From Belliella alkalica (GTDB lineage Bacteria > Bacteroidota > Bacteroidia > Cytophagales > Cyclobacteriaceae), in contig NZ_JAKZGO010000004.1 of the NCBI RefSeq assembly GCF_022549785.1, positions 49,603-113,602 on the forward strand: DNA of 64,000 bases, written 5' to 3'. The stretch's first letter is position 1. Each line of letters starts with the position of its first letter. Below are positions 1-64,000 of this stretch, in pieces. The notes beneath the pieces were generated by a model, which was not told the origin of the DNA, searched no databases, and worked only from the letters and a program-made list of their open reading frames with translations. The position numbers and the translations under genes are program-made.

Positions 1-2
1 GC

Positions 3-257
3 TGGGTATTTGTGCTTTTGGTGATTTTTGCATTAGCATCTCCATTAGGCATGATACTGAGCTCTGTTTTGTTTGATCAAGATTTAATCGGAAGAGGCGC
101 TTTGAATGTTTTTTATGGTATGGTAGCAGGAGGGTTTTTACACATTTCCACGACTATTTTCTTTGAAAGCAGTCCCGACCACAAATTTCATCTAAATAAA
201 GTATTTATTAGCATTCTTGCATTTGCTTTAGCAATTTCGTTTGAGTTCTTGTCTTAG
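3..257 (+). CDS. C-terminal end of a probable ZIP-family metal transporter (partial)
   Basis: The reading frame is open from the left edge (first full codon at base 3) to a TAG at 255-257, so the gene begins outside the window and only about 84 residues are visible. They form three hydrophobic segments. The middle one carries a G-x-L-H-I-S pattern followed by a Phe-Phe-Glu, resembling the histidine- and glutamate-bearing helix of ZIP (zinc/iron permease) transporters, and the protein ends right after the last helix, as ZIP proteins do. If correct it moves divalent metal ions across the inner membrane. The family assignment rests on a short stretch, so another polytopic membrane protein is possible. 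Confidence 0.5.
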   Translation, partial: WVFVLLVIFALASPLGMILSSVLFDQDLIGRGALNVFYGMVAGGFLHISTTIFFESSPDHKFHLNKVFISILAFALAISFEFLS

Positions 258-393
258 TATTTTTAAGTTGGCATAAAGGGTTAAATTCGGAATTAAATTT
301 GGTTTGAATCTTTTGAATATCAAAATATACTTATATATTGCTAAAATATTATACTTTCGCTAAATTAGTATATTGAGTCCAAAATAGTTTTTT

Positions 394-816
394 ATGGAAA
401 AGCCAATTTGTCCAAAATGTGATCACGTCAAGACTGTGAAAAGCGGCGTAGTTGGCGGCAGGCAAAGATTTAAGTGCAAAAAATGTGGATACCATTTTAC
501 AGTGAATAAGCTGGGTAAATCCATAGATAAGTACTATGTAATCAAAGCCCTTCAACTCTATATCGAGGGGGTTTCCTACCGAGAAATAGAAAGAATCTTA
601 GGTGTCAGCCATGTTTCGGTAATGAACTGGGTCAAGCAATACAAAATCAAAGCACCAGAAAGCAATGATTATAGACCTACCTACAGAGTCTTGAACCATA
701 CTGAATTAGTGAAGTTTATGGCTATTAAGGAGAATTTATTGGATACAGGAATGCTGATAACCGAACTTGGGGATAAGTTCATGATTATCAAATGGGAGCG
801 GTTCAAAAATCGATAA
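394..816 (+). CDS. IS1-type zinc-ribbon plus HTH DNA-binding protein (transposase-derived, no catalytic domain)
   Basis: 140 residues. The N-terminus has a C-x2-C ... C-x2-C zinc ribbon (Cys6, Cys9, Cys28, Cys31) of the kind found in InsA of IS1 and related transposases. A helix-turn-helix at about residues 50-85 follows (E-G-V-S-Y-R-E-I ... V-S-x-x-S-V-M-N-W). No DDE nuclease domain follows in any frame, no terminal inverted repeats are evident, and the last 50 residues look like an ordinary folded tail. It therefore looks like a stand-alone, possibly domesticated, DNA-binding protein instead of an active element. It lies just upstream of the acetate uptake genes on the same strand, so a role as their regulator is plausible but is only an inference. 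Confidence 0.65.
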   Translation: MEKPICPKCDHVKTVKSGVVGGRQRFKCKKCGYHFTVNKLGKSIDKYYVIKALQLYIEGVSYREIERILGVSHVSVMNWVKQYKIKAPESNDYRPTYRVLNHTELVKFMAIKENLLDTGMLITELGDKFMIIKWERFKNR

Positions 817-953
817 ACCAAATTATATTATTTTTTCTATAATAAATTAACAAATATCTACATCTATTTTTTCATTTCACGGGGAACTTTTCAACTTGGC
901 CTACTCGCAATCAGAAATGTTGTGAGAAACCCAATTAGTAAACCCAAATAATC

Positions 954-2405
954 ATGAAAATCCATTTGACAATGTTTTCTATTGTATTTGTCATGGTCGT
1001 ATCAAATAATTCAACCCTTGCCCAAGACACTATTCCATCCATAGTAAAAATGGGGAACAAAGCTGGGGATTTTGTAGACCATACATACAAACCACTCACT
1101 CTAAAGCTCAATGAAGATGGATCCAAATACATTAGATTCCTTTTCTGGAATCAAATGTGGGCGAGAGCTACAGAAAATAACCCGGGGACTCTTGATGTAT
1201 CAGGTAACCCACAATCCACTTCTACAGATATTGGAATTCGAAGAGCAAGAGTTCTCGCCTATGCTGAAATTTCTCCACGTTTCCTTATTTTGTCACATTG
1301 GGGAATAAACAATCAAACCTTCACAAATGGAGGAGTGCCTGGTGGAGGATTGACTGGAAACCCAGGGAATGTTCCCGTTATCGTAGATCCTGAGACTGGA
1401 GTAGGTAGCGCATCTGGAATGTCAGCAAAGAAACCCCAACTTTTTTTTCACGATATCTGGACGGAATTCAAGATAACCAATGAACTCTACGCAGGCATGG
1501 GGCTTCATTATTGGAATGGAATATCTAGAATGTCGAGTCATAGCACTCTTAACTTTATGGCAATAGATGCTCCGATTTTCAATTGGCCATTGATAGAGTT
1601 GACTGATCAATTTGCTAGACAGTTTGGTTTCTATGCAAAAGGTCAAATAGCCAAATGGGACTATAGAATTGCTTTGAACAAACCCTTTTCGGTAGGTTCT
1701 GGCGGGAGGTATGAAGCAACCACCAGCAGACCTGTAGCGGCAAATGTGGTCAATGACAATTGGGCAACTCAGGGATACATAGCATATCAATTTCTTGAAA
1801 AAGAAAATAATAAACTTCCTTTTTTTGTCGGATCCTATCTAGGTTCAAAAAAAGTATTCAATATTGGCGCAGGTTGGCATCATCACCCCGAGGCTACCAA
1901 CTCGGTAACTGCAAACGGTGAAATCCAGAATCACGATATCAAACTGTTTGGCATAGACACATTTTTAGATTTGCCAATAAACAAAGCTTCAGGAACTGCA
2001 TTGACTACCTATTCCGTCTTTTACCATTATGATTTTGGACCAAATTACATTCGGAACGTTGGCATCATGAATGTTGGTTTCGGATCAGGAACTACTCAAA
2101 ATGGTCCAGGAAATTCACAACCTATGATTGGTACGGGAAAAATTTTTTATAATCAAACTGGATTTTTACTACCAAAAAACTGGCTTGGAGAAAAAGGAAG
2201 ACTTCAACCATTTGCCGCAATTACCCACAAAAATTTCGAATATTATAATGAAGGAGCTTGGCAATATGATGCAGGGATGAATTATTACATCAATGCCCAT
2301 CAGGCTAAACTCACTTTACAATATAGTCAAAGACCGATTTTTGAAAACTTCAACAAATCAGGTACAGCAGGAGAATTTATCTTTCAAACACAAATATTCT
2401 TATAA
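954..2405 (+). CDS. Outer-membrane porin-like beta-barrel protein
   Basis: 483 residues beginning with a Sec signal peptide (hydrophobic stretch ending in T-L-A-Q, cleavage near residue 24). The mature part is rich in alternating aromatic and polar strands and ends in a C-terminal Phe-Leu preceded by a strand, typical of an outer-membrane barrel. The early F-x-F-W-N-Q-M-W segment and the I-R-R-A-R motif resemble phosphate-selective porin O/P-like proteins. It is the first gene of a three-gene unit with the DUF4212 protein (12 nt gap) and the sodium symporter, so it probably provides the outer-membrane entry route for the same small carboxylate. The substrate is not shown by the sequence. Confidence 0.7.
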   Translation: MKIHLTMFSIVFVMVVSNNSTLAQDTIPSIVKMGNKAGDFVDHTYKPLTLKLNEDGSKYIRFLFWNQMWARATENNPGTLDVSGNPQSTSTDIGIRRARVLAYAEISPRFLILSHWGINNQTFTNGGVPGGGLTGNPGNVPVIVDPETGVGSASGMSAKKPQLFFHDIWTEFKITNELYAGMGLHYWNGISRMSSHSTLNFMAIDAPIFNWPLIELTDQFARQFGFYAKGQIAKWDYRIALNKPFSVGSGGRYEATTSRPVAANVVNDNWATQGYIAYQFLEKENNKLPFFVGSYLGSKKVFNIGAGWHHHPEATNSVTANGEIQNHDIKLFGIDTFLDLPINKASGTALTTYSVFYHYDFGPNYIRNVGIMNVGFGSGTTQNGPGNSQPMIGTGKIFYNQTGFLLPKNWLGEKGRLQPFAAITHKNFEYYNEGAWQYDAGMNYYINAHQAKLTLQYSQRPIFENFNKSGTAGEFIFQTQIFL

Positions 2406-2417
2406 AACCCAATAACC

Positions 2418-2681
2418 ATGTCAGAAAACAAATTTAGTAAAGAAGCCTATTGGAAAAAGAACCTCCGAATCTTGGGAGTACTTCTATTCATCTGGTTTAT
2501 CGTATCATTTGGATGCGGAATATTATTCGTAGAACAACTCAATGAAATACGTCTTGGCGGTTTCAAGTTAGGGTTCTGGTTTGCCCAGCAAGGCTCCATT
2601 TATTCCTTTGTGATTTTGATTTTTGTGTATGTTGTGCGCATGAATCAGCTTGACAAGGAATTTGATGTAAATGAAGATTAA
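2418..2681 (+). CDS. DUF4212 small subunit of a sodium/substrate symporter
   Basis: 87 residues with two transmembrane helices (about 15-38 and 50-72) and the family's typical start (Y-W-K-K-N-L) and G-F-W-F-A-Q-Q-G-S motif between the helices. DUF4212 proteins are encoded directly upstream of VC_2705-type solute:sodium symporters and are regarded as their small subunit. Here the large subunit follows after 20 nt, which supports the call strongly. It acts in the inner membrane. The biochemical role of the small subunit is not well defined. Confidence 0.9.
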   Translation: MSENKFSKEAYWKKNLRILGVLLFIWFIVSFGCGILFVEQLNEIRLGGFKLGFWFAQQGSIYSFVILIFVYVVRMNQLDKEFDVNED

Positions 2682-2701
2682 TCTCAAATAGAAATTACAA
2701 A

Positions 2702-4405
2702 ATGGATATTTTAACTTGGACATATATACTTGTAGGAGCATCATTTGCACTTTACATTGGAATTGCGATCTACACAAGAGCAGGATCTACAAAAGAATTC
2801 TACACAGCAGGCGGAGGCGTATCTCCCCTAGCCAATGGAATGGCGACAGCAGCAGACTGGATGTCGGCAGCATCATTTATTTCTATGGCTGGAATCATTG
2901 CCTTTTCAGGATATGATGGATCTGTATATCTCATGGGCTGGACCGGAGGATATGTTCTTTTGGCGTTATTGCTTGCTCCTTATTTGAGAAAATTCGGGAA
3001 ATTCACAGTTCCAGATTTTGTTGGTGACCGCTATTATTCCAATAAGGCACGTGTGGTTGCTGTAATTTGTGCACTTTTCATCTCATTCACTTATGTGGCT
3101 GGACAAATGAGAGGTGTTGGAATCGTATTCTCACGCTATTTGGAAGTCGATATCAATACAGGTGTAATCATCGGGATGTGTATAGTATTTTTCTATGCAG
3201 TATTAGGTGGTATGAAAGGAATTACTTACACACAAGTTGCCCAATATTGTGTTTTGATTTTCGCATTTATGGTTCCTGCTATTTTCGTATCAATGCAGCT
3301 GACAGGCAATCCTATTCCTCAATTGGGTATGGGTGGAACAGTAGCTGATGGCACTTACTTATTGGACAAACTTGATGGCGTATTGGCAGATTTAGGATTT
3401 GCAGAATATACTTCTGGTAGAAAAGGAATGGCAGATATCTTTGCTATTACTCTGGCTTTGATGGTCGGGACAGCAGGTTTACCGCACGTTATTGTCCGAT
3501 TTTTCACTGTTCCTAGGGTGAAAGATGCTCGACTCTCTGCTGGATATGCATTGGTTTTCATTGCGATATTATACACCACTGCACCCGCAGTAGCTGTGTT
3601 TGGAATTTACAATGCCATAGAAACAGTTGCAGAAAAACCTGTGGACGATTTGCCTGTATGGGTTGAAAACTGGGAAAAAACCAATTTGATAACTGTTGAT
3701 GATAAGAATGGCGATGGTATAGTACAATACACACCAAATCCAGCAACCAATGAGCTAAAGATTGATAAAGATATCATGGTGTTAGCAAGTCCTGAAATCG
3801 CAAACCTTCCAAATTGGGTTATTGGTTTGGTCGCAGCGGGAGGAATGGCTGCTGCACTTTCAACAGCTGCTGGTCTTCTTTTGGTGATTTCCACTTCTGT
3901 ATCTCGTGATTTGTTTAGAACATTCAAGCCAAATATGTCCGAAAAAAGAGAGTTGTTGATAGCGAGAATTTCAGCTGCTGGCGCCGTCGTATTGGCAGGA
4001 TACTTTGGAGTAAATCCTCCTGGCTTTGTTGCAGAAGTGGTTGCTTTTGCTTTTGGTTTGGCGGCAGCTTCATTTTTCCCAGTAATCATCATGGGAATAT
4101 TTTCTAGCAGAATCAATAAAGAAGGTGCTATTGCTGGAATGATCTCAGGACTGGTTTTTACGCTCCTTTACATTACCTACTTCAAGTTTGGACAAACCCA
4201 CTTTGGTTTCTCGCCTGAGGCGGTTTCACCAGACAAGTGGCTATTTGGAATTTCTCCTGAAGGAATAGGCTCTATAGGCATGTTGATCAATTTCATTGTA
4301 TGTTTTGCAGTTTCAAAAGCAACTCCGGCTCCTCCGCAGCATGTTCAGGACATGATTCAAGAAATCAGAATCCCCCGCGGTGCAGGCAAAGCACATGATC
4401 ATTAA
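2702..4405 (+). CDS. Sodium:solute (acetate-type) symporter large subunit, VC_2705 family
   Basis: 567 residues, polytopic, solute:sodium symporter (SSS/SLC5) fold. Recognisable features are the Y-x-A-G-G-G-V-S-P-x-x-N-G-M-A-x-A-A-D-W-M-S-A-A-S segment near residues 35-58, the G-G-M-K-G-I-T motif near residue 175, and G-G-M-A-A-A-L-S-T-A-A-G-L near residue 380. An extended soluble loop lies at about residues 305-350. Together with the DUF4212 subunit it would import a short-chain carboxylate with Na+. Acetate is favoured because acs and an SLC5-type sensor kinase follow within 4 kb, but lactate or propionate cannot be excluded. A strong hairpin terminator follows the stop. Confidence 0.9.
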   Translation: MDILTWTYILVGASFALYIGIAIYTRAGSTKEFYTAGGGVSPLANGMATAADWMSAASFISMAGIIAFSGYDGSVYLMGWTGGYVLLALLLAPYLRKFGKFTVPDFVGDRYYSNKARVVAVICALFISFTYVAGQMRGVGIVFSRYLEVDINTGVIIGMCIVFFYAVLGGMKGITYTQVAQYCVLIFAFMVPAIFVSMQLTGNPIPQLGMGGTVADGTYLLDKLDGVLADLGFAEYTSGRKGMADIFAITLALMVGTAGLPHVIVRFFTVPRVKDARLSAGYALVFIAILYTTAPAVAVFGIYNAIETVAEKPVDDLPVWVENWEKTNLITVDDKNGDGIVQYTPNPATNELKIDKDIMVLASPEIANLPNWVIGLVAAGGMAAALSTAAGLLLVISTSVSRDLFRTFKPNMSEKRELLIARISAAGAVVLAGYFGVNPPGFVAEVVAFAFGLAAASFFPVIIMGIFSSRINKEGAIAGMISGLVFTLLYITYFKFGQTHFGFSPEAVSPDKWLFGISPEGIGSIGMLINFIVCFAVSKATPAPPQHVQDMIQEIRIPRGAGKAHDH

Positions 4406-4415
4406 TCTTAAAAAT

Positions 4416-4453
4416 AAGGAAACTCCATTGATTCAATCTTGGGGTTTCCTTTT
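4416..4453 (+). terminator. Intrinsic terminator after the symporter gene
   Basis: An 11-bp stem (AAGGAAACTCC with GGGGTTTCCTT, one mismatch) around a 14-nt loop, followed by a short T-rich run. It separates the porin/DUF4212/symporter unit from the sensor kinase unit. Confidence 0.7.
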
Positions 4454-4506
4454 ATTAAAATATGAAATAGTTTAATTTAAACTTTTGATTTGAAAATACA
4501 AATAAG

Positions 4507-4713
4507 ATGAAAGAAGGTTTAAAAAACCAATATCTGTGGGTCGTGTTTTTCTTAGGATTAATTCTTTTGAATTATCCTGTCTTGGGGATTTACAATATCC
4601 CTGAAACTTGGTTTGGCATACCGGTTCTTTACTTATTTGTTTTTGCTATTTGGCTTGGGATTATTCTAATGACTTATCTGATTGTCAAAAAAGTAAAAAA
4701 GAAGGATGTTTAG
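4507..4713 (+). CDS. Small two-helix membrane protein in the acetate-sensing operon
   Basis: 68 residues: two transmembrane helices (about 9-27 and 38-60) joined by a short loop with Pro and Trp, then a very basic tail (K-K-V-K-K-K). The positive-inside rule would place the tail in the cytoplasm. It overlaps the sensor kinase start by 8 nt, so the two are translationally coupled. This resembles the small DUF485/DUF4212-like partners of other SLC5 proteins in topology, but I cannot assign it to a family. It may assist assembly of the transporter part of the kinase. Confidence 0.75.
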   Translation: MKEGLKNQYLWVVFFLGLILLNYPVLGIYNIPETWFGIPVLYLFVFAIWLGIILMTYLIVKKVKKKDV

Positions 4714-7429
4714 CAATGCGCTGATTATATCGTTCACTTTTGGTTATCTGGCTTTGCTCTTTGCGATAGCATGGTTTTCTGAACGTTCTGCATCAAAAGG
4801 CAGAAGGCTTTCAAACCACCCAGCCATTTACGCTTTAACATTGGCCGTTTATTGTACTGCGTGGACTTACTATGGATCCGTAGGAAGAGCAGCAACCAAC
4901 GGCCTAGAATTTCTCACAATTTATATTGGTCCGAGTTTGATCGCCCCATTGTGGTGGATTGTCATGCGGAAGATTATCAGGATTTCCAAAGTACAGCGGA
5001 TTTCTTCTATCGCAGATTTTATTTCGAGCAGGTATGGAAAAAATGTCACTTTGGGCGGAGTAGTCACTATCGTTTGTCTTTTAGGCATATTACCTTATAC
5101 TTCTATTCAGATCAAAGGCATTGCATCTTCATTTCAGATTTTACAAGGTAGTGGGGTTACTGAAACTCTCGCAAACCTTCCTTTCTATCAGGATACTGCC
5201 TTTTATTTGGCCTTGGGACTGGCATTGTTTACAGTTTTATTTGGCACCAGAAATATAGAAGCTACGGCGCAACATGAAGGGATGGTAATGGCGGTAGCTT
5301 TCGAATCCATCTTCAAATTGATAGCTTTTCTGATTGTAGGAGTGTTTGTTTCTTACTTTGTTTTTGACGGATTTACCGACATCTTCAGCAAAGCCGTAGC
5401 TGAAGGATTAGACCATCTTTTTGTAATGCAAGGAGAAAACAGTGCTTCAGAATGGTTTTGGATGAGTGTGTTATCCATGATGGCCATCCTGTTTCTTCCA
5501 AGACAATTCCAGATGGGAGTGATTGAAAATACCAACGAAAGGCATGTTGATACAGCCATGTGGCTTTTCCCGCTTTACTTACTATTGATAAATATATTTG
5601 TGCTTCCTATTGCTTTTGGAGGTTTGGTACATTTTCCTATTGGAAATTATGAAGCAGACACTTTTGTTTTGGCGTTTCCGATTGCTTTTGATCAAAAATG
5701 GCTAGCAATTTTGGTTTATTTGGGTGGATTTTCGGCTGCCACAGGTATGATTATTGTTTCTACTATCGCATTGAGCACAATGGTAAGTAATAATCTTGTG
5801 ATGCCTTTGCTCCTGATAAATGACCAATTCCAAAAAAGATATCAACATCGGCTTGGCTTGGTTTTGATATGGTCCCGGAGAGTATCAATTTTCTTGATTA
5901 TTCTAGCTGCTTACCTCTATTACAAACAAATTGCAGGGCAATTCACATTGGTTTCCATTGGGTTAATCTCATTTGTTGGAATAGCACAATTTGCACCAGC
6001 GATCATTGGTGGGATTTATTGGAAAAAAGGTGCAAGAATTGGTGCATTGGTGGGGATTTTAGCAGGTTTTTCGATATGGTTTTACACATTGGTAGTACCA
6101 ACGATGGTGATAGCAGGCTATATATCAGAAGTCCTTTTGAACGAAGGTTTATTTGGTTTAGGTTTTTTGAAACCCCAATCCTTATTGGGATTCTCTGACT
6201 TGAGTTACATAAGCCATGGGCTATTTTTCAGTTTGACAATCAACTCAATATTGTATGTCGTCATTTCAATTTTCAGTCAGCAAACTTCCAAAGAGCACAA
6301 TCAAGCTATAATTTTCGTTGATATATTCAGGTATAGTGAATCACTGGACACCGCAATTGTTTGGAAAGGCCAAGCTTATGTGCCAGATCTAAGAGTACTG
6401 TTGATGAACTTTTTAGGTGTCAATAAGACAGATGACGCTCTTCAAGATTTTGTAAAACACACAGGAAAAAAACTTGATGACAAAATATATGCTGATCCCG
6501 AATTGGTGAATTATTCAGAGCTTTTGTTATCAGGAATCATTGGCTCGGCTTCAGCTAGGATTATCGTTGCATCTGTAGTCAAAGAGGAAGAAATCAGCAT
6601 GGAAGAAGTATTGGGAATCCTGAAAGAAGCACGTGAACTGAAGTCATTGAATGATCAGCTGGAGATCAATTCCAAGGAGCTTCAAATAGCGTCGGAAAAA
6701 CTGAAATCTCTTAATGAATCTCTACAGATCAATGATATGCTGAAAGACGAATTTATATCTACTGTCACGCATGAAATGAGGACACCGATTACCTCCATTC
6801 GTGCATTTTCTGAGATTTTGTTGGATCAAGATCTTCCAGAAGCTGATAGAGCAAGGTTTTTGGAAATAATTATACAAGAAACCAAAAGAATGAGCAGGTT
6901 AATTGATCAGGTTTTGGATCTTGAGCGCTTTGACTCTGGCAGACAAGAGTTGAATCTCGAAAATTCAAACGTAGATTCACTGATTTTGGAAGTAATTGAT
7001 TCAATGAAGCACATTTTCCTAGAAAAAGGCCTTCATTTTGAATATAACTTGATAAATTCAAATGTCTTGATCCAAATGGATCAGGATAGGATCAAACAAG
7101 TCCTTTTGAACCTTCTGTCCAATGCATCAAAATTTGCCAATTCAAAGGTTATTTTGAAAGCTAAAATAACTGAGAGTCATTTATTGATAAGTGTATCAGA
7201 TGATGGAAAAGGAATACCAGAGGAAGAATTGCCATATATTTTTGACAAATTCTTTCAGGCTAAGAATCAGACCAGTAAAAAGCCTTTGGGCAGCGGCTTA
7301 GGTTTGGCGATTTCAAAAAAAATAGTAGAATATCATCATGGGACAATTGAAGTACGTAGAATATTAAACTATACCTGTTTTGAATTCACACTTCCATTCG
7401 CCCAATCGAAAATGAAAATAATTAATTGA
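4706..7429 (+). CDS. SLC5 transporter - STAC - histidine kinase fusion (CrbS/CbrA-like sensor)
   Basis: 907 residues in three parts. Residues 1 to about 520 are a full solute:sodium symporter-like membrane domain (13 or so helices). Residues about 530-635 match the STAC linker seen between SLC5 domains and kinases. A short coiled coil (about 635-680) leads into the kinase: phospho-acceptor His689 in T-H-E-M-R-T-P, an N-box (N-L-L-S-N-A-S-K-F), D-D-G-K-G-I and G-S-G-L-G-L-A-I. There is no PAS domain. In CrbS-type systems of Vibrio and Pseudomonas such sensors control acs, which here lies two genes downstream. The receiver gene follows after 6 nt. It probably senses acetate or acetate flux; that is inference from context. 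Confidence 0.9.
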   Translation: MFSNALIISFTFGYLALLFAIAWFSERSASKGRRLSNHPAIYALTLAVYCTAWTYYGSVGRAATNGLEFLTIYIGPSLIAPLWWIVMRKIIRISKVQRISSIADFISSRYGKNVTLGGVVTIVCLLGILPYTSIQIKGIASSFQILQGSGVTETLANLPFYQDTAFYLALGLALFTVLFGTRNIEATAQHEGMVMAVAFESIFKLIAFLIVGVFVSYFVFDGFTDIFSKAVAEGLDHLFVMQGENSASEWFWMSVLSMMAILFLPRQFQMGVIENTNERHVDTAMWLFPLYLLLINIFVLPIAFGGLVHFPIGNYEADTFVLAFPIAFDQKWLAILVYLGGFSAATGMIIVSTIALSTMVSNNLVMPLLLINDQFQKRYQHRLGLVLIWSRRVSIFLIILAAYLYYKQIAGQFTLVSIGLISFVGIAQFAPAIIGGIYWKKGARIGALVGILAGFSIWFYTLVVPTMVIAGYISEVLLNEGLFGLGFLKPQSLLGFSDLSYISHGLFFSLTINSILYVVISIFSQQTSKEHNQAIIFVDIFRYSESLDTAIVWKGQAYVPDLRVLLMNFLGVNKTDDALQDFVKHTGKKLDDKIYADPELVNYSELLLSGIIGSASARIIVASVVKEEEISMEEVLGILKEARELKSLNDQLEINSKELQIASEKLKSLNESLQINDMLKDEFISTVTHEMRTPITSIRAFSEILLDQDLPEADRARFLEIIIQETKRMSRLIDQVLDLERFDSGRQELNLENSNVDSLILEVIDSMKHIFLEKGLHFEYNLINSNVLIQMDQDRIKQVLLNLLSNASKFANSKVILKAKITESHLLISVSDDGKGIPEEELPYIFDKFFQAKNQTSKKPLGSGLGLAISKKIVEYHHGTIEVRRILNYTCFEFTLPFAQSKMKIIN

Positions 7430-7435
7430 AACATT

Positions 7436-7792
7436 ATGAATAAGATTTTGATAGTGGATGATGAACCCAATATTCTTTTGTCACTAGAATACCTATTCAA
7501 AAAAGAAGGATTCAAGGTATTTATCGCAAGAGATGGAGAAGAGGCACTAGACCTAATTTCAGAAATAGAGCCTGAGCTGGTTCTACTGGACATCATGATG
7601 CCAAAAGTCGATGGCTATGAAGTCTGCAAACACATCAAAGAAGAGCATACTAACATCAAAGTGGTATTTCTCACTGCGAAAAGCAAGCAACAAGATATTC
7701 AAAAAGGGCTTAATCTTGGTGCTGATTTATACTTGACGAAGCCTTTTGGAAATAAAGAACTTGTTTCCAAAGTCAAAAATTTATTGAATTGA
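7436..7792 (+). CDS. Stand-alone receiver-domain response regulator
   Basis: 118 residues, only a CheY-like receiver: acidic pair V-D-D-E at 7-10, phospho-acceptor Asp52 in L-L-D-I-M-M-P, Thr in F-L-T-A-K, and Lys in L-T-K-P-F. There is no DNA-binding or enzymatic output domain, unlike CrbR-type regulators, which carry a LuxR-type helix-turn-helix. It is encoded 6 nt after the SLC5-kinase and 42 nt before acs, so it is almost certainly the kinase's phosphorylation partner. How it influences expression is unclear: it may bind another protein or pass phosphate onward. Confidence 0.92.
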   Translation: MNKILIVDDEPNILLSLEYLFKKEGFKVFIARDGEEALDLISEIEPELVLLDIMMPKVDGYEVCKHIKEEHTNIKVVFLTAKSKQQDIQKGLNLGADLYLTKPFGNKELVSKVKNLLN

Positions 7793-7834
7793 TTAATCAA
7801 AAATTATAAACCTAAAATCTTAAATAACCATACC

Positions 7835-9727
7835 ATGAGTGATAGAATTCATACCCTTAGCGGTTACTTTCATGAATATCAAAAATCCGTTACACAACCT
7901 GAGGAATTTTGGGCTAGAATAGCTGATTCTTTTCATTGGAAAAAAAGATGGGACAAAGTTCTCAAATGGGATTTTGATGGGCCAGATGTAAATTGGTTTG
8001 TAAACGGAAAATTGAATATCACAGAAAATATTCTTGAAAGACATTTATACACATTGGGAGATCGTCCAGCCATTATTTGGGAAGCAAATGATCCAAATGA
8101 AGCAGGTCGTACGATCACCTATAGAGAGCTTTATCATGAAGTTTGTCGTTTTTCGAATGCTTTGAAAGCAAAGGGAATTGGCAAAGGTGATAAAGTAATT
8201 ATATATATGCCGATGGTGCCAGAAGCGGCAATTGCTATGTTGGCATGTGCCAGAATCGGTGCAATCCATTCTGTGGTTTTTGCTGGATTCAGTTCCTCAG
8301 CTCTATCTGATAGAATCAATGACTGTGGTGCCAAAGCAGTGTTGACCTCAGATGGAAATTTCAGAGGGAATAAAAAAATACCAGTCAAAGCCGTAGTAGA
8401 TGAAGCATTAGAGAAATCATCAGTAGAAACGGTCATTGTTTACCAAAGAACAGAACAGGAAGTCACGATGGAAGAAGGCCGTGACTATTGGTGGCACGAA
8501 GTGATCGAAGGTGAAGCAGATACAAATACTGCTGAAGAGATGGACAGTGAGGACATGTTGTTTATCCTATATACCTCTGGATCTACAGGAAAGCCAAAAG
8601 GAGTAGTGCACACCACAGGTGGCTACATGGTTTATACTAAGTATTCATTTGAAAATGTATTCCAATATTCGCCTGGTGATGTGTATTGGTGTACTGCGGA
8701 CATTGGCTGGATCACAGGGCACTCGTATATTGTATATGGACCTTTGTTAGCTGGAGCCACTTCAATTATGTTTGAAGGTGTACCTACTTATCCAGATGCT
8801 GGAAGATTCTGGGCAGTGGTAGAAAAATACAAAGTAAATCAATTCTATACCGCACCAACAGCTATTAGGGCATTGCAAGCTTACGGAACAGACCCAATTC
8901 AACCTTATGATTTGAGTTCCTTAAAAGTGCTTGGTTCGGTAGGGGAGCCAATCAATGAAGAGGCGTGGCATTGGTACCATACACATGTAGGAAAAACAAA
9001 ATGCCCAATTGTAGATACGTGGTGGCAGACGGAAACTGGCGGAATTATGATCTCTCCAATCGCTGGAATCACACCAACCAAACCTGCTTATGCTACACTG
9101 CCACTTCCAGGTGTACAGCTTTGTATTGTAGATCCTGAAGGAAAAGAACTTACCGGCAATTCGGTTGAAGGCAACTTATGCATCAAATTTCCTTGGCCAG
9201 GAATGATCAGAACCACTTATGGCGATCATGACAGATGCAAGCAAACCTATTTCTCCACGTACAAGGGAATGTATTTTACTGGAGACGGTGTCAAAAGAGA
9301 CCATGATGGCTACTACCGCATCTTGGGTAGAGTAGATGATGTGATCAATGTATCTGGCCATAGAATGGGTACGGCTGAAGTCGAGAATGCCATCAACGAA
9401 CATCCTTTGGTGATCGAATCAGCAGTAGTTGGCTATCCGCATGAAGTCAAAGGCCAAGGAATCTATGCATATGTAATTTGTGATATGACCAACAGGACGG
9501 AAGAGAATTTGGTCAATGAAATCAAAGCCACAGTCTCCAAAATCATAGGCCCTATAGCCAAGCCAGATAAAATCCAGATAGTATCCGGGCTTCCAAAAAC
9601 CAGATCCGGAAAAATCATGCGAAGAATCCTCAGAAAAGTGGCCGAAGGCAATCTTGATAGCATGGGAGACATTTCCACCCTTTTGGATCCTGAAGTGGTC
9701 AAGGAGATTATTGATGGGAGGCAGTAA
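7835..9727 (+). CDS. acs: Acetyl-CoA synthetase (AMP-forming)
   Basis: 630 residues, the usual length. Activates acetate with ATP and CoA to acetyl-CoA in the cytoplasm. Motifs seen: P-loop-like Y-T-S-G-S-T-G-K-P-K-G near residue 250, W-W-Q-T-E-T-G-G near 396, the hinge and CoA region G-R-V-D-D-V-I-N-V-S-G-H near 500, and the C-terminal P-K-T-R-S-G-K-I-M-R-R with Lys593, the residue acetylated in family members to switch the enzyme off. It is the last gene before a terminator and lies directly behind the sensor kinase and receiver genes, fitting an acetate-switch module. Confidence 0.97.
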   Translation: MSDRIHTLSGYFHEYQKSVTQPEEFWARIADSFHWKKRWDKVLKWDFDGPDVNWFVNGKLNITENILERHLYTLGDRPAIIWEANDPNEAGRTITYRELYHEVCRFSNALKAKGIGKGDKVIIYMPMVPEAAIAMLACARIGAIHSVVFAGFSSSALSDRINDCGAKAVLTSDGNFRGNKKIPVKAVVDEALEKSSVETVIVYQRTEQEVTMEEGRDYWWHEVIEGEADTNTAEEMDSEDMLFILYTSGSTGKPKGVVHTTGGYMVYTKYSFENVFQYSPGDVYWCTADIGWITGHSYIVYGPLLAGATSIMFEGVPTYPDAGRFWAVVEKYKVNQFYTAPTAIRALQAYGTDPIQPYDLSSLKVLGSVGEPINEEAWHWYHTHVGKTKCPIVDTWWQTETGGIMISPIAGITPTKPAYATLPLPGVQLCIVDPEGKELTGNSVEGNLCIKFPWPGMIRTTYGDHDRCKQTYFSTYKGMYFTGDGVKRDHDGYYRILGRVDDVINVSGHRMGTAEVENAINEHPLVIESAVVGYPHEVKGQGIYAYVICDMTNRTEENLVNEIKATVSKIIGPIAKPDKIQIVSGLPKTRSGKIMRRILRKVAEGNLDSMGDISTLLDPEVVKEIIDGRQ

Positions 9728-9805
9728 TTGATGCTAAGTCATTGCTTTTGGAGGTGAATAGATATTGATTGATATCTGGATCTAATCCATGATTCATTTA
9801 TATTG

Positions 9806-9845
9806 AAAAAGGGGCAAATACTAAATTCAAATTTGCTCCTTTTTT
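9806..9845 (+). terminator. Intrinsic terminator after acs
   Basis: Stem AAAAAGGGGCAAAT with ATTTGCTCCTTTTTT (one G-T wobble), 11-nt loop, T-run included. The surrounding 9728-10011 gap holds nothing else that I can recognise. Confidence 0.8.
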
Positions 9846-10011
9846 GGTATAAACGCATTAAGACAGTGATTTAAACCAAAGTGTTCTATTTGAAAATAGC
9901 TGTTAGAAGTATGAAGAATATCTACTATCAACTTATATCTTTACCAAAAGAAGAAATTCTATAAAAAACCCTGAGAAGAATAGAAGCTAAATCAACCAAA
10001 TTCACAATCAA

Positions 10012-11958
10012 ATGTCCAACGTCATTGTCAATAGGGTAAAAGAGTTTCTCAAACGTTTTCCCCCATTTACATTCCTTAATGATGCCACTTTAGGCTTGGT
10101 TGCCAAGGAAGTGGAGGTGAAATATTTTGCCAAAGAAGAATTTCTTTTCCGCCAAGGAGATGCTGCACAGAATTTCTTTTTTGTCTTGAAAGAAGGAATC
10201 GTGCAGCTAGCAGAATATAGGGATGGTGTAGAAAAAGTAGTGGAAGTTTGTGACGAAGGTGATGTTTTTGGAGTGTTGGCACTTTTGGGAAAGCGACCAT
10301 ATATATTGAATGCTCAAGCGAAAGAAGATAGCTTAGTCTATGCAATCCCTGTTGGCATATTTGAAAAAATTCTGGAAGAAAACAGCAGGGTAAGTTTGTA
10401 CTTTGCAGCAGGATTTGCATCGGGTCAGGTAGTGGTAAGATCCGATCTATCCAAATCCCAAAAAGCTAGAAGTGAGTTTAAGGAATTGTCCAAAGACAAT
10501 GGGTTGTTGATATTTACTGGCCAATCAGACTTGAATTTCTCAACAGATGTACTTTGTTGTTTGGTAGGAAAAAGCATAGGGGAAGCTGCTAAAGCGATGT
10601 CTGAGAAAGGGGTAGGATCAGTCATTATAGTCGATGAAAGCAAACACCCACTGGGGATCATCACAGATAAAGACATTAGAAACAAAGTAGTAGCACAAGG
10701 TCTATCATACGATACTTTGGTAGAAAAAATAATGACCAATCCTGTCATTACCAAAAGCAAAGATGCAGGCTTTTCTGACCTTTACTTGACCATGATCAAA
10801 AATAGGCTTCATCATCTTATTTTCACTGAAGATGGATCAAGCCAAAGTCCAGTCACGGGGATATTATCGGACCATGACATATTATTATCTCAGGGAAATA
10901 GTCCAGCAGTATTGATCAATGCCCTGATGAATACTTGGGATATCCATGAAATGGCAAAAGTCAGAAATCGTGCTGAGTTACTCCTGAAGTATTATTTGGA
11001 AAATGAGGTAGCGATGGATTTTGTAGCAAATATAATTTCCGAAATCAATGACATCATCATCCAAAGGGCAATCAAAATCGCCAAAAACAAGCATGACCCA
11101 AGTTTCCCAGAAGCTTCAAAAGTTAAATTTTGCTTCCTTTCACTAGGCAGCGAAGGACGGGAGGAACAATTACTGAGAACAGATCTGGACAACGCCATTG
11201 TCTATGAAGACGTGACTCCAAGTAAAGAGGAGGAAGTACAAAAATACATGTTGCTGATAGCAGAGGAAGTTATCGAAACATTACTGATCTGCGGATTTCA
11301 ACCTTGCCCAGCAGATATGATGGCCAATAACCCTAAGTGGTGTCAACCACTATCCAAATGGAAGCAGTATTTCTCTGATTGGATCATCAGTCCAAATCAG
11401 AAAGCTTTGCTCCATGCGACGATTTTTTTCGATTTCAGACCTGTATTTGGCCACAGGACCTTGGCAGATCAAATGACAGATCATATTTATCAAGAGATTA
11501 CTGGGAAAACCATTTTCTTGAATTTCTTGGCAAAAAATGCATTACTGAATCCAGCTCCTTTGGGTTTTTTCAGGAATTTCATTGTGGAAAGAACTGGTGA
11601 GCATAGGGATAAATTTGATATAAAATTACGTGCCATGATGCCATTGGCAGATATTGCCAGGATTTTAGTATTGAGTCATAAGATAGTTGGGATCAACAAT
11701 ACTTTCAAACGATTCGAAAAACTTGCGGAATTAGAACCTAATCATCAAGAATTGATGCTGGAAGCTGGTAAAGCTTATGAGATCCTTATGCGAATGCGGG
11801 CAATAGAAGGGATGCGATCTGATAGTGGTGGTAGGTATATACAGCCGGAGGTTTTGGGTAAATTGCAGCGACAATTACTCAAAAACACATTTGCACCAAT
11901 AGATGAATTACAAAAAATCATGCGAGTAAGATTTCAATTAGATTATTTCACAAACTGA
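10012..11958 (+). CDS. cNMP-binding / CBS / DUF294 putative nucleotidyltransferase
   Basis: 648 residues. Order of domains: cyclic-nucleotide-binding (CAP-ED) fold, about 10-135; two CBS motifs, about 170-300; a GlnD-like DUF294 nucleotidyltransferase core with L-G-S-E-G-R-E-E-Q ... T-D-L-D-N near 377-398; and a DUF294 C-terminal helical domain, about 490-640. Proteins of this layout are commonly encoded with acetate symporter/acs genes and a DnaQ-like exonuclease, as here, where the exonuclease starts one base after this stop. It likely integrates nucleotide signals (the CBS and CAP domains bind adenine nucleotides in relatives), perhaps modifying a partner. The reaction and target are unknown. 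Confidence 0.88.
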   Translation: MSNVIVNRVKEFLKRFPPFTFLNDATLGLVAKEVEVKYFAKEEFLFRQGDAAQNFFFVLKEGIVQLAEYRDGVEKVVEVCDEGDVFGVLALLGKRPYILNAQAKEDSLVYAIPVGIFEKILEENSRVSLYFAAGFASGQVVVRSDLSKSQKARSEFKELSKDNGLLIFTGQSDLNFSTDVLCCLVGKSIGEAAKAMSEKGVGSVIIVDESKHPLGIITDKDIRNKVVAQGLSYDTLVEKIMTNPVITKSKDAGFSDLYLTMIKNRLHHLIFTEDGSSQSPVTGILSDHDILLSQGNSPAVLINALMNTWDIHEMAKVRNRAELLLKYYLENEVAMDFVANIISEINDIIIQRAIKIAKNKHDPSFPEASKVKFCFLSLGSEGREEQLLRTDLDNAIVYEDVTPSKEEEVQKYMLLIAEEVIETLLICGFQPCPADMMANNPKWCQPLSKWKQYFSDWIISPNQKALLHATIFFDFRPVFGHRTLADQMTDHIYQEITGKTIFLNFLAKNALLNPAPLGFFRNFIVERTGEHRDKFDIKLRAMMPLADIARILVLSHKIVGINNTFKRFEKLAELEPNHQELMLEAGKAYEILMRMRAIEGMRSDSGGRYIQPEVLGKLQRQLLKNTFAPIDELQKIMRVRFQLDYFTN

Positions 11959-11959
11959 T

Positions 11960-12634
11960 ATGGGTTGGTTAGATTTTTTTACCGGAAAAAAAATATCCAA
12001 ATCTCCTTTTGTAAAGGAATATGAAGCCTTGTTTGAGAAAAAAACACCCAAACTAAGACCGATTTCCCAGCTCAAATTTGTAGTGTTGGATACTGAAACC
12101 ACGGGATTGGATACCAAAAAAGATTACATCGTGTCATTTGGAGCTATCAAACTGAAGGGATATAGCATTCATATACAGGAAACTTTTGAAACTTACCTAG
12201 ATGCCCCCATCCAAAACACTAACTCTGTGAAGGTTCATGAAATTCTCTACCCTATAGAAATTTCACCCTTAAAGGATTTTGCTTCAGATCTCCTTCGTTA
12301 TGTGGGTTCTGATATTATAGTGGGACATCATATCGGGTTTGATTTGGCTATGATCAATAAGATTTTGAAATCATTTGGCTTAAAAGAATTGCTAAACCCG
12401 ATGATTGACACCAAGGCATTGGCAATTCGTTTGGAAAAGGGCCCCCACTATGATCCGAGAATGGACAAAAGAGGGGAATATTCTTTAGACAACCTTTGTG
12501 ACCGCTATGGGATTCCTCTGGATGATCGACACACCGCAGCGGGAGACGCATTCCTTACAGCCCAATTATTGATGAAACTCCTAAAATTAGCAGAGCAAAA
12601 GGGCATCAAGAACTTCGGGGAATTGATGGGGTGA
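11960..12634 (+). CDS. DnaQ-like 3'-5' exonuclease (DEDDh)
   Basis: 224 residues. ExoI motif V-V-L-D-T-E-T-T-G with Asp44 and Glu46; ExoII region around I-V-G-H-H-I-G-F-D; ExoIII H-T-A-A-G-D-A near residue 190, the DEDDh form. Length and sequence resemble the epsilon-type exonuclease family but not the dedicated pol III epsilon subunit. It is coupled to the DUF294 gene (one-base gap), a pairing seen widely beside acs loci. Possible roles are turnover of a nucleotide or short oligonucleotide signal; this is not shown by the sequence. Confidence 0.88.
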   Translation: MGWLDFFTGKKISKSPFVKEYEALFEKKTPKLRPISQLKFVVLDTETTGLDTKKDYIVSFGAIKLKGYSIHIQETFETYLDAPIQNTNSVKVHEILYPIEISPLKDFASDLLRYVGSDIIVGHHIGFDLAMINKILKSFGLKELLNPMIDTKALAIRLEKGPHYDPRMDKRGEYSLDNLCDRYGIPLDDRHTAAGDAFLTAQLLMKLLKLAEQKGIKNFGELMG

Positions 12635-12693
12635 TTTTCAAATCAATGCCGGACAGTTTCTTTGAAGGCATGTTTACGCATTAAATGTTCATG

Positions 12694-12850
12694 AATATAA
12701 GGAACTTTGCAACAAACTAAAGAAAAAACTGATTTAGCTTAGGTCTGATAATGATTGATAGTAGATACCCTCAAATATTGAAAATAAGTACGCGATCAAC
12801 CATGGGCTTAAAGCTACTAGCAGAGAAGCGTAAAATAATATAAATGTTTA
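12694..12850. repeat. Diverged dispersed repeat, copy A
   Basis: This stretch in the 12635-12971 gap aligns nearly without gaps to 61598-61755. Shared blocks include GATTTAGCTTAG, a GATATTAGATA-like block, GCRATCAACC and TTAAAGCTACT-GC-AAGAAGCGTA. Both copies are intergenic and have stops in all plausible frames. The rest of the gap holds only an 8-bp inverted repeat (TAACATCT at 12885 with AGATGTTA at 12913). Confidence 0.65.
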
Positions 12851-12971
12851 TCAGTGCATTATATGTTGTAAAATTATTGATTTATAACATCTAAAACTTG
12901 AAAATCAATGTTAGATGTTAACCAAATTTTTCAATCTTTTAATTACTTCTAAAACTTAAAGTATGGTAAGG

Positions 12972-13757
12972 TTAATTTGATTTATAATTCAAAGGAATTT
13001 TAAAACCTATCCAGATTGATTTTCTGGTTTTCCTTAAGTCAAAAACCCCTGGGTTTCCATTGAATTCCAATGTTGATTTAGTCATGGAAGTCACAGTCCG
13101 TTCAATTTGAAAATCCAAGGTTATAAACATGTAATCAATTCCCAAACCTCCAAGGGCGCTAGCATAGATATCTCTAAAATTATTTGTCAAAACTGATCCC
13201 AGTTCCGAAATAGGCTCTTCAAAAATCGGAATATCTGGGCCATATTTAACTGTGAAAAACCGATCATGGACAGCAGTAGTGAAAGCTCTTGTTAACTGAA
13301 CACCACCAAAAACCCTAAGGTAAGGGGCAAAATAAAATCTGTGACCTACAGTAAGAGGTATTTCAACCAGACGGGACTGGTTTGAGAATAACTGCTCGAT
13401 TTGGCTTCCATTACTAGATTGATAGGGGATATCAACTGCAAAAATTTCTGAATGATATTGTATTCCAGAAGCGATATAATAGCTAGGAAAGTTTTTTCTA
13501 ATAAAAACCCTAACACCAGGGTTGTCATAAATAAAATCCGAACCAATATTAGTTCTAAAATTATACAAACCTATTTGATTGTATGGATATTGATAGACAC
13601 TGTTTATCTGTCTTATATTTAGAGTCCCATTGCTTCCAGCTTTTACTCCTGACATACCAACATTAGACCACCAAAAACTACCTTGAACACCCACTTCTAT
13701 ATCTTGTCCAAAAAGAGCGATAGGACTAAACAATAATAAAATCAAAAGCTTTTTCAT
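12972..13757 (-). CDS. Secreted outer-membrane beta-barrel-like protein, unknown function
   Basis: 261 residues. A clear signal peptide (M-K-K-L-L-I-L-L-L ... L-F-G-Q, cleavage near residue 18) is followed by alternating hydrophobic/aromatic strands. The C-terminus reads I-W-I-G-F-K-I-P-L-N-Y, consistent with a small outer-membrane barrel of the PorT/OmpA-barrel kind common in Bacteroidota. No catalytic motif is visible. It stands alone between two long gene-poor gaps, so context gives no hint of function. Confidence 0.7.
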   Translation of the reverse strand: MKKLLILLLFSPIALFGQDIEVGVQGSFWWSNVGMSGVKAGSNGTLNIRQINSVYQYPYNQIGLYNFRTNIGSDFIYDNPGVRVFIRKNFPSYYIASGIQYHSEIFAVDIPYQSSNGSQIEQLFSNQSRLVEIPLTVGHRFYFAPYLRVFGGVQLTRAFTTAVHDRFFTVKYGPDIPIFEEPISELGSVLTNNFRDIYASALGGLGIDYMFITLDFQIERTVTSMTKSTLEFNGNPGVFDLRKTRKSIWIGFKIPLNYKSN

Positions 13758-13899
13758 AATATTGATTTTTAAAGAATAAATTTCAACGAAAGTTTTTTAA
13801 TTTGACTGTTACTAAAAGTTTTTGCGTAGTGTTGAGTATAAATACTTCAGCAGAAAACATTTAGCGATTAAATACTATTTTCACCATTTTAAAGTAAGT

Positions 13900-13959
13900 T
13901 TATACTGCTAACATAGAGTGAAAAAAGAACACTAAAAGCATCAAAAATATTTTTTTCAT
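13900..13959 (-). other. 19-codon signal-peptide-like ORF, possible gene remnant
   Basis: ATG at 13959 begins M-K-K-I-F-L-M-L-L-V-F-F-F ... M-L-A-V and stops at once at 13900-13902. It looks like a lipoprotein or Sec leader with nothing behind it. It lies upstream of, and on the same strand as, a secreted-protein gene whose own leader starts M-K-K-L-L. The rest of the 13758-14337 gap shows no gene. Confidence 0.3.
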
Positions 13960-14337
13960 AATAATTCCGACATCAAAGAAACTATGACATTAAAGTAGGT
14001 AATTATATTTTATAAATAAAATATTGTTCTTTTAAAGTATTGACTTCACTCCTTTTCAAACTTTATGATCTATATCCGCTTTTTTACCACTAGCCAAATA
14101 AATTGATAAATTTTAAATCAATTGATACACTAATAACTAATCAACCAATAACTATTATCCGCATGATTTTATTGGGAAATTCACCTACTGGTCTCATTGT
14201 AGAAAATCATAAACTTTAAATTCTAAATCAATATTTGATATCCCCATGCCCCCACGAATCGACAAAAAAATTTCTTATTCCCCCACTTTTGACTGTGAAG
14301 AGTGGACAAGTTTTTTAAAAAAAACCCTTCCTGAAAA

Positions 14338-14369
14338 CAAAAAGGAGCAAACCCAAAAGGCCTGCTCCT
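14338..14369 (-). terminator. Intrinsic terminator of glyS
   Basis: Read on the minus strand: AGGAGCA stem, 13-nt loop, TGCTCCT, then a run of five T. It lies about 35 nt beyond the glyS stop. Confidence 0.75.
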
Positions 14370-14403
14370 AAATTTTGAAATTTTATAATCTTCCAATCCT
14401 CAA

Positions 14404-15873
14404 TCAACCGACCTTCTCGAAAATCCTCCTAAAGCTACAAGCTTCAGCCAATCTTCCCTGAAGTTCAGAGATAGTCACCCTTTCCTGTTCCGTGGTGTCT
14501 CTATGCCTGATCGTAACTGTGTTGTCTTCCAAAGTTTGATGATCCACAGCAATACAATATGGAGTTCCTATCAGATCTTGACGCGTGTAGCGCTTACCGA
14601 TAGATCCAGAATCTTCATAAATGATATTGAAATCATATTTCAATGCATCAAAGATTTCTTTCCCTTTTTCAGGCAATCCATCCTTTTTGGTCAAAGGAAG
14701 AATAGCTGCTTTTACAGGTGCAATAGCTGGATGGAATTTCAAGTATGTTCTTTTTTTACCCTCCACTTCTTCATCTACAAAAGCATTGCACAAAGTCATC
14801 AAAAACAATCTATCTGCTCCAATAGAAGTCTCGATCACATAAGGAATGTAATTCTGATTGATTTCTGGATCAAAGTACTGCTGCTTTTTCTTTGAGAATT
14901 CCTGATGGCTCTTCAAATCAAAATCTGTTCTTGAGTGAATCCCTTCTACTTCTTTGAACCCAAACGGGAATTGGTACTCCAAATCCATTGCTGCATTTGC
15001 ATAGTGAGCCAACTTCTCGTGGTCATGTCTTCTTAGTTTTTCTTGTGGAATGCCTAAAGCCAAATGCCATTTCATTCTTGTATCAGCCCATTGCTTGTAC
15101 CATTCCAATTCTGAGCCAGGTCTTACAAAAAACTGCATCTCCATTTGTTCAAATTCCCTCATTCTGAAAATAAACTGACGGGCTACGATTTCATTTCTAA
15201 AAGCCTTACCTATCTGTGCAATTCCAAATGGAACCTTCATTCTTGCTGTCTTTTGGACATTGAGGAAATTGACAAAAATTCCCTGTGCTGTCTCAGGTCT
15301 CAAGTAGATGGTGGAAGAATCTTCTGCCACAGAGCCTACTTGGGTTGAAAACATCAAATTGAACTGGCGAACATCCGTCCAATTAGTGGTTCCAGATATA
15401 GGACATTTGATATCTTCGTTGATGATCAAGTCGCGAACACCAGCTAGATCCTCTGCCTCCAAAAGTCTGCCCATAGCATTGAGCAACTCTTGGGCTTTGG
15501 TTTTGTCACCAGCGTTTTCATAAGAAGCCGCTTTTTCTTCGATCAGGACATCTGCTCTGTATCTCTTTTTGGAATCTTTATTGTCAATCATCGGATCGTT
15601 GAAACTATCCACATGACCAGAAGCTTTCCAAGTAGTCGGATGCATAAAAATCGATGCGTCAATCCCAACGATATTATCGTTGAGACGGGTCATCGTTTCC
15701 CACCAAAGTCTCTTCAGGTTGTTTTTCAACTCCACCCCATAAGCCCCATAATCATAGACAGCTTGCAGACCATCATAGATTTCAGAGGATGGATACACAA
15801 AACCATACTCTTTGGCATGTGCAATTATATCTTTCAGTTGCGCATTTTCCGCAGTTTGTTCATTTTTTGCCAT
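14404..15873 (-). CDS. glyS: Glycine-tRNA ligase (homodimeric type)
   Basis: 489 residues with the start placed at 15873 (M-A-K-N-E-Q-T). A longer frame reaches 15981, but it would add an implausible hydrophobic leader and run into the neighbouring gene, and a promoter-like TAATTTTG lies just upstream of 15873. Class II synthetase motifs are seen: an R-P-E-T-A-Q-G motif near residue 200, F-R-N-E-I (motif 2), and G-A-D-R-L-F (motif 3 region). The C-terminal anticodon-binding domain includes S-I-G-K-R-Y and H-R-D-T. It charges tRNA-Gly in the cytoplasm. It is the single-chain alpha2 enzyme, not the alpha2beta2 form. Confidence 0.95.
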   Translation of the reverse strand: MAKNEQTAENAQLKDIIAHAKEYGFVYPSSEIYDGLQAVYDYGAYGVELKNNLKRLWWETMTRLNDNIVGIDASIFMHPTTWKASGHVDSFNDPMIDNKDSKKRYRADVLIEEKAASYENAGDKTKAQELLNAMGRLLEAEDLAGVRDLIINEDIKCPISGTTNWTDVRQFNLMFSTQVGSVAEDSSTIYLRPETAQGIFVNFLNVQKTARMKVPFGIAQIGKAFRNEIVARQFIFRMREFEQMEMQFFVRPGSELEWYKQWADTRMKWHLALGIPQEKLRRHDHEKLAHYANAAMDLEYQFPFGFKEVEGIHSRTDFDLKSHQEFSKKKQQYFDPEINQNYIPYVIETSIGADRLFLMTLCNAFVDEEVEGKKRTYLKFHPAIAPVKAAILPLTKKDGLPEKGKEIFDALKYDFNIIYEDSGSIGKRYTRQDLIGTPYCIAVDHQTLEDNTVTIRHRDTTEQERVTISELQGRLAEACSFRRIFEKVG

Positions 15874-15878
15874 AGCGG

Positions 15879-15886
15879 CAAAATTA
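15879..15886 (-). promoter_or_regulatory. Putative -7 element (TAATTTTG) of glyS, 5 nt before the ATG
   Basis: On the minus strand TAATTTTG matches the Bacteroidota -7 consensus TAnnTTTG and is followed by CCGCT and then ATG. With the usual spacing to the start site, transcription would begin at or next to the A of the start codon. No clear TTG -33 box is seen 19-21 bp upstream. Confidence 0.4.
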
Positions 15887-15950
15887 AGGAAACTTATCGA
15901 GAACTTAAAGGAAAGAAAGTAGGATAAAAAAGGAATTAAAAGCCTTAAAA

Positions 15951-16742
15951 CTATAAAGTAGCAGCCTGTACATGCATCCAATCAAAGTTCCGCTGTCTGC
16001 CTAGACTTACCCATCCTTCTTCTTCCCAAATCCTCCACCATGGATCATACTCAGGCATGGCAAATGTAGCTCTATCTCGTCCCCACTTCAGCTGATTGTT
16101 GATGGGATCAAAATCAATTGCTATTGCCCAACTATGCATGCTGGGAAGTGTGCCACCTCTGATCGATCTGTCGTTGTAGCAACCCCCAAAATAGTCAAGT
16201 CTCAATTCTTGGATTCTTTGATGTCCATAATGATCCAATACTTTCTGAAATACCCTTTCTGCACTCTCTTTTACTTTTGCATGGCATGTGAATCTATTGA
16301 CTTGTTGATTGGGGTTCCATGCAATTTTAAAAGGATATGGTGTATTGGCAAATACCAAATTACTTCCTTTCAATCCATAAAAATTATTGAACTCTGCGGA
16401 ATATTGCTTAGGCCAATTGCTGGGCTTATTGGCAATTTCTTCTGGCCTCCAAATCTCAGGTTGCTTTCCTGTTTCAGAGATTTTAAGACTATTTTCATAA
16501 GCATATTGTGTATTGGGACCGTAATAGCCGTCAAGCTTGCCAGGGTTTTGACCAAACTGCATGGTGATGTATTGTAGCATCCCTACGAGTTTTCTTCTGT
16601 TTGACCAATTTTTTGGGATCTGATCTGTTGCGTCTATGGCTGCCAAAGTCAAAGGGCCGCAATCGCCATCAATTTTCCCTGTGTATAAACCTTTGCCTTT
16701 CAGCCAGATTTGCACAAAAATAGTTACTTCTCTGATATTCAT
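15951..16742 (-). CDS. Endolysin-like M15 peptidase with peptidoglycan-binding repeats
   Basis: About 263 residues, start placed at 16742 (M-N-I-R-E-V), although an upstream ATG at 16775 is in frame. The N-terminal half has two peptidoglycan-binding-like repeats (K-I-D-G-D-C-G-P-x-T and K-L-D-G-Y-Y-G-P-N-T). The C-terminal half has a VanY/M15 zinc peptidase signature: S-M-H-S-W-A-I-A-I-D-F-D with the His and Asp ligands, a catalytic-region E-E-E-G-W, and D-W-M-H-V near the end. No signal peptide is visible, so export would need a holin or lysis. The layout resembles phage endolysins, but no other phage gene is nearby. It probably cleaves peptide cross-links in peptidoglycan. Confidence 0.75.
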   Translation of the reverse strand: MNIREVTIFVQIWLKGKGLYTGKIDGDCGPLTLAAIDATDQIPKNWSNRRKLVGMLQYITMQFGQNPGKLDGYYGPNTQYAYENSLKISETGKQPEIWRPEEIANKPSNWPKQYSAEFNNFYGLKGSNLVFANTPYPFKIAWNPNQQVNRFTCHAKVKESAERVFQKVLDHYGHQRIQELRLDYFGGCYNDRSIRGGTLPSMHSWAIAIDFDPINNQLKWGRDRATFAMPEYDPWWRIWEEEGWVSLGRQRNFDWMHVQAATL

Positions 16743-16893
16743 GTCTTTATAGTTTATGGTGGAAATCAAAATCAAAAAACAGAAACTAACGTATTATGAG
16801 TAAAATTTACTAATAACTTTTCAGAAAAACAACTTATACCATTGATTTACAGCCATTTTGATCAAATTGGAAGATGCAAAAACTAATAAGCGG

Positions 16894-16928
16894 AAATCTT
16901 AAATTAACCAGTGGCTAATTTAAGATTT
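16894..16928. repeat. Perfect 13-bp inverted repeat (hairpin 1)
   Basis: AAATCTTAAATTA, a 9-nt spacer, then its exact reverse complement TAATTTAAGATTT. It lies in the 383-nt gap upstream of the M15 peptidase gene. Confidence 0.75.
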
Positions 16929-16954
16929 TGATCAAAAACTTAAATAAGGGAATT

Positions 16955-16990
16955 CCTTAATTAAGAAAAATGGGATTTTCTTAATTAAGG
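16955..16990. repeat. Perfect 15-bp inverted repeat (hairpin 2)
   Basis: CCTTAATTAAGAAAA, a 6-nt loop, then TTTTCTTAATTAAGG. Each arm also contains the palindrome CTTAATTAAG. It lies 26 nt from hairpin 1. It does not end in a simple T-run on either side. Confidence 0.75.
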
Positions 16991-17093
16991 GCCTACATAG
17001 TTTAACATTTTGAATTTTTCGAACCAATCGTAACAAAAAGAAAGAATTGGTTGTGCTTGATACATGAAAAAAGTAAAACTAGATAAAAAACAC

Positions 17094-17127
17094 AAAAAAA
17101 AGCGAGACCTAAATCTCGCTTTTTTTT
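17094..17127. terminator. Bidirectional intrinsic terminator at the end of rpiB
   Basis: AAAAAAAGCGAGA, 6-nt loop, then TCTCGCTTTTTTTT. The A/T runs on both sides allow termination in either direction. It abuts the rpiB stop codon. Confidence 0.85.
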
Positions 17128-17563
17128 ATTTACAAGCAATTTTATTCACTCGAGTAGCATGTCTTCCACCTTCAAATTCGGTCGAAAGGAAAATTTCTGC
17201 CAACTCTACTGCCAGATCAAAAGGTATAAACCTCGCTGGAAGTGCCAATACGTTGGCGTCATTGTGTTGCCTTGACAATGCTGCCAAATCTTGGTTCCAG
17301 CATAAGGCTGCCCTTATACCTTGGTGTTTGTTTGCAGTAATTGCTACGCCATTTCCACTTCCACAGATTAGGATCCCTTTTTCAAAATCCCCGCTTTCTA
17401 TCGCATCAGCCAAAGGATGAACGAAATCTGGATAATCAGCAGAAGCATCAGTATAAGGTCCAAAATCCTTGATGATATAACCTGCAGCTTCTAGCTTGGC
17501 AATCATATCTTGCTTGTAAGCGTAACCTGCATGGTCACCCCCGATAGCTATTTTCTTTGACAT
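17126..17563 (-). CDS. rpiB: Ribose-5-phosphate isomerase B
   Basis: 145 residues, the usual RpiB length. N-terminal G-G-D-H-A-G-Y supplies the conserved Asp-His, and I-C-G-S-G-N-G holds the catalytic cysteine near residue 70. It interconverts ribose-5-phosphate and ribulose-5-phosphate in the pentose phosphate pathway. It follows tatC by 4 nt and so shares its transcript, which ends at the terminator touching its stop codon. Confidence 0.95.
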   Translation of the reverse strand: MSKKIAIGGDHAGYAYKQDMIAKLEAAGYIIKDFGPYTDASADYPDFVHPLADAIESGDFEKGILICGSGNGVAITANKHQGIRAALCWNQDLAALSRQHNDANVLALPARFIPFDLAVELAEIFLSTEFEGGRHATRVNKIACK

Positions 17564-17567
17564 GGTT

Positions 17568-18416
17568 TTATTGTTGATTTTCTTTAAGTTCTTCTAAAGC
17601 CCTTTTCTTTTCCAATCTCTTGGCTATCATGATTCCTGTTTCGTAGAGAACCATAATCGGCATCGCAATGATGATTTGACTAATGACATCAGGAGGTGTA
17701 ATGATAGCAGAGACTACCAGAATGACTACAATCGAATGTCTCCTGTAAGACTTCAAAGTCGCTGCAGAAACCAATCCCGACATAGATAGGAAGTAGATTA
17801 CAACGGGAAGTTGGAACATCAATGCTGAGGCCAAGACCAACATAACGACTGTTGTCACATAAGAAGTGATGTCAAACTCGTTGAGAATACTTGGATCCAA
17901 CTGATAGTTTGCAAGGAAATTGATAGACAGAGGCGACAGGATAAAATACCCAAATGCAGCCCCCATAAAGAACAACAAACTCACAAAGAACACTGCCCCT
18001 CTAGCTGCATTTCTTTCCTTGCTATACAATCCCGGACTAATGAACCTCCAAATTTCCCAAAACAAATAAGGGAAAGCAACCACCAAACCTACGACCAAAC
18101 TGGAAGTGATGTGCATGGAAAACTGCCCAGTCATCTGACGGCTTTGAATTGTGAAAGGCAATTTATCTATGCAAAGTGCGGGGATATTTAGATAATCCGA
18201 AACTTTACAAAGCAATTGATAAGTTACAAAAGTAACTTTGGAAGGACCCAAAATCACTTTCCCAAACACAATGCTTTTTGCTAGAAATGCGGCAATAGTA
18301 AATATCAAAACTGCTGCTACAGATCTGAGCAAATGCCATCGTAATTGTTCCAAATGATCCAAGAAGGACATCCCTTCTTCTTCCTCGTCTTCTTCTCTAT
18401 ACTGATCTAATGCCAC
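17568..18416 (-). CDS. tatC: Sec-independent protein translocase subunit TatC
   Basis: 282 residues with six predicted transmembrane helices. The family start is M-S-F-L-D-H-L-E-Q-L-R-W-H-L near residues 15-28, with the conserved F-P-Y-L-F-W-E-I-W-R-F-I-S-P-G-L block near 135. A loop of about 40 residues between helices 1 and 2 is longer than in E. coli, as is usual in Bacteroidota. TatC binds twin-arginine signal peptides and forms the translocon with TatA. No tatA is in the window. Confidence 0.96.
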   Translation of the reverse strand: MALDQYREEDEEEEGMSFLDHLEQLRWHLLRSVAAVLIFTIAAFLAKSIVFGKVILGPSKVTFVTYQLLCKVSDYLNIPALCIDKLPFTIQSRQMTGQFSMHITSSLVVGLVVAFPYLFWEIWRFISPGLYSKERNAARGAVFFVSLLFFMGAAFGYFILSPLSINFLANYQLDPSILNEFDITSYVTTVVMLVLASALMFQLPVVIYFLSMSGLVSAATLKSYRRHSIVVILVVSAIITPPDVISQIIIAMPIMVLYETGIMIAKRLEKKRALEELKENQQ

Positions 18417-18523
18417 CTTTGATTTTGGTAATTAATTAAATTTTTATCTACCTTCTTACCAATAGCCATTTAATATAATGTTCACACTTTGAAATATGAC
18501 ACTATGGACTGTCGGCTGTTGAC

Positions 18524-18582
18524 GATTATCCGCACGATTACATTTTAGAAATATGTAAGTATTGGTGTAATTGCGGGTAATC
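18524..18582. repeat. Inverted repeat between glyA and tatC
   Basis: GATTATCCGCACGATTAC at 18524-18541 pairs imperfectly with GTAATTGCGGGTAATC at 18567-18582. No T-run follows. The left arm recurs as ATTATCCGCATGATT at 14154-14168. Confidence 0.5.
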
Positions 18583-18585
18583 ACA

Positions 18586-19854
18586 TTAATATAATGGGAA
18601 CTGTACCATCCAATCGTTTACTTCCGATTTGATTTTGGCAAGAACTTCTTCATTTTCATGATTGGTAAGTGCATTGTCTATCAATGTCACGATACGCTTC
18701 ATGTCTGATTCCTTTAAGCCTCTCGTAGTTACAGCTGCTGTACCTACTCGCATACCTGAAGTGACAAAAGGTGATCTTTTATCAAAAGGAACCATGTTTT
18801 TGTTGATGGTGATATCTACTTTACCCAAAGTTTCCTCTGCGATTTTTCCAGTCAACTCCTTATTTCCAAGGTCAATCAACATCAAATGATTGTCTGTACC
18901 GCCAGAGATGATTTTATAACCTAGTGCCACAAAAGCATCAGCCATCACCGTTGCGTTTTTCTTCACTTGTAGGATGTATTCCATGTATTCATCCGAGAGT
19001 GCTTCTTCAAAAGCAATCGCCTTGGCAGCTATGATATGTTCCAATGGCCCACCTTGAGTACCTGGAAAAACACCAGAATCCAAAAGTGCAGACATTTTTC
19101 TTAACTCTCCTTTTGGAGTCTTAATCCCGAAAGGATTATCAAAATCTTCTCTCATCAAAATCAAACCACCTCTAGGACCTCTCAAGGTCTTGTGGGTAGT
19201 CGTAGTCACGATATGGCAAAATTCCAAAGGATCATTTAATAAACCTTTGGCTATAAAACCAGATGGATGCGATATATCTGCTAACAAGATAGCCCCAACT
19301 TGATCAGCAATATCTCTCAATCGCTCATAATCCCAATCTCTACTATATGCTGAAGCTCCACAAATCAACAATTTAGGCTTCACCTCAAGTGCTGTAGCTT
19401 CTACTTTGTCATAGTCAATCAAACCTGTCTCTTCTTCTACACCATAAAAATGCGGCTTGTATAATTTACCAGAAAAGTTTACTGGAGAGCCATGTGTCAA
19501 GTGACCTCCATGCGAAAGATCAAAGCCCAAAATACTGTCTCCTGCATTCAATACTGCCAAAAACACTGCAGCATTTGCTTGTGCGCCTGAATGTGGTTGA
19601 ACATTTGCCCAAGTTGCTCCAAAAAGCTCTTTTGCTCGGTCTATCGCCAATTGCTCAATCTGATCGACAATTTCGCAACCACCATAGTAGCGCTTGTTTG
19701 GAAGCCCTTCGGCATATTTGTTGGTCAATACACTTCCTGCCGCTTCCATTACCTGCTTACTGGTAAAATTTTCAGATGCGATCAACTCGATACCTGTCTT
19801 CTGACGGTTTTCTTCTTTTGCAATTAGGTCAAAGATAGCCTGATCTCTTTTCAT
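18586..19854 (-). CDS. glyA: Serine hydroxymethyltransferase
   Basis: 422 residues from the ATG at 19854 (M-K-R-D-Q-A-I-F); a 9-codon in-frame extension upstream is unlikely because a promoter-like element overlaps it. PLP fold type I enzyme: [13 protein letters not shown] carries the Schiff-base lysine near residue 222, and the N-terminal E-L-I-A-S-E-N-F-T and Y-A-E-G-x-P-x-K-R-Y-Y-G-G motifs are present. It converts serine and tetrahydrofolate to glycine and methylene-THF. It is a single-gene unit. Confidence 0.97.
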
Positions 19855-19878
19855 GGTGATAATTTTAATTAGGTTGCC

Positions 19879-19909
19879 CAAAATTAGTTTTAATCAGTGG
19901 ATTATCCAA
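19879..19909 (-). promoter_or_regulatory. Putative glyA promoter (TTG-N20-TAATTTTG)
   Basis: Minus strand TTG at 19909-19907, 20-bp spacer, TAATTTTG at 19886-19879. It matches the Bacteroidota primary-sigma pattern (TTG about -33, TAnnTTTG about -7). The ATG lies 24 nt downstream. Confidence 0.5.
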
Positions 19910-20102
19910 TTGAATAAAACCTTAAAAGAAAACTTGTGAAAACAAATCATGCTTCAAAACATCACATTTTCAGTTTGCCAAATAATATTTGGAGAGCATT
20001 ATTGATTGTGTATACTTCCTGATACTTTTTAAAAGTCTTTTTGCAAATTATTAAAACAGTAATTCAATGCTAAGTAAAAGCCACTTAGTTTACCCCTGAG
20101 TT

Positions 20103-20687
20103 TTATTTATTCTTCTCTACAAGCATGCCGGTGATTTCATTCATAGCTTTAACTTTGTATTCGAAATCACCTTTTAGGGTGTCTCGATAGGCATTTAGAT
20201 TTTCTAATAAATCATCAATTTCTTCTGGAAGTATTTCTTCGAGTAATTGACGAAGGCGCTTAGCTGTAGTGGGGGATTTTCCATTGGTGCTAATGGCAAT
20301 TTTTAAGTTTCCTTTGGTAACGATTCCTCCTAAATAAAAATCGCAAAGTTCAGGTGTATCAGCCACATTGACCAAGAGGAACCGCTCTTTTGCTTCATCA
20401 TGGATCTGCTTGTTGACTTCAGGGAAGTTTGTAGCAGCAATCACAATGTGCTTGCCTCCCAAGTATTTTTCATCATAAGTATCCTGAATCATAGTAACAT
20501 TCGATGCTGACTCAGCAAGCTCCAAAAACTCAGCATTAAACTCCTTCGATACTGCTGTAACCTGTGCTTCAGGGCTACTTTTGAGCAGAAAGCTTAGCTT
20601 TTCTGTCCCCACAAATCCACCTCCTACAAGCAGAAAGTTCAATTCATGGGCTTTGAGAAAGATGGGATAAAGGGTGTTTTTGGACAT
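20103..20687 (-). CDS. Precorrin-2 dehydrogenase / sirohydrochlorin ferrochelatase-like (siroheme synthase N-terminal type)
   Basis: 194 residues. N-terminal Rossmann motif G-G-G-F-V-G-T-E-K, then a conserved A-A-T-N region and T-N-G-K-S-P-T-T-A-K-R-L-R typical of the CysG N-domain/Met8/SirC family. It oxidises precorrin-2 to sirohydrochlorin with NAD+ and may insert iron. It follows cobA (162-nt gap) in the sulfite reductase cluster, supplying siroheme to that enzyme. A separate ferrochelatase is not seen, so a bifunctional role is plausible but unproven. Confidence 0.9.
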   Translation of the reverse strand: MSKNTLYPIFLKAHELNFLLVGGGFVGTEKLSFLLKSSPEAQVTAVSKEFNAEFLELAESASNVTMIQDTYDEKYLGGKHIVIAATNFPEVNKQIHDEAKERFLLVNVADTPELCDFYLGGIVTKGNLKIAISTNGKSPTTAKRLRQLLEEILPEEIDDLLENLNAYRDTLKGDFEYKVKAMNEITGMLVEKNK

Positions 20688-20849
20688 GAGATATGGGATG
20701 CTAGCTATAAGATAAACGCAAACTTGAATTTAAAAGCCGGAGATACTAGGATATTGGCTTTGCGATATTTTTCGATACTTAATAGGTTGAAGAGACTTCT
20801 GATCATACGAATATTAAAATATCCACAAATATCAATTGAATATCAATTC

Positions 20850-21620
20850 TCAGATAGATATCTTTTCTAATTCCTGATATATCTCCTTCAACCTATAACT
20901 TTCCTTCACTACTTCACCGATGATGATGATCGCAGGAGCTCCTACGCCTTCGCTTTCGGCTTTTTCCTGGATGTCACTTATGGTTCCGGCCACAAGCTTC
21001 TGATCTTTGGTAGTACCACTTTGGATGATTGCTATCGGAAGATCATGCTTAGAATAGTCTTTATAGGTTTTGATGATTTCGGGAAGTTTTTTGGTTCCCA
21101 TCAAGATTACAACTGTGGCTGTTGACTGTGCTGCCAATGCTATGTCGCTCGATATTTCACCCTTGGAAGTCGTTCCAGTGATCACCCAGAAACTTTCGGA
21201 GACTCCTCTTTTTGTAACAGGAATCCCTACTGCCGCAGGTACTGCAACCGAAGAGCTGATGCCAGAGACGACCGTAGTTGGTATTCCGAAGGCTTCGATA
21301 TAATCAATTTCCTCAGAACCTCTTCCAAATACAAATGGATCTCCTCCTTTCAGTCGAACCACATGACCATGCTTTAACGCATATTCTACACACAACCTGT
21401 TGGTATCTTCCTGTGGACAAGAATGCTTGCCCACCCTTTTTCCTACATATATCTTGATCGCTTTGTCTGGCGCATGCTTTAGCAAAGAAGGGTCTATCAA
21501 TGCATCATACAGCACTACATCTGCTTTGTTGATTGCCAAAATCCCTTTGAGTGTGATCAATTCTGGATCACCTGGGCCAGCCCCAACTAGTGTAACTTTA
21601 GGTTTGATTTCACTTCTCAT
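20850..21620 (-). CDS. cobA: Uroporphyrinogen-III C-methyltransferase
   Basis: 256 residues, tetrapyrrole methylase fold. Motifs: V-G-A-G-P-G-D-P-E-L-I-T at 11-22, D-A-L-I near 38, R-L-K-G-G-D-P-F-V-F-G-R-G near 89-101, and a G-T-x-T-S-K-G segment in the SAM site region. It adds two methyl groups to uroporphyrinogen III, giving precorrin-2 for siroheme. Its start overlaps the sulfite reductase stop by 4 nt (ATGA), so production of enzyme and cofactor is coupled. It lacks the CysG N-domain, which is encoded by the next gene. Confidence 0.95.
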   Translation of the reverse strand: MRSEIKPKVTLVGAGPGDPELITLKGILAINKADVVLYDALIDPSLLKHAPDKAIKIYVGKRVGKHSCPQEDTNRLCVEYALKHGHVVRLKGGDPFVFGRGSEEIDYIEAFGIPTTVVSGISSSVAVPAAVGIPVTKRGVSESFWVITGTTSKGEISSDIALAAQSTATVVILMGTKKLPEIIKTYKDYSKHDLPIAIIQSGTTKDQKLVAGTISDIQEKAESEGVGAPAIIIIGEVVKESYRLKEIYQELEKISI

Positions 21621-23719
21621 GCTTGTACTTCTTTAGCTCTGTAGTCACTGATAGTTTCAAAAACACTTTGCGCATTCGCAAAATAGGCCCTTGCAAACTC
21701 CTCAGAAGGCTCATTATTTTTTATTTGGTAGGTGATCTCTTCTATGGAGTTTCCTAAATCGATCTTTCCTGTCACTGTAAATTGCTCGTCGTATTGTTTC
21801 AAAATGCTGGCATGTGAATTTGTATTCACTCCTTCTGCAAGCAAAATTGCCTTGGCAGTATTTACCAATCCTGCATAAGTATGGTAAATTGCATCAGACC
21901 AAGCTCCTGTTTCTAGACTTTCTTCAGCATTGGCTATTTTTTCCCTTGCCTCCAATAGTAAAGTAGAAACCAAGTCAATAATCACCCCAGCACATTCTCC
22001 AACTCCAATTTCCTTTACATAAGGATCATTGTTTCCCCAATCGATAAAATCACTTTCTACTACATCATCGATATTGGCTGTTTCCTTCAATATTTCATAG
22101 AAGTACATTTGCCCTTGACGGTCATAATAATCGAGGAAGCTCTCTTCCTGTAGCGCATTTGATTCAAAATCATCCAACAAAATCCTCAAAGCTTGAGGGC
22201 CTCTTTTACTTGGGATCTTGATTACCTTGTCTGCAAATCTTCCTTCACCATTTCCTAAAGTCCCTCCACCAAGAAGTACTTGCAATGCAGGGAGCACATT
22301 CTTGCCTGCTTTGATCGACATTCCTTGGAAACCGATGGATGCCATGTTATGCTGGCCACAAGCGTTCATACAGCCAGAAATCTTGATCGTCAGATCTTTA
22401 TTGTTGAGGTATTGTGGATATTCATTGAAAATCACATCTTCCAAGACATCGGCCGCCCCTGTGCTTGAAGCAATCCCCAGATTACAAGTATCTGTACCCG
22501 GACAAGCTGTGATGTCTCCAAGTGTATTGTACCCCCTATCTACAAAGCCAAGTTTTTTGAGTTCTTGGTAGAAAAAAGGAATTAATTCTTGCTTGACATC
22601 TCTAATTAAAATATTCTGTCTCAGGGTGAACCTAATTTCATTGTTTGCATGCCTCTTAACCAAATCGGCCAAAAGCCTTGCTTTATTAGTATAGAAATCT
22701 CCCAATTTTACCTTTATCCCAATGGCCACATAACCTTCTTGTTTTTGGGGAATGATGTTGGTAAGCTTCCATTGCTCATAAGCCAGTTCAACGGGCTCTT
22801 GTACATTTACAATTTCCGGAGAAGGAAGTGATTGTGCTTCTTCATGGCGTTTGTAATCAACAGGATAAGTTTTGAATGGAAGTGATTTTTCCTCTTCCTT
22901 GACCAAATCCAAGAATACATCAAGACCCAAATCTTTGACCAAAAACTTCATCCTGGCTTTCATTCTTTTGGCTCTTTCACCATATCTGTCAAATATCCTG
23001 ATCACACTTTCGATGAAAGGAATCAATTTTTCGGTAGGCAAAAATTCATAGACAGCATCTGCATGTCTGGGCTGAGAACCTAGCCCGCCACCAAGCAAGA
23101 CTTTAAATCCTCTTACCGTTTCTCCATTTTCAACTCTCACCTTTGGAATCACTCCAATATCATGAAGGTAGGCCAAGGCTGTATCTTCATCACTTGAAGA
23201 AAAAGCAATTTTGAATTTCCTCCCCATCTCTTGAGAGATTGGATTTCTAAGAAAATATTGAAAAGTAGCTTCTGCATAAGGTGTTACATCAAACGGTTCG
23301 TTCGGGTCAATACCAGCCATTTCAGATGCTGTTACATTTCTGACGGTATTTCCACATGCTTCTCTGATCGTGACATCATCTTTCTCCAATTCTGCCCAAA
23401 GCTCAGGAGTCTGATCAATTTTGACATAGTGGATTTGAATATCCTGACGGGTGGTGATATGAAGTCTTCCTGTGGAATATTTATCTGAAACCTCAGAGAT
23501 CCTATGCAACTGCTCAGAACTGACCCTTCCATAGGGGAGTTTGATCCTGATCATTTGAACACCTTGCTGTCTTTGTCCATAAATCCCACGGGCAAGCCTC
23601 AAGCTTCTGAATTTTTCATCATCAATTTTCCCTTCCTTGAAAAGTGCTATTTTCTTTTCAAGTTCAATAATATCTTTTTCAACTATCGGATTTTCTATTT
23701 CTGTTCTAAAGCTTTGCAT
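21617..23719 (-). CDS. Siroheme-dependent sulfite (nitrite) reductase with C-terminal HEPN domain
   Basis: 700 residues. The first about 570 form the two-repeat nitrite/sulfite reductase hemoprotein. C-P-G-T-D-T-C near residue 405 and S-G-C-M-N-A-C-G-Q-H near 445 bind the 4Fe-4S cluster and siroheme, and R-I-K-L-P-Y-G-R and H-I-T-T-R-Q-D-I-Q are typical. Residues about 575-700 are an added all-helical HEPN-like domain (L-L-x-E-A-R-E-K-I ... D-A-I-Y-H-T-Y-A-G-L) without an obvious R-x4-6-H RNase motif. Position next to cysH/D/N argues for sulfite as substrate. It catalyses the six-electron reduction of sulfite to sulfide. Confidence 0.92.
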   Translation of the reverse strand: MQSFRTEIENPIVEKDIIELEKKIALFKEGKIDDEKFRSLRLARGIYGQRQQGVQMIRIKLPYGRVSSEQLHRISEVSDKYSTGRLHITTRQDIQIHYVKIDQTPELWAELEKDDVTIREACGNTVRNVTASEMAGIDPNEPFDVTPYAEATFQYFLRNPISQEMGRKFKIAFSSSDEDTALAYLHDIGVIPKVRVENGETVRGFKVLLGGGLGSQPRHADAVYEFLPTEKLIPFIESVIRIFDRYGERAKRMKARMKFLVKDLGLDVFLDLVKEEEKSLPFKTYPVDYKRHEEAQSLPSPEIVNVQEPVELAYEQWKLTNIIPQKQEGYVAIGIKVKLGDFYTNKARLLADLVKRHANNEIRFTLRQNILIRDVKQELIPFFYQELKKLGFVDRGYNTLGDITACPGTDTCNLGIASSTGAADVLEDVIFNEYPQYLNNKDLTIKISGCMNACGQHNMASIGFQGMSIKAGKNVLPALQVLLGGGTLGNGEGRFADKVIKIPSKRGPQALRILLDDFESNALQEESFLDYYDRQGQMYFYEILKETANIDDVVESDFIDWGNNDPYVKEIGVGECAGVIIDLVSTLLLEAREKIANAEESLETGAWSDAIYHTYAGLVNTAKAILLAEGVNTNSHASILKQYDEQFTVTGKIDLGNSIEEITYQIKNNEPSEEFARAYFANAQSVFETISDYRAKEVQA

Positions 23720-23886
23720 TATATTTTTTCTCTATAGGTTTGATAGGTTTTTTTGTTGTAAAGAAAACCAAAGTACTAAGTTTTTTACACCTGCTTTATT
23801 TCTGACTTGGAAATTGGTACATTATGACTTTGGATTAGAATTTAAAGGAAATTCTATTGCTAGAATTATTAATCTATCCCCCAAAT

Positions 23887-23978
23887 TCAACCCCTTTAGG
23901 GTTGATCAATACGATATGTTTCTGCTTAATTCCCCGCATTTCATACAGGGTTATTCAAGTTTCAACCACTTCGTGGTT
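23887..23978. repeat. REP-like short palindromes in the sir-cysN gap
   Basis: Two hairpins sit in the 318-nt gap: TCAACCC-5 nt-GGGTTGA (23887-23905) and AACCAC-TTC-GTGGTT (23964-23978). They belong to the same AACCCCTTCGGGGTT-like family as those at 26435-26570. No gene is seen in this gap. Confidence 0.6.
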
Positions 23979-24037
23979 ATCATATCATCATCCTCCTTGT
24001 TTCCTATTTTTAATCTTAAATCTACCTTCTACAATCT

Positions 24038-25291
24038 TCAATCAATAAACCCAACACTGACTGTATCAAATGAACCTTCGTCAATTAGGATAAAGCTTCC
24101 AGTTGATTTATTTTGTTTGTAGGAATCAAAATGGATTGCTTTGCTCAATTTGAAAGACACTTTACCGATGTCATTCAGCTTCAACTGCTCTGTAGTCTCT
24201 TCCCCTGAGAAATCTGTGTTAATTTTTCCCTGGATGCTTTCTACTTTTGCCAAAACCCTATTGACTCCATGTTGTAGAGTAAATTTATCTCCAATACGAA
24301 GTGGTTTCACATTTACTTGACAGATGGTGGCTGACAAAGACTTTTCTGACTTTGGTAAATCAGATGATTTTACGATGGTATCTCCTCTGCTTACGTTGAC
24401 TTCATCTTCCAAAGTCAAGGTAACCGAAGCACCTGGTGTTGCTTCTTCCAGTTCATTTTCGAAAAAATGAATAGCCTTTATTTTGGATTCCGTGAATGAA
24501 GGCAAAACGGTGATGCTATCTCCTTTTTTCAAACTTCCACCGTACACTTTTCCTGCAAAACCTCTGAAATCATGGTAGGCCTCTGTTTTTGGTCTGATGA
24601 CAAATTGAACTGGGAATCTTGCAGCACTGCTTTCTTGCAAATCTGAAGGCTCTAATACCTCGAGGTGATCCAAAAGAGTATTTCCTATGTACCAATTCAT
24701 CAATTCTGACTTTTCGGACACATTTTCCCCTTTCAAAGCTGAAATAGGAATAAATGTGATTTGATCAGTAGTGAAATCACTTTTTGCCACCAACTCCTCA
24801 AAATCCGATTTGATTTTCAAATACACCTCTTCGTCATAATTCACCAAATCCATTTTGTTGACAGCTACGACTACATGGCTTAAGCGTAGAAGATTGCTGA
24901 TGAAAAAATGCCTGTAAGTTTGTTCAATAACTCCTTTTCTAGCATCGATCAATATAATCGCAACTTGAGAAGTAGATGCCCCTGTCACCATATTCCTTGT
25001 GTATTCTACATGGCCGGGTGTGTCAGCAACGATGAAGTTGGTTTTGTCTGTATTGAAATAAATATGTGCTACATCTATGGTAATACCCTGCTCTCTCTCT
25101 GCCACCAATCCATCAGTAGCCAAGGAAAAATCCAGATAATCATATCCTTTTTGCTTGCTATTACGCTCTATTGCTTCAAGCTTGTCGGTGGTTAATGACC
25201 CCGTATCATAAAGCAATCTACCGATAAGGGTACTTTTCCCATCATCCACTGAGCCGGCTGTAGCTATTTTTATAAGTTTTCTATTTTCCAT
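24038..25291 (-). CDS. cysN: Sulfate adenylyltransferase GTPase subunit
   Basis: 417 residues. GTPase motifs: G1 G-S-V-D-D-G-K-S-T near 14-22, the E-R-E-Q-G-I-T-I-D-V-A switch region, D-T-P-G-H (G3), and N-K-M-D (G4) near 143. EF-Tu-like beta domains follow. It works with CysD to make adenosine 5'-phosphosulfate from sulfate and ATP, using GTP hydrolysis to drive the reaction. The protein stops after the barrel domains with no fused CysC (APS kinase) domain. This fits the cluster's APS-type reductase, which does not need PAPS. Confidence 0.96.
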   Translation of the reverse strand: MENRKLIKIATAGSVDDGKSTLIGRLLYDTGSLTTDKLEAIERNSKQKGYDYLDFSLATDGLVAEREQGITIDVAHIYFNTDKTNFIVADTPGHVEYTRNMVTGASTSQVAIILIDARKGVIEQTYRHFFISNLLRLSHVVVAVNKMDLVNYDEEVYLKIKSDFEELVAKSDFTTDQITFIPISALKGENVSEKSELMNWYIGNTLLDHLEVLEPSDLQESSAARFPVQFVIRPKTEAYHDFRGFAGKVYGGSLKKGDSITVLPSFTESKIKAIHFFENELEEATPGASVTLTLEDEVNVSRGDTIVKSSDLPKSEKSLSATICQVNVKPLRIGDKFTLQHGVNRVLAKVESIQGKINTDFSGEETTEQLKLNDIGKVSFKLSKAIHFDSYKQNKSTGSFILIDEGSFDTVSVGFID

Positions 25292-25435
25292 TGTCGTTTC
25301 TTATTTCTCGGTTTTTATTTCACGCAAAGACACTAAGGGTTTTTTACATCCCCGAAGGCTTATATCTATTCAGATTGCTGTCTGCAGGTTTGTCTTTCAT
25401 CTTGTTTCTTGACTCTCGCTTCTTGTGTCTCGCTT

Positions 25436-26335
25436 CTAAAAGTACCCTACTTTCTTCCTTTTCTCCATTGCTGCTTCTGAGCGTTTGTCATCGATTCTTG
25501 CTCCTCTTTCAGAAATTGTCGATAGTCTGATTTCATCCACTACTGCTTCTAGCGTGTCTGCTTCTGACAGTACCGCGGCAGTACATGTCATATCTCCTAC
25601 TGTTCTGAATCGCACCATTCTCTCTACTACCTCTTCGGAGTTATCTCTATAAACATGCTGATTTGCAGTCCAAACCATACCATCTCTGAAGAAAACTTCT
25701 CTTTTGTGGGCGAAATAGATAGAAGGGATTTCCATATTTTCATTTTTGATATATTCCCAAACATCCAATTCAGTCCAGTTGGAAATAGGGAACACCCTAA
25801 CGTTTTGTCCTTGATGGATTTTTCCGTTGAGCATATCGAAAAGCTCTGGTCTTTGGTTTTTTTCATCCCACTGACCAAAATCATCTCTTACAGAAAAAAC
25901 GCGCTCCTTGGCTCTAGCCTTTTCTTCATCTCTTCTTGCTCCACCGATACAAGCATCGAATTTGAATTCCTCAATGGCATCAAGAAGCGTAGTTGTCTGA
26001 AGGGTATTTCTACTTGCATATCTTCCTCTTTCTTCTGTCACTTTGCCCTGATCAATCGAGTCCTGTACATTTCTCACAATAAGTTCTAGCCCAAGTTCGG
26101 CTACGAGTTTATCCCTGAACTCAATGGTTTCGGGAAAATTATGTCCAGTGTCAATATGTAAAAGTGGAAAAGGTATTCTTGCTGGATAAAATGCCTTCTG
26201 AGCAAGTCTTACCAAAGTAATGGAATCTTTTCCTCCCGAAAAAAGCAATACAGGCTTCTCGAACTGAGCAGCTACTTCTCTCAAGATATGGATAGATTCC
26301 GCTTCTTTTGGATTTGGTATAAATAGGTTTGACAT
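25436..26335 (-). CDS. cysD: Sulfate adenylyltransferase small subunit
   Basis: 299 residues. PP-loop ATPase motif L-F-S-G-G-K-D-S near residue 31-38, the conserved G-G-A-R-R-D-E-E-K-A-R-A-K-E-R block near 150, and the basic C-terminus R-K-K-V-G-Y-F typical of CysD. It forms the catalytic half of ATP sulfurylase with CysN, which starts 144 nt downstream across a junk-like gap. Cytoplasmic. Confidence 0.97.
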   Translation of the reverse strand: MSNLFIPNPKEAESIHILREVAAQFEKPVLLFSGGKDSITLVRLAQKAFYPARIPFPLLHIDTGHNFPETIEFRDKLVAELGLELIVRNVQDSIDQGKVTEERGRYASRNTLQTTTLLDAIEEFKFDACIGGARRDEEKARAKERVFSVRDDFGQWDEKNQRPELFDMLNGKIHQGQNVRVFPISNWTELDVWEYIKNENMEIPSIYFAHKREVFFRDGMVWTANQHVYRDNSEEVVERMVRFRTVGDMTCTAAVLSEADTLEAVVDEIRLSTISERGARIDDKRSEAAMEKRKKVGYF

Positions 26336-26434
26336 AATTATCTTAGATTTTAGATTTTAGATTTTTGCCGTAAAATTCGACAGCAATCATTTTCAATATT
26401 TTTAATTGCTTAAGCTGTTCTTTCTTTATCAGTT

Positions 26435-26570
26435 CAACCCCTTCGGGGTTGTCCGTTGTAGATCAACTTTATTCTCCAGGGTTCAACCTTGGGTTATTTA
26501 AGGTTTAACCCTTTCAGGGTTAATGATGAATCTTGAACTAATTTGGTGGATCCAATATGTCGCCGAAGGC
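26435..26570. repeat. Cluster of REP-like palindromes in the cysH-cysD gap
   Basis: The 348-nt gap holds CAACCCC-TTC-GGGGTTG (26435-26451), a weaker AACC/GGTT pair near 26485, TTAACCC-5 nt-GGGTTAA (26505-26523) and GCC-GAA-GGC (26562-26570). No open frame of interest exists here. The operon is transcribed through it on the minus strand. Confidence 0.65.
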
Positions 26571-26683
26571 TGATTTCTAATTATATCCCAAACCTGTAAG
26601 TTATTCAAAGTACTAGTATCACTATCTTTCTCTATAATTGTCGAGTATCTGTTTTTTGTCACTTGCTTCCCGTCTCTCTCTTT

Positions 26684-27388
26684 TCATTTCACATGTAATC
26701 CACACTCTTTTTTGGAATCTTCCCACCACCACCTTCCTGCTCTCGCATCTTCTCCTTCTTGTATTGCCCTCGTGCAGGGAGCACAACCTATGCTGATGAA
26801 CCCTTTGTCATGTAATGGATTGTATGGGATATTATTTTCATTTATGTAAGTAATCATTTGATCATATTTCCAATCCAGCAAAGGGTTGTATTTTATGATT
26901 TGATTGGCTTCGTCCCATTCTAATTTTTGCATATCACTTCTGTTTGGGCTTTGCTCTGCCCTTAGGCCAGTCACCCAGATACTTTTGCCAGCGAGTGCTC
27001 TTTTGAGAGGCTCTACTTTCCTGACATAGCAGCAAGATTTTCTGTTTTCTACAGAATCATAAAACCCATTGATTCCCTGTTCTTGCACCAAAGCTTCAAT
27101 TGATGGTCTTTCAGGGTATAGTAGCTCTATTCTTTTTTTGTACTTACTTTCTGTTCGGGCTAGCAAGTCCAAAGTCTCTGGAAACAATCTTCCTGTGTCC
27201 AAAGAAAATATATGTATGGGGATGTAATTATCTACAATAAGCTGAGTGATTACCTGATCCTCTTGTCCTAAAGACGTGGAAAAAACCACTTTATCTCTGA
27301 ATAAGTCAGCTAGAAAATGTAACCCTTTTATAGGCCCCAAATTGTCGACCTTGAGTCTTAATTCATGCAAATTCTTTTGAAGGCTCAT
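26684..27388 (-). CDS. cysH: Assimilatory adenylyl-sulfate (APS) reductase, Fe-S type
   Basis: 234 residues with the start at 27388 (M-S-L-Q-K-N), 26 nt inside the upstream gene; a further in-frame ATG at 27427 would add 13 basic residues. The sequence has the iron-sulfur ligand set of APS reductases: Cys119-Cys120 and Cys202-x-x-Cys205, plus the catalytic E-C-G-L-H with Cys229. The nucleotide-binding S-T-S-L-G-Q-E-D and L-D-T-G-R motifs are present. Classical PAPS reductases lack the four cluster cysteines, so APS is the expected substrate, giving sulfite and AMP with thioredoxin as donor. Confidence 0.93.
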   Translation of the reverse strand: MSLQKNLHELRLKVDNLGPIKGLHFLADLFRDKVVFSTSLGQEDQVITQLIVDNYIPIHIFSLDTGRLFPETLDLLARTESKYKKRIELLYPERPSIEALVQEQGINGFYDSVENRKSCCYVRKVEPLKRALAGKSIWVTGLRAEQSPNRSDMQKLEWDEANQIIKYNPLLDWKYDQMITYINENNIPYNPLHDKGFISIGCAPCTRAIQEGEDARAGRWWWEDSKKECGLHVK

Positions 27389-27635
27389 CTTTTTTCTCTT
27401 TAGTGAATTTTTCCCAAACTCTCTCATGAAAATAATAGAGGATTATCTTACTAACTACCTCTATTGACCCTATTGATAGGGCCATTTTCAATTGTCCAGT
27501 GATAAAAAAGGATATGATAATGGTGTCGAAAGTTCCGACTATTCTCCAAGAAATGGATTTAAGGAAACTCTTGATATTGCTATCTTTTCCTGTTTTGTCC
27601 ACAAACCATTTTTTTATTGGTTGATCCAGAATCAT
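27363..27635 (-). CDS. DUF2061 membrane protein in the sulfate assimilation operon
   Basis: 90 residues. A basic N-terminus, then the family hallmark S-F-L-K-S-I-S-W-R-I-V-G-T-F-D-T near residues 22-37, two membrane helices (about 36-52 and 56-70), and Y-Y-F-H-E-R-V-W. DUF2061 proteins recur beside cys genes. The function is unknown; a membrane role linked to sulfate uptake is only a guess. It is the first gene of the cys operon and overlaps cysH. Confidence 0.9.
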   Translation of the reverse strand: MILDQPIKKWFVDKTGKDSNIKSFLKSISWRIVGTFDTIIISFFITGQLKMALSIGSIEVVSKIILYYFHERVWEKFTKEKKDEPSKEFA

Positions 27636-27660
27636 CGTTAATTTTATTAAAGTTGAGCTA

Positions 27661-27668
27661 CAAAAGTA
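27661..27668 (-). promoter_or_regulatory. Putative -7 element (TACTTTTG) of the cys operon
   Basis: Minus strand TACTTTTG matches TAnnTTTG, 25 nt before the DUF2061 start codon. The expected -33 region falls inside the adjacent dyad (27671-27697). Confidence 0.5.
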
Positions 27669-27670
27669 TA

Positions 27671-27697
27671 TAAACTCTATAAAAAAAGTAGGGTTTA
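27671..27697. promoter_or_regulatory. Candidate operator dyad over the cys operon promoter
   Basis: TAAACTCTA, 9-nt A-rich spacer, TAGGGTTTA: 8 of 9 positions are symmetric. It begins two bases from the -7 element and covers the -33 position, and the Rrf2-family regulator gene lies immediately upstream. The site size (27 bp) suits a dimeric winged-helix regulator. Confidence 0.45.
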
Positions 27698-27710
27698 TGG
27701 AGAAAAAATT

Positions 27711-28127
27711 TTATTCTTTATCCAAAATATCTGCTAATGATTTGTTTTCCAATACATTAAGCATTTCGTCTCTTACTTGAATCATCACTTTATTTAGTCC
27801 ACAAGCTACTTCTGACTTACACTCTGCACACGGTTCATAGTAATTTAAGCTCACGCATGGGAGCAAAGCGATTGGTCCATCAAGCAGTCTGATTACTTTG
27901 GAAAGCGCTACATCTTTAGGATCTTTGATCAAATAATAACCTCCACCCTTGCCTTTTTTGGAACCGAGAACTCCCGCTTTCTTTAGCTCAAGCAATATAT
28001 TTTCAAGGAATTTATGCGATATTCCATACTCTGCTGCGATGTCCTGAATCAAAACAGTCTTTTGATCTCTGTGTTTGCCCAGATAAGTAAGGGCATGAAA
28101 AGCATATTTGGTTTTTTTGGATAGCAT
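27711..28127 (-). CDS. Rrf2-family transcriptional regulator with four-cysteine loop
   Basis: 138 residues from ATG 28127 (M-L-S-K-K-T-K-Y-A-F-H-A-L); a longer frame to 28193 would add a non-homologous leader. Winged helix-turn-helix with the recognition region S-H-K-F-L-E-N-I-L-L-E-L-K-K-A-G and the wing G-K-G-G-G-Y. Cys91, Cys100, Cys103 and Cys109 lie in the loop that binds Fe-S clusters in IscR and NsrR, though their spacing differs from both. Sitting directly upstream of the cys operon on the same strand, it is the likely sulfur- or redox-responsive regulator of that operon. Confidence 0.88.
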   Translation of the reverse strand: MLSKKTKYAFHALTYLGKHRDQKTVLIQDIAAEYGISHKFLENILLELKKAGVLGSKKGKGGGYYLIKDPKDVALSKVIRLLDGPIALLPCVSLNYYEPCAECKSEVACGLNKVMIQVRDEMLNVLENKSLADILDKE

Positions 28128-28132
28128 AGCTA

Positions 28133-28140
28133 CAAAAATA
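28133..28140 (-). promoter_or_regulatory. Putative -7 element (TATTTTTG) of the Rrf2 gene, 5 nt before the ATG
   Basis: Minus strand TATTTTTG followed by TAGCT and then ATG. The geometry is the same as at glyS, compatible with a leaderless transcript. Confidence 0.35.
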
Positions 28141-28234
28141 GCCTTTTTATCTGATTTGAAAAGTAGCGCTAAGCATTGGCTTTTGGAAATCAACTAGTCT
28201 TTCCTAAGAAAAATCTCAAAAATCTTGGTTGACG

Positions 28235-28624
28235 TTATGGCTGAGGCATATTTATACCATTATTTATAGCGGTCAAGTAATGATATTCTTTGGGCAAATA
28301 TTCTCGTCCATAAGATACTATGGATTTGATTTTTGCATGGGGAGCAATTTTTTCCTTTAGATCATTACTGGTTTTTTCAACCTCTAAAAATGAAGGGTAA
28401 ATCTTAAGGAGCATTAATTGCCTCCCTTTCTGAATTAATTTAAGCTCTTGTTCTTCACAGAAACCCATCAAGTCTGTCAATAGGATCTCTTGGTTATCTT
28501 CCAGTTCGATGAATTGATATACTTCTGGGTAAAGCACCATCCTATTGATAGGAGCTTTTTGTTGGTCTTGAGCCATTACTTGAAAAGCTGTCATGGTCAA
28601 AATAAAGAACAGTGTTGATTTCAT
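28235..28624 (-). CDS. Small secreted protein, unknown
   Basis: 129 residues. A signal peptide (M-K-S-T-L-F-F-I-L-T ... V-M-A-Q, cleavage near residue 19) is followed by a short mature domain of about 110 residues with mixed strands and helices and one cysteine. No motif or family is recognised. It stands alone between the Rrf2 gene and the DUF885 peptidase gene, both on the same strand. Confidence 0.6.
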   Translation of the reverse strand: MKSTLFFILTMTAFQVMAQDQQKAPINRMVLYPEVYQFIELEDNQEILLTDLMGFCEEQELKLIQKGRQLMLLKIYPSFLEVEKTSNDLKEKIAPHAKIKSIVSYGREYLPKEYHYLTAINNGINMPQP

Positions 28625-28695
28625 AATTAAATAGTTTTCAATTAAGACGTAAATATTTTTTGTAGTGTCTCAACCAAATATTTCAACTCCCTTTT

Positions 28696-30378
28696 TTATT
28701 TCAAAAACTTCCAATTACTCTTAAACTCTCTCGGCAGATCCTCATTCATTCTTGCCCTAAGAAGTTCTATAGGCATGTAATTTTGGGTGATAAAATAATC
28801 ATGAAATTCCTTTTCGGTCATTTTTCCACCTTCAACCATCTCTTGTCTCAATTGATAAACTTGGATTCCTCCAATCATATAGGCTAATTGATACAATGGT
28901 CCATAACTACCTTCAAATGACCTGCGAACTTCAGCTTCAGCATTGGCCCTTTCATGTCCAACATTATCGACCAAGAAATCAATGCACTGTTGTGGTGTCC
29001 ACTCACCAAGGTGATATTTTAGTGAAAAGACTATCCGTGCAGCCCGATGCATTCTCCAAAAAAGCATCCCCACTTTATCTTCCACATTTCTTGGAAAATC
29101 CTTATCCCAAAGATTGAATTCCCAGTACAAAGTCCATCCTTCCACCCAAAACGGCGTATTGAACATCCTTCTGTGGGGAAAATGGCGTTGATTCATAAAT
29201 TGCTGCAAATGATGCCCCGGGATCAGTTCATGATGCACCACAGCTCTTGAAAAATGTGGATTGTTGCCACGCATACTCATCAATTTGTCTTCATGGGACA
29301 TTTCAGAAGTAGGATAAGAAATGATAATGGTCTCTCCGCCAAGGAAAAACGGACTCACTTTCTGCCGTGCTGCTGACATCATGGTAGTCCTCCATGTTTC
29401 CTTAGCCATATTTGGCACAGTTAGCAAATCATTTTTCTCAACAAACTCAATGGCCTCGTCTGCCATCTCTACTACCATTCCCGGCCATACTCCAGCTGGA
29501 ACGTATTGATTTTTGACATGTTCCAAGGCTTTTCTCCAATCTTTCCCAAATCCCAATTCTTCAGACGCTTTGATCATCTCAGCTTCACACCAAGCATATT
29601 GTCTTTCACCCTCTTTGATGAGCTCATCCGCCGTGTAAGGAATCATGTTGTATTGCAACTCCTTTTCAATATTTGTTTTTCCAATTGGCTTGCCGATGAT
29701 TCCTGAGCCATCATCTTTGACGACGGTGTTTTCGAAATGATTTTTTAGAAAGTTGGAATATGCTTTGAGTGTTTCGTTTAAACTTTCTCTTGGTTTTTTC
29801 ATCCACCAAGTGAACTCAGGATCATAGTCAAAATAAAAATTATAAGCTTCATCAGTACTTATTCTCAAGGATTCTACTACGGATGCAGCAAGTTCTGCCT
29901 GTTGCCAAGAACTATATGGCTTAGCTTTTTTCATCTGCTCCATTTTGTCTTTAGCTTTTCGTTCTACCTTGTCAAAAGTCGCTGCCAATTCTTGGGGATT
30001 TGGCTTGATCGCTGACCTTCTCTTTTGGTAAAACTCCTCCAAAGGAGCTCCAAAATCCACTACAGAATGGACAGCTTTAAATTCATCATAAGAAGCTCTA
30101 TGGAAGTATTGCTGCTTATCCAAGTAGTTTTTAAAAATCTGATAGTCTAATTTCCCATCCATGGAGTAGCTTTCATAAGGCATCGCTGCCAGAGCCTTCA
30201 GCCAATCTGTATATAGCTTATCAAATCGTTGGAAATACTCCTCAGAATTAGGATTGTTATATTTTCTGCTCAAAGCACTTACATCGGCTTGATAACTACT
30301 AATAGCAGGATAAAGCTCTGTGGCACTGGAAAACTGTATGACCAAAAAACTACAGATGAGTAGATATAGATTTTTCAT
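28696..30378 (-). CDS. DUF885 putative metallopeptidase, secreted
   Basis: 560 residues with an N-terminal signal peptide (cleavage near residue 19, after S-S-A-T). DUF885 proteins are zinc-peptidase-like, and the diagnostic H-H-E-L-I-P-G-H-H motif is present near residue 378, with a downstream W-V-E-G-W-T-L-Y-W-E that supplies the third ligand. A pair of aromatic/Arg motifs (R-M-H-R-A-A-R) follows. It probably hydrolyses peptides in the periplasm; the substrate is unknown. Single gene. Confidence 0.88.
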   Translation of the reverse strand: MKNLYLLICSFLVIQFSSATELYPAISSYQADVSALSRKYNNPNSEEYFQRFDKLYTDWLKALAAMPYESYSMDGKLDYQIFKNYLDKQQYFHRASYDEFKAVHSVVDFGAPLEEFYQKRRSAIKPNPQELAATFDKVERKAKDKMEQMKKAKPYSSWQQAELAASVVESLRISTDEAYNFYFDYDPEFTWWMKKPRESLNETLKAYSNFLKNHFENTVVKDDGSGIIGKPIGKTNIEKELQYNMIPYTADELIKEGERQYAWCEAEMIKASEELGFGKDWRKALEHVKNQYVPAGVWPGMVVEMADEAIEFVEKNDLLTVPNMAKETWRTTMMSAARQKVSPFFLGGETIIISYPTSEMSHEDKLMSMRGNNPHFSRAVVHHELIPGHHLQQFMNQRHFPHRRMFNTPFWVEGWTLYWEFNLWDKDFPRNVEDKVGMLFWRMHRAARIVFSLKYHLGEWTPQQCIDFLVDNVGHERANAEAEVRRSFEGSYGPLYQLAYMIGGIQVYQLRQEMVEGGKMTEKEFHDYFITQNYMPIELLRARMNEDLPREFKSNWKFLK

Positions 30379-30524
30379 TTTTTGAGCTATAGACGATGTT
30401 TATTCTATGAAATATACTTGAAATGCGAGTGTGGTAAAATTGAAATATGATAAGTGGAGGAATATTATGCTCCACTTAACAATTCTATATTAACTAAAGA
30501 CCAAAGAATTAGAGCTATAAATAG

Positions 30525-31280
30525 CTAGTCTACAGGATATCCCTTTGCTGCCCACCAAATGCCTCCCATGATGTGTTTCATGAAATTGTCATCTTGGAAT
30601 GCCCAATCGGTATGACCCAATGCAGTGTAGAAAATCCTACCGCCATCATATTCATTCGTCCATGCCATTGGGTGAAAATCCCCCATCCCATCTTTGGCGT
30701 CGTAGGTGTTTTCGTCTGCAGTGATCAGCACATTTACATCTGGGTTGAAATTTTTGAAGGCATATATTTCATCTGACCAAACCCATTTTTCGGGTAAATG
30801 ATAAGTTGAGGGATGATTTCTATCTACGACATTGAGTTTCAATGTCTGCTGATGGGGATGGTTGAGAAATTGTGCTCCTATCAGCTTGGTAAACCATGGC
30901 CAATCATATTCTGTATCAGTGGCACTATGTATTCCAACTATTCCTTTACCGCTTTGCACAAATTTTTCTATGCTTTTTTTCTGATCTGCATTGAAAATTG
31001 TCCCTGTTGTACTCATTAAAATAATGACATCATATCCTGCTAGATTTTTGTCTGTGATATAATCCTCATCTTCTGTGGTGTATATTTGGAATACGTTGTC
31101 TCTAGCCAATTTTTTCAATGCCACGACTCCATCAGGAATGGATTGGTGACGAAATCCTTTGGTTTTGCTGAATACCAAAGCTTTGAATTGGTTTTGTGAA
31201 TAAGATGCTTCACTAGAGCAAAATAAAATCAAAAGTGTCAGCAAAAATGAGCTTAGATAGGTTTTTAGGTTCATTGTCAA
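30525..31280 (-). CDS. ThuA-domain protein, secreted
   Basis: 251 residues; the first ATG (31280) or the third codon (31274) may be used. The signal peptide ends in S-Y-S-Q near residue 29. The mature part is the ThuA (trehalose-utilisation-like, class I glutamine-amidotransferase fold) domain: K-G-F-R-H-Q-S-I near 41, G-K-G-I-V-G-I-H-S-A-T-D-T near 111-123, and F-Y-T-A-L-G-H near 217. Family members are tied to sugar or glycoside metabolism, but no enzymatic residue set is proven. The 304-nt gap upstream shows no supported gene. Confidence 0.9.
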   Translation of the reverse strand: MTMNLKTYLSSFLLTLLILFCSSEASYSQNQFKALVFSKTKGFRHQSIPDGVVALKKLARDNVFQIYTTEDEDYITDKNLAGYDVIILMSTTGTIFNADQKKSIEKFVQSGKGIVGIHSATDTEYDWPWFTKLIGAQFLNHPHQQTLKLNVVDRNHPSTYHLPEKWVWSDEIYAFKNFNPDVNVLITADENTYDAKDGMGDFHPMAWTNEYDGGRIFYTALGHTDWAFQDDNFMKHIMGGIWWAAKGYPVD

Positions 31281-31584
31281 TAGGTTTAAATTTCAAGCTA
31301 ACAAATGAATTTAAAAAAATGAAGAAATTTTTGACGAAAGGAAAGATCAAGAGGCTCCTATTTCGATAATTTGAGAATGTAAATTTAAAATCATCCTTGG
31401 TTTTTGTTACTAATGAAATCCGAGATGTTTTTTTCTTTGTCAACTTCTTTATGAATATGAGTTTGTTCCGCGAGCTTTCGTAAAGAAGAAGAGGAACTGC
31501 AGCAACCTTTTTACCTATTTGGTAAATATCCAGTTGGATAATTGGTTTTTGAATAATGTATCCCAGATAAGTATTTGACAAGAT

Positions 31585-32778
31585 TTATTTCACGAACTCC
31601 GCCAAAAGCAAAGTGTACTTTTCTCCAACTTTGGTACCTATCAAAAATTGGGAGCCACCATCCTTGAGTTTGTGCTTTTTTTTGAATTCGTCAGGTGAAA
31701 GGATGTAGTTTCTTGTGATCACATTTACCTTTCTTGAAGGAAAAAGTTGCTTCAAATTCTTTTTTGGACTGGAAATCTCTTGAATAACGCTAAAGACTCT
31801 CCCTGGAATAACACTAGTTGGCAATTGTTCAGTTGTATAAAGGTGACTGTTTGGATGAAGTTTTTTCAGCCCATATTTTATTCCAAATGTTTTGAATGCT
31901 CCAGCTTTTAGAATGCTACCCAGAGGTTCGATAAGATATTGGCCGATTGATCCAAAATTGCTTTCTGACTTTTCTTCTTCTTCAAATGTGAATGAAAAAG
32001 AGCGCTCTCCATCAGGATGAAGATCTATGCAATTGATCATTCTAGGACCTTCAATTTCTTCCTTTTTCCAAAAAAGCAAAACTTCCTTGACCTCGTTGCG
32101 AACTGAGATTGTCCAAATTTTTTGGATATCAGGGATTTCGATAAGGGCCTGTTTGATATCAAGCATAGGTGATGCTTTGATCAAAATAGACGTAGATTTT
32201 GATTTCATCAAATTCCAATGATTCACAACATCTGGTTCACAGTCTGCAAGTTTGTAGCGTTTTTGATTTTCTCCACCACGACGTGCAGGATCAACATAAA
32301 TAAGGTCGAAGGATTCCTGATATGAATTTAGAAACTCCAAACTATCTCTATTGACTACAGTGAATTTGTCGTTAGAAAGTTGCTCAAAGTTATGCAATGC
32401 AATGTTTGCCAACTCCTCTTGACGTTCGCAATAAGTAGCTTTTTCAAAATTTTTGGAAAGAAAATATGTATCCACACCAAATCCACCTGTAAGGTCAGCC
32501 ATCGATTTTCCAGTGACCAAATTTGATTTGAATCTGGCTGTATCTTCTGAAGAAGCTTGCTCCATTGAGATTGATGCTGGAAAAAGCAATTTAGGGTTTT
32601 TAGCCCAAGAGGGGATTTTGTTTTTTGCCTTTTGTCTGGCTGCAATCTGTTGAACAGCTAGTTTGAGGTCAAACTCAGTTTTGCCAGAGTGCTTAAAAAG
32701 TAAATGTGCAGGATCTTCGGTGAGATGATCCTGCACAAATTTTTGCAATGATTCGGTATAGATTTTATTCAAATCCAA
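31585..32778 (-). CDS. Class I SAM methyltransferase with THUMP-like C-terminal domain
   Basis: 397 residues. SAM-binding motif L-T-G-G-F-G-V-D near residue 97 and the catalytic-type D-P-A-R-R-G near 163. The C-terminal part resembles the THUMP-like domain (R-N-Y-I-L-S-P-D-E-F-K-K-K ... G-S-Q-F-L-I). This family is thought to modify RNA or tRNA. It starts 1 nt after the asd stop and so is co-transcribed with asd, an apparently incidental pairing. Confidence 0.85.
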   Translation of the reverse strand: MDLNKIYTESLQKFVQDHLTEDPAHLLFKHSGKTEFDLKLAVQQIAARQKAKNKIPSWAKNPKLLFPASISMEQASSEDTARFKSNLVTGKSMADLTGGFGVDTYFLSKNFEKATYCERQEELANIALHNFEQLSNDKFTVVNRDSLEFLNSYQESFDLIYVDPARRGGENQKRYKLADCEPDVVNHWNLMKSKSTSILIKASPMLDIKQALIEIPDIQKIWTISVRNEVKEVLLFWKKEEIEGPRMINCIDLHPDGERSFSFTFEEEEKSESNFGSIGQYLIEPLGSILKAGAFKTFGIKYGLKKLHPNSHLYTTEQLPTSVIPGRVFSVIQEISSPKKNLKQLFPSRKVNVITRNYILSPDEFKKKHKLKDGGSQFLIGTKVGEKYTLLLAEFVK

Positions 32779-32779
32779 A

Positions 32780-33769
32780 TTATACCAAGCTATGTGCTAC
32801 TAGATATTCTGCAATTTGCACGGCATTGGTAGCAGCACCTTTTCTAAGGTTGTCAGCCACGATCCACATGTTGAGCGTGTTGGCTTGCGATTCGTCCCTT
32901 CTTAGGCGACCTACAAACACTTCGTCTTTTTTGTGAGCAGTCAGTGGCATTGGATACACATTGTTAGCGGGATCATCCTGAACGATGATTCCAGGCGCCG
33001 CAGCAAGTAAAGCTCTTACTTCTTCCAAGTCGAAATCCTTGTGGAATTCCACGTTTACAGCTTCTGAGTGACCGCCCATAGTAGGGATTCTCACTGTGGT
33101 TGCTGTGACTTGAATATTGTTGTCATTGAAGATTTTCTTAGTCTCGTTGATCATCTTCATCTCTTCTTTGGTGTAGCCATTTGGTTGGAATACATCAATA
33201 TGGGGAAGAACATTCAAATCAATTTTATGAGGATATACCATTTCGGCCTTTTCACCTGCACGCTCAGCCATCATTTGATCTACAGCAGCTTTTCCAGTGC
33301 CAGTCACGGACTGATAAGTGGACACTACGATTCTTTTGATACCATATTTTGCCCTCAATGGCTCCAAAGCCAAGACCATCTGTATGGTAGAGCAATTTGG
33401 GTTGGCGATGATTCTGTCGTCGATTCGAAGATCTTTTGCGTTGATTTCAGGCACAACAAGTTTTTTGGTAGGATCCATTCTCCAAGCAGAAGAGTTGTCA
33501 ATTACTATTGTACCTGCCTCTGCAAACAATGGTGCCCACTCTTTGGAAGTATCACCTCCAGCCGAAAAAATAGCGATGTCAGGCTTCTCAGAAACTGCCT
33601 GTTTGAGTCCAATTATAGTGTACTCTTTACCCTTGAAAGTCATTTTCTTCCCTGCTGATCTTTCGCTTGCGACCAAGAGTAATTCGTCAAATTGGAAATC
33701 GTGCTCTGCCAGCACTTCTAGGATTTCTGAGCCTACCAATCCGGTAGCTCCTACAACGGCTAGTTTCAT
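32780..33769 (-). CDS. asd: Aspartate-semialdehyde dehydrogenase
   Basis: 329 residues. The N-terminal G-A-T-G-L-V-G-S-E binds NADP. N-P-N-C-S-T-I-Q-M near residue 125 carries the catalytic cysteine, and G-G-H-S-E-A-V-N-V near 235 carries the catalytic His. It reduces aspartyl phosphate to the semialdehyde, feeding lysine/diaminopimelate, threonine and methionine synthesis. First gene of a two-gene unit with the methyltransferase. Confidence 0.97.
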   Translation of the reverse strand: MKLAVVGATGLVGSEILEVLAEHDFQFDELLLVASERSAGKKMTFKGKEYTIIGLKQAVSEKPDIAIFSAGGDTSKEWAPLFAEAGTIVIDNSSAWRMDPTKKLVVPEINAKDLRIDDRIIANPNCSTIQMVLALEPLRAKYGIKRIVVSTYQSVTGTGKAAVDQMMAERAGEKAEMVYPHKIDLNVLPHIDVFQPNGYTKEEMKMINETKKIFNDNNIQVTATTVRIPTMGGHSEAVNVEFHKDFDLEEVRALLAAAPGIIVQDDPANNVYPMPLTAHKKDEVFVGRLRRDESQANTLNMWIVADNLRKGAATNAVQIAEYLVAHSLV

Positions 33770-33801
33770 TTTAATAGTTTTTGATTGTTTGAAATGAACC
33801 G

Positions 33802-33809
33802 CAAAGGTA
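33802..33809 (-). promoter_or_regulatory. Putative -7 element (TACCTTTG) of asd
   Basis: Minus strand TACCTTTG matches TAnnTTTG, 32 nt before the asd ATG. A good TTG at 19-21 bp upstream is not seen. Confidence 0.4.
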
Positions 33810-33956
33810 ATGTAAGTATTTTCAAAATGAACCTTTGATGCGGTGATAATTGCTTTAACATCAAATATATGTTAGAAGGTTTGCCGATTTTAAAATTAAA
33901 TTGATTTAAACGTTTATTTTCCAAACATATTAAGGTTGATTTCTTATTTTTAGTCC

Positions 33957-36900
33957 ATGAAGATCCTTCTTTTTGTATGGGGTTTCATTGCTTTTTCCAT
34001 ACTAGGCTGTAGTTTTTTCAAACAAGCCGAAACTTTTGCTCAAAATCAGGATTTTGAAAGCAACTTTAGTATAGTAAATCATCCTGATGAATTTTTGCCA
34101 TTATGGTCTGCCAATGAGATCAGAAGTACTGCTTCTAGGGTTTTCCAAGCTAATCTTGAGGGAAGAAACAGTTCACGTGCTTTGGCTGTACAGCCGATTG
34201 GGAGTTTTGACGGGCTTATTTATACCAAGATCAATCTTAAGGATTTGGAGGAGCCAAAAATAGCATTTTTTGCAAAAACCAACCAAAATGGTTCAGGAAA
34301 TAGACCTGTGATAGTTTTTGTTTCCTTTTCCCTAGATCAAATACAATATTCTGAAGCCATTCAAATTGGGAATGATGATACTTTTAGCAATCAGCAGACG
34401 GAATACAACCTTTATGAAATATTGATTCCAGATCAATTTTGGAATGATGAGAGTGTCTATTTGAAGTTTGAAGTAAAATTTGGTCAAGGATCAGGATCTG
34501 CAGCAAGGTTTTTTATGGATGATTTTGGCGTTTTTTCTGGAGATGAACAAGTGGATCCCATTCAGGTTAAAGAGACCTTGATCTTAGATCCACATAGGGT
34601 GAAAATTAATTTTGATAGAGAAATTCAGGTTTTTGACAAAGCCATAGCAAGTCTTCAAGGGTTGGAAATATTGTCAATAGATTTTCCAGATGATTCTTCG
34701 GCGATTATCCATACCGCCTCTGAGATTCCAAGTCAAGTTTTACAACTTTCATTGGAAAATATTCTTGAAAAGAATGGGGCTTTGACGGAAGAAATTAATG
34801 TATCGATCGACAACACAAAAATCCAAATTGGAGAAATCATCATTGAAAATCCCAACTCGCTACTCATTAGATTCAGCCAAAATTACTTGAGTTCAGATGT
34901 GAGTCAGACATCAAAGTTTTTGGTAAACGGCGCAAATCCTTCAAATATTTCCTTTTATGAAGATGGATTTAGTATAAAGCTAAGCTTAACCAGTGTGCTT
35001 TCTCTCAGCAAAAAGGTGAAGATCGAAACACAGGCTTTTCAAAACTTAAATCAAGAGCTTGGACTTTCCCAAATCCGTGAATTTGTTTATGAAGATGAGA
35101 TTGAGAGCTTATTTGCAAAAGATCAAAATTGGATTTCCATAGTCAATTTTCAGGAATTGAATTTTGAGTCATTTGATTTTAATGATTTTTCGATAATTGA
35201 CGGAGAAATTATTTTTTCCGAATGGAACATTTCTGGTGATGGAAAAGTCTTTGACTTGTTGTCGAATAACCCATTTGATGAAGGGATCACATATACCCTA
35301 CGTATTCCTCCAAGGAAAACAATTCGAGGGAAACAGTTGAATGGATCATTTAGGGATTTTGTGTGGGATGCAACTCCTCCAGAAGTAGTACGTGTGGATG
35401 GAATAGGGTCCAGAGAATTACTACTTATATTTTCTGAGGCTGTTGATCCTATTTTTGCGACGATTCTTAGCTATTACAAAATCAATGGAAGAGAACCTAT
35501 TGAAGCACATTTCCAAGGGAATGGAAGTTCGATAATTCTTAAGTGGGACTTTGATTTTGAACAGAATCAAACATATATTTTGGAGGTTGAAGGAGTGGTG
35601 GATTTTGCAGGAAATGTAATTGATAAAACTGATTTTGATTTTACTTTTGAATCTCCTAAGAAGTTAGCTTTCAAAAATCTAATCATCAATGAAGTCATGC
35701 CAGCCCCACGCGCTGGAAACTCTTTGCCAAATGTCGAATATATAGAAATCTACAATCCAAGTTTAGATCCAATCGCTTTGGGTGGTTTTCAATTGGCCAA
35801 TTCAAGGAGGACTACAACACTTCCTCCAGAAGTAATTCTACCTGACCAATATATTATTCTTTGTCCGAGAACTCAAGTTAATCAATTTACCAGGTTTGGG
35901 AGTGTAATCGGTTTAACTAACTGGCCCACATTATTGAATTCGGCAGATCAAGTCAAATTGTATGACAATGACGGGATAATTATAGACAGTTTGAATTATA
36001 CCACTGCCAACTTTGGTGGTAGTTCTTTTGCTTCTGGCGGTTATAGTTTGGAAATTGTAAATCCTTTTATAAAATGTAATTTGAGCAGCAATTTGAAGAC
36101 ATCTATTGCAGCTGAAAGGGGCACACCTGGGAGAATTAATTCAGTATTTGACGAGACTCCCGATAGAAGTAGTCCAGTTTTATTGAAAACAAGTGTGCTT
36201 TCAGCAAATCAAATACTTATGATTTTTTCCAAAAGCTTAAGCTCTGATTTGTCAAATTTGAATTTTGAAATAAACCCTAATCTCACAATCAATAGAATCG
36301 AATTGGGTGATAAACAAGAGTCATTGATGCTGACCTTTGATCAAACCATCCAAGAAGGAACCCAATACACAATAACTGTAAAAGACTTACGTGATTGTAT
36401 AGGAAATTTGATCAAGGATGGTGAAAATGAAGCTTTTTTTACAATCCCATCTTTGGCAGTTTCAGGTGATGTTATAATCAATGAAGTGTTGTTCAATGCA
36501 AATACGGGAGGCCCAAAATTCGTAGAAGTTTATAACCATTCCGATAAGTTTATAAATTTGAAAGATTGGAAATTGGCGAATTTGAACACTTCCAATGAGA
36601 TAGCCAACAGGCGAATCGTTTCAAGTGAAGATTTGATTATAGAGCCAAAAAGTTATCTAGTATTTACCACAGATAAGGATAGGCTAAGCTCTGACTATCC
36701 TAAAGGAGTGAAGGCTAATTTTGCATTGGTCAATACACTTCCAAGTTATCCACAGTCATCAGGGAATGTCGTTTGGCTTGATCCAAAAGAGGATATCGTA
36801 GAGATTTTCTCCTACTCTGAAAGAATGCATCATAGATTGTTGAAAGAAGTTAGGGGAGTATCACTAGAGCGCTTGTCGGCATTAGAGCTTGTGGAAAACC

Positions 36901-37304
36901 CCAACAACTGGAAATCTGCGTCCGCATCAGTAGGCTTTGCTACTCCTGGATATAAGAATTCAAATATTTTTGAGGAAATAGATTCATTTGGAATAGAAAT
37001 TCAACCAAAAGTGTTTGTGCCAGATGCGGCAGGAGAGCAAAATTTTACACAGATATCCTACAAAATGGATCAGGCTGGAAAAATAGCAACCCTTAGAATA
37101 TATGGAGTTGGCGGGCAATTAATTCGAGAGATCTGTCAAAATGATATTTGGGGATCTTCAGGCTTTTACACTTGGGATGGTACTGACTCCAACAGTCGGA
37201 AAGTCAGGCCTGGTTATTATGTTCTTGTTGTAGATTTGTTTGATTTGGAGGGGAGAGTCTCGCAGATCAAAAAAACAGTCGTGGTAGGTGCAAAAATCCA
37301 GTAA
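33957..37304 (+). CDS. Large secreted surface protein with two lamin-tail domains and FlgD-like C-terminus
   Basis: 1115 residues. The N-terminal export signal is ambiguous: a lipobox-like I-L-G-C near residue 18, or cleavage after T-F-A-Q near residue 30. An N-terminal jelly-roll-like region is followed by repeated Ig-like strands (e.g. about 470-560 and 735-820). Two lamin-tail (LTD) domains start at about 574 (I-I-N-E-V-M-P) and about 838 (I-I-N-E-V-L-F). The last 85 residues form a FlgD/gliding-type Ig fold (R-P-G-Y-Y-V-L-V-V-D). LTD proteins in Bacteroidota are extracellular, often near nucleases or in adhesion. No catalytic residues are seen. Confidence 0.85.
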   Translation: MKILLFVWGFIAFSILGCSFFKQAETFAQNQDFESNFSIVNHPDEFLPLWSANEIRSTASRVFQANLEGRNSSRALAVQPIGSFDGLIYTKINLKDLEEPKIAFFAKTNQNGSGNRPVIVFVSFSLDQIQYSEAIQIGNDDTFSNQQTEYNLYEILIPDQFWNDESVYLKFEVKFGQGSGSAARFFMDDFGVFSGDEQVDPIQVKETLILDPHRVKINFDREIQVFDKAIASLQGLEILSIDFPDDSSAIIHTASEIPSQVLQLSLENILEKNGALTEEINVSIDNTKIQIGEIIIENPNSLLIRFSQNYLSSDVSQTSKFLVNGANPSNISFYEDGFSIKLSLTSVLSLSKKVKIETQAFQNLNQELGLSQIREFVYEDEIESLFAKDQNWISIVNFQELNFESFDFNDFSIIDGEIIFSEWNISGDGKVFDLLSNNPFDEGITYTLRIPPRKTIRGKQLNGSFRDFVWDATPPEVVRVDGIGSRELLLIFSEAVDPIFATILSYYKINGREPIEAHFQGNGSSIILKWDFDFEQNQTYILEVEGVVDFAGNVIDKTDFDFTFESPKKLAFKNLIINEVMPAPRAGNSLPNVEYIEIYNPSLDPIALGGFQLANSRRTTTLPPEVILPDQYIILCPRTQVNQFTRFGSVIGLTNWPTLLNSADQVKLYDNDGIIIDSLNYTTANFGGSSFASGGYSLEIVNPFIKCNLSSNLKTSIAAERGTPGRINSVFDETPDRSSPVLLKTSVLSANQILMIFSKSLSSDLSNLNFEINPNLTINRIELGDKQESLMLTFDQTIQEGTQYTITVKDLRDCIGNLIKDGENEAFFTIPSLAVSGDVIINEVLFNANTGGPKFVEVYNHSDKFINLKDWKLANLNTSNEIANRRIVSSEDLIIEPKSYLVFTTDKDRLSSDYPKGVKANFALVNTLPSYPQSSGNVVWLDPKEDIVEIFSYSERMHHRLLKEVRGVSLERLSALELVENPNNWKSASASVGFATPGYKNSNIFEEIDSFGIEIQPKVFVPDAAGEQNFTQISYKMDQAGKIATLRIYGVGGQLIREICQNDIWGSSGFYTWDGTDSNSRKVRPGYYVLVVDLFDLEGRVSQIKKTVVVGAKIQ

Positions 37305-37367
37305 TTTTTGCATTATTATAAAATTATCTTTAAATTAAAGAACCGTAAACTCAAACCCAAAAACCAA

Positions 37368-37523
37368 ATGAACCACGACATCGTAACACAGACACTGAAA
37401 ACCTATTTCTTTGAAAAAGGTAAGACAATCAAAGTTATCCAAAGATATTTAAGGATCAAATACCGATTGATGATGGATGAAAAGCTATTAGAAAAAAGGT
37501 TACAAAATATCTCAGTAAATTAA
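37368..37523 (+). CDS. Small basic helical protein, unknown
   Basis: 51 residues with the start at 37368 (M-N-H-D-I-V); an in-frame ATG at 37308 would lie 3 nt after the preceding stop and add a very basic leader, so it is less likely. The chain is amphipathic and positively charged (about a dozen Lys/Arg), suggesting a nucleic-acid or ribosome-binding peptide, but no family is recognised. It ends at a strong terminator, which argues that it is a real transcribed gene. Confidence 0.55.
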   Translation: MNHDIVTQTLKTYFFEKGKTIKVIQRYLRIKYRLMMDEKLLEKRLQNISVN

Positions 37524-37546
37524 AAACCGCCTAGTGCGGTTTTTTT
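37522..37546 (+). terminator. Intrinsic terminator after the 51-residue gene
   Basis: AAAAACCGC, 5-nt loop, GCGGTTTTT, followed by T-rich sequence. The stem begins inside the stop codon region. Confidence 0.85.
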
Positions 37547-37635
37547 ATTTTTGATTTCCAAAAGGTAAGTGTATTTTAGGGGCTTTTAAACCCAAAGGGT
37601 ATAAAAAGAGTATACCAATTATAAAACTAAAAGCT

Positions 37636-38019
37636 ATGAGTCAAGACCAAAAAACTGCTTATTCTCCTGACGAATTGAAGGAGTTTGAAGAAATAATATT
37701 ACAAAAATTAGGAGTTGCCAAGGCAGAGTTGAACTCATTGAAGGAAACCTTAAGCAAGAAAAACGATAGCGGAACTGATTTTACAGCTTCTACTTCAAAG
37801 CTTCTTGAAGATGGAGCAGACACTCTTGAGAGAGAAAATATGAGTCAACTTGCGGCTAGACAACAGAAATTCATAATAAATCTTGAAAATGCTTTGGTGA
37901 GGATTAAAAATGGTACCTATGGAGTATGTGTTGACACTGGAAAATTAATCGCTAAAGATAGGTTGAAAGCTGTTCCGCACACAATGCATTCAATAGAGGC
38001 TAAGTTGGCTAAAAAATAA
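37636..38019 (+). CDS. TraR/DksA-family regulator lacking most zinc-finger cysteines
   Basis: 127 residues. N-terminal coiled coil (about 10-75), then the DksA tail R-I-K-N-G-T-Y-G-V-C-V-D-T-G-K-L-I-A-K-D-R-L. Only one of the four zinc-ligand cysteines of classical DksA remains. Members of this type are common in Bacteroidota. DksA proteins enter the RNA polymerase secondary channel and tune initiation with ppGpp. Whether this cysteine-poor form does so is not known. scpB follows with a 1-nt gap. Confidence 0.85.
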   Translation: MSQDQKTAYSPDELKEFEEIILQKLGVAKAELNSLKETLSKKNDSGTDFTASTSKLLEDGADTLERENMSQLAARQQKFIINLENALVRIKNGTYGVCVDTGKLIAKDRLKAVPHTMHSIEAKLAKK

Positions 38020-38020
38020 A

Positions 38021-38581
38021 TTGGATTTCTTACATAGACATATTGAAGCACTTGTATTTTGCGCTCCTTCTCCGATAAGTATTGAAGAGACCCAGAAGTG
38101 CTTGTCCGAAATGTTTGAGTCAGAGGTTCCAAAAGATCATATTTTGACTGCATTCAAAGATTTGCAGTCAAAATATGAATCTGAAGATTTTTCATTCTCT
38201 TTGGAGCAAATTGCAGGCGGCTATCAATTTTTGACCAAACCGGCTTATCAAACAAGTATATCAATTTTGCTTAAGCAACAGTCCCAAAAAAGATTATCAA
38301 CTGCACAGCTTGAGACACTTTCAATTATTGCTTATAAGCAGCCTGTGACCAAAACAGAAGTTGAACAAATCAGAGGTGTAAGCTGTGATTATTCAATCCA
38401 GAAACTCTTAGAAAAAGAGCTTGTTACTATCAAGGGAAAGTCAGATAGTATTGGCAGGCCGATTTTATATGGTACAAGCGAAAAGTTCATGGAGTATTTT
38501 GGGATCAATTCACTTTCAGATTTGCCTCAACCAAAAGATTTTGCATCAGAAGAGAATCAAATAGGTGAGTCAAAGGAGTAG
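38021..38581 (+). CDS. scpB: Segregation and condensation protein B
   Basis: 186 residues with a TTG start at 38021, chosen because the family N-terminus (x-F-L-x-R-H-I-E-A-L-V-F-C-A) begins there and the next Met is about 30 residues in. Two winged-helix domains; the conserved A-Y-K-Q-P-V-T-K-T-E-V-E-Q-I-R-G-V block and G-R-P-I-L-Y-G-T-S near the end are clear. ScpB with ScpA bridges the SMC complex for chromosome compaction. It is translationally linked to the DksA-like gene; no scpA is in the window. Confidence 0.95.
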   Translation: MDFLHRHIEALVFCAPSPISIEETQKCLSEMFESEVPKDHILTAFKDLQSKYESEDFSFSLEQIAGGYQFLTKPAYQTSISILLKQQSQKRLSTAQLETLSIIAYKQPVTKTEVEQIRGVSCDYSIQKLLEKELVTIKGKSDSIGRPILYGTSEKFMEYFGINSLSDLPQPKDFASEENQIGESKE

Positions 38582-38585
38582 CTGA

Positions 38586-39206
38586 TCATTTGACTAATAC
38601 CTCTGCGTGACCTAATATCAAGTATTTCTTGCCAGTTTTCAACTCAAGACATAAGACCCTAGTGCGTTTGGTTTCAATTTTTTCAAAAACTCTACCTTTT
38701 ATTTCGAATACTGTGCCTCTATTTAAATGTTGTAATAATTTTAAATTTTCTTCTTTTTTGTCTTTATCAAATTTTCTTAACTCTATCATCAAAAAGTAAT
38801 CTCTAGTAGAGCTGGCCTTCGGATTTGCCATATGTCTTTTTAAATGAATATATATTTCTATTGGAAATACTTTTGGATTTAGCACAGGCTCCATTAATTT
38901 TTGAAAAGATGATTTCCATTCTTTCCCATGTGGCTTAATATAACCACCAAATTTAGAGAATGCTCTATAATGAGCTACCTCATGCAAATAAGTAATCAGA
39001 AATTGATATGGATTTAAGTCGTAATTAATAGTTATTGTTTGGACTTTTTTGTCACTTCTGTAACGAAAATCCCCAAGTTTGGAATTTCTGCTATTCGTTA
39101 TATAAAAGTTAAAAGGCATTTCTTTCCATAAGTCAAAACAATATTTTACAGCGTCTTCTGGCACATGTTTTCGAAACGCTTGAAAAAATTGTTGGTCGGT
39201 ATTCAT
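38586..39206 (-). CDS. SprT-like zinc metalloprotease-domain protein
   Basis: 206 residues from ATG 39206 (M-N-T-D-Q-Q-F-F); an in-frame ATG at 39233 is possible. The H-E-V-A-H motif near residue 86 is followed by a downstream His (P-H-G-K-E-W) as third ligand, the SprT/Spartan arrangement. The C-terminal part lacks the usual cysteine ribbon. Spartan relatives cleave DNA-protein cross-links; bacterial SprT function is not well defined. It is convergent with scpB, the stops being 5 nt apart. Confidence 0.88.
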   Translation of the reverse strand: MNTDQQFFQAFRKHVPEDAVKYCFDLWKEMPFNFYITNSRNSKLGDFRYRSDKKVQTITINYDLNPYQFLITYLHEVAHYRAFSKFGGYIKPHGKEWKSSFQKLMEPVLNPKVFPIEIYIHLKRHMANPKASSTRDYFLMIELRKFDKDKKEENLKLLQHLNRGTVFEIKGRVFEKIETKRTRVLCLELKTGKKYLILGHAEVLVK

Positions 39207-39415
39207 AATTCTATTTAATAAGCTTTTCGTCAAAAGATTAAGGTAAATGATATGTTTAAGTGTAAACGATTTAGTAAAGAATGAATGTTAGCATAACGAA
39301 GTGTTAAAATACATTTTTTAAGGTAAAAGAAGTAATGGAAATTGAAATAAATTATTCATATTGAATTGTGTTTTTAAATTATTTTTAAAAAAAGCATTAA
39401 AGCAATAAAAAAATT

Positions 39416-40654
39416 ATGAATTCAAAACTACTCATCAGGCTTTCCCTCGTTTTTAACTATATGGTATTTGCGGTACTGCTTAATTCAGTAGGTGCTGTGA
39501 TATTACAAGTTCAAAGGACTTTTGATGTAAGTAAGGCAGAAGCGTCAGTCTTGGAGGGCTTCAAAGACTTGCCAATTGCGATTTTTTCATTTATTGTAGC
39601 ATCGTTTCTCCCAAAATTAGGAATTAGGAAAGGCATGCTGATTGCTTTGTTTGCAGTAGCAGTATTGTGTTTTATGATGCCTTTGGTGGCTGATGAATTT
39701 TGGTACTTTAAGCTTCTTTTTGCCATTGTAGGAATTTCATTTGCGGTGATCAAAGTATCTGTGTTTGCTACAATTGGTCTTGTGACTAACAATCCCAAAG
39801 AGCATAGTAGCTTTATGAGTACCATTGAGGGATTCTTTATGGTCGGGGTTTTGTTGGGGAACGTTTTTTTTAGTCTGTTTGTAGATGATGCTAATCCAAA
39901 TTCCAGCAATTGGCTGAATATCTATTGGTACCTTGGAGCGATCACATTGGTAGCAGCATTGCTACTATATTTCGCTCAAATCAATGAATCAGAGTCAAAG
40001 AAAGGTGATTCCAAAGCCTCAGAGGATTTTATGGAAATGCTGAAGTTGGTTGTCAAACCACTGGTATTGGTATTTGCCGCATCGGCATTTTTGTTTGTCT
40101 TGATAGAACAGAGTTTTATGACTTGGACGCCTACTTTCTATCAAGATGTCTTACAAGTTCCCGCAAGTATGGGTATTCAGGCTGGTGCAGTATTGGCAGG
40201 AGCATTGGCGATTGGAAGATTACTGGCAGGGTTTATTTTAAAAAAGGTTCATTGGCTTACCTTTACACTTAGTTGTATAGTTTTGGTTGGAGTTTGTGTT
40301 GTATTGACCTTACCATTGACGAGCAATCAGCCTGAAATTACAGAAACAAGCACTTGGTTCAATGCACCATTTGTAGTTTATTTATTTCCGATATTAGGTG
40401 TCTTTTTGGCACCAATATATCCTACTATAAATTCGGTAGTTCTGAGTGCGCTTCCCAAATATATGCAAAGCTCTATGTCAGGATTGATAGTAGTATTCTC
40501 AGCATTGGGAGGTACTACCGGTTCTATTGTAACTGGACATATATTTGAAGCGTATGGAGGAACTAATGCATTCTATTTCTCCTTATTTCCGATTACAGCA
40601 CTTTGTCTTGTATTGATTTTGCTTCATAGACAAGTAAGAAAACAAACCGCATGA
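39416..40654 (+). CDS. MFS transporter, probably for trehalose or another sugar
   Basis: 412 residues with twelve predicted membrane helices in two halves. The cytoplasmic loop after helix 2 contains L-G-I-R-K-G-M, a typical MFS A-motif variant, and a charged central loop lies near residue 190. It overlaps the trehalase start by 4 nt (ATGA), so the two products are made together. Import of trehalose, or export of its glucose product, is inferred from this pairing. Confidence 0.85.
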   Translation: MNSKLLIRLSLVFNYMVFAVLLNSVGAVILQVQRTFDVSKAEASVLEGFKDLPIAIFSFIVASFLPKLGIRKGMLIALFAVAVLCFMMPLVADEFWYFKLLFAIVGISFAVIKVSVFATIGLVTNNPKEHSSFMSTIEGFFMVGVLLGNVFFSLFVDDANPNSSNWLNIYWYLGAITLVAALLLYFAQINESESKKGDSKASEDFMEMLKLVVKPLVLVFAASAFLFVLIEQSFMTWTPTFYQDVLQVPASMGIQAGAVLAGALAIGRLLAGFILKKVHWLTFTLSCIVLVGVCVVLTLPLTSNQPEITETSTWFNAPFVVYLFPILGVFLAPIYPTINSVVLSALPKYMQSSMSGLIVVFSALGGTTGSIVTGHIFEAYGGTNAFYFSLFPITALCLVLILLHRQVRKQTA

Positions 40655-42174
40655 AATTTTACGAACAACCAGAAGATTTATATTTAGCCCTTTTTGAAGT
40701 GGTTCAGATGAGTGGCGTTTTTGCGGACTCAAAGACCTTTGTGGATTGCTTACCAAAGCGCGATGCAAATGCGATTGTGACCGATTTTTATCGTGCGCTA
40801 AAAAAGCCAGATTTTGACTTATTGACATTTCTCAAAGAAAATTTCATAATTCCGGAGGAAAATAACGAAATAAAAATGGATATTCCTCAGGACATTTCAC
40901 TGGAAGAAAGATTGAAAATCCAATGGCAATACCTTACCAAAGAAGCCGATGTAGAAATAGAAGGGTCAAGTTTGATACCTCTACCTTTGCCATACATAGT
41001 TCCGGGAGGAAGATTTCAAGAGATTTATTATTGGGATAGCTATTTTACCATGCTTGGTCTGAAGGCTTCAGGTCGGGTAGATTTGATAGAATCAATGGTT
41101 GAAAATTTCGCCCACTTGATACGAACAGTGGGTCATATCCCAAATGGAAACAGAACCTACTTTTTGTCAAGATCACAGCCACCCTTTTTTGCCAAGATGG
41201 TGGAGTTGCTTGCAGAGGCCAAGGGAGACAAAGAGATCATCAAGAAATATTTGACTGAAATTTGGGTTGAATATCTCTTTTGGATAGAAGGTGAGACGGA
41301 GATACCCATACCAGGGAAATACTACAAACGTGTAGTAAGGATGGATGATGATACTGCTTTAAACAGATATTGGGACGATGACAATACCCCAAGGGCAGAA
41401 TCTTATGTGGAGGACATAGAACTTTCTGACAAATCAAGGCGCTATCCAGAGAAGCTTTTTAGGAACCTTCGTGCAGCATGTGAATCCGGTTGGGATTTTA
41501 GTTCGCGATGGCTTTATGACGCTATGGATTTGAAGAGTGTACAAACCATTGCTCTGATTCCTGTTGATCTCAATGTCCTACTATCTGAGACAGAAAGGAT
41601 TATTATAGAATCCATGGAGCTGTATGGTGAGGACGAAAATGTCATTTCTAGAATGAAAAATTTTAGGAAAAACAGAATAGAAGGGATTGAACGCTATTGT
41701 TGGGAAGAGGAGAGAGGGATTTTCTTGGATTATCATATCAAATTTAAAGAAAAAGTAAACCGCCCTTCATTGGCAATGCTCTATCCACTATGGGCTAACA
41801 CTGCGACCCCAAGTCAAGCAAAAAGGGTGTTAGATTATGTGGAATATTATTTTCTCCGGGACGGAGGACTTGTCACCACAGAAATCAACTCTGGCCAGCA
41901 ATGGGATGCACCAAATGGCTGGGCACCTTTGCAGTGGATTGGTTTTCAGGCCATGCTGAATTATGGAAAGGAAGATATGGCAAAAACCTTGGCTGAAAGA
42001 TGGACAAAACTCAATGAATCCGTATTCGAAAGAACAGGAAAAATGATGGAAAAATACAACGTCGAAGACCTGAGCCTCGAAGCAGGAGGTGGAGAATACC
42101 CAGTTCAAGACGGTTTTGGATGGACCAATGGAGTTTACTTGGCCATGAAGGAATGGTTGAGGGAGAACGACTGA
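40651..42174 (+). CDS. treF: Trehalase, glycoside hydrolase family 37
   Basis: 507 residues. Both family signatures are present: P-G-G-R-F-Q-E-I-Y-Y-W-D-S near residues 118-130 and Q-W-D-A-P-N-G-W-A-P-L-Q-W near 417-429, together with G-G-G-E-Y near the C-terminus. It splits trehalose into two glucose units. No signal peptide is seen, so it is the cytoplasmic form, which suits coupling to an importer. Confidence 0.95.
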   Translation: MKFYEQPEDLYLALFEVVQMSGVFADSKTFVDCLPKRDANAIVTDFYRALKKPDFDLLTFLKENFIIPEENNEIKMDIPQDISLEERLKIQWQYLTKEADVEIEGSSLIPLPLPYIVPGGRFQEIYYWDSYFTMLGLKASGRVDLIESMVENFAHLIRTVGHIPNGNRTYFLSRSQPPFFAKMVELLAEAKGDKEIIKKYLTEIWVEYLFWIEGETEIPIPGKYYKRVVRMDDDTALNRYWDDDNTPRAESYVEDIELSDKSRRYPEKLFRNLRAACESGWDFSSRWLYDAMDLKSVQTIALIPVDLNVLLSETERIIIESMELYGEDENVISRMKNFRKNRIEGIERYCWEEERGIFLDYHIKFKEKVNRPSLAMLYPLWANTATPSQAKRVLDYVEYYFLRDGGLVTTEINSGQQWDAPNGWAPLQWIGFQAMLNYGKEDMAKTLAERWTKLNESVFERTGKMMEKYNVEDLSLEAGGGEYPVQDGFGWTNGVYLAMKEWLREND

Positions 42175-42203
42175 AAGCTAAGTTGATTTGTTAAAAATGA
42201 AAA

Positions 42204-43067
42204 ATGAATAGAGAGATTATATTATCGCAACAACATATTGAAAATAAAATTTACAATGTGCGAGGCGTCCAAGTAATGTTGGATAGCGACTTGGCTGCGA
42301 TGTATGAAGTTTCTACAGGTAGGTTGAATGAACAAGTAAAACGAAACATTGAGCGTTTTCCTGATGATTTTATGTTTCAACTTACACAAGAAGAATGGGA
42401 CATATTGATGTTGCAAGAAGCGAAATCAAGTTTAAGGTCGCAAAATGCGATCTTAGAAAACAAGCAAGGAAAGCATCGAAAATACTTACCATATGTTTTC
42501 GCTGAACAAGGTGTTTCGGGTTTATCTGGCGTATTGAAGAGTCAAGCAGCAGCTAATATGCACGTTGCGATTATGCGTGCTTTTGTTCAAATGAGGAAGT
42601 TTATAAATGATAACCTAGGGCTGTTGCAGCGAATGGACGGTATTGAACGCAGACAATTGGAAACTGACCAAAAATTTGAGAAAGTATTTAAAGCCCTTGA
42701 AAGAAAAGACATCATTCCATCTCAAGGAATTTTCTTTGACGGACAAGTATTCGATGCTTATGAATTGGCTTCCAAAATCATCCGCTCTGCCAAGAAAAAC
42801 ATTGTGTTGATTGATAACTATATAGACGAAACAACCTTGACCCATTTAGCTAAGAAAACAAAAGCAGTAAATGTTCTTTTATTGACCAAAACAATTTCTA
42901 AGCAATTGGCCTTAGATGTAAAAAAAGCCAATGAGCAATATAGTAATTTTGAACTCAAAACCTTTACACAAAGTCATGACAGGTTTTTGATAATCGATGG
43001 AGAAGAAGTTTATCACCTCGGTGCCTCATTAAAAGATCTGGGTAAAAAATGCCTGCCTGCCGCCTAG
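42204..43067 (+). CDS. ORF6N-domain protein with C-terminal PLD-like domain, cut short by an in-frame insertion
   Basis: 287 residues. The N-terminal ORF6N domain (V-M-L-D-S-D-L-A-x-M-Y-x-V-x-T-x-x-L-N-E-Q-V-K-R-N) is a phage- and mobile-element-type DNA-binding module. The C-terminal half (about 170-287) resembles a PLD-like nuclease domain with H-D-R-F-L-I-I-D and a following strand (Y-H-L-G-A-S-L-K-D-L-G-K-K). Relatives continue W-F-A-F-S-K; here a short insertion brings in a TAG, but the same frame resumes right after it (F-A-F-S-K-M-D-K ... L-K-E-V-D-L) to a TGA at 43134-43136. The protein loses about 22 residues and may or may not work. Confidence 0.85.
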   Translation: MNREIILSQQHIENKIYNVRGVQVMLDSDLAAMYEVSTGRLNEQVKRNIERFPDDFMFQLTQEEWDILMLQEAKSSLRSQNAILENKQGKHRKYLPYVFAEQGVSGLSGVLKSQAAANMHVAIMRAFVQMRKFINDNLGLLQRMDGIERRQLETDQKFEKVFKALERKDIIPSQGIFFDGQVFDAYELASKIIRSAKKNIVLIDNYIDETTLTHLAKKTKAVNVLLLTKTISKQLALDVKKANEQYSNFELKTFTQSHDRFLIIDGEEVYHLGASLKDLGKKCLPAA

Positions 43068-43072
43068 GAAGG
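43052..43072. repeat. 21-nt imperfect palindromic insertion creating a stop in the ORF6N/PLD gene
   Basis: The stretch starts CCTGCCTGCC and ends TAGGAAGG. Its two halves pair imperfectly (CCT with AGG, CCT with AGG). It splits the expected lysine-tryptophan-phenylalanine junction of the domain, and the coding frame is the same before and after. It resembles the short GC-rich palindromic repeats scattered in Cytophagales genomes. Confidence 0.55.
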
Positions 43073-43132
43073 GTTTGCCTTTTCTAAGATGGATAAAACT
43101 CTAGTAAATAGCATTTTAAAAGAAGTTGATTT

Positions 43133-43600
43133 ATGAAAACATTGAAAATGATTAAAATAAGTATATTTTTTCTGCTCTATGGATTAATTTTTGGTGCATG
43201 TCTTTCATCAAGCGATTTGTTGTCAAAAAAGGAACTAAAAGCGCAAGGATATATTGAAATTCCCAATCCCGATATGCAAAAATTGGATAAAAAAGACCGT
43301 GTTGACTCTCAGCCAATGTACATAGATGGTTTGCAAGGTATTTACAAAGACTTATCAAAGGGGTTGGTTTACCCATCCACAGAAAGAAGTCTTGGAATAC
43401 AGGGAACGGTACTCCTGAGTTTTGTTGTCAACGAAAAAGGAGAATTGGAAGATATAGAGGTTTTAAAATCTGTTTCAAGAAATATTGATAATGAGTCCAT
43501 TAGAGTTATTAAGACATTGGACAAATGGTATCCTGCAATAAAAAATAAGAAGTTTGTAAAAATACGTTTGAAGCAACCCATAAAATTCGCATTAACATGA
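43133..43600 (+). CDS. Lipoprotein with TonB C-terminal-like domain
   Basis: 155 residues. The hydrophobic N-terminus ends in F-G-A-C with Cys23 as the lipidation site. The C-terminal 95 residues match the energy-transducer TonB fold: S-L-G-I-Q-G-T-V-L-L-S-F-V-V-N-E-K-G-E-L-E-D-I-E-V-L-K-S. Lacking the usual membrane anchor and proline linker, it is unlikely to be a true energy transducer. The start overlaps the pre-insertion stop of the ORF6N/PLD gene (ATGA), and its own stop overlaps the next start. Confidence 0.8.
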   Translation: MKTLKMIKISIFFLLYGLIFGACLSSSDLLSKKELKAQGYIEIPNPDMQKLDKKDRVDSQPMYIDGLQGIYKDLSKGLVYPSTERSLGIQGTVLLSFVVNEKGELEDIEVLKSVSRNIDNESIRVIKTLDKWYPAIKNKKFVKIRLKQPIKFALT

Positions 43601-44829
43601 AATTAATAGCATACAAGAGATTTAATTTAGCATTGATTTTCCTCTTTTTTTTTAGCACTAGATTTGTTCAATCAGCCCCACATGCTTTTTACCTGACATG
43701 GCAAGAGGATCCCACGACTACCATTACGATTGATTGGCATTCTGATGAGGCTGATCCTTCAGAAATTAGCATTAGGAGAAAAGGCACTGGAGAGTGGTCG
43801 AGAGTAGAAAGTGATGTGCTTCCTTATCCTTTTTCAGATAGACTTGTCCACAGGGCAAGTATCAAGAACCTAAGGCCTGAAACTTCCTATGAAATCAAGT
43901 TCCCCGGCTCTGAGGAAGTTTACTATTTCAATACCCTACCGTCAAGCCTCGATAAGCGGTCACTGAAAATTGCCATTGGTGGTGATTCTATGCACAAAAA
44001 GGAATGGCTCGAAAAAACAAATAAAGTAGTAGCGTCCTATGAGCCTGATTTTATAATTATCGGGGGAGATATGGCATACGAAAATGGCCTGGCTGAGAAT
44101 GTGGAAAGGATTTATGATTTTTTTGATTCATATAAAAACACACTAGTCACTTCGGATAATAGAATATTGCCATGCATAGTGGCCGTAGGAAATCATGAAG
44201 TTGTAGGTGGATATCATACCAAACATGAAGGTTATGAACAGACAAACTCATTCAGAAATAGAATTGCTCCATATTTCTATGCTTTATTTCCATTTCCAGG
44301 ACAGCCGGGATACAATGTGCTCGATGTAGGGACTTATTTGAGCTTGATTATACTTGATACAGAGCATTCCAATCCCATTCAGGGGATTCAGACTGAGTGG
44401 TTGGAAAAAACACTGGAACAAAGAAAGGATGTAATTCATAGAATCCCAATTTATCATGTTCCAGCATATCCTTCAGTGAGAAAGTATGAAGACAAGACTC
44501 AAACTTTGGTGAGAGAAAATTGGACACCGATATTAGAGAAACATGGAATCAAGTTAGTATTCGAGAATCATGACCATGCCTATAAAAGAACTTTTCCGAT
44601 TTTAAATGGCGAAATAAATCAAGGTGGGATTGTATATGTAGGTGATGGATCTTGGGGCACAGAACCAAGAGAGATCCATGATGTTGCAAGTACATGGTAT
44701 CTCAAAAAAGCACAGTCAGTGAATGCCTTTACACTTCTGACTTTGGAAGGAAGTCAATTCAGCTTGATCTCCATAGATTCCGAAGGAAATATTATAGATA
44801 GTTTTCCTGAAAATCCACTTGCAAAATAA
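43597..44829 (+). CDS. Purple acid phosphatase-like metallophosphoesterase with N-terminal FN3 domain
   Basis: 410 residues with a signal peptide (cleavage near residue 23). An FN3-like domain (about 25-110) precedes a metallophosphoesterase domain with G-G-D near 127, G-G-D-M-A-Y near 159, G-N-H-E-V near 205 and E-N-H-D-H-A-Y near 326. These are the metal-binding blocks of the purple acid phosphatase class. It probably releases phosphate from organic esters in the periplasm. It overlaps the upstream gene by 4 nt. Confidence 0.9.
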   Translation: MKLIAYKRFNLALIFLFFFSTRFVQSAPHAFYLTWQEDPTTTITIDWHSDEADPSEISIRRKGTGEWSRVESDVLPYPFSDRLVHRASIKNLRPETSYEIKFPGSEEVYYFNTLPSSLDKRSLKIAIGGDSMHKKEWLEKTNKVVASYEPDFIIIGGDMAYENGLAENVERIYDFFDSYKNTLVTSDNRILPCIVAVGNHEVVGGYHTKHEGYEQTNSFRNRIAPYFYALFPFPGQPGYNVLDVGTYLSLIILDTEHSNPIQGIQTEWLEKTLEQRKDVIHRIPIYHVPAYPSVRKYEDKTQTLVRENWTPILEKHGIKLVFENHDHAYKRTFPILNGEINQGGIVYVGDGSWGTEPREIHDVASTWYLKKAQSVNAFTLLTLEGSQFSLISIDSEGNIIDSFPENPLAK

Positions 44830-44882
44830 ACCGTTTACAATTTTCGAATTCCATAGTTTGGGATTTATATTTAGCTTAGTAC

Positions 44883-45647
44883 ATGGAAAGAAAAATCGCC
44901 CTCGTCACAGGAGCTACATCTGGGATTGGCAAAGCTACAGCGATAGCATTGGCTAATTTAGGATATGATATCATTGCGACTGGAAGAAGAAAAGACCGAC
45001 TAGAAATCCTTAGGGATGAATTGCCCGAAAATGTGGGTTTAATGACACTTTGTTTCGATGTGAGAGACAAAGAAGCCGTAAAAAATTCAATTTCCAGTTT
45101 GGCTGAAGAATGGAAGAATATTGATGTTCTGATCAATAACGCCGGTAACGCTCATGGCTTGGATCCTATTCAAAATGGGAGTTTGGAAGATTGGGATGCA
45201 ATGATAGATATCAATGTAAAGGGACTTTTATACGTGTCGCACGAAATCATGCCAATCATGATCAAAAGAAAATCCGGGATCATTGTCAATATTGGATCGA
45301 TCGCAGGCAAGGAAGTATATCCTAATGGAAACGTGTATTGTGGATCGAAGCACGCTGTAGATGCGATTACAAATGGCATGAGGATAGATTTGAATCCATT
45401 TGGAATTAAGGTAATTGGAATACATCCGGGATTGGTCAAAACGGAGTTTTCATTGGTCAGGTTCAAAGGAGATTCCCAAAGATCTGACTCTGTCTATCAA
45501 GGTTTCGAACCGTTGCTTCCTGAGGATATAGCAGATACGATTGCCTTTGCAGTTAGCAGGCCAAAGCATGTTGTATTAGCAGATATTGTAATGCTCCCTA
45601 CAGCACAGGCTTCAGCTACCATCGTTAATAAAAACCAAAAATCATGA
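44883..45647 (+). CDS. SDR-family NAD(P)-dependent oxidoreductase (YdfG-like)
   Basis: 254 residues. T-G-A-T-S-G-I-G at 9-16 (cofactor), N-N-A-G near 88, the catalytic Ser in N-I-G-S-I-A-G, and Y-C-G-S-K near 155. The R-R-K-D-R after strand 2 suggests NADP. Relatives such as YdfG oxidise 3-hydroxy acids and serine-like substrates; the actual substrate is not determined. The stop overlaps the next gene by 4 nt. Confidence 0.92.
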   Translation: MERKIALVTGATSGIGKATAIALANLGYDIIATGRRKDRLEILRDELPENVGLMTLCFDVRDKEAVKNSISSLAEEWKNIDVLINNAGNAHGLDPIQNGSLEDWDAMIDINVKGLLYVSHEIMPIMIKRKSGIIVNIGSIAGKEVYPNGNVYCGSKHAVDAITNGMRIDLNPFGIKVIGIHPGLVKTEFSLVRFKGDSQRSDSVYQGFEPLLPEDIADTIAFAVSRPKHVVLADIVMLPTAQASATIVNKNQKS

Positions 45648-46417
45648 AAACTTTAAGTGTAAATTATTTGGTATTAGCACTTTTTTTTGCTCTTGCTTGT
45701 GAAAACAAAGCACCTGAAAGTGATGTTTTGGAAGTTGAAAAACCATCGCAAACAGAAGACCCTGTTCATGTAGAAGAAATTATCCTTGCAGAAGATGAAT
45801 TCATAGGTGAATTGGAGCAGAGATTGATTGACGCTGGCTTGGTGGATGTAGCTACTGTGATCCCGGATATCTATGTGGATTTGAAGTATTCTACCACAGA
45901 CAACTTCTTTGGGAAAGATGTCTATGGAGATTTGACTCGATGCTACGTACAGCCCATTGTAGCAGAAATGTTGCTCAAATCCCACCAAAAACTAAAAGAG
46001 GAGCATCCAGAATTGACATTTTTGGTCTATGATGGTGTTCGGCCGCAATCAGTGCAACAGATTCTTTGGGATAATTTGGATAAGCCAGATAGTATCAAGC
46101 CGCTTTATGTCGCAAACCCCCAAGTGGGTGGATTGCATAATTTTGGGGTAGCTGTGGATTTGACTTTGGCAAATCAGGAAACTGGAGAGGCTTTGGATAT
46201 GGGTACAGGGTATGATTTTTTTGGCTATCCAGCCTACCCCGATAGAGAAAGCCAAATGCTCAAAGAAGGCAAAATCACCAAAGAACATATCTCAAACAGG
46301 GAGATCTTAAGAAAAGTAATGAAGCATGGCGGTTTCTCAGGGATAGGTTCGGAATGGTGGCATTTCAATGCCTTCTCCAGAAAAGAGGCTGCTGAGAAGT
46401 TTGGGATGGTGAAGTAA
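45644..46417 (+). CDS. VanX-like D-Ala-D-Ala dipeptidase lipoprotein (M15)
   Basis: 257 residues. Lipoprotein signal with Cys19, then an acidic linker of about 40 residues. The zinc site of the VanX group is present: H-N-F-G-V-A-V-D near residue 166 and E-W-W-H-F near 240. These enzymes split D-alanyl-D-alanine; in Gram-negatives without vancomycin genes they usually recycle cell-wall peptides. The lipid anchor places it in the envelope. Confidence 0.92.
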   Translation: MKTLSVNYLVLALFFALACENKAPESDVLEVEKPSQTEDPVHVEEIILAEDEFIGELEQRLIDAGLVDVATVIPDIYVDLKYSTTDNFFGKDVYGDLTRCYVQPIVAEMLLKSHQKLKEEHPELTFLVYDGVRPQSVQQILWDNLDKPDSIKPLYVANPQVGGLHNFGVAVDLTLANQETGEALDMGTGYDFFGYPAYPDRESQMLKEGKITKEHISNREILRKVMKHGGFSGIGSEWWHFNAFSRKEAAEKFGMVK

Positions 46418-46530
46418 GATTGAAAAATTTCAAGATTCAAGATTTTAAAATTGATACTGAATTAGAGACTTGAACTCAATATTTGTCCTAGAGTAAATTT
46501 TTATTTGAAACTCTAATAACAACTCCTCCA

Positions 46531-46556
46531 TTTCTGCTTTCTTTTAAAAGCAGAAA
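46531..46556. repeat. Hairpin in the vanX-like to pheS gap
   Basis: TTTCTGCTTT, 6 nt, AAAGCAGAAA, perfectly paired. A smaller pair, AATTGCT at 46596 with AGCAATT at 46613, follows. The 391-nt gap between these convergent genes otherwise holds only the terminator at 46734. Confidence 0.5.
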
Positions 46557-46733
46557 TACTTAAAAATGTTAATTACACAAAGCAAATAATAATATAATTG
46601 CTGTTTGTAAAAAGCAATTTAAAAGAAAAGTGGAATTGGAACCATATATTTAGAGAAATCCGAAGATTATCTACCTGAGATTTGATCAGGAAGATTTTTT
46701 AATGACTATCCGTATTCTTACTTGTTGAAAAAT

Positions 46734-46790
46734 AAAAAGGTTTGGTAATCAGGATGATAAAAACCATCAATCGATTACCAAACCTTTTTT
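46734..46790. terminator. Bidirectional terminator between the vanX-like gene and pheS
   Basis: A 17-bp stem: the left arm reads AAAAAGGTTTGGTAATC and the right arm GATTACCAAACCTTTTT, with a 22-nt loop. A/T runs flank both sides. It lies 19 nt beyond the pheS stop. Confidence 0.85.
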
Positions 46791-46808
46791 AGCTAAGAAC
46801 TCGCTTTC

Positions 46809-47837
46809 CTAAAGCATCGACTTAAACTGCTTCAAAAATCTGACGTCATTTTCTGTGAATAACCTGAGGTCTTTTATTTGGTATTTGAGCATTGCAATTC
46901 GTTCTATTCCCATTCCAAAGGCAAATCCAGTATATTTTTTGGAGTCAATCCCGCAATTTTCCAACACATTAGGATCGACCATTCCTGATCCTCCTATTTC
47001 TACCCAGCCGGTACCTTTGCAGACATTACAACCTGATCCTCCACAAAGTTGGCAAGAAATATCAATCTCGGCACTTGGTTCTGTAAAAGGGAAATAAGAA
47101 GGTCGGAAGCGTACTTTTGTTTCTTTTCCAAACATCTCCTTGGCAAAGTGGTAGAGCGTGTTTTTCAAATCTGCAAAACCCACATTTTCATCAACATAAA
47201 GACCTTCCACTTGATGGAAAATACAATGTGCCCTTGCCGAAATCGCTTCATTTCTATATACCCTTCCTGGCGAAAGTGTTCTGATCGGTGGCTTTTGGTT
47301 TTCCATCACTCTTACTTGCACTGAAGAAGTATGGGTTCTTAGAGCGATGTCGGGATTTTTTTCGATGAAAAATGTATCCTGCATTTCCCTAGCCGGATGG
47401 TTTTCAGGAAAGTTCAAGGCAGTAAAGTTATGCCAATCATCCTCAATCTCTGGACCTTCAGAAAGGTTGAACCCAATTCGCTCAAAAATCTCAATGATTC
47501 GTTGACGTGTAGCGGTCAAAGGATGTATTCCTCCTACCGAGATGTTGGTAGGTGGTAGCGTCAAATCAATATCTTGTGATTTTGATTCTTTTTGATGACT
47601 ATTTACTTTATCAATCAATTCTTGAAACTTCTCTTCTGCAAGAACTTTCACTTCATTGATCAATTGGCCATAAGCCTTTTTTTCTTCGTTGATTACATTT
47701 CTCATCTCAGCAAAAAGCTCTCCTACGACACTCTTCTTACTGATGAATTTCATTCTGTAAGCTTCAAGCTGTTCTGCATTCATCGCTTTAGCTGCCCTTA
47801 TTTCAGCCTTGATGGCTTCTAATTTCTTATTTTGCAT
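46809..47837 (-). CDS. pheS: Phenylalanine-tRNA ligase alpha subunit
   Basis: 342 residues. N-terminal coiled coil (about 1-85), then the class II core: H-P-L-T near 103, the G-F-x-x-x-x-G-P-E-I-E-x-D motif near 122-134, and F-H-Q-V-E-G near 210. A C-x-x-C ... C-x-x-C-like insert (C-Q-L-C-G-G-S-G-C-N-V-C) is typical of this family. The C-terminal G-F-A-F-G-M-G-I-E-R-I closes the active site. No pheT lies beside it, so the subunits are encoded apart. Confidence 0.97.
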   Translation of the reverse strand: MQNKKLEAIKAEIRAAKAMNAEQLEAYRMKFISKKSVVGELFAEMRNVINEEKKAYGQLINEVKVLAEEKFQELIDKVNSHQKESKSQDIDLTLPPTNISVGGIHPLTATRQRIIEIFERIGFNLSEGPEIEDDWHNFTALNFPENHPAREMQDTFFIEKNPDIALRTHTSSVQVRVMENQKPPIRTLSPGRVYRNEAISARAHCIFHQVEGLYVDENVGFADLKNTLYHFAKEMFGKETKVRFRPSYFPFTEPSAEIDISCQLCGGSGCNVCKGTGWVEIGGSGMVDPNVLENCGIDSKKYTGFAFGMGIERIAMLKYQIKDLRLFTENDVRFLKQFKSML

Positions 47838-47860
47838 CTGCTCCAGATTTTTTGAAAATA

Positions 47861-47868
47861 CAAATCTA
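47861..47868 (-). promoter_or_regulatory. Putative -7 element (TAGATTTG) of pheS
   Basis: Minus strand TAGATTTG matches TAnnTTTG, 23 nt before the ATG. No convincing -33 box is seen. Confidence 0.35.
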
Positions 47869-48035
47869 TAAGATTCTGATAGAATGGTTGATTTTTTAAA
47901 CCTTTAAATCCTAAAACCTTTCAGTTTTTATAGATTTAAAGCTGCTTATTTTAACTTTTTCACTGAAATAAGATTGGGTTTTTATCAATCAATTATTTGA
48001 ATCCGCCAATCTGTTTCGCGTTAAAGATAATTCTA

Positions 48036-49226
48036 TTAAGCTTTCTTTTTAAGCTTGGCGATGTAAAACCCATCGAAACCACTTTCTTGAGCCAATACTT
48101 TTTGGTCTTCTATGAGTTCAAAAGCTTTACCCTTTTCTGAAGCTAAAAATTTGGCTACTTGATCCTGATTCTCACTAGGTAAAATACTGCAAGTGGCATA
48201 GACCATGATTCCTCCTGGTTTCAACATTCCAGAGTAATTTTGGATAATTTCCTGTTGGATTTCTTGGACTTTCGCTACTGAATCTGGGGAGATTTTCCAT
48301 TTTGTATCTGGATTTCTTCTCAATACTCCCAAACCTGTACACGGCACATCAAGCAAAAGTCTGTCAGCAGACTCTTTCAGCCTTTTGATGGTTTTGTTTC
48401 CTTCGATTACTCTTGGTTCGATGATGCTTACACCAGCTCTTCTTGCCCTCAGTTTCGCATTTTGGAGTTTCCAACCCTCAATATCCATGGAAAGGATCCT
48501 ACCTTTATTTTCCATCAATGCTGCCAAATGGAGAGATTTTCCACCAGCACCAGCACATGCGTCAATTACCCTCATGCCAGGTTCTACTTCCAATGCCTGC
48601 GCTACAAGCTGCGAAGAAGCATCCTGTACTTCAAACATACCGGCTTTAAATGCTGAGTTTTTGAATATATTCTGTCTTTTGCCCAATACCAAAGCATCTT
48701 TGTAGCCTTTTGGAGCATAAGTTTCAACACCCTCCTCAGCCAACCTGTTCATTAGATCTTCTCGTGATATTTTTAATGTGTTTACACGAAGTACTACATC
48801 TGCTTGAGTGTTGAGCATTTCGATTTCTGAATCCCACATTTCCCCCAAAAGACTCTCACCCATTTCATCAAGCCACTCCGGAATTGATTGAAGTGTAGGT
48901 CTATCTTGGATTTTGTTGAATCTATGTTCCACCATCTTCGAATCGATTCCCTTGAATTCTTTCCAGTCAGGCAATTCATTTCCTTGAAGAAGCCAATATG
49001 TTCCAAATAAGTGGAATGTATTGTCAGATGGGCTGACCTTATTGATCAATTTCCACCAGCGAACCATATCATAGACAGATTCCGCAATGAAGCCTCTGTC
49101 TCTCGCTCCCCATTTTGGATTGGAGCGCAAAGTTCTTTCTATAACTTTATCTGCATATCTATTATTCTTGAATATATCCTCTATGGCCGTGATGACCCCA
49201 TGGACTGTACTGGTGTGAAGTTTCAT
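48036..49226 (-). CDS. RsmB/NOP-family RNA cytosine methyltransferase
   Basis: 396 residues. SAM site D-A-C-A-G-A-G-G-K-S-L-H near residue 217, the D-V-P-C-T-G-L-G motif IV with its cysteine near 290, and Y-A-T-C-S-I with the catalytic cysteine near 345. An N-terminal NusB-like region is present but no NusB-RNA-binding extension is obvious. It probably makes m5C in rRNA or tRNA. Whether it is the E. coli RsmB orthologue is unclear. Confidence 0.9.
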   Translation of the reverse strand: MKLHTSTVHGVITAIEDIFKNNRYADKVIERTLRSNPKWGARDRGFIAESVYDMVRWWKLINKVSPSDNTFHLFGTYWLLQGNELPDWKEFKGIDSKMVEHRFNKIQDRPTLQSIPEWLDEMGESLLGEMWDSEIEMLNTQADVVLRVNTLKISREDLMNRLAEEGVETYAPKGYKDALVLGKRQNIFKNSAFKAGMFEVQDASSQLVAQALEVEPGMRVIDACAGAGGKSLHLAALMENKGRILSMDIEGWKLQNAKLRARRAGVSIIEPRVIEGNKTIKRLKESADRLLLDVPCTGLGVLRRNPDTKWKISPDSVAKVQEIQQEIIQNYSGMLKPGGIMVYATCSILPSENQDQVAKFLASEKGKAFELIEDQKVLAQESGFDGFYIAKLKKKA

Positions 49227-49245
49227 GTTTGTATTTTTGAAAAAG

Positions 49246-49253
49246 CAAAGATA
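49246..49253 (-). promoter_or_regulatory. Putative -7 element (TATCTTTG) of the RsmB-like gene
   Basis: Minus strand TATCTTTG matches TAnnTTTG, 19 nt before the ATG. No clear -33 box. Confidence 0.35.
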
Positions 49254-49382
49254 GAAAGAAAAGCGTGGAATCAGGAAAAAGAGAAAAATTCAGAATTTAA
49301 TACTGAAATTTAATCTCGGTATCATGATTGCGGTTTATAGTTTTATCAAGGATTTCATTAGAAAGATGATTAATTTTGAGTT

Positions 49383-49667
49383 ATGGGAGAGAAAAAATGT
49401 CCCCACTGTGGGAATTGGTCCAAATGGACAACAGATGTAAATGATATTTGCGAACATTGTGGAAAGCCACTTGGCGGTCGTGATTTGGAATACAAAGAGC
49501 AGCGGGATCGTGACACAAAAGCCAATGAAGAGCAGTGGATTTTTTATATTAAAGAGACTGACAGTGAATTCGTAAAAGGCATGAAAAAAGTAGGAAACTT
49601 CTTTTACACCATTTACATGGCGATCATTACATTTTTGGCTTGGGTGATAGCTGCGCTTCCTGGTTGA
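49383..49667 (+). CDS. Zinc-ribbon small membrane protein, unknown
   Basis: 94 residues. The N-terminal C-P-H-C-G ... C-E-H-C-G zinc ribbon lies at about residues 6-27, followed by a charged linker and one C-terminal transmembrane helix (about 70-92). Such proteins are usually unannotated; a structural or regulatory membrane role is possible. The stop codon overlaps the next start (TGATG), so the pair is co-translated. Confidence 0.75.
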   Translation: MGEKKCPHCGNWSKWTTDVNDICEHCGKPLGGRDLEYKEQRDRDTKANEEQWIFYIKETDSEFVKGMKKVGNFFYTIYMAIITFLAWVIAALPG

Positions 49668-50023
49668 TGTCTGTATTTAAAAATATTTATTTCATTATCC
49701 CTTGCATCCTTTTTTGGATCAATCAAGCAGTCGAAAGATTATTGGGAATATATATTCCTTATGTCCATGCTTACTTGGATGACCTGTTGGCGATGCCGGT
49801 TGTGTTGGGAGTGACTTTACAGGTGTTTAGATGGATTCATCCTTCGAGAAATTTGTTCTATTTTACCAAAGTCCAGTTGCTTGTAGGTTGGCTTTATTTT
49901 TCTTTCCTCTTTGAAGTATTGCTGCCTAGATGGTCAGCTACTTATACAGCAGATATTTGGGATGTACTTTGTTATGCTATTGGTACCGTTATTTTTGATA
50001 GATTGATCAATAGGAAACATTAA
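49667..50023 (+). CDS. Four-helix integral membrane protein, unknown
   Basis: 118 residues from the ATG at 49667, which overlaps the upstream stop. Three to four transmembrane helices are separated by short loops. The conserved-looking aromatic/Arg-rich segment W-I-H-P-S-R-N and a C-terminal I-F-D-R-L resemble VanZ-like small membrane proteins, but I cannot place it firmly. It is translationally coupled to the zinc-ribbon protein and lies 23 nt before prmC. Confidence 0.7.
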   Translation: MSVFKNIYFIIPCILFWINQAVERLLGIYIPYVHAYLDDLLAMPVVLGVTLQVFRWIHPSRNLFYFTKVQLLVGWLYFSFLFEVLLPRWSATYTADIWDVLCYAIGTVIFDRLINRKH

Positions 50024-50046
50024 CTTTGTCCAAATATTGAAAACCA

Positions 50047-50883
50047 ATGAATCTAAGATCTCTTTTCAGCCAATATTCAGAAAAACTACAAGCTATTTAT
50101 GATAAGCAAGAATCAGAAAGTTTGGTTTTTTGGCTGTTTGAAGCTTTTCTGAAAAAAGGGAGGTTAGAAATTCTCAGTGATGAATTTATAGAAAATGTTC
50201 CGCAAGAGTTGTACGAGGCATTATCTCAGCTTTTGGAGAAAAAACCTATTCAGTATATTCTGGGTACAGCTCCTTTTTATGGCAGGGAATTCAAAGTTGA
50301 TCCATCCGTCTTGATTCCTCGAAATGAAACTGAAGAGCTTGTTCATTTGATAATCAAAGAAAATAAGCGATTGAATCTACGGATTTTGGATATTGGTACC
50401 GGTTCGGGCTGTATTCCTATCAGTTTGGCACTTGAAATTCCCTCATCCAAAGTGTATGCATTGGATGTAAGTAAAGAAGCTTTGGCTGTGGCAGAAGAAA
50501 ATGCAGAAGAGCATGAAGCAAGGGTTGAGTTTTTTCAGATGGATGTTTTACGTGAGGAATTACCTGTAAAGGATTTAGACATCATTGTCAGCAACCCTCC
50601 TTATGTTTGCGAATCAGAGAAAAGCTTGATGCATGAAAACGTTTTACAATTCGAGCCACACCTAGCCTTGTTTGTTTCTGATGAAGATCCTTTGGTTTTT
50701 TATAAAGTAATTGCGCACAAAGCCAAATCAAATCTTAAGATTGGTGGGAAAATCTATTTTGAAATCAATGAAGCTTTGGGAAAAGCAACCCGAAACCTTC
50801 TTGTAGATCTTGACTTTTCAGATGTAGAAGTTTTGAAAGACCTTAATGGCAAGGATAGGATGGTGAAGGCTGTGTGGGGTTGA
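50047..50883 (+). CDS. prmC: Peptide chain release factor N5-glutamine methyltransferase
   Basis: 278 residues. N-terminal helical domain, the P-I-Q-Y-I-L-G motif near 75, SAM site D-I-G-T-G-S-G-C-I near 116-124, and the catalytic N-P-P-Y near 182. It methylates the GGQ glutamine of RF1 and RF2, which is needed for efficient translation termination. Cytoplasmic. Confidence 0.95.
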   Translation: MNLRSLFSQYSEKLQAIYDKQESESLVFWLFEAFLKKGRLEILSDEFIENVPQELYEALSQLLEKKPIQYILGTAPFYGREFKVDPSVLIPRNETEELVHLIIKENKRLNLRILDIGTGSGCIPISLALEIPSSKVYALDVSKEALAVAEENAEEHEARVEFFQMDVLREELPVKDLDIIVSNPPYVCESEKSLMHENVLQFEPHLALFVSDEDPLVFYKVIAHKAKSNLKIGGKIYFEINEALGKATRNLLVDLDFSDVEVLKDLNGKDRMVKAVWG

Positions 50884-51066
50884 ATAGCTTCATGATTTAT
50901 TCAGTTAAAGAGGCATCCATATTTGAAATACAGTTATTAGTCGAATAGTGATCAGTGGATTATAGGTCAAGGGTTTAATTCACCATCATCAAGAAGAAAA
51001 TTTGTTGAAATTCATCAGTAGCTTAAATCAGCCGATTTTTGAGCTTTATGCACTATACTTTTTTGC

Positions 51067-51684
51067 TTACACCTCCATCACAAACTCCCCAATCCAAAAT
51101 ATTTTGTCTGATTTGAAAACAACTGTACCTTCTTCTACTTCAATAAAAGTCGCATAAGTAATGCGCTGGATTTGGCTATCATCCTCTTCCTGAATCTCAA
51201 TAAATGTACCTTCAGGCGCATGAAGCTGCAAACTTGCACCGGCAAACCATTTTTTGAACTGTCCATTTTTCACTGGAAAGTACCTCATGGGCGCATCCCA
51301 AACCACCAAATCAAGAAATGAAAGCTTAGCTTCTAATCCAAAAACCTGCTGATGGTCAAACCCAATGATATTGACTGCCCCATGTTTGGTCGCAATCAAG
51401 TATTGCAACCCTTCTTCTAAATAATCCTCGTTGTTGACTCCCAAAAATTTTACTGGATACTGCTCCTCCAATAGGTTGTAATTTTCTTTTTGGAAATCCA
51501 TACCTGCTATGATCAGATCAATTTTGATTCCCCAAGAAATCACTGTATGAACCTCCTCCTGAGTCACCAATACAGTCGGCGACCATTCCAAAAGCGGAGC
51601 GATATTTTCGTAGCCAAAGCCTTTTGTGTCTAGTATCAATAAAGCTGGCTCTTGTTGTTCTTTTACAAAATGGTGGGAAGACAT
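51067..51684 (-). CDS. Thiamine-pyrophosphokinase-like protein
   Basis: 205 residues from ATG 51684 (M-S-S-H-H-F); a longer frame to 51807 overlaps the divergent toxin-antitoxin region and is unlikely. The order of elements (L-I-L-D-T near 16, an I-D-L-I-I-A-G-M-D motif near 65, later beta strands) resembles the TPK fold. The usual G-D-x-D-S signature is altered to A-G-M-D-F, so catalysis is uncertain. No thiamine gene is nearby. Confidence 0.55.
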   Translation of the reverse strand: MSSHHFVKEQQEPALLILDTKGFGYENIAPLLEWSPTVLVTQEEVHTVISWGIKIDLIIAGMDFQKENYNLLEEQYPVKFLGVNNEDYLEEGLQYLIATKHGAVNIIGFDHQQVFGLEAKLSFLDLVVWDAPMRYFPVKNGQFKKWFAGASLQLHAPEGTFIEIQEEDDSQIQRITYATFIEVEEGTVVFKSDKIFWIGEFVMEV

Positions 51685-51714
51685 GGTGCTTGTGTATTTT
51701 TTTAATGAAAAGTT

Positions 51715-51722
51715 CAAACCTA
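51715..51722 (-). promoter_or_regulatory. Putative -7 element (TAGGTTTG) of the TPK-like gene
   Basis: Minus strand TAGGTTTG matches TAnnTTTG, 30 nt before the ATG. No convincing -33 box. Confidence 0.35.
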
Positions 51723-51786
51723 AATATAAATAATTACTAACCATTGTTTTGAAACTAAAATCATTTAAAATTTGTAAATTTATTGT

Positions 51787-52038
51787 ATGGAAAAGATCGT
51801 AGTTCAAACTAAAGATAAATCAAAGCTTGATCTAGTAAAATCAATGCTTGAAGCTATGCGTATTGACTTTAAAGTAGTCACGGATCATGTTTTAAATGAA
51901 AATCCTTCACCAAGTGGAGATCCGTATTTTGATAACCCAAAAAATATTGAAAACATACTCGAAGGAGTAAAGCAATTGCAATCTGGGGAGGTTGTTAAAT
52001 TGAGCAAAGATAAACGCAAAAAAATGCTAGGCTTGTGA
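51787..52038 (+). CDS. Antitoxin partner of the YoeB-type toxin (DUF2683-like)
   Basis: 83 residues: an N-terminal beta-alpha segment (K-I-V-V-Q-T-K-D-K-S-K-L) and a helical, charged C-terminus, the usual layout of small antitoxins in Bacteroidota. The stop overlaps the toxin start (GTGA), and the antitoxin is encoded first, as in most type II modules. The role, neutralising the toxin and repressing the operon, is inferred from position. Confidence 0.75.
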   Translation: MEKIVVQTKDKSKLDLVKSMLEAMRIDFKVVTDHVLNENPSPSGDPYFDNPKNIENILEGVKQLQSGEVVKLSKDKRKKMLGL

Positions 52039-52304
52039 GTTTTGAAATCACCTTTACTAAGATTGCCGAAAAAGATCTCTTGAGGCATAAAAATTCTGGA
52101 AATAAAAAGCTCATCAGAAAGCTTGATCAATTATTAGACGAACTTGAAGAACATCCTGAGACTGGTACAGGCAAACCAGAAAGATTGAAGAATAATCTTT
52201 CTGGTTTGTGGTCAAGAAGAATAAATCATGAACATCGTCTTGTTTATTCTATTGATGGTAAAAAAGTTATAGTCACTGTAATTTCAGCTTATGGACATTA
52301 TTAA
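52035..52304 (+). CDS. Txe/YoeB-family mRNA interferase toxin
   Basis: 89 residues with a GTG start at 52035. The family blocks are seen: D-L-x-x-H-K-x-S-G-N-K-K-L near 16-28, G-T-G-K-P-E-R-L-K near 56, L-W-S-R-R-I-N-H-E-H-R-L-V-Y near 70, and the C-terminal G-H-Y with the catalytic His and Tyr. YoeB relatives bind the ribosomal A site and cut mRNA during translation. All expected key residues appear intact. Confidence 0.9.
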   Translation: MSFEITFTKIAEKDLLRHKNSGNKKLIRKLDQLLDELEEHPETGTGKPERLKNNLSGLWSRRINHEHRLVYSIDGKKVIVTVISAYGHY

Positions 52305-52331
52305 AAGGTTACGATACGATAGCCTTTTTTT
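52303..52331 (+). terminator. Intrinsic terminator of the toxin-antitoxin operon
   Basis: AAAAGGTTA, 8-nt loop, TAGCCTTTT (one wobble) and a T-run. It starts at the toxin stop codon. Confidence 0.75.
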
Positions 52332-52390
52332 GTGACAAAGCTGATTCATATTGGTTTATTACTAGCCTTTACTTTTAGAATTAGTTATTC

Positions 52391-53380
52391 TCACCTCCAA
52401 GTTCTCAGAAAAAAGTCCTTTGCATTCTTGAAAGCTAATTTTTCTAGCTGATCTTGGTTTAATTTTTCAGAAAGGGTTTGTAAAACATCTGGATATTTAC
52501 CGGCATTTTCCACATTGGGGAAATAAAACGGAATCCTGCCTATATCCGGAAAACCAACCGTATAGAAGAAGTCTGCACCAAAGCAGATTTGATCTTCAGC
52601 GCCTTTTTCAAAACCATATAAAATGTGCTCGTAGATCCTGTTTGGATCTTCTGTATCGAGAAATGCCCTTAAGAAATTCACCCCAATAATGCCTTTTCTA
52701 TGGATTATTTCTTTGACAAATTCATCTGTCAGGTTTCTTTTATGATTCCATATAGACCTGAAGTTTGAGTGGCTCGCGATAACGGGTACGTGGAGATTAG
52801 TCTTGTCAATATGGTTGAGAATACCTTCTGCAAGCAAGTCGGATGTATGGGAAAGGTCTATGGCTATTTTTTTGCCTGACATATAATCAAGTAGTCTTTT
52901 CCCATCATCCTTGAGACCGATTCCTTCAGTATAATTTCCGCCTCCAAACCGATTTTCTTTGTGGTGTGTCATGCTGATGTAAGCAACTCTTCCGGTTTTC
53001 TCAATGATTTTGTCTAATCTGTCAAATGCAGCTTGAATTGGGGCAGTTTCATTAGCCAATCCAGATGCACTTTCTATTGAAGCCAAGATTCCGATTTTAT
53101 CTTGATTTTCTAAATTATTCAAAAATTCAAAATCAGCTATTGTTAAGTCCTTGGAGAAAGTTTTTTGAATAGATTGAAAATGGCCTACTTGCTTGTCAGC
53201 AAAATCCATACTCCCTGGGACCACATCAGTGAAAATTGCCATCACCTGCATTTTTACATTTCCTGTTTTCAAAAAAGGTAAAGCACAAGCAATATCTTCT
53301 GTTTTGTCGGCTCTCGCTCCTGGCACATTTGCCAAGTAAGAAAGTAAGTCACAATGGGTGTCAACTATCGGGGTTTTCAT
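52391..53380 (-). CDS. Membrane dipeptidase (renal dipeptidase type, M19)
   Basis: 329 residues. The first residues carry V-D-T-H-C-D with the zinc ligands. The bridging Glu lies in A-S-I-E-S-A-S near 99, later His ligands are in S-H-S-N-F near 206, and C-F-G-A-D-F-F near 270. It hydrolyses dipeptides; no signal peptide is visible, so it is likely cytoplasmic despite the family name. Single gene divergent from the kynurenine cluster. Confidence 0.92.
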   Translation of the reverse strand: MKTPIVDTHCDLLSYLANVPGARADKTEDIACALPFLKTGNVKMQVMAIFTDVVPGSMDFADKQVGHFQSIQKTFSKDLTIADFEFLNNLENQDKIGILASIESASGLANETAPIQAAFDRLDKIIEKTGRVAYISMTHHKENRFGGGNYTEGIGLKDDGKRLLDYMSGKKIAIDLSHTSDLLAEGILNHIDKTNLHVPVIASHSNFRSIWNHKRNLTDEFVKEIIHRKGIIGVNFLRAFLDTEDPNRIYEHILYGFEKGAEDQICFGADFFYTVGFPDIGRIPFYFPNVENAGKYPDVLQTLSEKLNQDQLEKLAFKNAKDFFLRTWR

Positions 53381-53556
53381 AAAGTCGGTTTGAATCAGGT
53401 ATCAAAGAAACTCAAAAAATGACAGTTTTTTTATACTTTTAGACTTCTTTTGAGTTAAAGAAAATAGCGAGTTCCAAATTAACAGTGCTTAGCTCATAAG
53501 TTTAGTAATTTATTACAGTCAATAAATCAAATATTTAATTCCCAACTGACATCAGT

Positions 53557-54069
53557 ATGCCTATCTCCAAGCCTATAAACTTTACCAAATGGATAGAGGA
53601 AAATCGACATCTCCTCAAACCTCCAATCGGAAATCAGCAAATCTATAAAGAGAATGAAGACTTTATCGTGATGGTGGTCGGTGGACCAAATTCAAGAAAG
53701 GATTATCATTACAATGAAGGGGAAGAATTTTTCTTTCAAATAGAAGGAGACATCACACTAAAGATAGTAGAAGAAGGAAAGCCAAAGGACATAGAAATTA
53801 AGGAAGGTGAAATCTTCTTATTGCCACCTCGAACTCCCCATAGTCCAAGGAGACCGGCAAATACGATTGGTTTGGTCTTTGAAAGATATAGAAGAAAGGG
53901 GGAGAAGGATGGCTTTATTTGGCATTGTGAAAATTGTGGTGAAAAACTCTATGAAGAGTATGCAGAAGTCACTGATATCGTCAATCAACTTCCGCCAATC
54001 ATGGAACGCTTTTGGTCAAATCCAGAAAACACCAAGTGCAAAAGCTGTGGGACGATCATGAAAAAATAG
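53557..54069 (+). CDS. nbaC: 3-Hydroxyanthranilate 3,4-dioxygenase
   Basis: 170 residues. Cupin core with G-G-P-N-S-R-K-D-Y-H-Y-N-E-G-E-E-F-F (iron ligands His and Glu near 52-60), P-P-R-T-P-H-S-P-R-R-P with the third His near 98, and a C-terminal rubredoxin-like C-x-x-C ... C-x-x-C iron site (about 128-166), as in the bacterial single-domain enzyme. It opens the ring of 3-hydroxyanthranilate, leading to quinolinate and NAD, or to further breakdown. First gene of the nbaC-kynU-kmo cluster. Confidence 0.95.
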   Translation: MPISKPINFTKWIEENRHLLKPPIGNQQIYKENEDFIVMVVGGPNSRKDYHYNEGEEFFFQIEGDITLKIVEEGKPKDIEIKEGEIFLLPPRTPHSPRRPANTIGLVFERYRRKGEKDGFIWHCENCGEKLYEEYAEVTDIVNQLPPIMERFWSNPENTKCKSCGTIMKK

Positions 54070-54117
54070 GCCTCAGTTTTCTTATTTAAATCAAAAATTA
54101 CCCAAATAGAAAATATA

Positions 54118-55407
54118 ATGTCAAACCAAGTCAACTTTGAGTTCAGTTTAGATTTTGCGAAAAAAATGGATGCGGAAGATCCTTTAAGAGATTTTCGATC
54201 TAAATTCATTTTTCCGAAGGTAAATGGAAATGAGGCGATTTATTTTTGTGGAAACTCACTCGGGATTCAGCCAAAAACCACCCAAGCTTATATTCAAAAA
54301 GAGCTTGACAACTGGGCAAGCATGGCGGTTGATGGACATTTTCATGGGGAAGACGCTTGGTACCATATTCGCAAAAAATCAAAACCAGCATTGGCGGAAA
54401 TTGTAGGAGCGCACGAACACGAAGTAGTTGCAATGAACAATTTGACATCCAACCTTCATTTTTTAATGGTTTCATTTTATCAACCTACAGCAGAGAGGTA
54501 CAAGATAATTACCGAAGCTGGAGCTTTTCCTTCTGATATGTATATGTTGGAAACCCAAGTCAAATTTCATGGCTTAGATCCTGATGAAGTAATTATAGAA
54601 ATCGCTCCAAGGGAAGGAGAGCATACTCTGAGGACTGAGGATATTTTACAAACGATTCAGGAACACGGAGATCAGTTGGCATTGGTTATGATGGCTGGAT
54701 TACAATATTATACTGGACAGCTTTTTGATATGAAGGCTATAACCGAAGCTGCCCATAAAGTAGGTGCTTATGTTGGGTTTGATTTGGCGCATGCCGCAGG
54801 CAATGCCCAATTGGATCTTCATGATTGGCAAGTTGACTTTGCTACATGGTGTAGTTACAAATACATGAATTCTGGACCTGGGAATGTTTCCGGAATATTT
54901 GTACATGAAAAACATGCAGAAAAGCCAGAATTGCCTCGATTTGCAGGTTGGTGGGGACATGATGAAGGTGAGCGATTTAAGATGGAGAAAGGCTTTGTGC
55001 CCATGTTTGGTGCAGATGGCTGGCAATTGGCAAACTCAAATGTATTGGCTTTGGCGGCACACCAGGCTTCGTTGGATATCTTTATGGAAGCAGGGATTAA
55101 GAACTTAAGAACGAAAAGCGAAACTTTAACTGGTTATTTGGAGTTTTTAATTCATAAAATAAGCGGAGATAGCGGTGTGATTGAAATAATAACACCAAAA
55201 AACAAAAACGAAAGAGGCTGTCAATTATCTTTGCACGTCCATAAAGGAGGCAAAGCAGTATTTGATGAATTTTATCAAAATGGAATAGTTGGTGATTGGA
55301 GACATCCAAACGTAATCAGAATAGCACCTACACCACTATATAATAGCTTCACGGATGTGTTCAGGTTTGCCCAAGTCCTGGAACAATCCCTCCGAAAGTT
55401 TGCATAA
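54118..55407 (+). CDS. kynU: Kynureninase
   Basis: 429 residues, PLP fold type I. The N-terminal G-N-S-L-G is the family start motif. The Schiff-base lysine is Lys248 in W-C-S-Y-K-Y-M-N-S-G-P-G, and D-L-A-H-A-A-G-N provides the PLP aspartate near 222. It cleaves kynurenine or 3-hydroxykynurenine to (3-hydroxy)anthranilate and alanine. It starts 48 nt after nbaC, and kmo follows. Confidence 0.97.
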   Translation: MSNQVNFEFSLDFAKKMDAEDPLRDFRSKFIFPKVNGNEAIYFCGNSLGIQPKTTQAYIQKELDNWASMAVDGHFHGEDAWYHIRKKSKPALAEIVGAHEHEVVAMNNLTSNLHFLMVSFYQPTAERYKIITEAGAFPSDMYMLETQVKFHGLDPDEVIIEIAPREGEHTLRTEDILQTIQEHGDQLALVMMAGLQYYTGQLFDMKAITEAAHKVGAYVGFDLAHAAGNAQLDLHDWQVDFATWCSYKYMNSGPGNVSGIFVHEKHAEKPELPRFAGWWGHDEGERFKMEKGFVPMFGADGWQLANSNVLALAAHQASLDIFMEAGIKNLRTKSETLTGYLEFLIHKISGDSGVIEIITPKNKNERGCQLSLHVHKGGKAVFDEFYQNGIVGDWRHPNVIRIAPTPLYNSFTDVFRFAQVLEQSLRKFA

Positions 55408-55432
55408 AAATAAGGGTATTGAATTGGAAGTG

Positions 55433-56785
55433 ATGGAAAAAAATGAAATTAGCATCTTAGGAGCCGGATTGATTGGGTCTCTTTTGAGCATTTATTTGAA
55501 AAAAAGGGGACTTGATGTTTCTATTTTTGAAAAAAGACTAGATAACAGAAATTCACAATATAAAGAAGAAGGCCGATCGATCAACATGGCGCTAAGCGAC
55601 CGTGGTTGGCGTGCTTTGGAAAAAATAGGTCTAAAAGATAAAATCATGCCCCTTGCCATTCCTATGTATGGAAGGAGAGTTCATGACGAACATGGAAAGA
55701 CTACATTTATCCCATATGGAAAAGACGATCAAGCAATATATTCTATTTCCAGAGGCAGGTTCAATAGGGTCCTGATTGATGAAGCTGAAAAAGAAGGTGT
55801 AAAGCTCAATTTTGGACATAGGTGTGACCATGTCAATATTGGCAAAGGTGAGCTACATTTCACTGTTGGTGAGGAAAGAAGTCAGCTTCACTCTAATGTA
55901 ATCATTGGAGCTGATGGTGCTTATAGTTCGCTAAGGATGGCTATGCAGAAGCAAGCTAGGTTCAATTATAAGCAAGAGTATATTTCCCATGGCTACAAAG
56001 AATTGACTATTCCGGCTACAGCAGAAGGAGAGTTTGCCATGGATCCAAATGCACTTCATATTTGGCCTAGAGGGAAATTTATGCTGATTGCTCTACCAAA
56101 TCCTGACAAATCATTTACATGTACTTTGTTCTTGCCTTTTGAAGGGACAAAAGTATGTTTTGACAAAATCAATGATGAGGTAGATATCAAAAGTGTTTTC
56201 AAAACACATTTTGATGATGCCTACAAGTTAATGCCAAATCTGACTGAGCAATATTTTAACAACCCAACCTCAGCATTGATCAACATTGAGTGTTTTCCTT
56301 GGGTTCAAGATAGGGCCTTGCTAATAGGTGATGCTTCCCATGCAATGGTTCCATTTTATGGTCAAGGTATGAACTGTGGTTTTGAAGATTGCTTTATATT
56401 GGATAGCTTGATCGATAAGTTTGGAACGACCGCTTGGGATTTGATTTTTGCAAAATTCCAGAAAATGAGGAAGCCAGATACAGATGCTATTTGTCAATTG
56501 GCAATGGAAAATTTTGTTGAAATGAGAGGTGCTGTTTCGGATCCTAAATTTCTTTTAAGGAAGAAAATTGAGGCAAAACTGCATGCTTTGTACCCAAATG
56601 ACTGGGTGCCTCTTTATACGATGGTTACTTTTTCTGATATGCCTTATTCAGAGGCTTATGCTCAAGGAAAGTTACAGGAGGCAATCATGGATAAGGTCAT
56701 GTCAAGCCCTTTGATAACTCAAAATTGGGACAAGTTGGATTATGGAGACATCATAGATAAGATGGAGGCCACAAAGGCTGTTTAG
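55433..56785 (+). CDS. kmo: Kynurenine 3-monooxygenase
   Basis: 450 residues from ATG 55433 (M-E-K-N-E-I-S); the open frame begins at 55355 inside kynU, but the FAD motif I-L-G-A-G-L-I-G at 8-15 fixes the true start. Second FAD motif G-D-A-S-H-A-M-V-P-F near 300 and a D-G motif (I-I-G-A-D-G-A-Y-S) near 155 are typical. It hydroxylates kynurenine using NADPH and O2. No membrane anchor is obvious, unlike the eukaryotic enzyme. A terminator follows. Confidence 0.95.
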   Translation: MEKNEISILGAGLIGSLLSIYLKKRGLDVSIFEKRLDNRNSQYKEEGRSINMALSDRGWRALEKIGLKDKIMPLAIPMYGRRVHDEHGKTTFIPYGKDDQAIYSISRGRFNRVLIDEAEKEGVKLNFGHRCDHVNIGKGELHFTVGEERSQLHSNVIIGADGAYSSLRMAMQKQARFNYKQEYISHGYKELTIPATAEGEFAMDPNALHIWPRGKFMLIALPNPDKSFTCTLFLPFEGTKVCFDKINDEVDIKSVFKTHFDDAYKLMPNLTEQYFNNPTSALINIECFPWVQDRALLIGDASHAMVPFYGQGMNCGFEDCFILDSLIDKFGTTAWDLIFAKFQKMRKPDTDAICQLAMENFVEMRGAVSDPKFLLRKKIEAKLHALYPNDWVPLYTMVTFSDMPYSEAYAQGKLQEAIMDKVMSSPLITQNWDKLDYGDIIDKMEATKAV

Positions 56786-56805
56786 TTTTATTTTGAAAAA
56801 ATAAG

Positions 56806-56839
56806 AAGGGGATTTCAAATTACGAAATCCCCTTTTTTT
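56806..56839 (+). terminator. Intrinsic terminator of the kynurenine cluster
   Basis: AAGGGGATTTC, 7-nt loop, GAAATCCCCTT, then T-run. Stem perfect over 11 bp. Confidence 0.85.
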
Positions 56840-56904
56840 AGCTGGCTTAATCTTCAGTATTATTTTTTTTGTTGTTAAAAAAATATGGTTTAACAACTTT
56901 TTGT

Positions 56905-57528
56905 TTAGTCTGCTTTAGTCCATTTGATTGTACATCCAATCGCTTTAGTAGTTTCTACAGCTATTTTTTCTCCAGATAATATTGCATCCATTGCATCCTC
57001 TACATATTTCTCAGTAACAGCAGAAGCATTCTGATAATTATTGTCAATTGCTCCAATATATTTTACTATAAACTCATCATCTTCTTTGTCAAGAATGTAA
57101 ACATGGGGAGTTCTACTGGCACCGTATGCTTTTATTGTTTCTTGGGTTTTGTCGTAAACATAGTGGAAAGGGAAATTCTTTTCTTTGGATCTTTCCTTCA
57201 TTTTGTCGAAGCTATCACCAGGACTTACTTTGTCATCATTTGAATTGATGGCAATGACAGGATATCCTTGAGCTGCATATTTGTTGTGTAAGTTGATCAT
57301 TCGATCTTCATAAGCCACTACATAAGGGCACGTATTGCATGAAAATATCACGATAGCACCTTTTGCACCGCGAATATCAGACATAGTGACCCAGGCACCA
57401 TCTACACTTTCGAGCTTAAAGTCTGCAGCGGTATCACCTATTTTATATCCTTTTTCTTGAGCAATTGTCAAGTGGGGAATGGTACAGAATATCATTCCTC
57501 CCAATAAAAGCATGATTATGTTTTTCAT
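56905..57528 (-). CDS. Exported thioredoxin-fold protein with C-N-T-C-P motif
   Basis: 207 residues with a signal peptide ending in T-I-A-Q near residue 24. A peroxiredoxin/AhpC-TSA-like domain follows with F-S-C-N-T-C-P-Y near residue 65, instead of the W-C-x-x-C of thioredoxin. The cis-proline region S-R-T-P-H-V-Y is present. Such proteins are usually called redoxin- or thiol-disulfide-exchange-like. It follows the TlpA-like gene by 16 nt, making a two-gene periplasmic redox unit. Confidence 0.85.
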   Translation of the reverse strand: MKNIIMLLLGGMIFCTIPHLTIAQEKGYKIGDTAADFKLESVDGAWVTMSDIRGAKGAIVIFSCNTCPYVVAYEDRMINLHNKYAAQGYPVIAINSNDDKVSPGDSFDKMKERSKEKNFPFHYVYDKTQETIKAYGASRTPHVYILDKEDDEFIVKYIGAIDNNYQNASAVTEKYVEDAMDAILSGEKIAVETTKAIGCTIKWTKAD

Positions 57529-57544
57529 ATTGTTTTTAGGTTAT

Positions 57545-58039
57545 TTACTTTAGATTTGATATCAATTTCTTCAACTCTTCTTCTGTCACTTCTCCCTCAT
57601 GGAAATACTTTTCGCCATTTGGTTTGATAAACAAGGTCGCAGGGATTGCACCTGACCATTCAGGATTGACTTTATCTATCCATTTGTCATAATCAACATC
57701 ATTTAGCAAGTAAACAGGGTGCGTAACGTTTCTTTTATCTATAAAACTTGTGACTCTTTCTGGTTTTCTCCCATCATCCATAGAAATAAAATACAGCTCT
57801 AATTCATCATCTTCAGAAGCAGTTTTTTCAAAATACGGCATTTCCTTAACGCAGGGTGCACACCATGTAGCCCAAAAATTGTAAACTCGGATCTTTTTAG
57901 AGGATCGATTCATCATCCCTTCAAATTCTTCGAAAGAGATGATTTCAAAAGTTTTATTATCATTACCATTTATTGATTGAAATGATAGTAATAGGCTCAG
58001 AGAAAAAAACTGAATAAATAACCTAGGTAAATTTTTCAT
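57545..58039 (-). CDS. TlpA-family thiol-disulfide oxidoreductase, exported
   Basis: 164 residues with a signal peptide near residue 25. Active site W-A-T-W-C-A-P-C-V-K-E-M-P near residue 58-70 and the cis-proline in G-A-I-P-A-T. TlpA/ResA-type proteins reduce disulfides in the periplasm, for example for cytochrome maturation. First gene of the two-gene redox unit, bordering the gene-free 58.04-58.47 kb region. Confidence 0.9.
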   Translation of the reverse strand: MKNLPRLFIQFFSLSLLLSFQSINGNDNKTFEIISFEEFEGMMNRSSKKIRVYNFWATWCAPCVKEMPYFEKTASEDDELELYFISMDDGRKPERVTSFIDKRNVTHPVYLLNDVDYDKWIDKVNPEWSGAIPATLFIKPNGEKYFHEGEVTEEELKKLISNLK

Positions 58040-58240
58040 TTATTAATATTCTTTATTTGAGCTTTATTTAACAAGGAGCATTTATAAACAAAAGAATAAG
58101 ATTGAATTCAAAATTTTATTCTTTTTCGGACTCAATTTTAAGTACTATATGAACTACGAACTAGGGTCAATTTTGTTTGACCATTCATAAAAAACATCTA
58201 AAAAACGCTGGATTCGACTAAGTAGAAAAGCAAGTGTTTT

Positions 58241-58399
58241 TTATCCACATTTTGCATAAGTTATCCACATGTGATTAATCAAACATTATAACAATTTGAT
58301 TATAAGCAATTTATGTGATTTTAAGAAAAGTTAATTTTGTGGATAATATACTGTAAATGAGATTATTAAAAATAAAAAAGAAAATTTCACGGTGGATAA
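58241..58399. other. Candidate replication origin: clustered DnaA boxes in AT-rich DNA
   Basis: Perfect DnaA boxes TTATCCACA at 58241-58249 and 58261-58269 (exactly 20 bp apart), a perfect box in the other orientation (TGTGGATAA) at 58338-58346, and a one-mismatch box (GGTGGATAA) at 58391-58399. The two pairs face each other across an AT-rich stretch (58275-58335) that could be the unwinding element. The whole 430-nt region has no gene. One isolated TTATCCACA elsewhere in the window lies inside a coding region near 36.75 kb. Confidence 0.65.
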
Positions 58400-58469
58400 A
58401 TATCAAAACAGAATAATATTTTATTGTGAGATTGTAAGCGCTTGGGCTGTTTTTATATATAATAGAAAG

Positions 58470-59870
58470 CTATTTTAAAAAGTATGTGAACTCTCCATTT
58501 TTCTGATACAGATTTCCCAATGGGGGAATTCTTTCAATCAAATTCTCAAATACTTTTTCTTGATCTATTATCACATCAGGTTTTTCTGTCAAAAACTCTT
58601 GATAAACCATAGCCATGTCGGCATAATCATCAAAATCTTTTAAAATCCTATTGGAAAGTTTGCTGTTTAAATATGATGTTGCGAGGCTTGCGTTTTTGTA
58701 ATATGCAGTGTCATCACCCAATACTAAAATTCTTTTACCCTGTGTTATTTTATGCTTTTCTTGATAGATAATTGCATAGCTTTCCAGTTTTCCCGAGCTT
58801 TTTTGATAAACCAGCCAAGAATAGCCAACCAATGGAACTCCAAGAAATAAGATAACAGCAAAAGTGTTGATGACTCTGGTTTGAGTAAGATAAATAAATA
58901 TTTGACTGATAAAATATGTGAAAGCTGGAATTAGTATAATCCATTGATAGGGTGTTCTTCTATTGGTAAGGAAGATGGAAAAAATGGCAAAGATTAAGAA
59001 AATGAGAATCAATTGTCTTTGTTTTTGCTGGTTGACGGTGATCAATTTGAACCATGTGCCTACAAAATACCCCGTTAGTGTCAATAAGATTGGTAATGCA
59101 AAAAGTATTAAAACGTCTTTTAAGTTTACATGAGAATATACATCAATTATCCTTGTGGCAAAGAAATATTCAAAGATAAATTCTGGCAATGCATCCATCC
59201 AAAAATAATAAAGTGCACACAAGGCTATTGGTAGAAGATAGCCAACTAAAGACAAAACGAATTGATTGAAGGAAAATCCACTTACCACTATTCCAGAGAC
59301 TATCAAGAAGGGCAAGAATATAACTAGAGGAAAATGAAAACAAGTAGCTATTCCCCCAAATACACCTACCAAAAGAACCGAATCAGACCCTTCCTTTTGA
59401 AGCACTGTCTGTGAAAATAGCTGTCCCAATGCCAAAACTATAAATGTACCTCCCATCAATGCAGGAGAAATTGTCAAGAAATCAAATGAAAGATGAAACA
59501 ATACGATCATCACAGCACCAGGAATGTATGTGTTTTCCTCAAACGATTTGTATTGGATGAACAATGAGTTTATGTAGGCAACTTGAAAAAGAATAATTAA
59601 TCCTGCAATTAATTTGTAGACAAAAAAATTCTTTCCAAATATTAAATGAATAACCCAGTATACTCCAGCAGAAAGTGGTCCAGTGTCATCTACCACATCC
59701 TTATACATATGAAAACCATTTGCTAGGCGTTCCCCTGCCAACATCCAAATAAGTTCTGGCTGTGTCATTGGGGCTTGTAAAACCCAATAGTAAATCCCAC
59801 TCAAAACAATAAGCATGAGCAAGATTCCTATCATTCGAAAAGGGTCGTTAATTTTAAAAAAACTGAGCAA
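58470..59870 (-). CDS. Polytopic inner-membrane protein, glycosyltransferase-like or DUF6427-like
   Basis: 466 residues with about eleven transmembrane helices and short loops, ending in a soluble C-terminal segment of about 110 residues (from G-K-R-I-L-V-L-G-D-D). An early periplasmic loop contains R-L-A-N-G-F-H-M-Y-K-D-V-V-D-D-T-G-P-L, reminiscent of the acidic loop of GT-C glycosyltransferases. It may transfer or flip a lipid-linked sugar, but the family is uncertain. Single gene between the candidate origin and rbfA, divergent from rbfA. Confidence 0.7.
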   Translation of the reverse strand: MLSFFKINDPFRMIGILLMLIVLSGIYYWVLQAPMTQPELIWMLAGERLANGFHMYKDVVDDTGPLSAGVYWVIHLIFGKNFFVYKLIAGLIILFQVAYINSLFIQYKSFEENTYIPGAVMIVLFHLSFDFLTISPALMGGTFIVLALGQLFSQTVLQKEGSDSVLLVGVFGGIATCFHFPLVIFLPFLIVSGIVVSGFSFNQFVLSLVGYLLPIALCALYYFWMDALPEFIFEYFFATRIIDVYSHVNLKDVLILFALPILLTLTGYFVGTWFKLITVNQQKQRQLILIFLIFAIFSIFLTNRRTPYQWIILIPAFTYFISQIFIYLTQTRVINTFAVILFLGVPLVGYSWLVYQKSSGKLESYAIIYQEKHKITQGKRILVLGDDTAYYKNASLATSYLNSKLSNRILKDFDDYADMAMVYQEFLTEKPDVIIDQEKVFENLIERIPPLGNLYQKNGEFTYFLK

Positions 59871-59938
59871 AATCTATTTGATGTTAAAAGGTGTGACATT
59901 CATGACCCACGAAATTAAAGGTTACTCATTTAATTCAC

Positions 59939-59946
59939 TAAATTTG
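59939..59946 (+). promoter_or_regulatory. Putative -7 element (TAAATTTG) of rbfA
   Basis: TAAATTTG matches TAnnTTTG, 17 nt before the rbfA ATG. No clear -33 TTG is seen. Confidence 0.35.
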
Positions 59947-59963
59947 TACCAACTATTATTGAT

Positions 59964-60344
59964 ATGGAAAGTAAAAGACAACAAAAATATTCAAAACTGA
60001 TTCAAAAGGAACTTGGTGAGATTTTTCAAAAAGAAGCTAAGTTGCTCGTTGGTAGCGCGATGGTTACTGTGGTTAGGGTGATTATGAGCCCAGATTTGAG
60101 TGTGGCAAAAATCAACCTCAGTTTGCTATTGGCAAATAACCAAGACCTTTTTGAGAAAATCAATGACCATAAAAAGGAAATTCGTAAACATCTTGGAAAT
60201 AGAATTGGGAAAAGTGTTCGAATCATTCCTGAATTGGCATTTTTCATGGATGAATCAGCTTCTTATGCGCAGCATATGGACAAGGTGATTTCTTCACTTG
60301 ATATTCCAGAAGCATCAGAAGAAGATGAGGAAGAAGAAGATTAA
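59964..60344 (+). CDS. rbfA: Ribosome-binding factor A
   Basis: 126 residues. KH-like fold with the family start (R-Q-Q-K-Y-S-K-L-I-Q-K-E-L-G-E-I-F), V-T-V-V-R-V-I-M-S-P-D-L-S near 30-42, and R-I-I-P-E-L-A-F-F-M-D-E-S near 84-96. A strongly acidic tail ends the protein. It helps mature the 30S subunit, notably the 16S 5' end. The permease gene starts 18 nt later. Confidence 0.95.
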   Translation: MESKRQQKYSKLIQKELGEIFQKEAKLLVGSAMVTVVRVIMSPDLSVAKINLSLLLANNQDLFEKINDHKKEIRKHLGNRIGKSVRIIPELAFFMDESASYAQHMDKVISSLDIPEASEEDEEEED

Positions 60345-60362
60345 TTTCAAATAGCCAACTCT

Positions 60363-61586
60363 TTGAACCTCTCCTATTTTATAGCAGCCAGATATTTCCG
60401 CAGTAAAAAGAAGCGGAATTTTATCACCATTTTGTCTAGGATCTCCATGGTAGGAGTCGCGATAGGCACGATGGCACTTGTCATTGTGCTTTCTGTATTC
60501 AATGGTTTAGAAGATTTGGTGAGAGGATTGTATGCTTCTTTTGATGCCGAATTGAAAATAGAGGCTGTTCAGGGAAAATCTTTTACCTATGATGAGGATT
60601 TTATCTCTAAAATCTCAAATACTGAAGGTGTAGAAGTAGTTACAGAAGTAATTGAAGATAATGCACTTTTCAAATATAAAGATTACCAACATCTCGCTAG
60701 ACTAAAAGGAGTTTCCGAAAATTATTTGGATCAAGGAAGGTTTGACGAAGGTTATGTGTGGGGAAATCTTGAGCTTGGGTCTGATTCTCAACCTAAGGCT
60801 ATCATCGGAAGAGGAGTAGGTTTTTATCTTTCGATAGATATTGACAATGAGTTTGAATTGCTTCAAGTCTTTTATCCCAAAGCTCCCAGAAATGCAGGCA
60901 CCTTAGATCCCAGACAACTTTATTCTAGAAATGTGATCAAGCCTGCTGCATTTTTTAGCATCGAAAAAGAGTTTGATGACAATTATATCATTGCCCCAAT
61001 AGGTTTTGTAAGGGATTTGTTGAATTATGGCGAAAAGCTAACTTCTATTGAAATTAAAATTCAGGAAGGTTATAGAATCTCCACTGTGAAAAATAACCTA
61101 AAAACAGTGCTGGGGCAGAATTTTTCTGTAAAGGACACGGATGAGCAGCATGCAGGATTGCTCAGAACCATCAAAATCGAAAAGCTATTTGTCTTCATTA
61201 CTCTAAGTTTTATTTTGGCAGTAGCTTCTTTTAATATTTTCTTTTCCCTTTCGATGATGGCTATAGAAAAGAAAAAAGATACTGCGGTACTCATTGCTAT
61301 GGGTGCCAAAACAGAATTGATCAAAAAAATCTACATGAAGCAAGGCGCAATAATTGCGTTTTCAGGTGCTATCATTGGTTTAGTTTTAGGGTATTTAGTC
61401 TGCTTGGTACAATCCACTTTTGGGATCGTATCCTTGGGAATCAGTTCATCGGTGATTGATAGCTATCCTGTCAAAATGATTTGGACTGACTTTCTTTGGA
61501 CGAGCATTGCAGTCATTACGATCACCTTTGTGGCTTCCTATAGACCTGCAGTCATTGCTTCGAAAGTGAAATCTACAGATTTGTAA
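60363..61586 (+). CDS. ABC transporter permease of the LolC/LolE-FtsX type
   Basis: 407 residues with a TTG start at 60363, which matches the family N-terminus (F-I-A-A-R-Y-F-R-S-K-K-K-R-N-F); the next Met is about 28 residues in. One N-terminal transmembrane helix, a periplasmic MacB-like domain (about 50-270) and three C-terminal helices make the usual FtsX-type layout. It resembles the lipoprotein-release permeases but could serve another envelope export system. It lies 18 nt after rbfA. Confidence 0.88.
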   Translation: MNLSYFIAARYFRSKKKRNFITILSRISMVGVAIGTMALVIVLSVFNGLEDLVRGLYASFDAELKIEAVQGKSFTYDEDFISKISNTEGVEVVTEVIEDNALFKYKDYQHLARLKGVSENYLDQGRFDEGYVWGNLELGSDSQPKAIIGRGVGFYLSIDIDNEFELLQVFYPKAPRNAGTLDPRQLYSRNVIKPAAFFSIEKEFDDNYIIAPIGFVRDLLNYGEKLTSIEIKIQEGYRISTVKNNLKTVLGQNFSVKDTDEQHAGLLRTIKIEKLFVFITLSFILAVASFNIFFSLSMMAIEKKKDTAVLIAMGAKTELIKKIYMKQGAIIAFSGAIIGLVLGYLVCLVQSTFGIVSLGISSSVIDSYPVKMIWTDFLWTSIAVITITFVASYRPAVIASKVKSTDL

Positions 61587-61597
61587 TTAATTTTTAC

Positions 61598-61755
61598 GGA
61601 TATACGCAACTTTGCCACTAACTAAAAAAATGCCTGATTTAGCTTAGATCCGATATTAATTGATATTAGATACTCATAGATATTGAACATAAGCAAGCAA
61701 TCAACCTTGGAATTAAAGCTACTGGCAAAGAAGCGTATAATCATATTAATTTTTA
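61598..61755. repeat. Diverged dispersed repeat, copy B
   Basis: This stretch aligns along its length with 12694-12850 (see that entry). It starts 12 nt after the permease stop in the 322-nt gap before the GH3 gene. Identity by eye is roughly three quarters, so the copies are old or under partial constraint. Confidence 0.65.
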
Positions 61756-61843
61756 AGTGTATCCGAATTCATGCACGTAGCCATTCAATAAAGTGTTGAT
61801 GAATGAGTTGAGTGTCGTGGACAGTTGAGTATTCGATGGATCC

Positions 61844-61896
61844 GTATCCGCAATTTTTAAAATCCCTTATTTCCTTACTTGCAACATTGCGGATAC
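61844..61896. repeat. Perfect 11-bp inverted repeat GTATCCGCAAT / ATTGCGGATAC
   Basis: Arms at 61844-61854 and 61886-61896, 31-nt spacer, just beyond the GH3 stop on the minus strand. The TATCCGCA core is shared with the repeat at 18524 and with 14154-14168. It may be part of the GH3 terminator region or a scattered repeat. Confidence 0.5.
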
Positions 61897-61908
61897 TCTG
61901 ATTATTTT

Positions 61909-63426
61909 TTATATCAATTTCAAAATTTCGTCAATATATTCCCTTGTATTGGATAATCTTGGCACTTTGTTTTGGCCGCCCAACTTGCCACGGGATCGCA
62001 TCCAAGACTCAAACAAACCTTCGGATACCAAATGAATCTTCGGTTCTGTCAAAGCCAAGTCTTTATATCGCTTGGCATCATAGTCGGAATTGATTTCTCT
62101 CAGTGCAATGTCTAGAGTGGTTTTGAACAATTCGGGATCATCTGGCAAGGTCTTGAACTCTACGATCCATTCATGCGCCCCTTTTGATTTTGAATCGTTG
62201 AAATAAACTGGCGCAGCTGTAAAGTTAATAATGCTTGCATGGGTTTTGTCAGCTGCCATTTGAATAGCTTTTTCAGCATTTTCAACGATCACTTCTTCAC
62301 CAAAAGCATTTATAAAATGTTTAGTCCTACCGGAAATTTTAATTCTGTATGGGAAAGTACTAGTGAATTTGACTGTATCGCCAATCTTGTATCTCCAAAG
62401 TCCTGCATTGGTAGAGATCAAAATGGCGTAGTTTTTACCTACTTCCACATCGCATAGAGGTACTACTTTTGGTTGAGGCTTATCCCATTCATCCATTGGG
62501 ATAAACTCATAGAAGATCCCATAATCCAACATGAGCAAAAGCTCCTCAGAGTCTTTTTGGTCTTGTATCCCGAAAAACCCTTCTGAAGCGTTGTAAGTCT
62601 CCATGTAGTGCATTTTTTCGGAAGGAATCAATTCTTTGAACAGGCTTCTGTATGGGCCAAAAGCAACTGCGCCATGGAAAAACACTTCCAGATTTGGCCA
62701 TACTTCCAAAATGTTTTTGGCATTTTTCAATTCTAAAACCCGCTGCAAAAGCACAATGGTCCAAGTAGGAACTCCTGAGATGCTAGTGACATTTTCATGC
62801 ATGACTTCTCTAGCCATCCTATCTATTTTTGCTTCCCATTCTTCCATCAGTGCGATGTCGAGACTCGGCGTTCTGGCCATCTGTACCCAAATAGGGAGGT
62901 TTTGTGTAATCACCGCAGAAATATCTCCTACTTTGCTGGAGAGGTTTGGAGATATTGGGTTTGGTGCCAAACTTCCTCCGATTGTCAATGCTTTTCCTGA
63001 AAACAGTTTGCTGTCTGGATAATTATTGACATAAAGAGAGATCATGTCTTTGCCTCCTTTAAAATGACATTCTTCCAAAGATTCCTGTGAAACAGGGATA
63101 TATTTACTTCTACTGGAAGTTGTTCCGGAAGACTTAGAAAACCATTCGATTTCGGTATTCCAAATTACGTTTTGTGATCCCTTCATTGTCTTTTCTATGT
63201 AGGGTTTCATTTCTTCATAATCATGAATAGGAACTTTTGAAGCAAAGTCTTTGTAATCTTTGATTTTTGAAAAATGATGTTTTTTTCCAAACTCAGTTCT
63301 TTTGGCGTCATCGATTAGTTCAAAAAGAATTTCTTCCTGAGTATCTATCGGATTTTCCATGAAATTTTTGATTTGACCAATTCGATTTTTAAAAATCCAA
63401 GTCATAAAAGTATTGACCACTTCCAT
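61909..63426 (-). CDS. GH3-family acyl-adenylate-forming enzyme
   Basis: 505 residues from ATG 63426 (M-E-V-V-N-T-F). GH3 is the plant acyl-acid amido synthetase superfamily, and bacterial members are frequent in Bacteroidota. Motifs seen: S-S-G-T-T-S-S-R-S-K near residue 105-114 (the ATP P-loop), Y-N-A-S-E-G-F-F-G near 273, and W-R-Y-K-I-G-D near 343. It should adenylate a carboxylate and perhaps join it to an amino acid; the substrate is unknown. The start overlaps the lptB stop (TGATG). Confidence 0.9.
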   Translation of the reverse strand: MEVVNTFMTWIFKNRIGQIKNFMENPIDTQEEILFELIDDAKRTEFGKKHHFSKIKDYKDFASKVPIHDYEEMKPYIEKTMKGSQNVIWNTEIEWFSKSSGTTSSRSKYIPVSQESLEECHFKGGKDMISLYVNNYPDSKLFSGKALTIGGSLAPNPISPNLSSKVGDISAVITQNLPIWVQMARTPSLDIALMEEWEAKIDRMAREVMHENVTSISGVPTWTIVLLQRVLELKNAKNILEVWPNLEVFFHGAVAFGPYRSLFKELIPSEKMHYMETYNASEGFFGIQDQKDSEELLLMLDYGIFYEFIPMDEWDKPQPKVVPLCDVEVGKNYAILISTNAGLWRYKIGDTVKFTSTFPYRIKISGRTKHFINAFGEEVIVENAEKAIQMAADKTHASIINFTAAPVYFNDSKSKGAHEWIVEFKTLPDDPELFKTTLDIALREINSDYDAKRYKDLALTEPKIHLVSEGLFESWMRSRGKLGGQNKVPRLSNTREYIDEILKLI

Positions 63427-64000
63427 CAATTAAACACTTTACGTTTCAATTCAAAATTTTGCCCTAAATATACCCTCCTCACTTGTTCATCTGCTGCCAA
63501 CTCTTCTGCTGAACCTGCTTTTAGTAATTTGCCTTCAAACATCAAATATGCCCTGTCTGTGATCGAAAGTGTTTCATTCACATTATGATCTGTGATAAGG
63601 ATTCCAATGTTTTTGTTTTTCAATTTGGCTACAATTGTCTGAATTTCTTCCACGGCAATAGGATCTACCCCAGCAAAAGGTTCGTCTAGCAATACAAATT
63701 TAGGATCAACAGCCAATGCACGGGCGATTTCTGTCCTTCTTCTTTCACCACCTGAAAGTACCATTCCCAGATTTTTTCTAACATGTGTCAATGAAAATTC
63801 TTCCAAAAGACTTTCGACTTTTTCCTTTCGGTCAGCTTTTTTCATTTTGGTCATCTCCAATACAGCCATGATGTTTTCTTCTACAGAAAGCTTGCGAAAT
63901 ACAGATGCTTCTTGGGCAAGATATCCTATCCCTAACTGCGCTCGCTTGTACATGGGAAGGGAAGTTATATTTTTGTCATCCAAAAAAATCTGCCCTTCGT
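63426..64000 (-). CDS. lptB: LPS export ABC transporter ATP-binding protein (5' part missing)
   Basis: The gene runs in from the right edge, so its N-terminus with Walker A is absent; about 190 residues are visible. The visible part shows the LptB-typical [22 protein letters not shown] block with the Q-loop, the signature L-S-G-G-E-R-R-R, Walker [14 protein letters not shown], and the H-loop T-D-H-N-V. It powers extraction of lipopolysaccharide from the inner membrane with LptFG. The stop overlaps the GH3 start. Confidence 0.93.

Follow-up and report, generated by a model that had tools for sequence, protein, structure and literature searches.

The cluster of DnaA boxes in an intergenic gap of Belliella alkalica, which had originally been put forward as a credible chromosomal origin, is probably (we would say roughly 60%) a non-coding, origin-linked DnaA control locus of the datA-like kind and not the origin, a reading based on analogy with Escherichia coli. 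The boxes stand at near-rigid spacing around an IHF-consensus site, are conserved throughout the family Cyclobacteriaceae irrespective of the flanking genes, and lie near the probable oriC but apart from it. By anatomy and position, the element appears most like E. coli datA, and we infer that it binds DnaA, that its DNA is bent, and that its effect is inactivation of DnaA rather than reactivation.

DnaA boxes and an IHF-consensus site in the intergenic gap

The window (the whole 64-kb stretch of DNA that was analysed) corresponds to positions 49603–113602 of contig C29 of the B. alkalica genome (G000; 4.95 Mb in 105 contigs). Three perfect DnaA boxes and one single-mismatch box had been reported within 160 bp, and all four were present among the following features (window coordinates).

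58040–58469, no strand: AT-rich intergenic gap of 430 nt that holds the element
58232–58401, forward: whole conserved element, the 170-bp span of sequence model R1 (match at C29:107834–108003, E 4.5e-24)
58241–58249, forward: DnaA box 1 (slot 0), perfect TTATCCACA
58251–58259, forward: middle slot (+10), degenerate in the window and a third tandem box in many relatives
58261–58269, forward: DnaA box 2 (slot 20), perfect TTATCCACA
58289–58301, forward: IHF-consensus site TAACAATTTGATT between the facing boxes, a perfect match to TAAnnnnTTGATW
58338–58346, reverse: DnaA box 3 (slot 97), perfect TTATCCACA
58351–58368, forward: conserved block CTGTAAATGAG-TT-TTA beside box 3, from alignment A1
58391–58399, reverse: DnaA box 4 (slot 150), TTATCCACC with one mismatch

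The gap has a G+C content of 24%, compared with 37% for the window, and contains no ORF of at least 60 aa, in agreement with the earlier description of the 430-nt region as non-coding. The window holds four perfect boxes, the only one outside the element being at 36746–36754 (+). The number expected per 64 kb was 0.81 from dinucleotide shuffles and 0.79 from base composition, which bears out the earlier estimate of about one or fewer by chance, and four were reached in 2 of 100 dinucleotide shuffles. The box total for the whole window is only mildly unusual; the clustering is far beyond chance. There were 102 perfect boxes in the 4.95-Mb genome (41 matches for the reversed control pattern), and the Poisson expectation calculated from these 102 for three perfect boxes within 106 bp anywhere in the genome was 2.4e-4.

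The IHF consensus was taken from an excerpt of PMC10950094, and the scan was run with the complementary sequence, the last base being relaxed slightly. Since perfect IHF-consensus sites occurred at eight further places in the window, it is the conservation of the site and not the lone match that carries weight. A site within one mismatch of the consensus was found in 25 of 27 aligned spacers between facing boxes (perfect in 11), while mononucleotide shuffles of these spacers gave a mean of 6.05 matching spacers and a maximum of 13.

Conservation and neighbouring genes of the element

A lack of conservation in close relatives would have counted against the original proposal, but the boxes are strongly conserved: the region was matched as DNA in all eight genomes of the genus, B. 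alkalica included, and model R1 matched 173 of 196 family genomes (E ≤ 0.01), no more than 27 of which had contributed training sequences. No R1 match was found at this threshold in the other 23. The R1 score comes mostly from the boxes, and many matches were weaker than the training ones and covered R1 in part. Deeper searches of ten genomes gave one strong R1 place in each, the remaining matches being the same place on the opposite strand or at least five orders weaker; the second-best match in the B. alkalica genome reached only E 0.07. A second place, about five or more orders weaker, was seen in G043, G147, and G415 of the family and in G220 and G235 outside it. When the search was widened to the order, R1 matched 84 of 291 genomes (E ≤ 1e-4), including 43 from outside the family, and some of the places found in this search could be oriC itself.

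Perfect box pairs 8–14 nt apart occurred in 86 of the 196 family genomes (one genome for the reversed control pattern), and the gap was 11 nt in most of the pairs listed. Belliella kenyensis, which was reached via rbfA, likewise has the three perfect boxes, spaced as in B. alkalica. As a guide to the element, rbfA synteny was dropped, as only this Belliella locus among 80 rbfA loci had three perfect boxes.

An alignment of 27 members showed boxes at offsets 0 (+), often 10 (+), 20 (+), approximately 97 (−), and approximately 150 (−), with an AT-rich spacer. The members had been selected on boxes 0, 20, and 97 (≤3 mismatches in sum), and the conservation of these three is therefore partly due to selection: box 0 was perfect in 27/27, and boxes 20 and 97 (the latter at offset 96–98) each had at most one mismatch in 27/27. 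The IHF site, middle box, 150 box, and conserved block played no part in the selection. With up to two mismatches allowed, the middle box was found in 16/27 members, where tandem triplets at 10-bp steps were seen, and the 150 box in 18/27; the core motif of the block followed the 97 box in 18/27. Five duplicates and five poorly fitting loci (L091, L099, L100, L109, and L112) were left out of the alignment. The block at 58351–58368 can be read as an imperfect inverted repeat in some relatives.

In the window, the element is located beside thioredoxin-type genes. These are absent from G004, G005, and G006, where the next gene is oxygenase-like (labelled by eye), and other neighbours of the element include a CLC channel and FUR (L219), a transglycosylase (L246), and GH3 and MazG (L114). 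Because the neighbours differ between relatives, the element is not tied to one gene. Both thioredoxin-type genes are missing or remnants in some genus members that retain the element (G001, G002, G004, G005, and G006; L085, L083, L084, L087, and L086).

The probable origin near mnmG and its distance from the element

The GC3 skew switches near the element, but with an offset to either side, which is explained by the finding that parS maps away from the element. On contig C29 of B. alkalica, the skew was distinctly positive on the right-hand side of the element and mixed on the left. With parS patterns (≤1 mismatch), all ten genomes searched gave a single tight cluster of 2–4 sites at a distance from the element, and G121 had an additional site. 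One chance site also appeared in 5/10 genomes with the reversed control, and the evidence is therefore the clustering, together with a perfect site in 9/10.

Nine single-contig relatives were used for composition counts in 20-kb windows, omitting those that hold the element or the mnmG/parS locus. Between the two places, 25 of 29 windows agreed with mnmG/parS as the origin and 4 with the element; among all 111 windows, 99 agreed with mnmG/parS and 77 with the element. Windows from one genome are not independent; by genome, 8/9 favoured mnmG/parS, with a tie in G119 (1 to 1) and with three of ten windows opposite in G002. The almost skewless G146 was retained, and the counts for G035 were centred on its R1 site (5528 kb), the pair at 5717 kb being due to chance. 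Thus, the sampled GC-skew windows place the switch elsewhere than at the element, where a chromosomal origin would have its skew minimum.

The probable true oriC, judged from its sequence features, is a 503-bp gap near mnmG in C3:88501–97500 (L288, local positions 2443–2946) that contains many degenerate DnaA boxes. It lies between mnmG and a gene for an AMP-binding enzyme, with parS 4.6 kb from the gap. In G002 and G091, an intergenic gap with many degenerate boxes is likewise found downstream of mnmG, approximately 5 kb from parS, flanked by lipoprotein-like and acyl-CoA-synthetase-like genes. A DnaA box directly precedes AATCCACACCTTAATA and AT-rich DNA in all three genomes (TTATCCACA in G002, TTACCCACA in G091, and TTATCAACA in B. 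alkalica). This core pattern was found in 19 of 196 family genomes (≤3 mismatches) with zero control matches. At the same threshold, it was absent from G102, G119, G121, G035, and G146, in which the origin was placed by parS and composition alone. The core of the C3 type appears to resemble the Bacillus subtilis unwinding module. The architecture of the B. subtilis module is described in an excerpt of PMC8287927. A clear unwinding-type module is present at the mnmG locus; the element was inspected for one by eye only. The G002 gap contains a spurious 64-aa ORF, owing to which it was classed as coding in a tiled survey of box clusters. Excerpts of the Cytophaga hutchinsonii literature mention oriC plasmids, indicating that fragments carrying the origin are already used in other Cytophagales.

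The expectation that the origin in this group lies apart from dnaA holds true, but for the mnmG locus: in the seven genomes measured, dnaA was 0.76–1.43 Mb from the oriC core or parS. The element was 260, 123, 129, and 83 kb from the oriC core in G002, G053, G192, and G091, respectively, and 269, 232, 322, 262, and 354 kb from parS in G102, G119, G121, G035, and G146. In G002, the element is at 0.80 Mb and mnmG/parS at about 1.06 Mb. In 9/9 single-contig relatives, the distance to the oriC core or parS was thus 83–354 kb, or 1.4–8.5% of the chromosome (88–354 kb when measured to parS throughout). The chance value for such nearness is approximately 1e-7, with the limit set post hoc and nine kin genomes (two of one genus) treated as independent. 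Draft genomes with both places on one contig gave 54–242 kb (G172, G150, G056, G116, G004, and G006), a range that draft contigs bias low. In the remaining genomes with an oriC core, the element is on another contig, as in B. alkalica (C29 for the element and C3 for the probable oriC), or R1 has no match (G105).

Comparison with E. coli loci and alternative explanations

In content, the element is of the datA type, with roughly four DnaA boxes plus a single IHF site in ~190 bp. Like E. coli datA, it is a short intergenic element with several boxes and a single IHF-consensus site; an excerpt of PMC10380432 gives the minimal datA region as 187 bp with one IHF site and four boxes. In the same scan, datA showed a perfect box, an IHF site, also perfect, that lies 65 bp past it, and additional boxes after that. 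Both are also near oriC: datA is at 467 kb, or 10% of the chromosome, and the element at 1.4–8.5% in the nine relatives. The datA–oriC distance is conserved in 59 E. coli genomes according to an extract of PMC4585315, and the excerpt of PMC10380432 postulates IHF-dependent looping and reports moderately reduced function when datA is moved far from oriC. The differences are that box spacing and orientation are not those of datA, the element having facing groups; that datA is flanked by a tRNA operon and the element by protein-coding genes (protein-coding neighbours being the only ones considered); and that the element occurs in another phylum, in a host with one HU/IHF-family match. Because spacing and orientation differ, the HU/IHF match is single, and ATP hydrolysis enters by analogy, we do not class the element as datA.

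The B. alkalica genome has a single HU/IHF-family match, which could be of the HU or the IHF type; with one match only, a classical IHF heterodimer is unlikely. The DnaA protein ends in the motif GGRDHSTV, which counts in favour of the datA-like reading. An Hda protein is expected to match the Bac_DnaA model, and since this model had only one match in the genome, no Hda-type protein was seen.

In a datA-like control locus, DnaA would occupy the reversed boxes and the tandem high-affinity boxes, of which there are two here and often three in relatives, and a bending protein of the HU/IHF family on the consensus site would bring both groups of DnaA together by folding. Once folded, the complex may reduce how much DnaA is competent for initiation, by sequestering it, by stimulating hydrolysis of the ATP that it carries, as E. 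coli datA does, or both. Because the element is close to oriC, it would be copied soon after initiation, and its dose would double at the time when re-initiation must be blocked.

The claim that the element is oriC, with the mnmG/parS locus serving only as a centromere with some DnaA boxes, is now very unlikely. Dense perfect boxes in AT-rich intergenic DNA do resemble a bacterial oriC, the layout shared across the family, in which an IHF site separates boxes, recalls that of E. coli oriC, and the element was the sole intergenic box cluster at the threshold used in the tiled 760–1020 kb of G002. The element nevertheless lies away from the composition switch, parS, and origin genes such as mnmG, which also adjoins E. 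coli oriC; the composition counts, both between the two places and overall, favour the other locus; and it is there that a DnaA box is followed by AATCCACACCTTAATA and an AT-rich stretch, amid degenerate boxes. The element was rejected as oriC after the composition switch proved to be offset in several relatives, as explained by the parS mapping. A DARS-like function, in which DnaA-ADP would exchange its nucleotide on the element before initiation, is unlikely, if less so. DARS1 and DARS2 are also non-coding DnaA-box loci away from oriC, and an excerpt of PMC10380432 describes DnaA boxes together with IHF sites in DARS2; only two weak boxes were found in the DARS2 stretch scanned at our threshold. 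The core boxes of DARS1 face each other closely in the same scan (14 and 12 bp apart), whereas the nearest facing boxes of the element are separated by 77 bp, and both DARS loci are farther from oriC than the element is (17.5 min for DARS1 and 64 min for DARS2 vs 84.6 min for oriC, in an extract of PMC4585315).

A site that sequesters DnaA or tethers it within the origin domain, for plain titration or chromosome architecture and without catalysing a nucleotide change, would be in keeping with the box enrichment inside genes that surrounds the element in several relatives. We consider this rather unlikely as the explanation of the element itself, as its near-rigid spacing, conserved IHF site, and conserved extra block exceed the needs of titration. 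Least credible, to the point of being hardly tenable, is a role as an operator or promoter through which DnaA would control the thioredoxin or membrane-protein genes on either side: in the window, a thioredoxin-type gene does lie downstream of the element, but the element is retained beside different genes elsewhere, and an operator was ruled out on the grounds of these changing neighbours. Of the original suggestion of a DnaA-titrating or regulatory site, the general class thus stands as the best one, and the link to the flanking redox genes, without which the element persists, does not.

An unexpected further observation was that perfect boxes are also enriched within genes close to the origin. 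In G002, 51 of 115 perfect boxes (39 matches for the reversed control pattern) were within 400 kb of the oriC core, i.e. in approximately 19% of the chromosome. Stretches of 20 kb with at least five boxes were found near the origin in G119, G053, G192, G102, and G091; the sampled windows of G121 and G146 had none. Box-dense stretches were located at 865–876, 964–976, and 1187–1194 kb of G002 C1 (L159, L163, and L168) and on C28 and C73 of B. alkalica (L174, L175, and L176). Ribosomal or rRNA genes were ruled out by Pfam, which identified five of six box-rich genes as photolyase, fucosidase, TonB receptor, symporter, and glycosyltransferase, the sixth having weaker glycosidase matches. The boxes occupy several reading frames of unrelated genes. 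Between the two species G002 and B. alkalica, 17 of 23 in-gene boxes in alignable parts were identical, whereas identity was seen for 13% of the comparable 9-mers and for 78 of the 545 9-mers that are anagrams of the box. The figure for the boxes is inflated by the choice of stretches that are box-rich in these genomes. In G119 and G102, which belong to other genera, the same genes hold boxes, mostly at other codons, and two photolyase boxes were common to all three genomes compared. Such turnover near the origin fits selection for DnaA titration, and the conserved in-gene boxes suggest a titration zone. Origin-proximal DnaA-box clusters are also found in B. subtilis. In E. coli, boxes accumulate near oriC according to an excerpt of PMC12371093. 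The element differs from this origin-proximal titration in being one ordered module, the diffuse boxes seen here lying inside genes.

To our knowledge, DnaA-switching loci have been described mainly from E. coli and its near relatives. In Bacteroidota, a DnaA-box/IHF-site module that is ordered, found across a family, and kept at a few percent of the chromosome from the origin would add a second case that can be tested independently, and no Hda-type protein was seen in the genome concerned. Among the matches listed in a search of the open literature, which is no proof of absence, no title concerned a datA-type locus in Bacteroidota or the oriC of Cyclobacteriaceae. It is conceivable, and we offer this tentatively, that initiation in an entire family of Bacteroidota is controlled by a folding element of the datA type, which either emerged outside the enteric bacteria or has survived there, in a host without a visible Hda-type protein and with one HU/IHF-family protein. 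A zone of several hundred kb in which genes with selected DnaA boxes act as an initiator sponge would then back up the element. Searches by box density may mislead in this group, since the densest cluster of perfect boxes in this genome apparently lies away from the origin.

Two small overlapping genes at 51787–52304 of the window have, by eye, the look of a toxin-antitoxin pair of the YoeB/RelE type. On C1 of G002, ten matches of identical score (240–252 aa) to the DnaA family model were found; at a guess, they probably represent helper genes of the IstB type that belong to a repeated insertion sequence.
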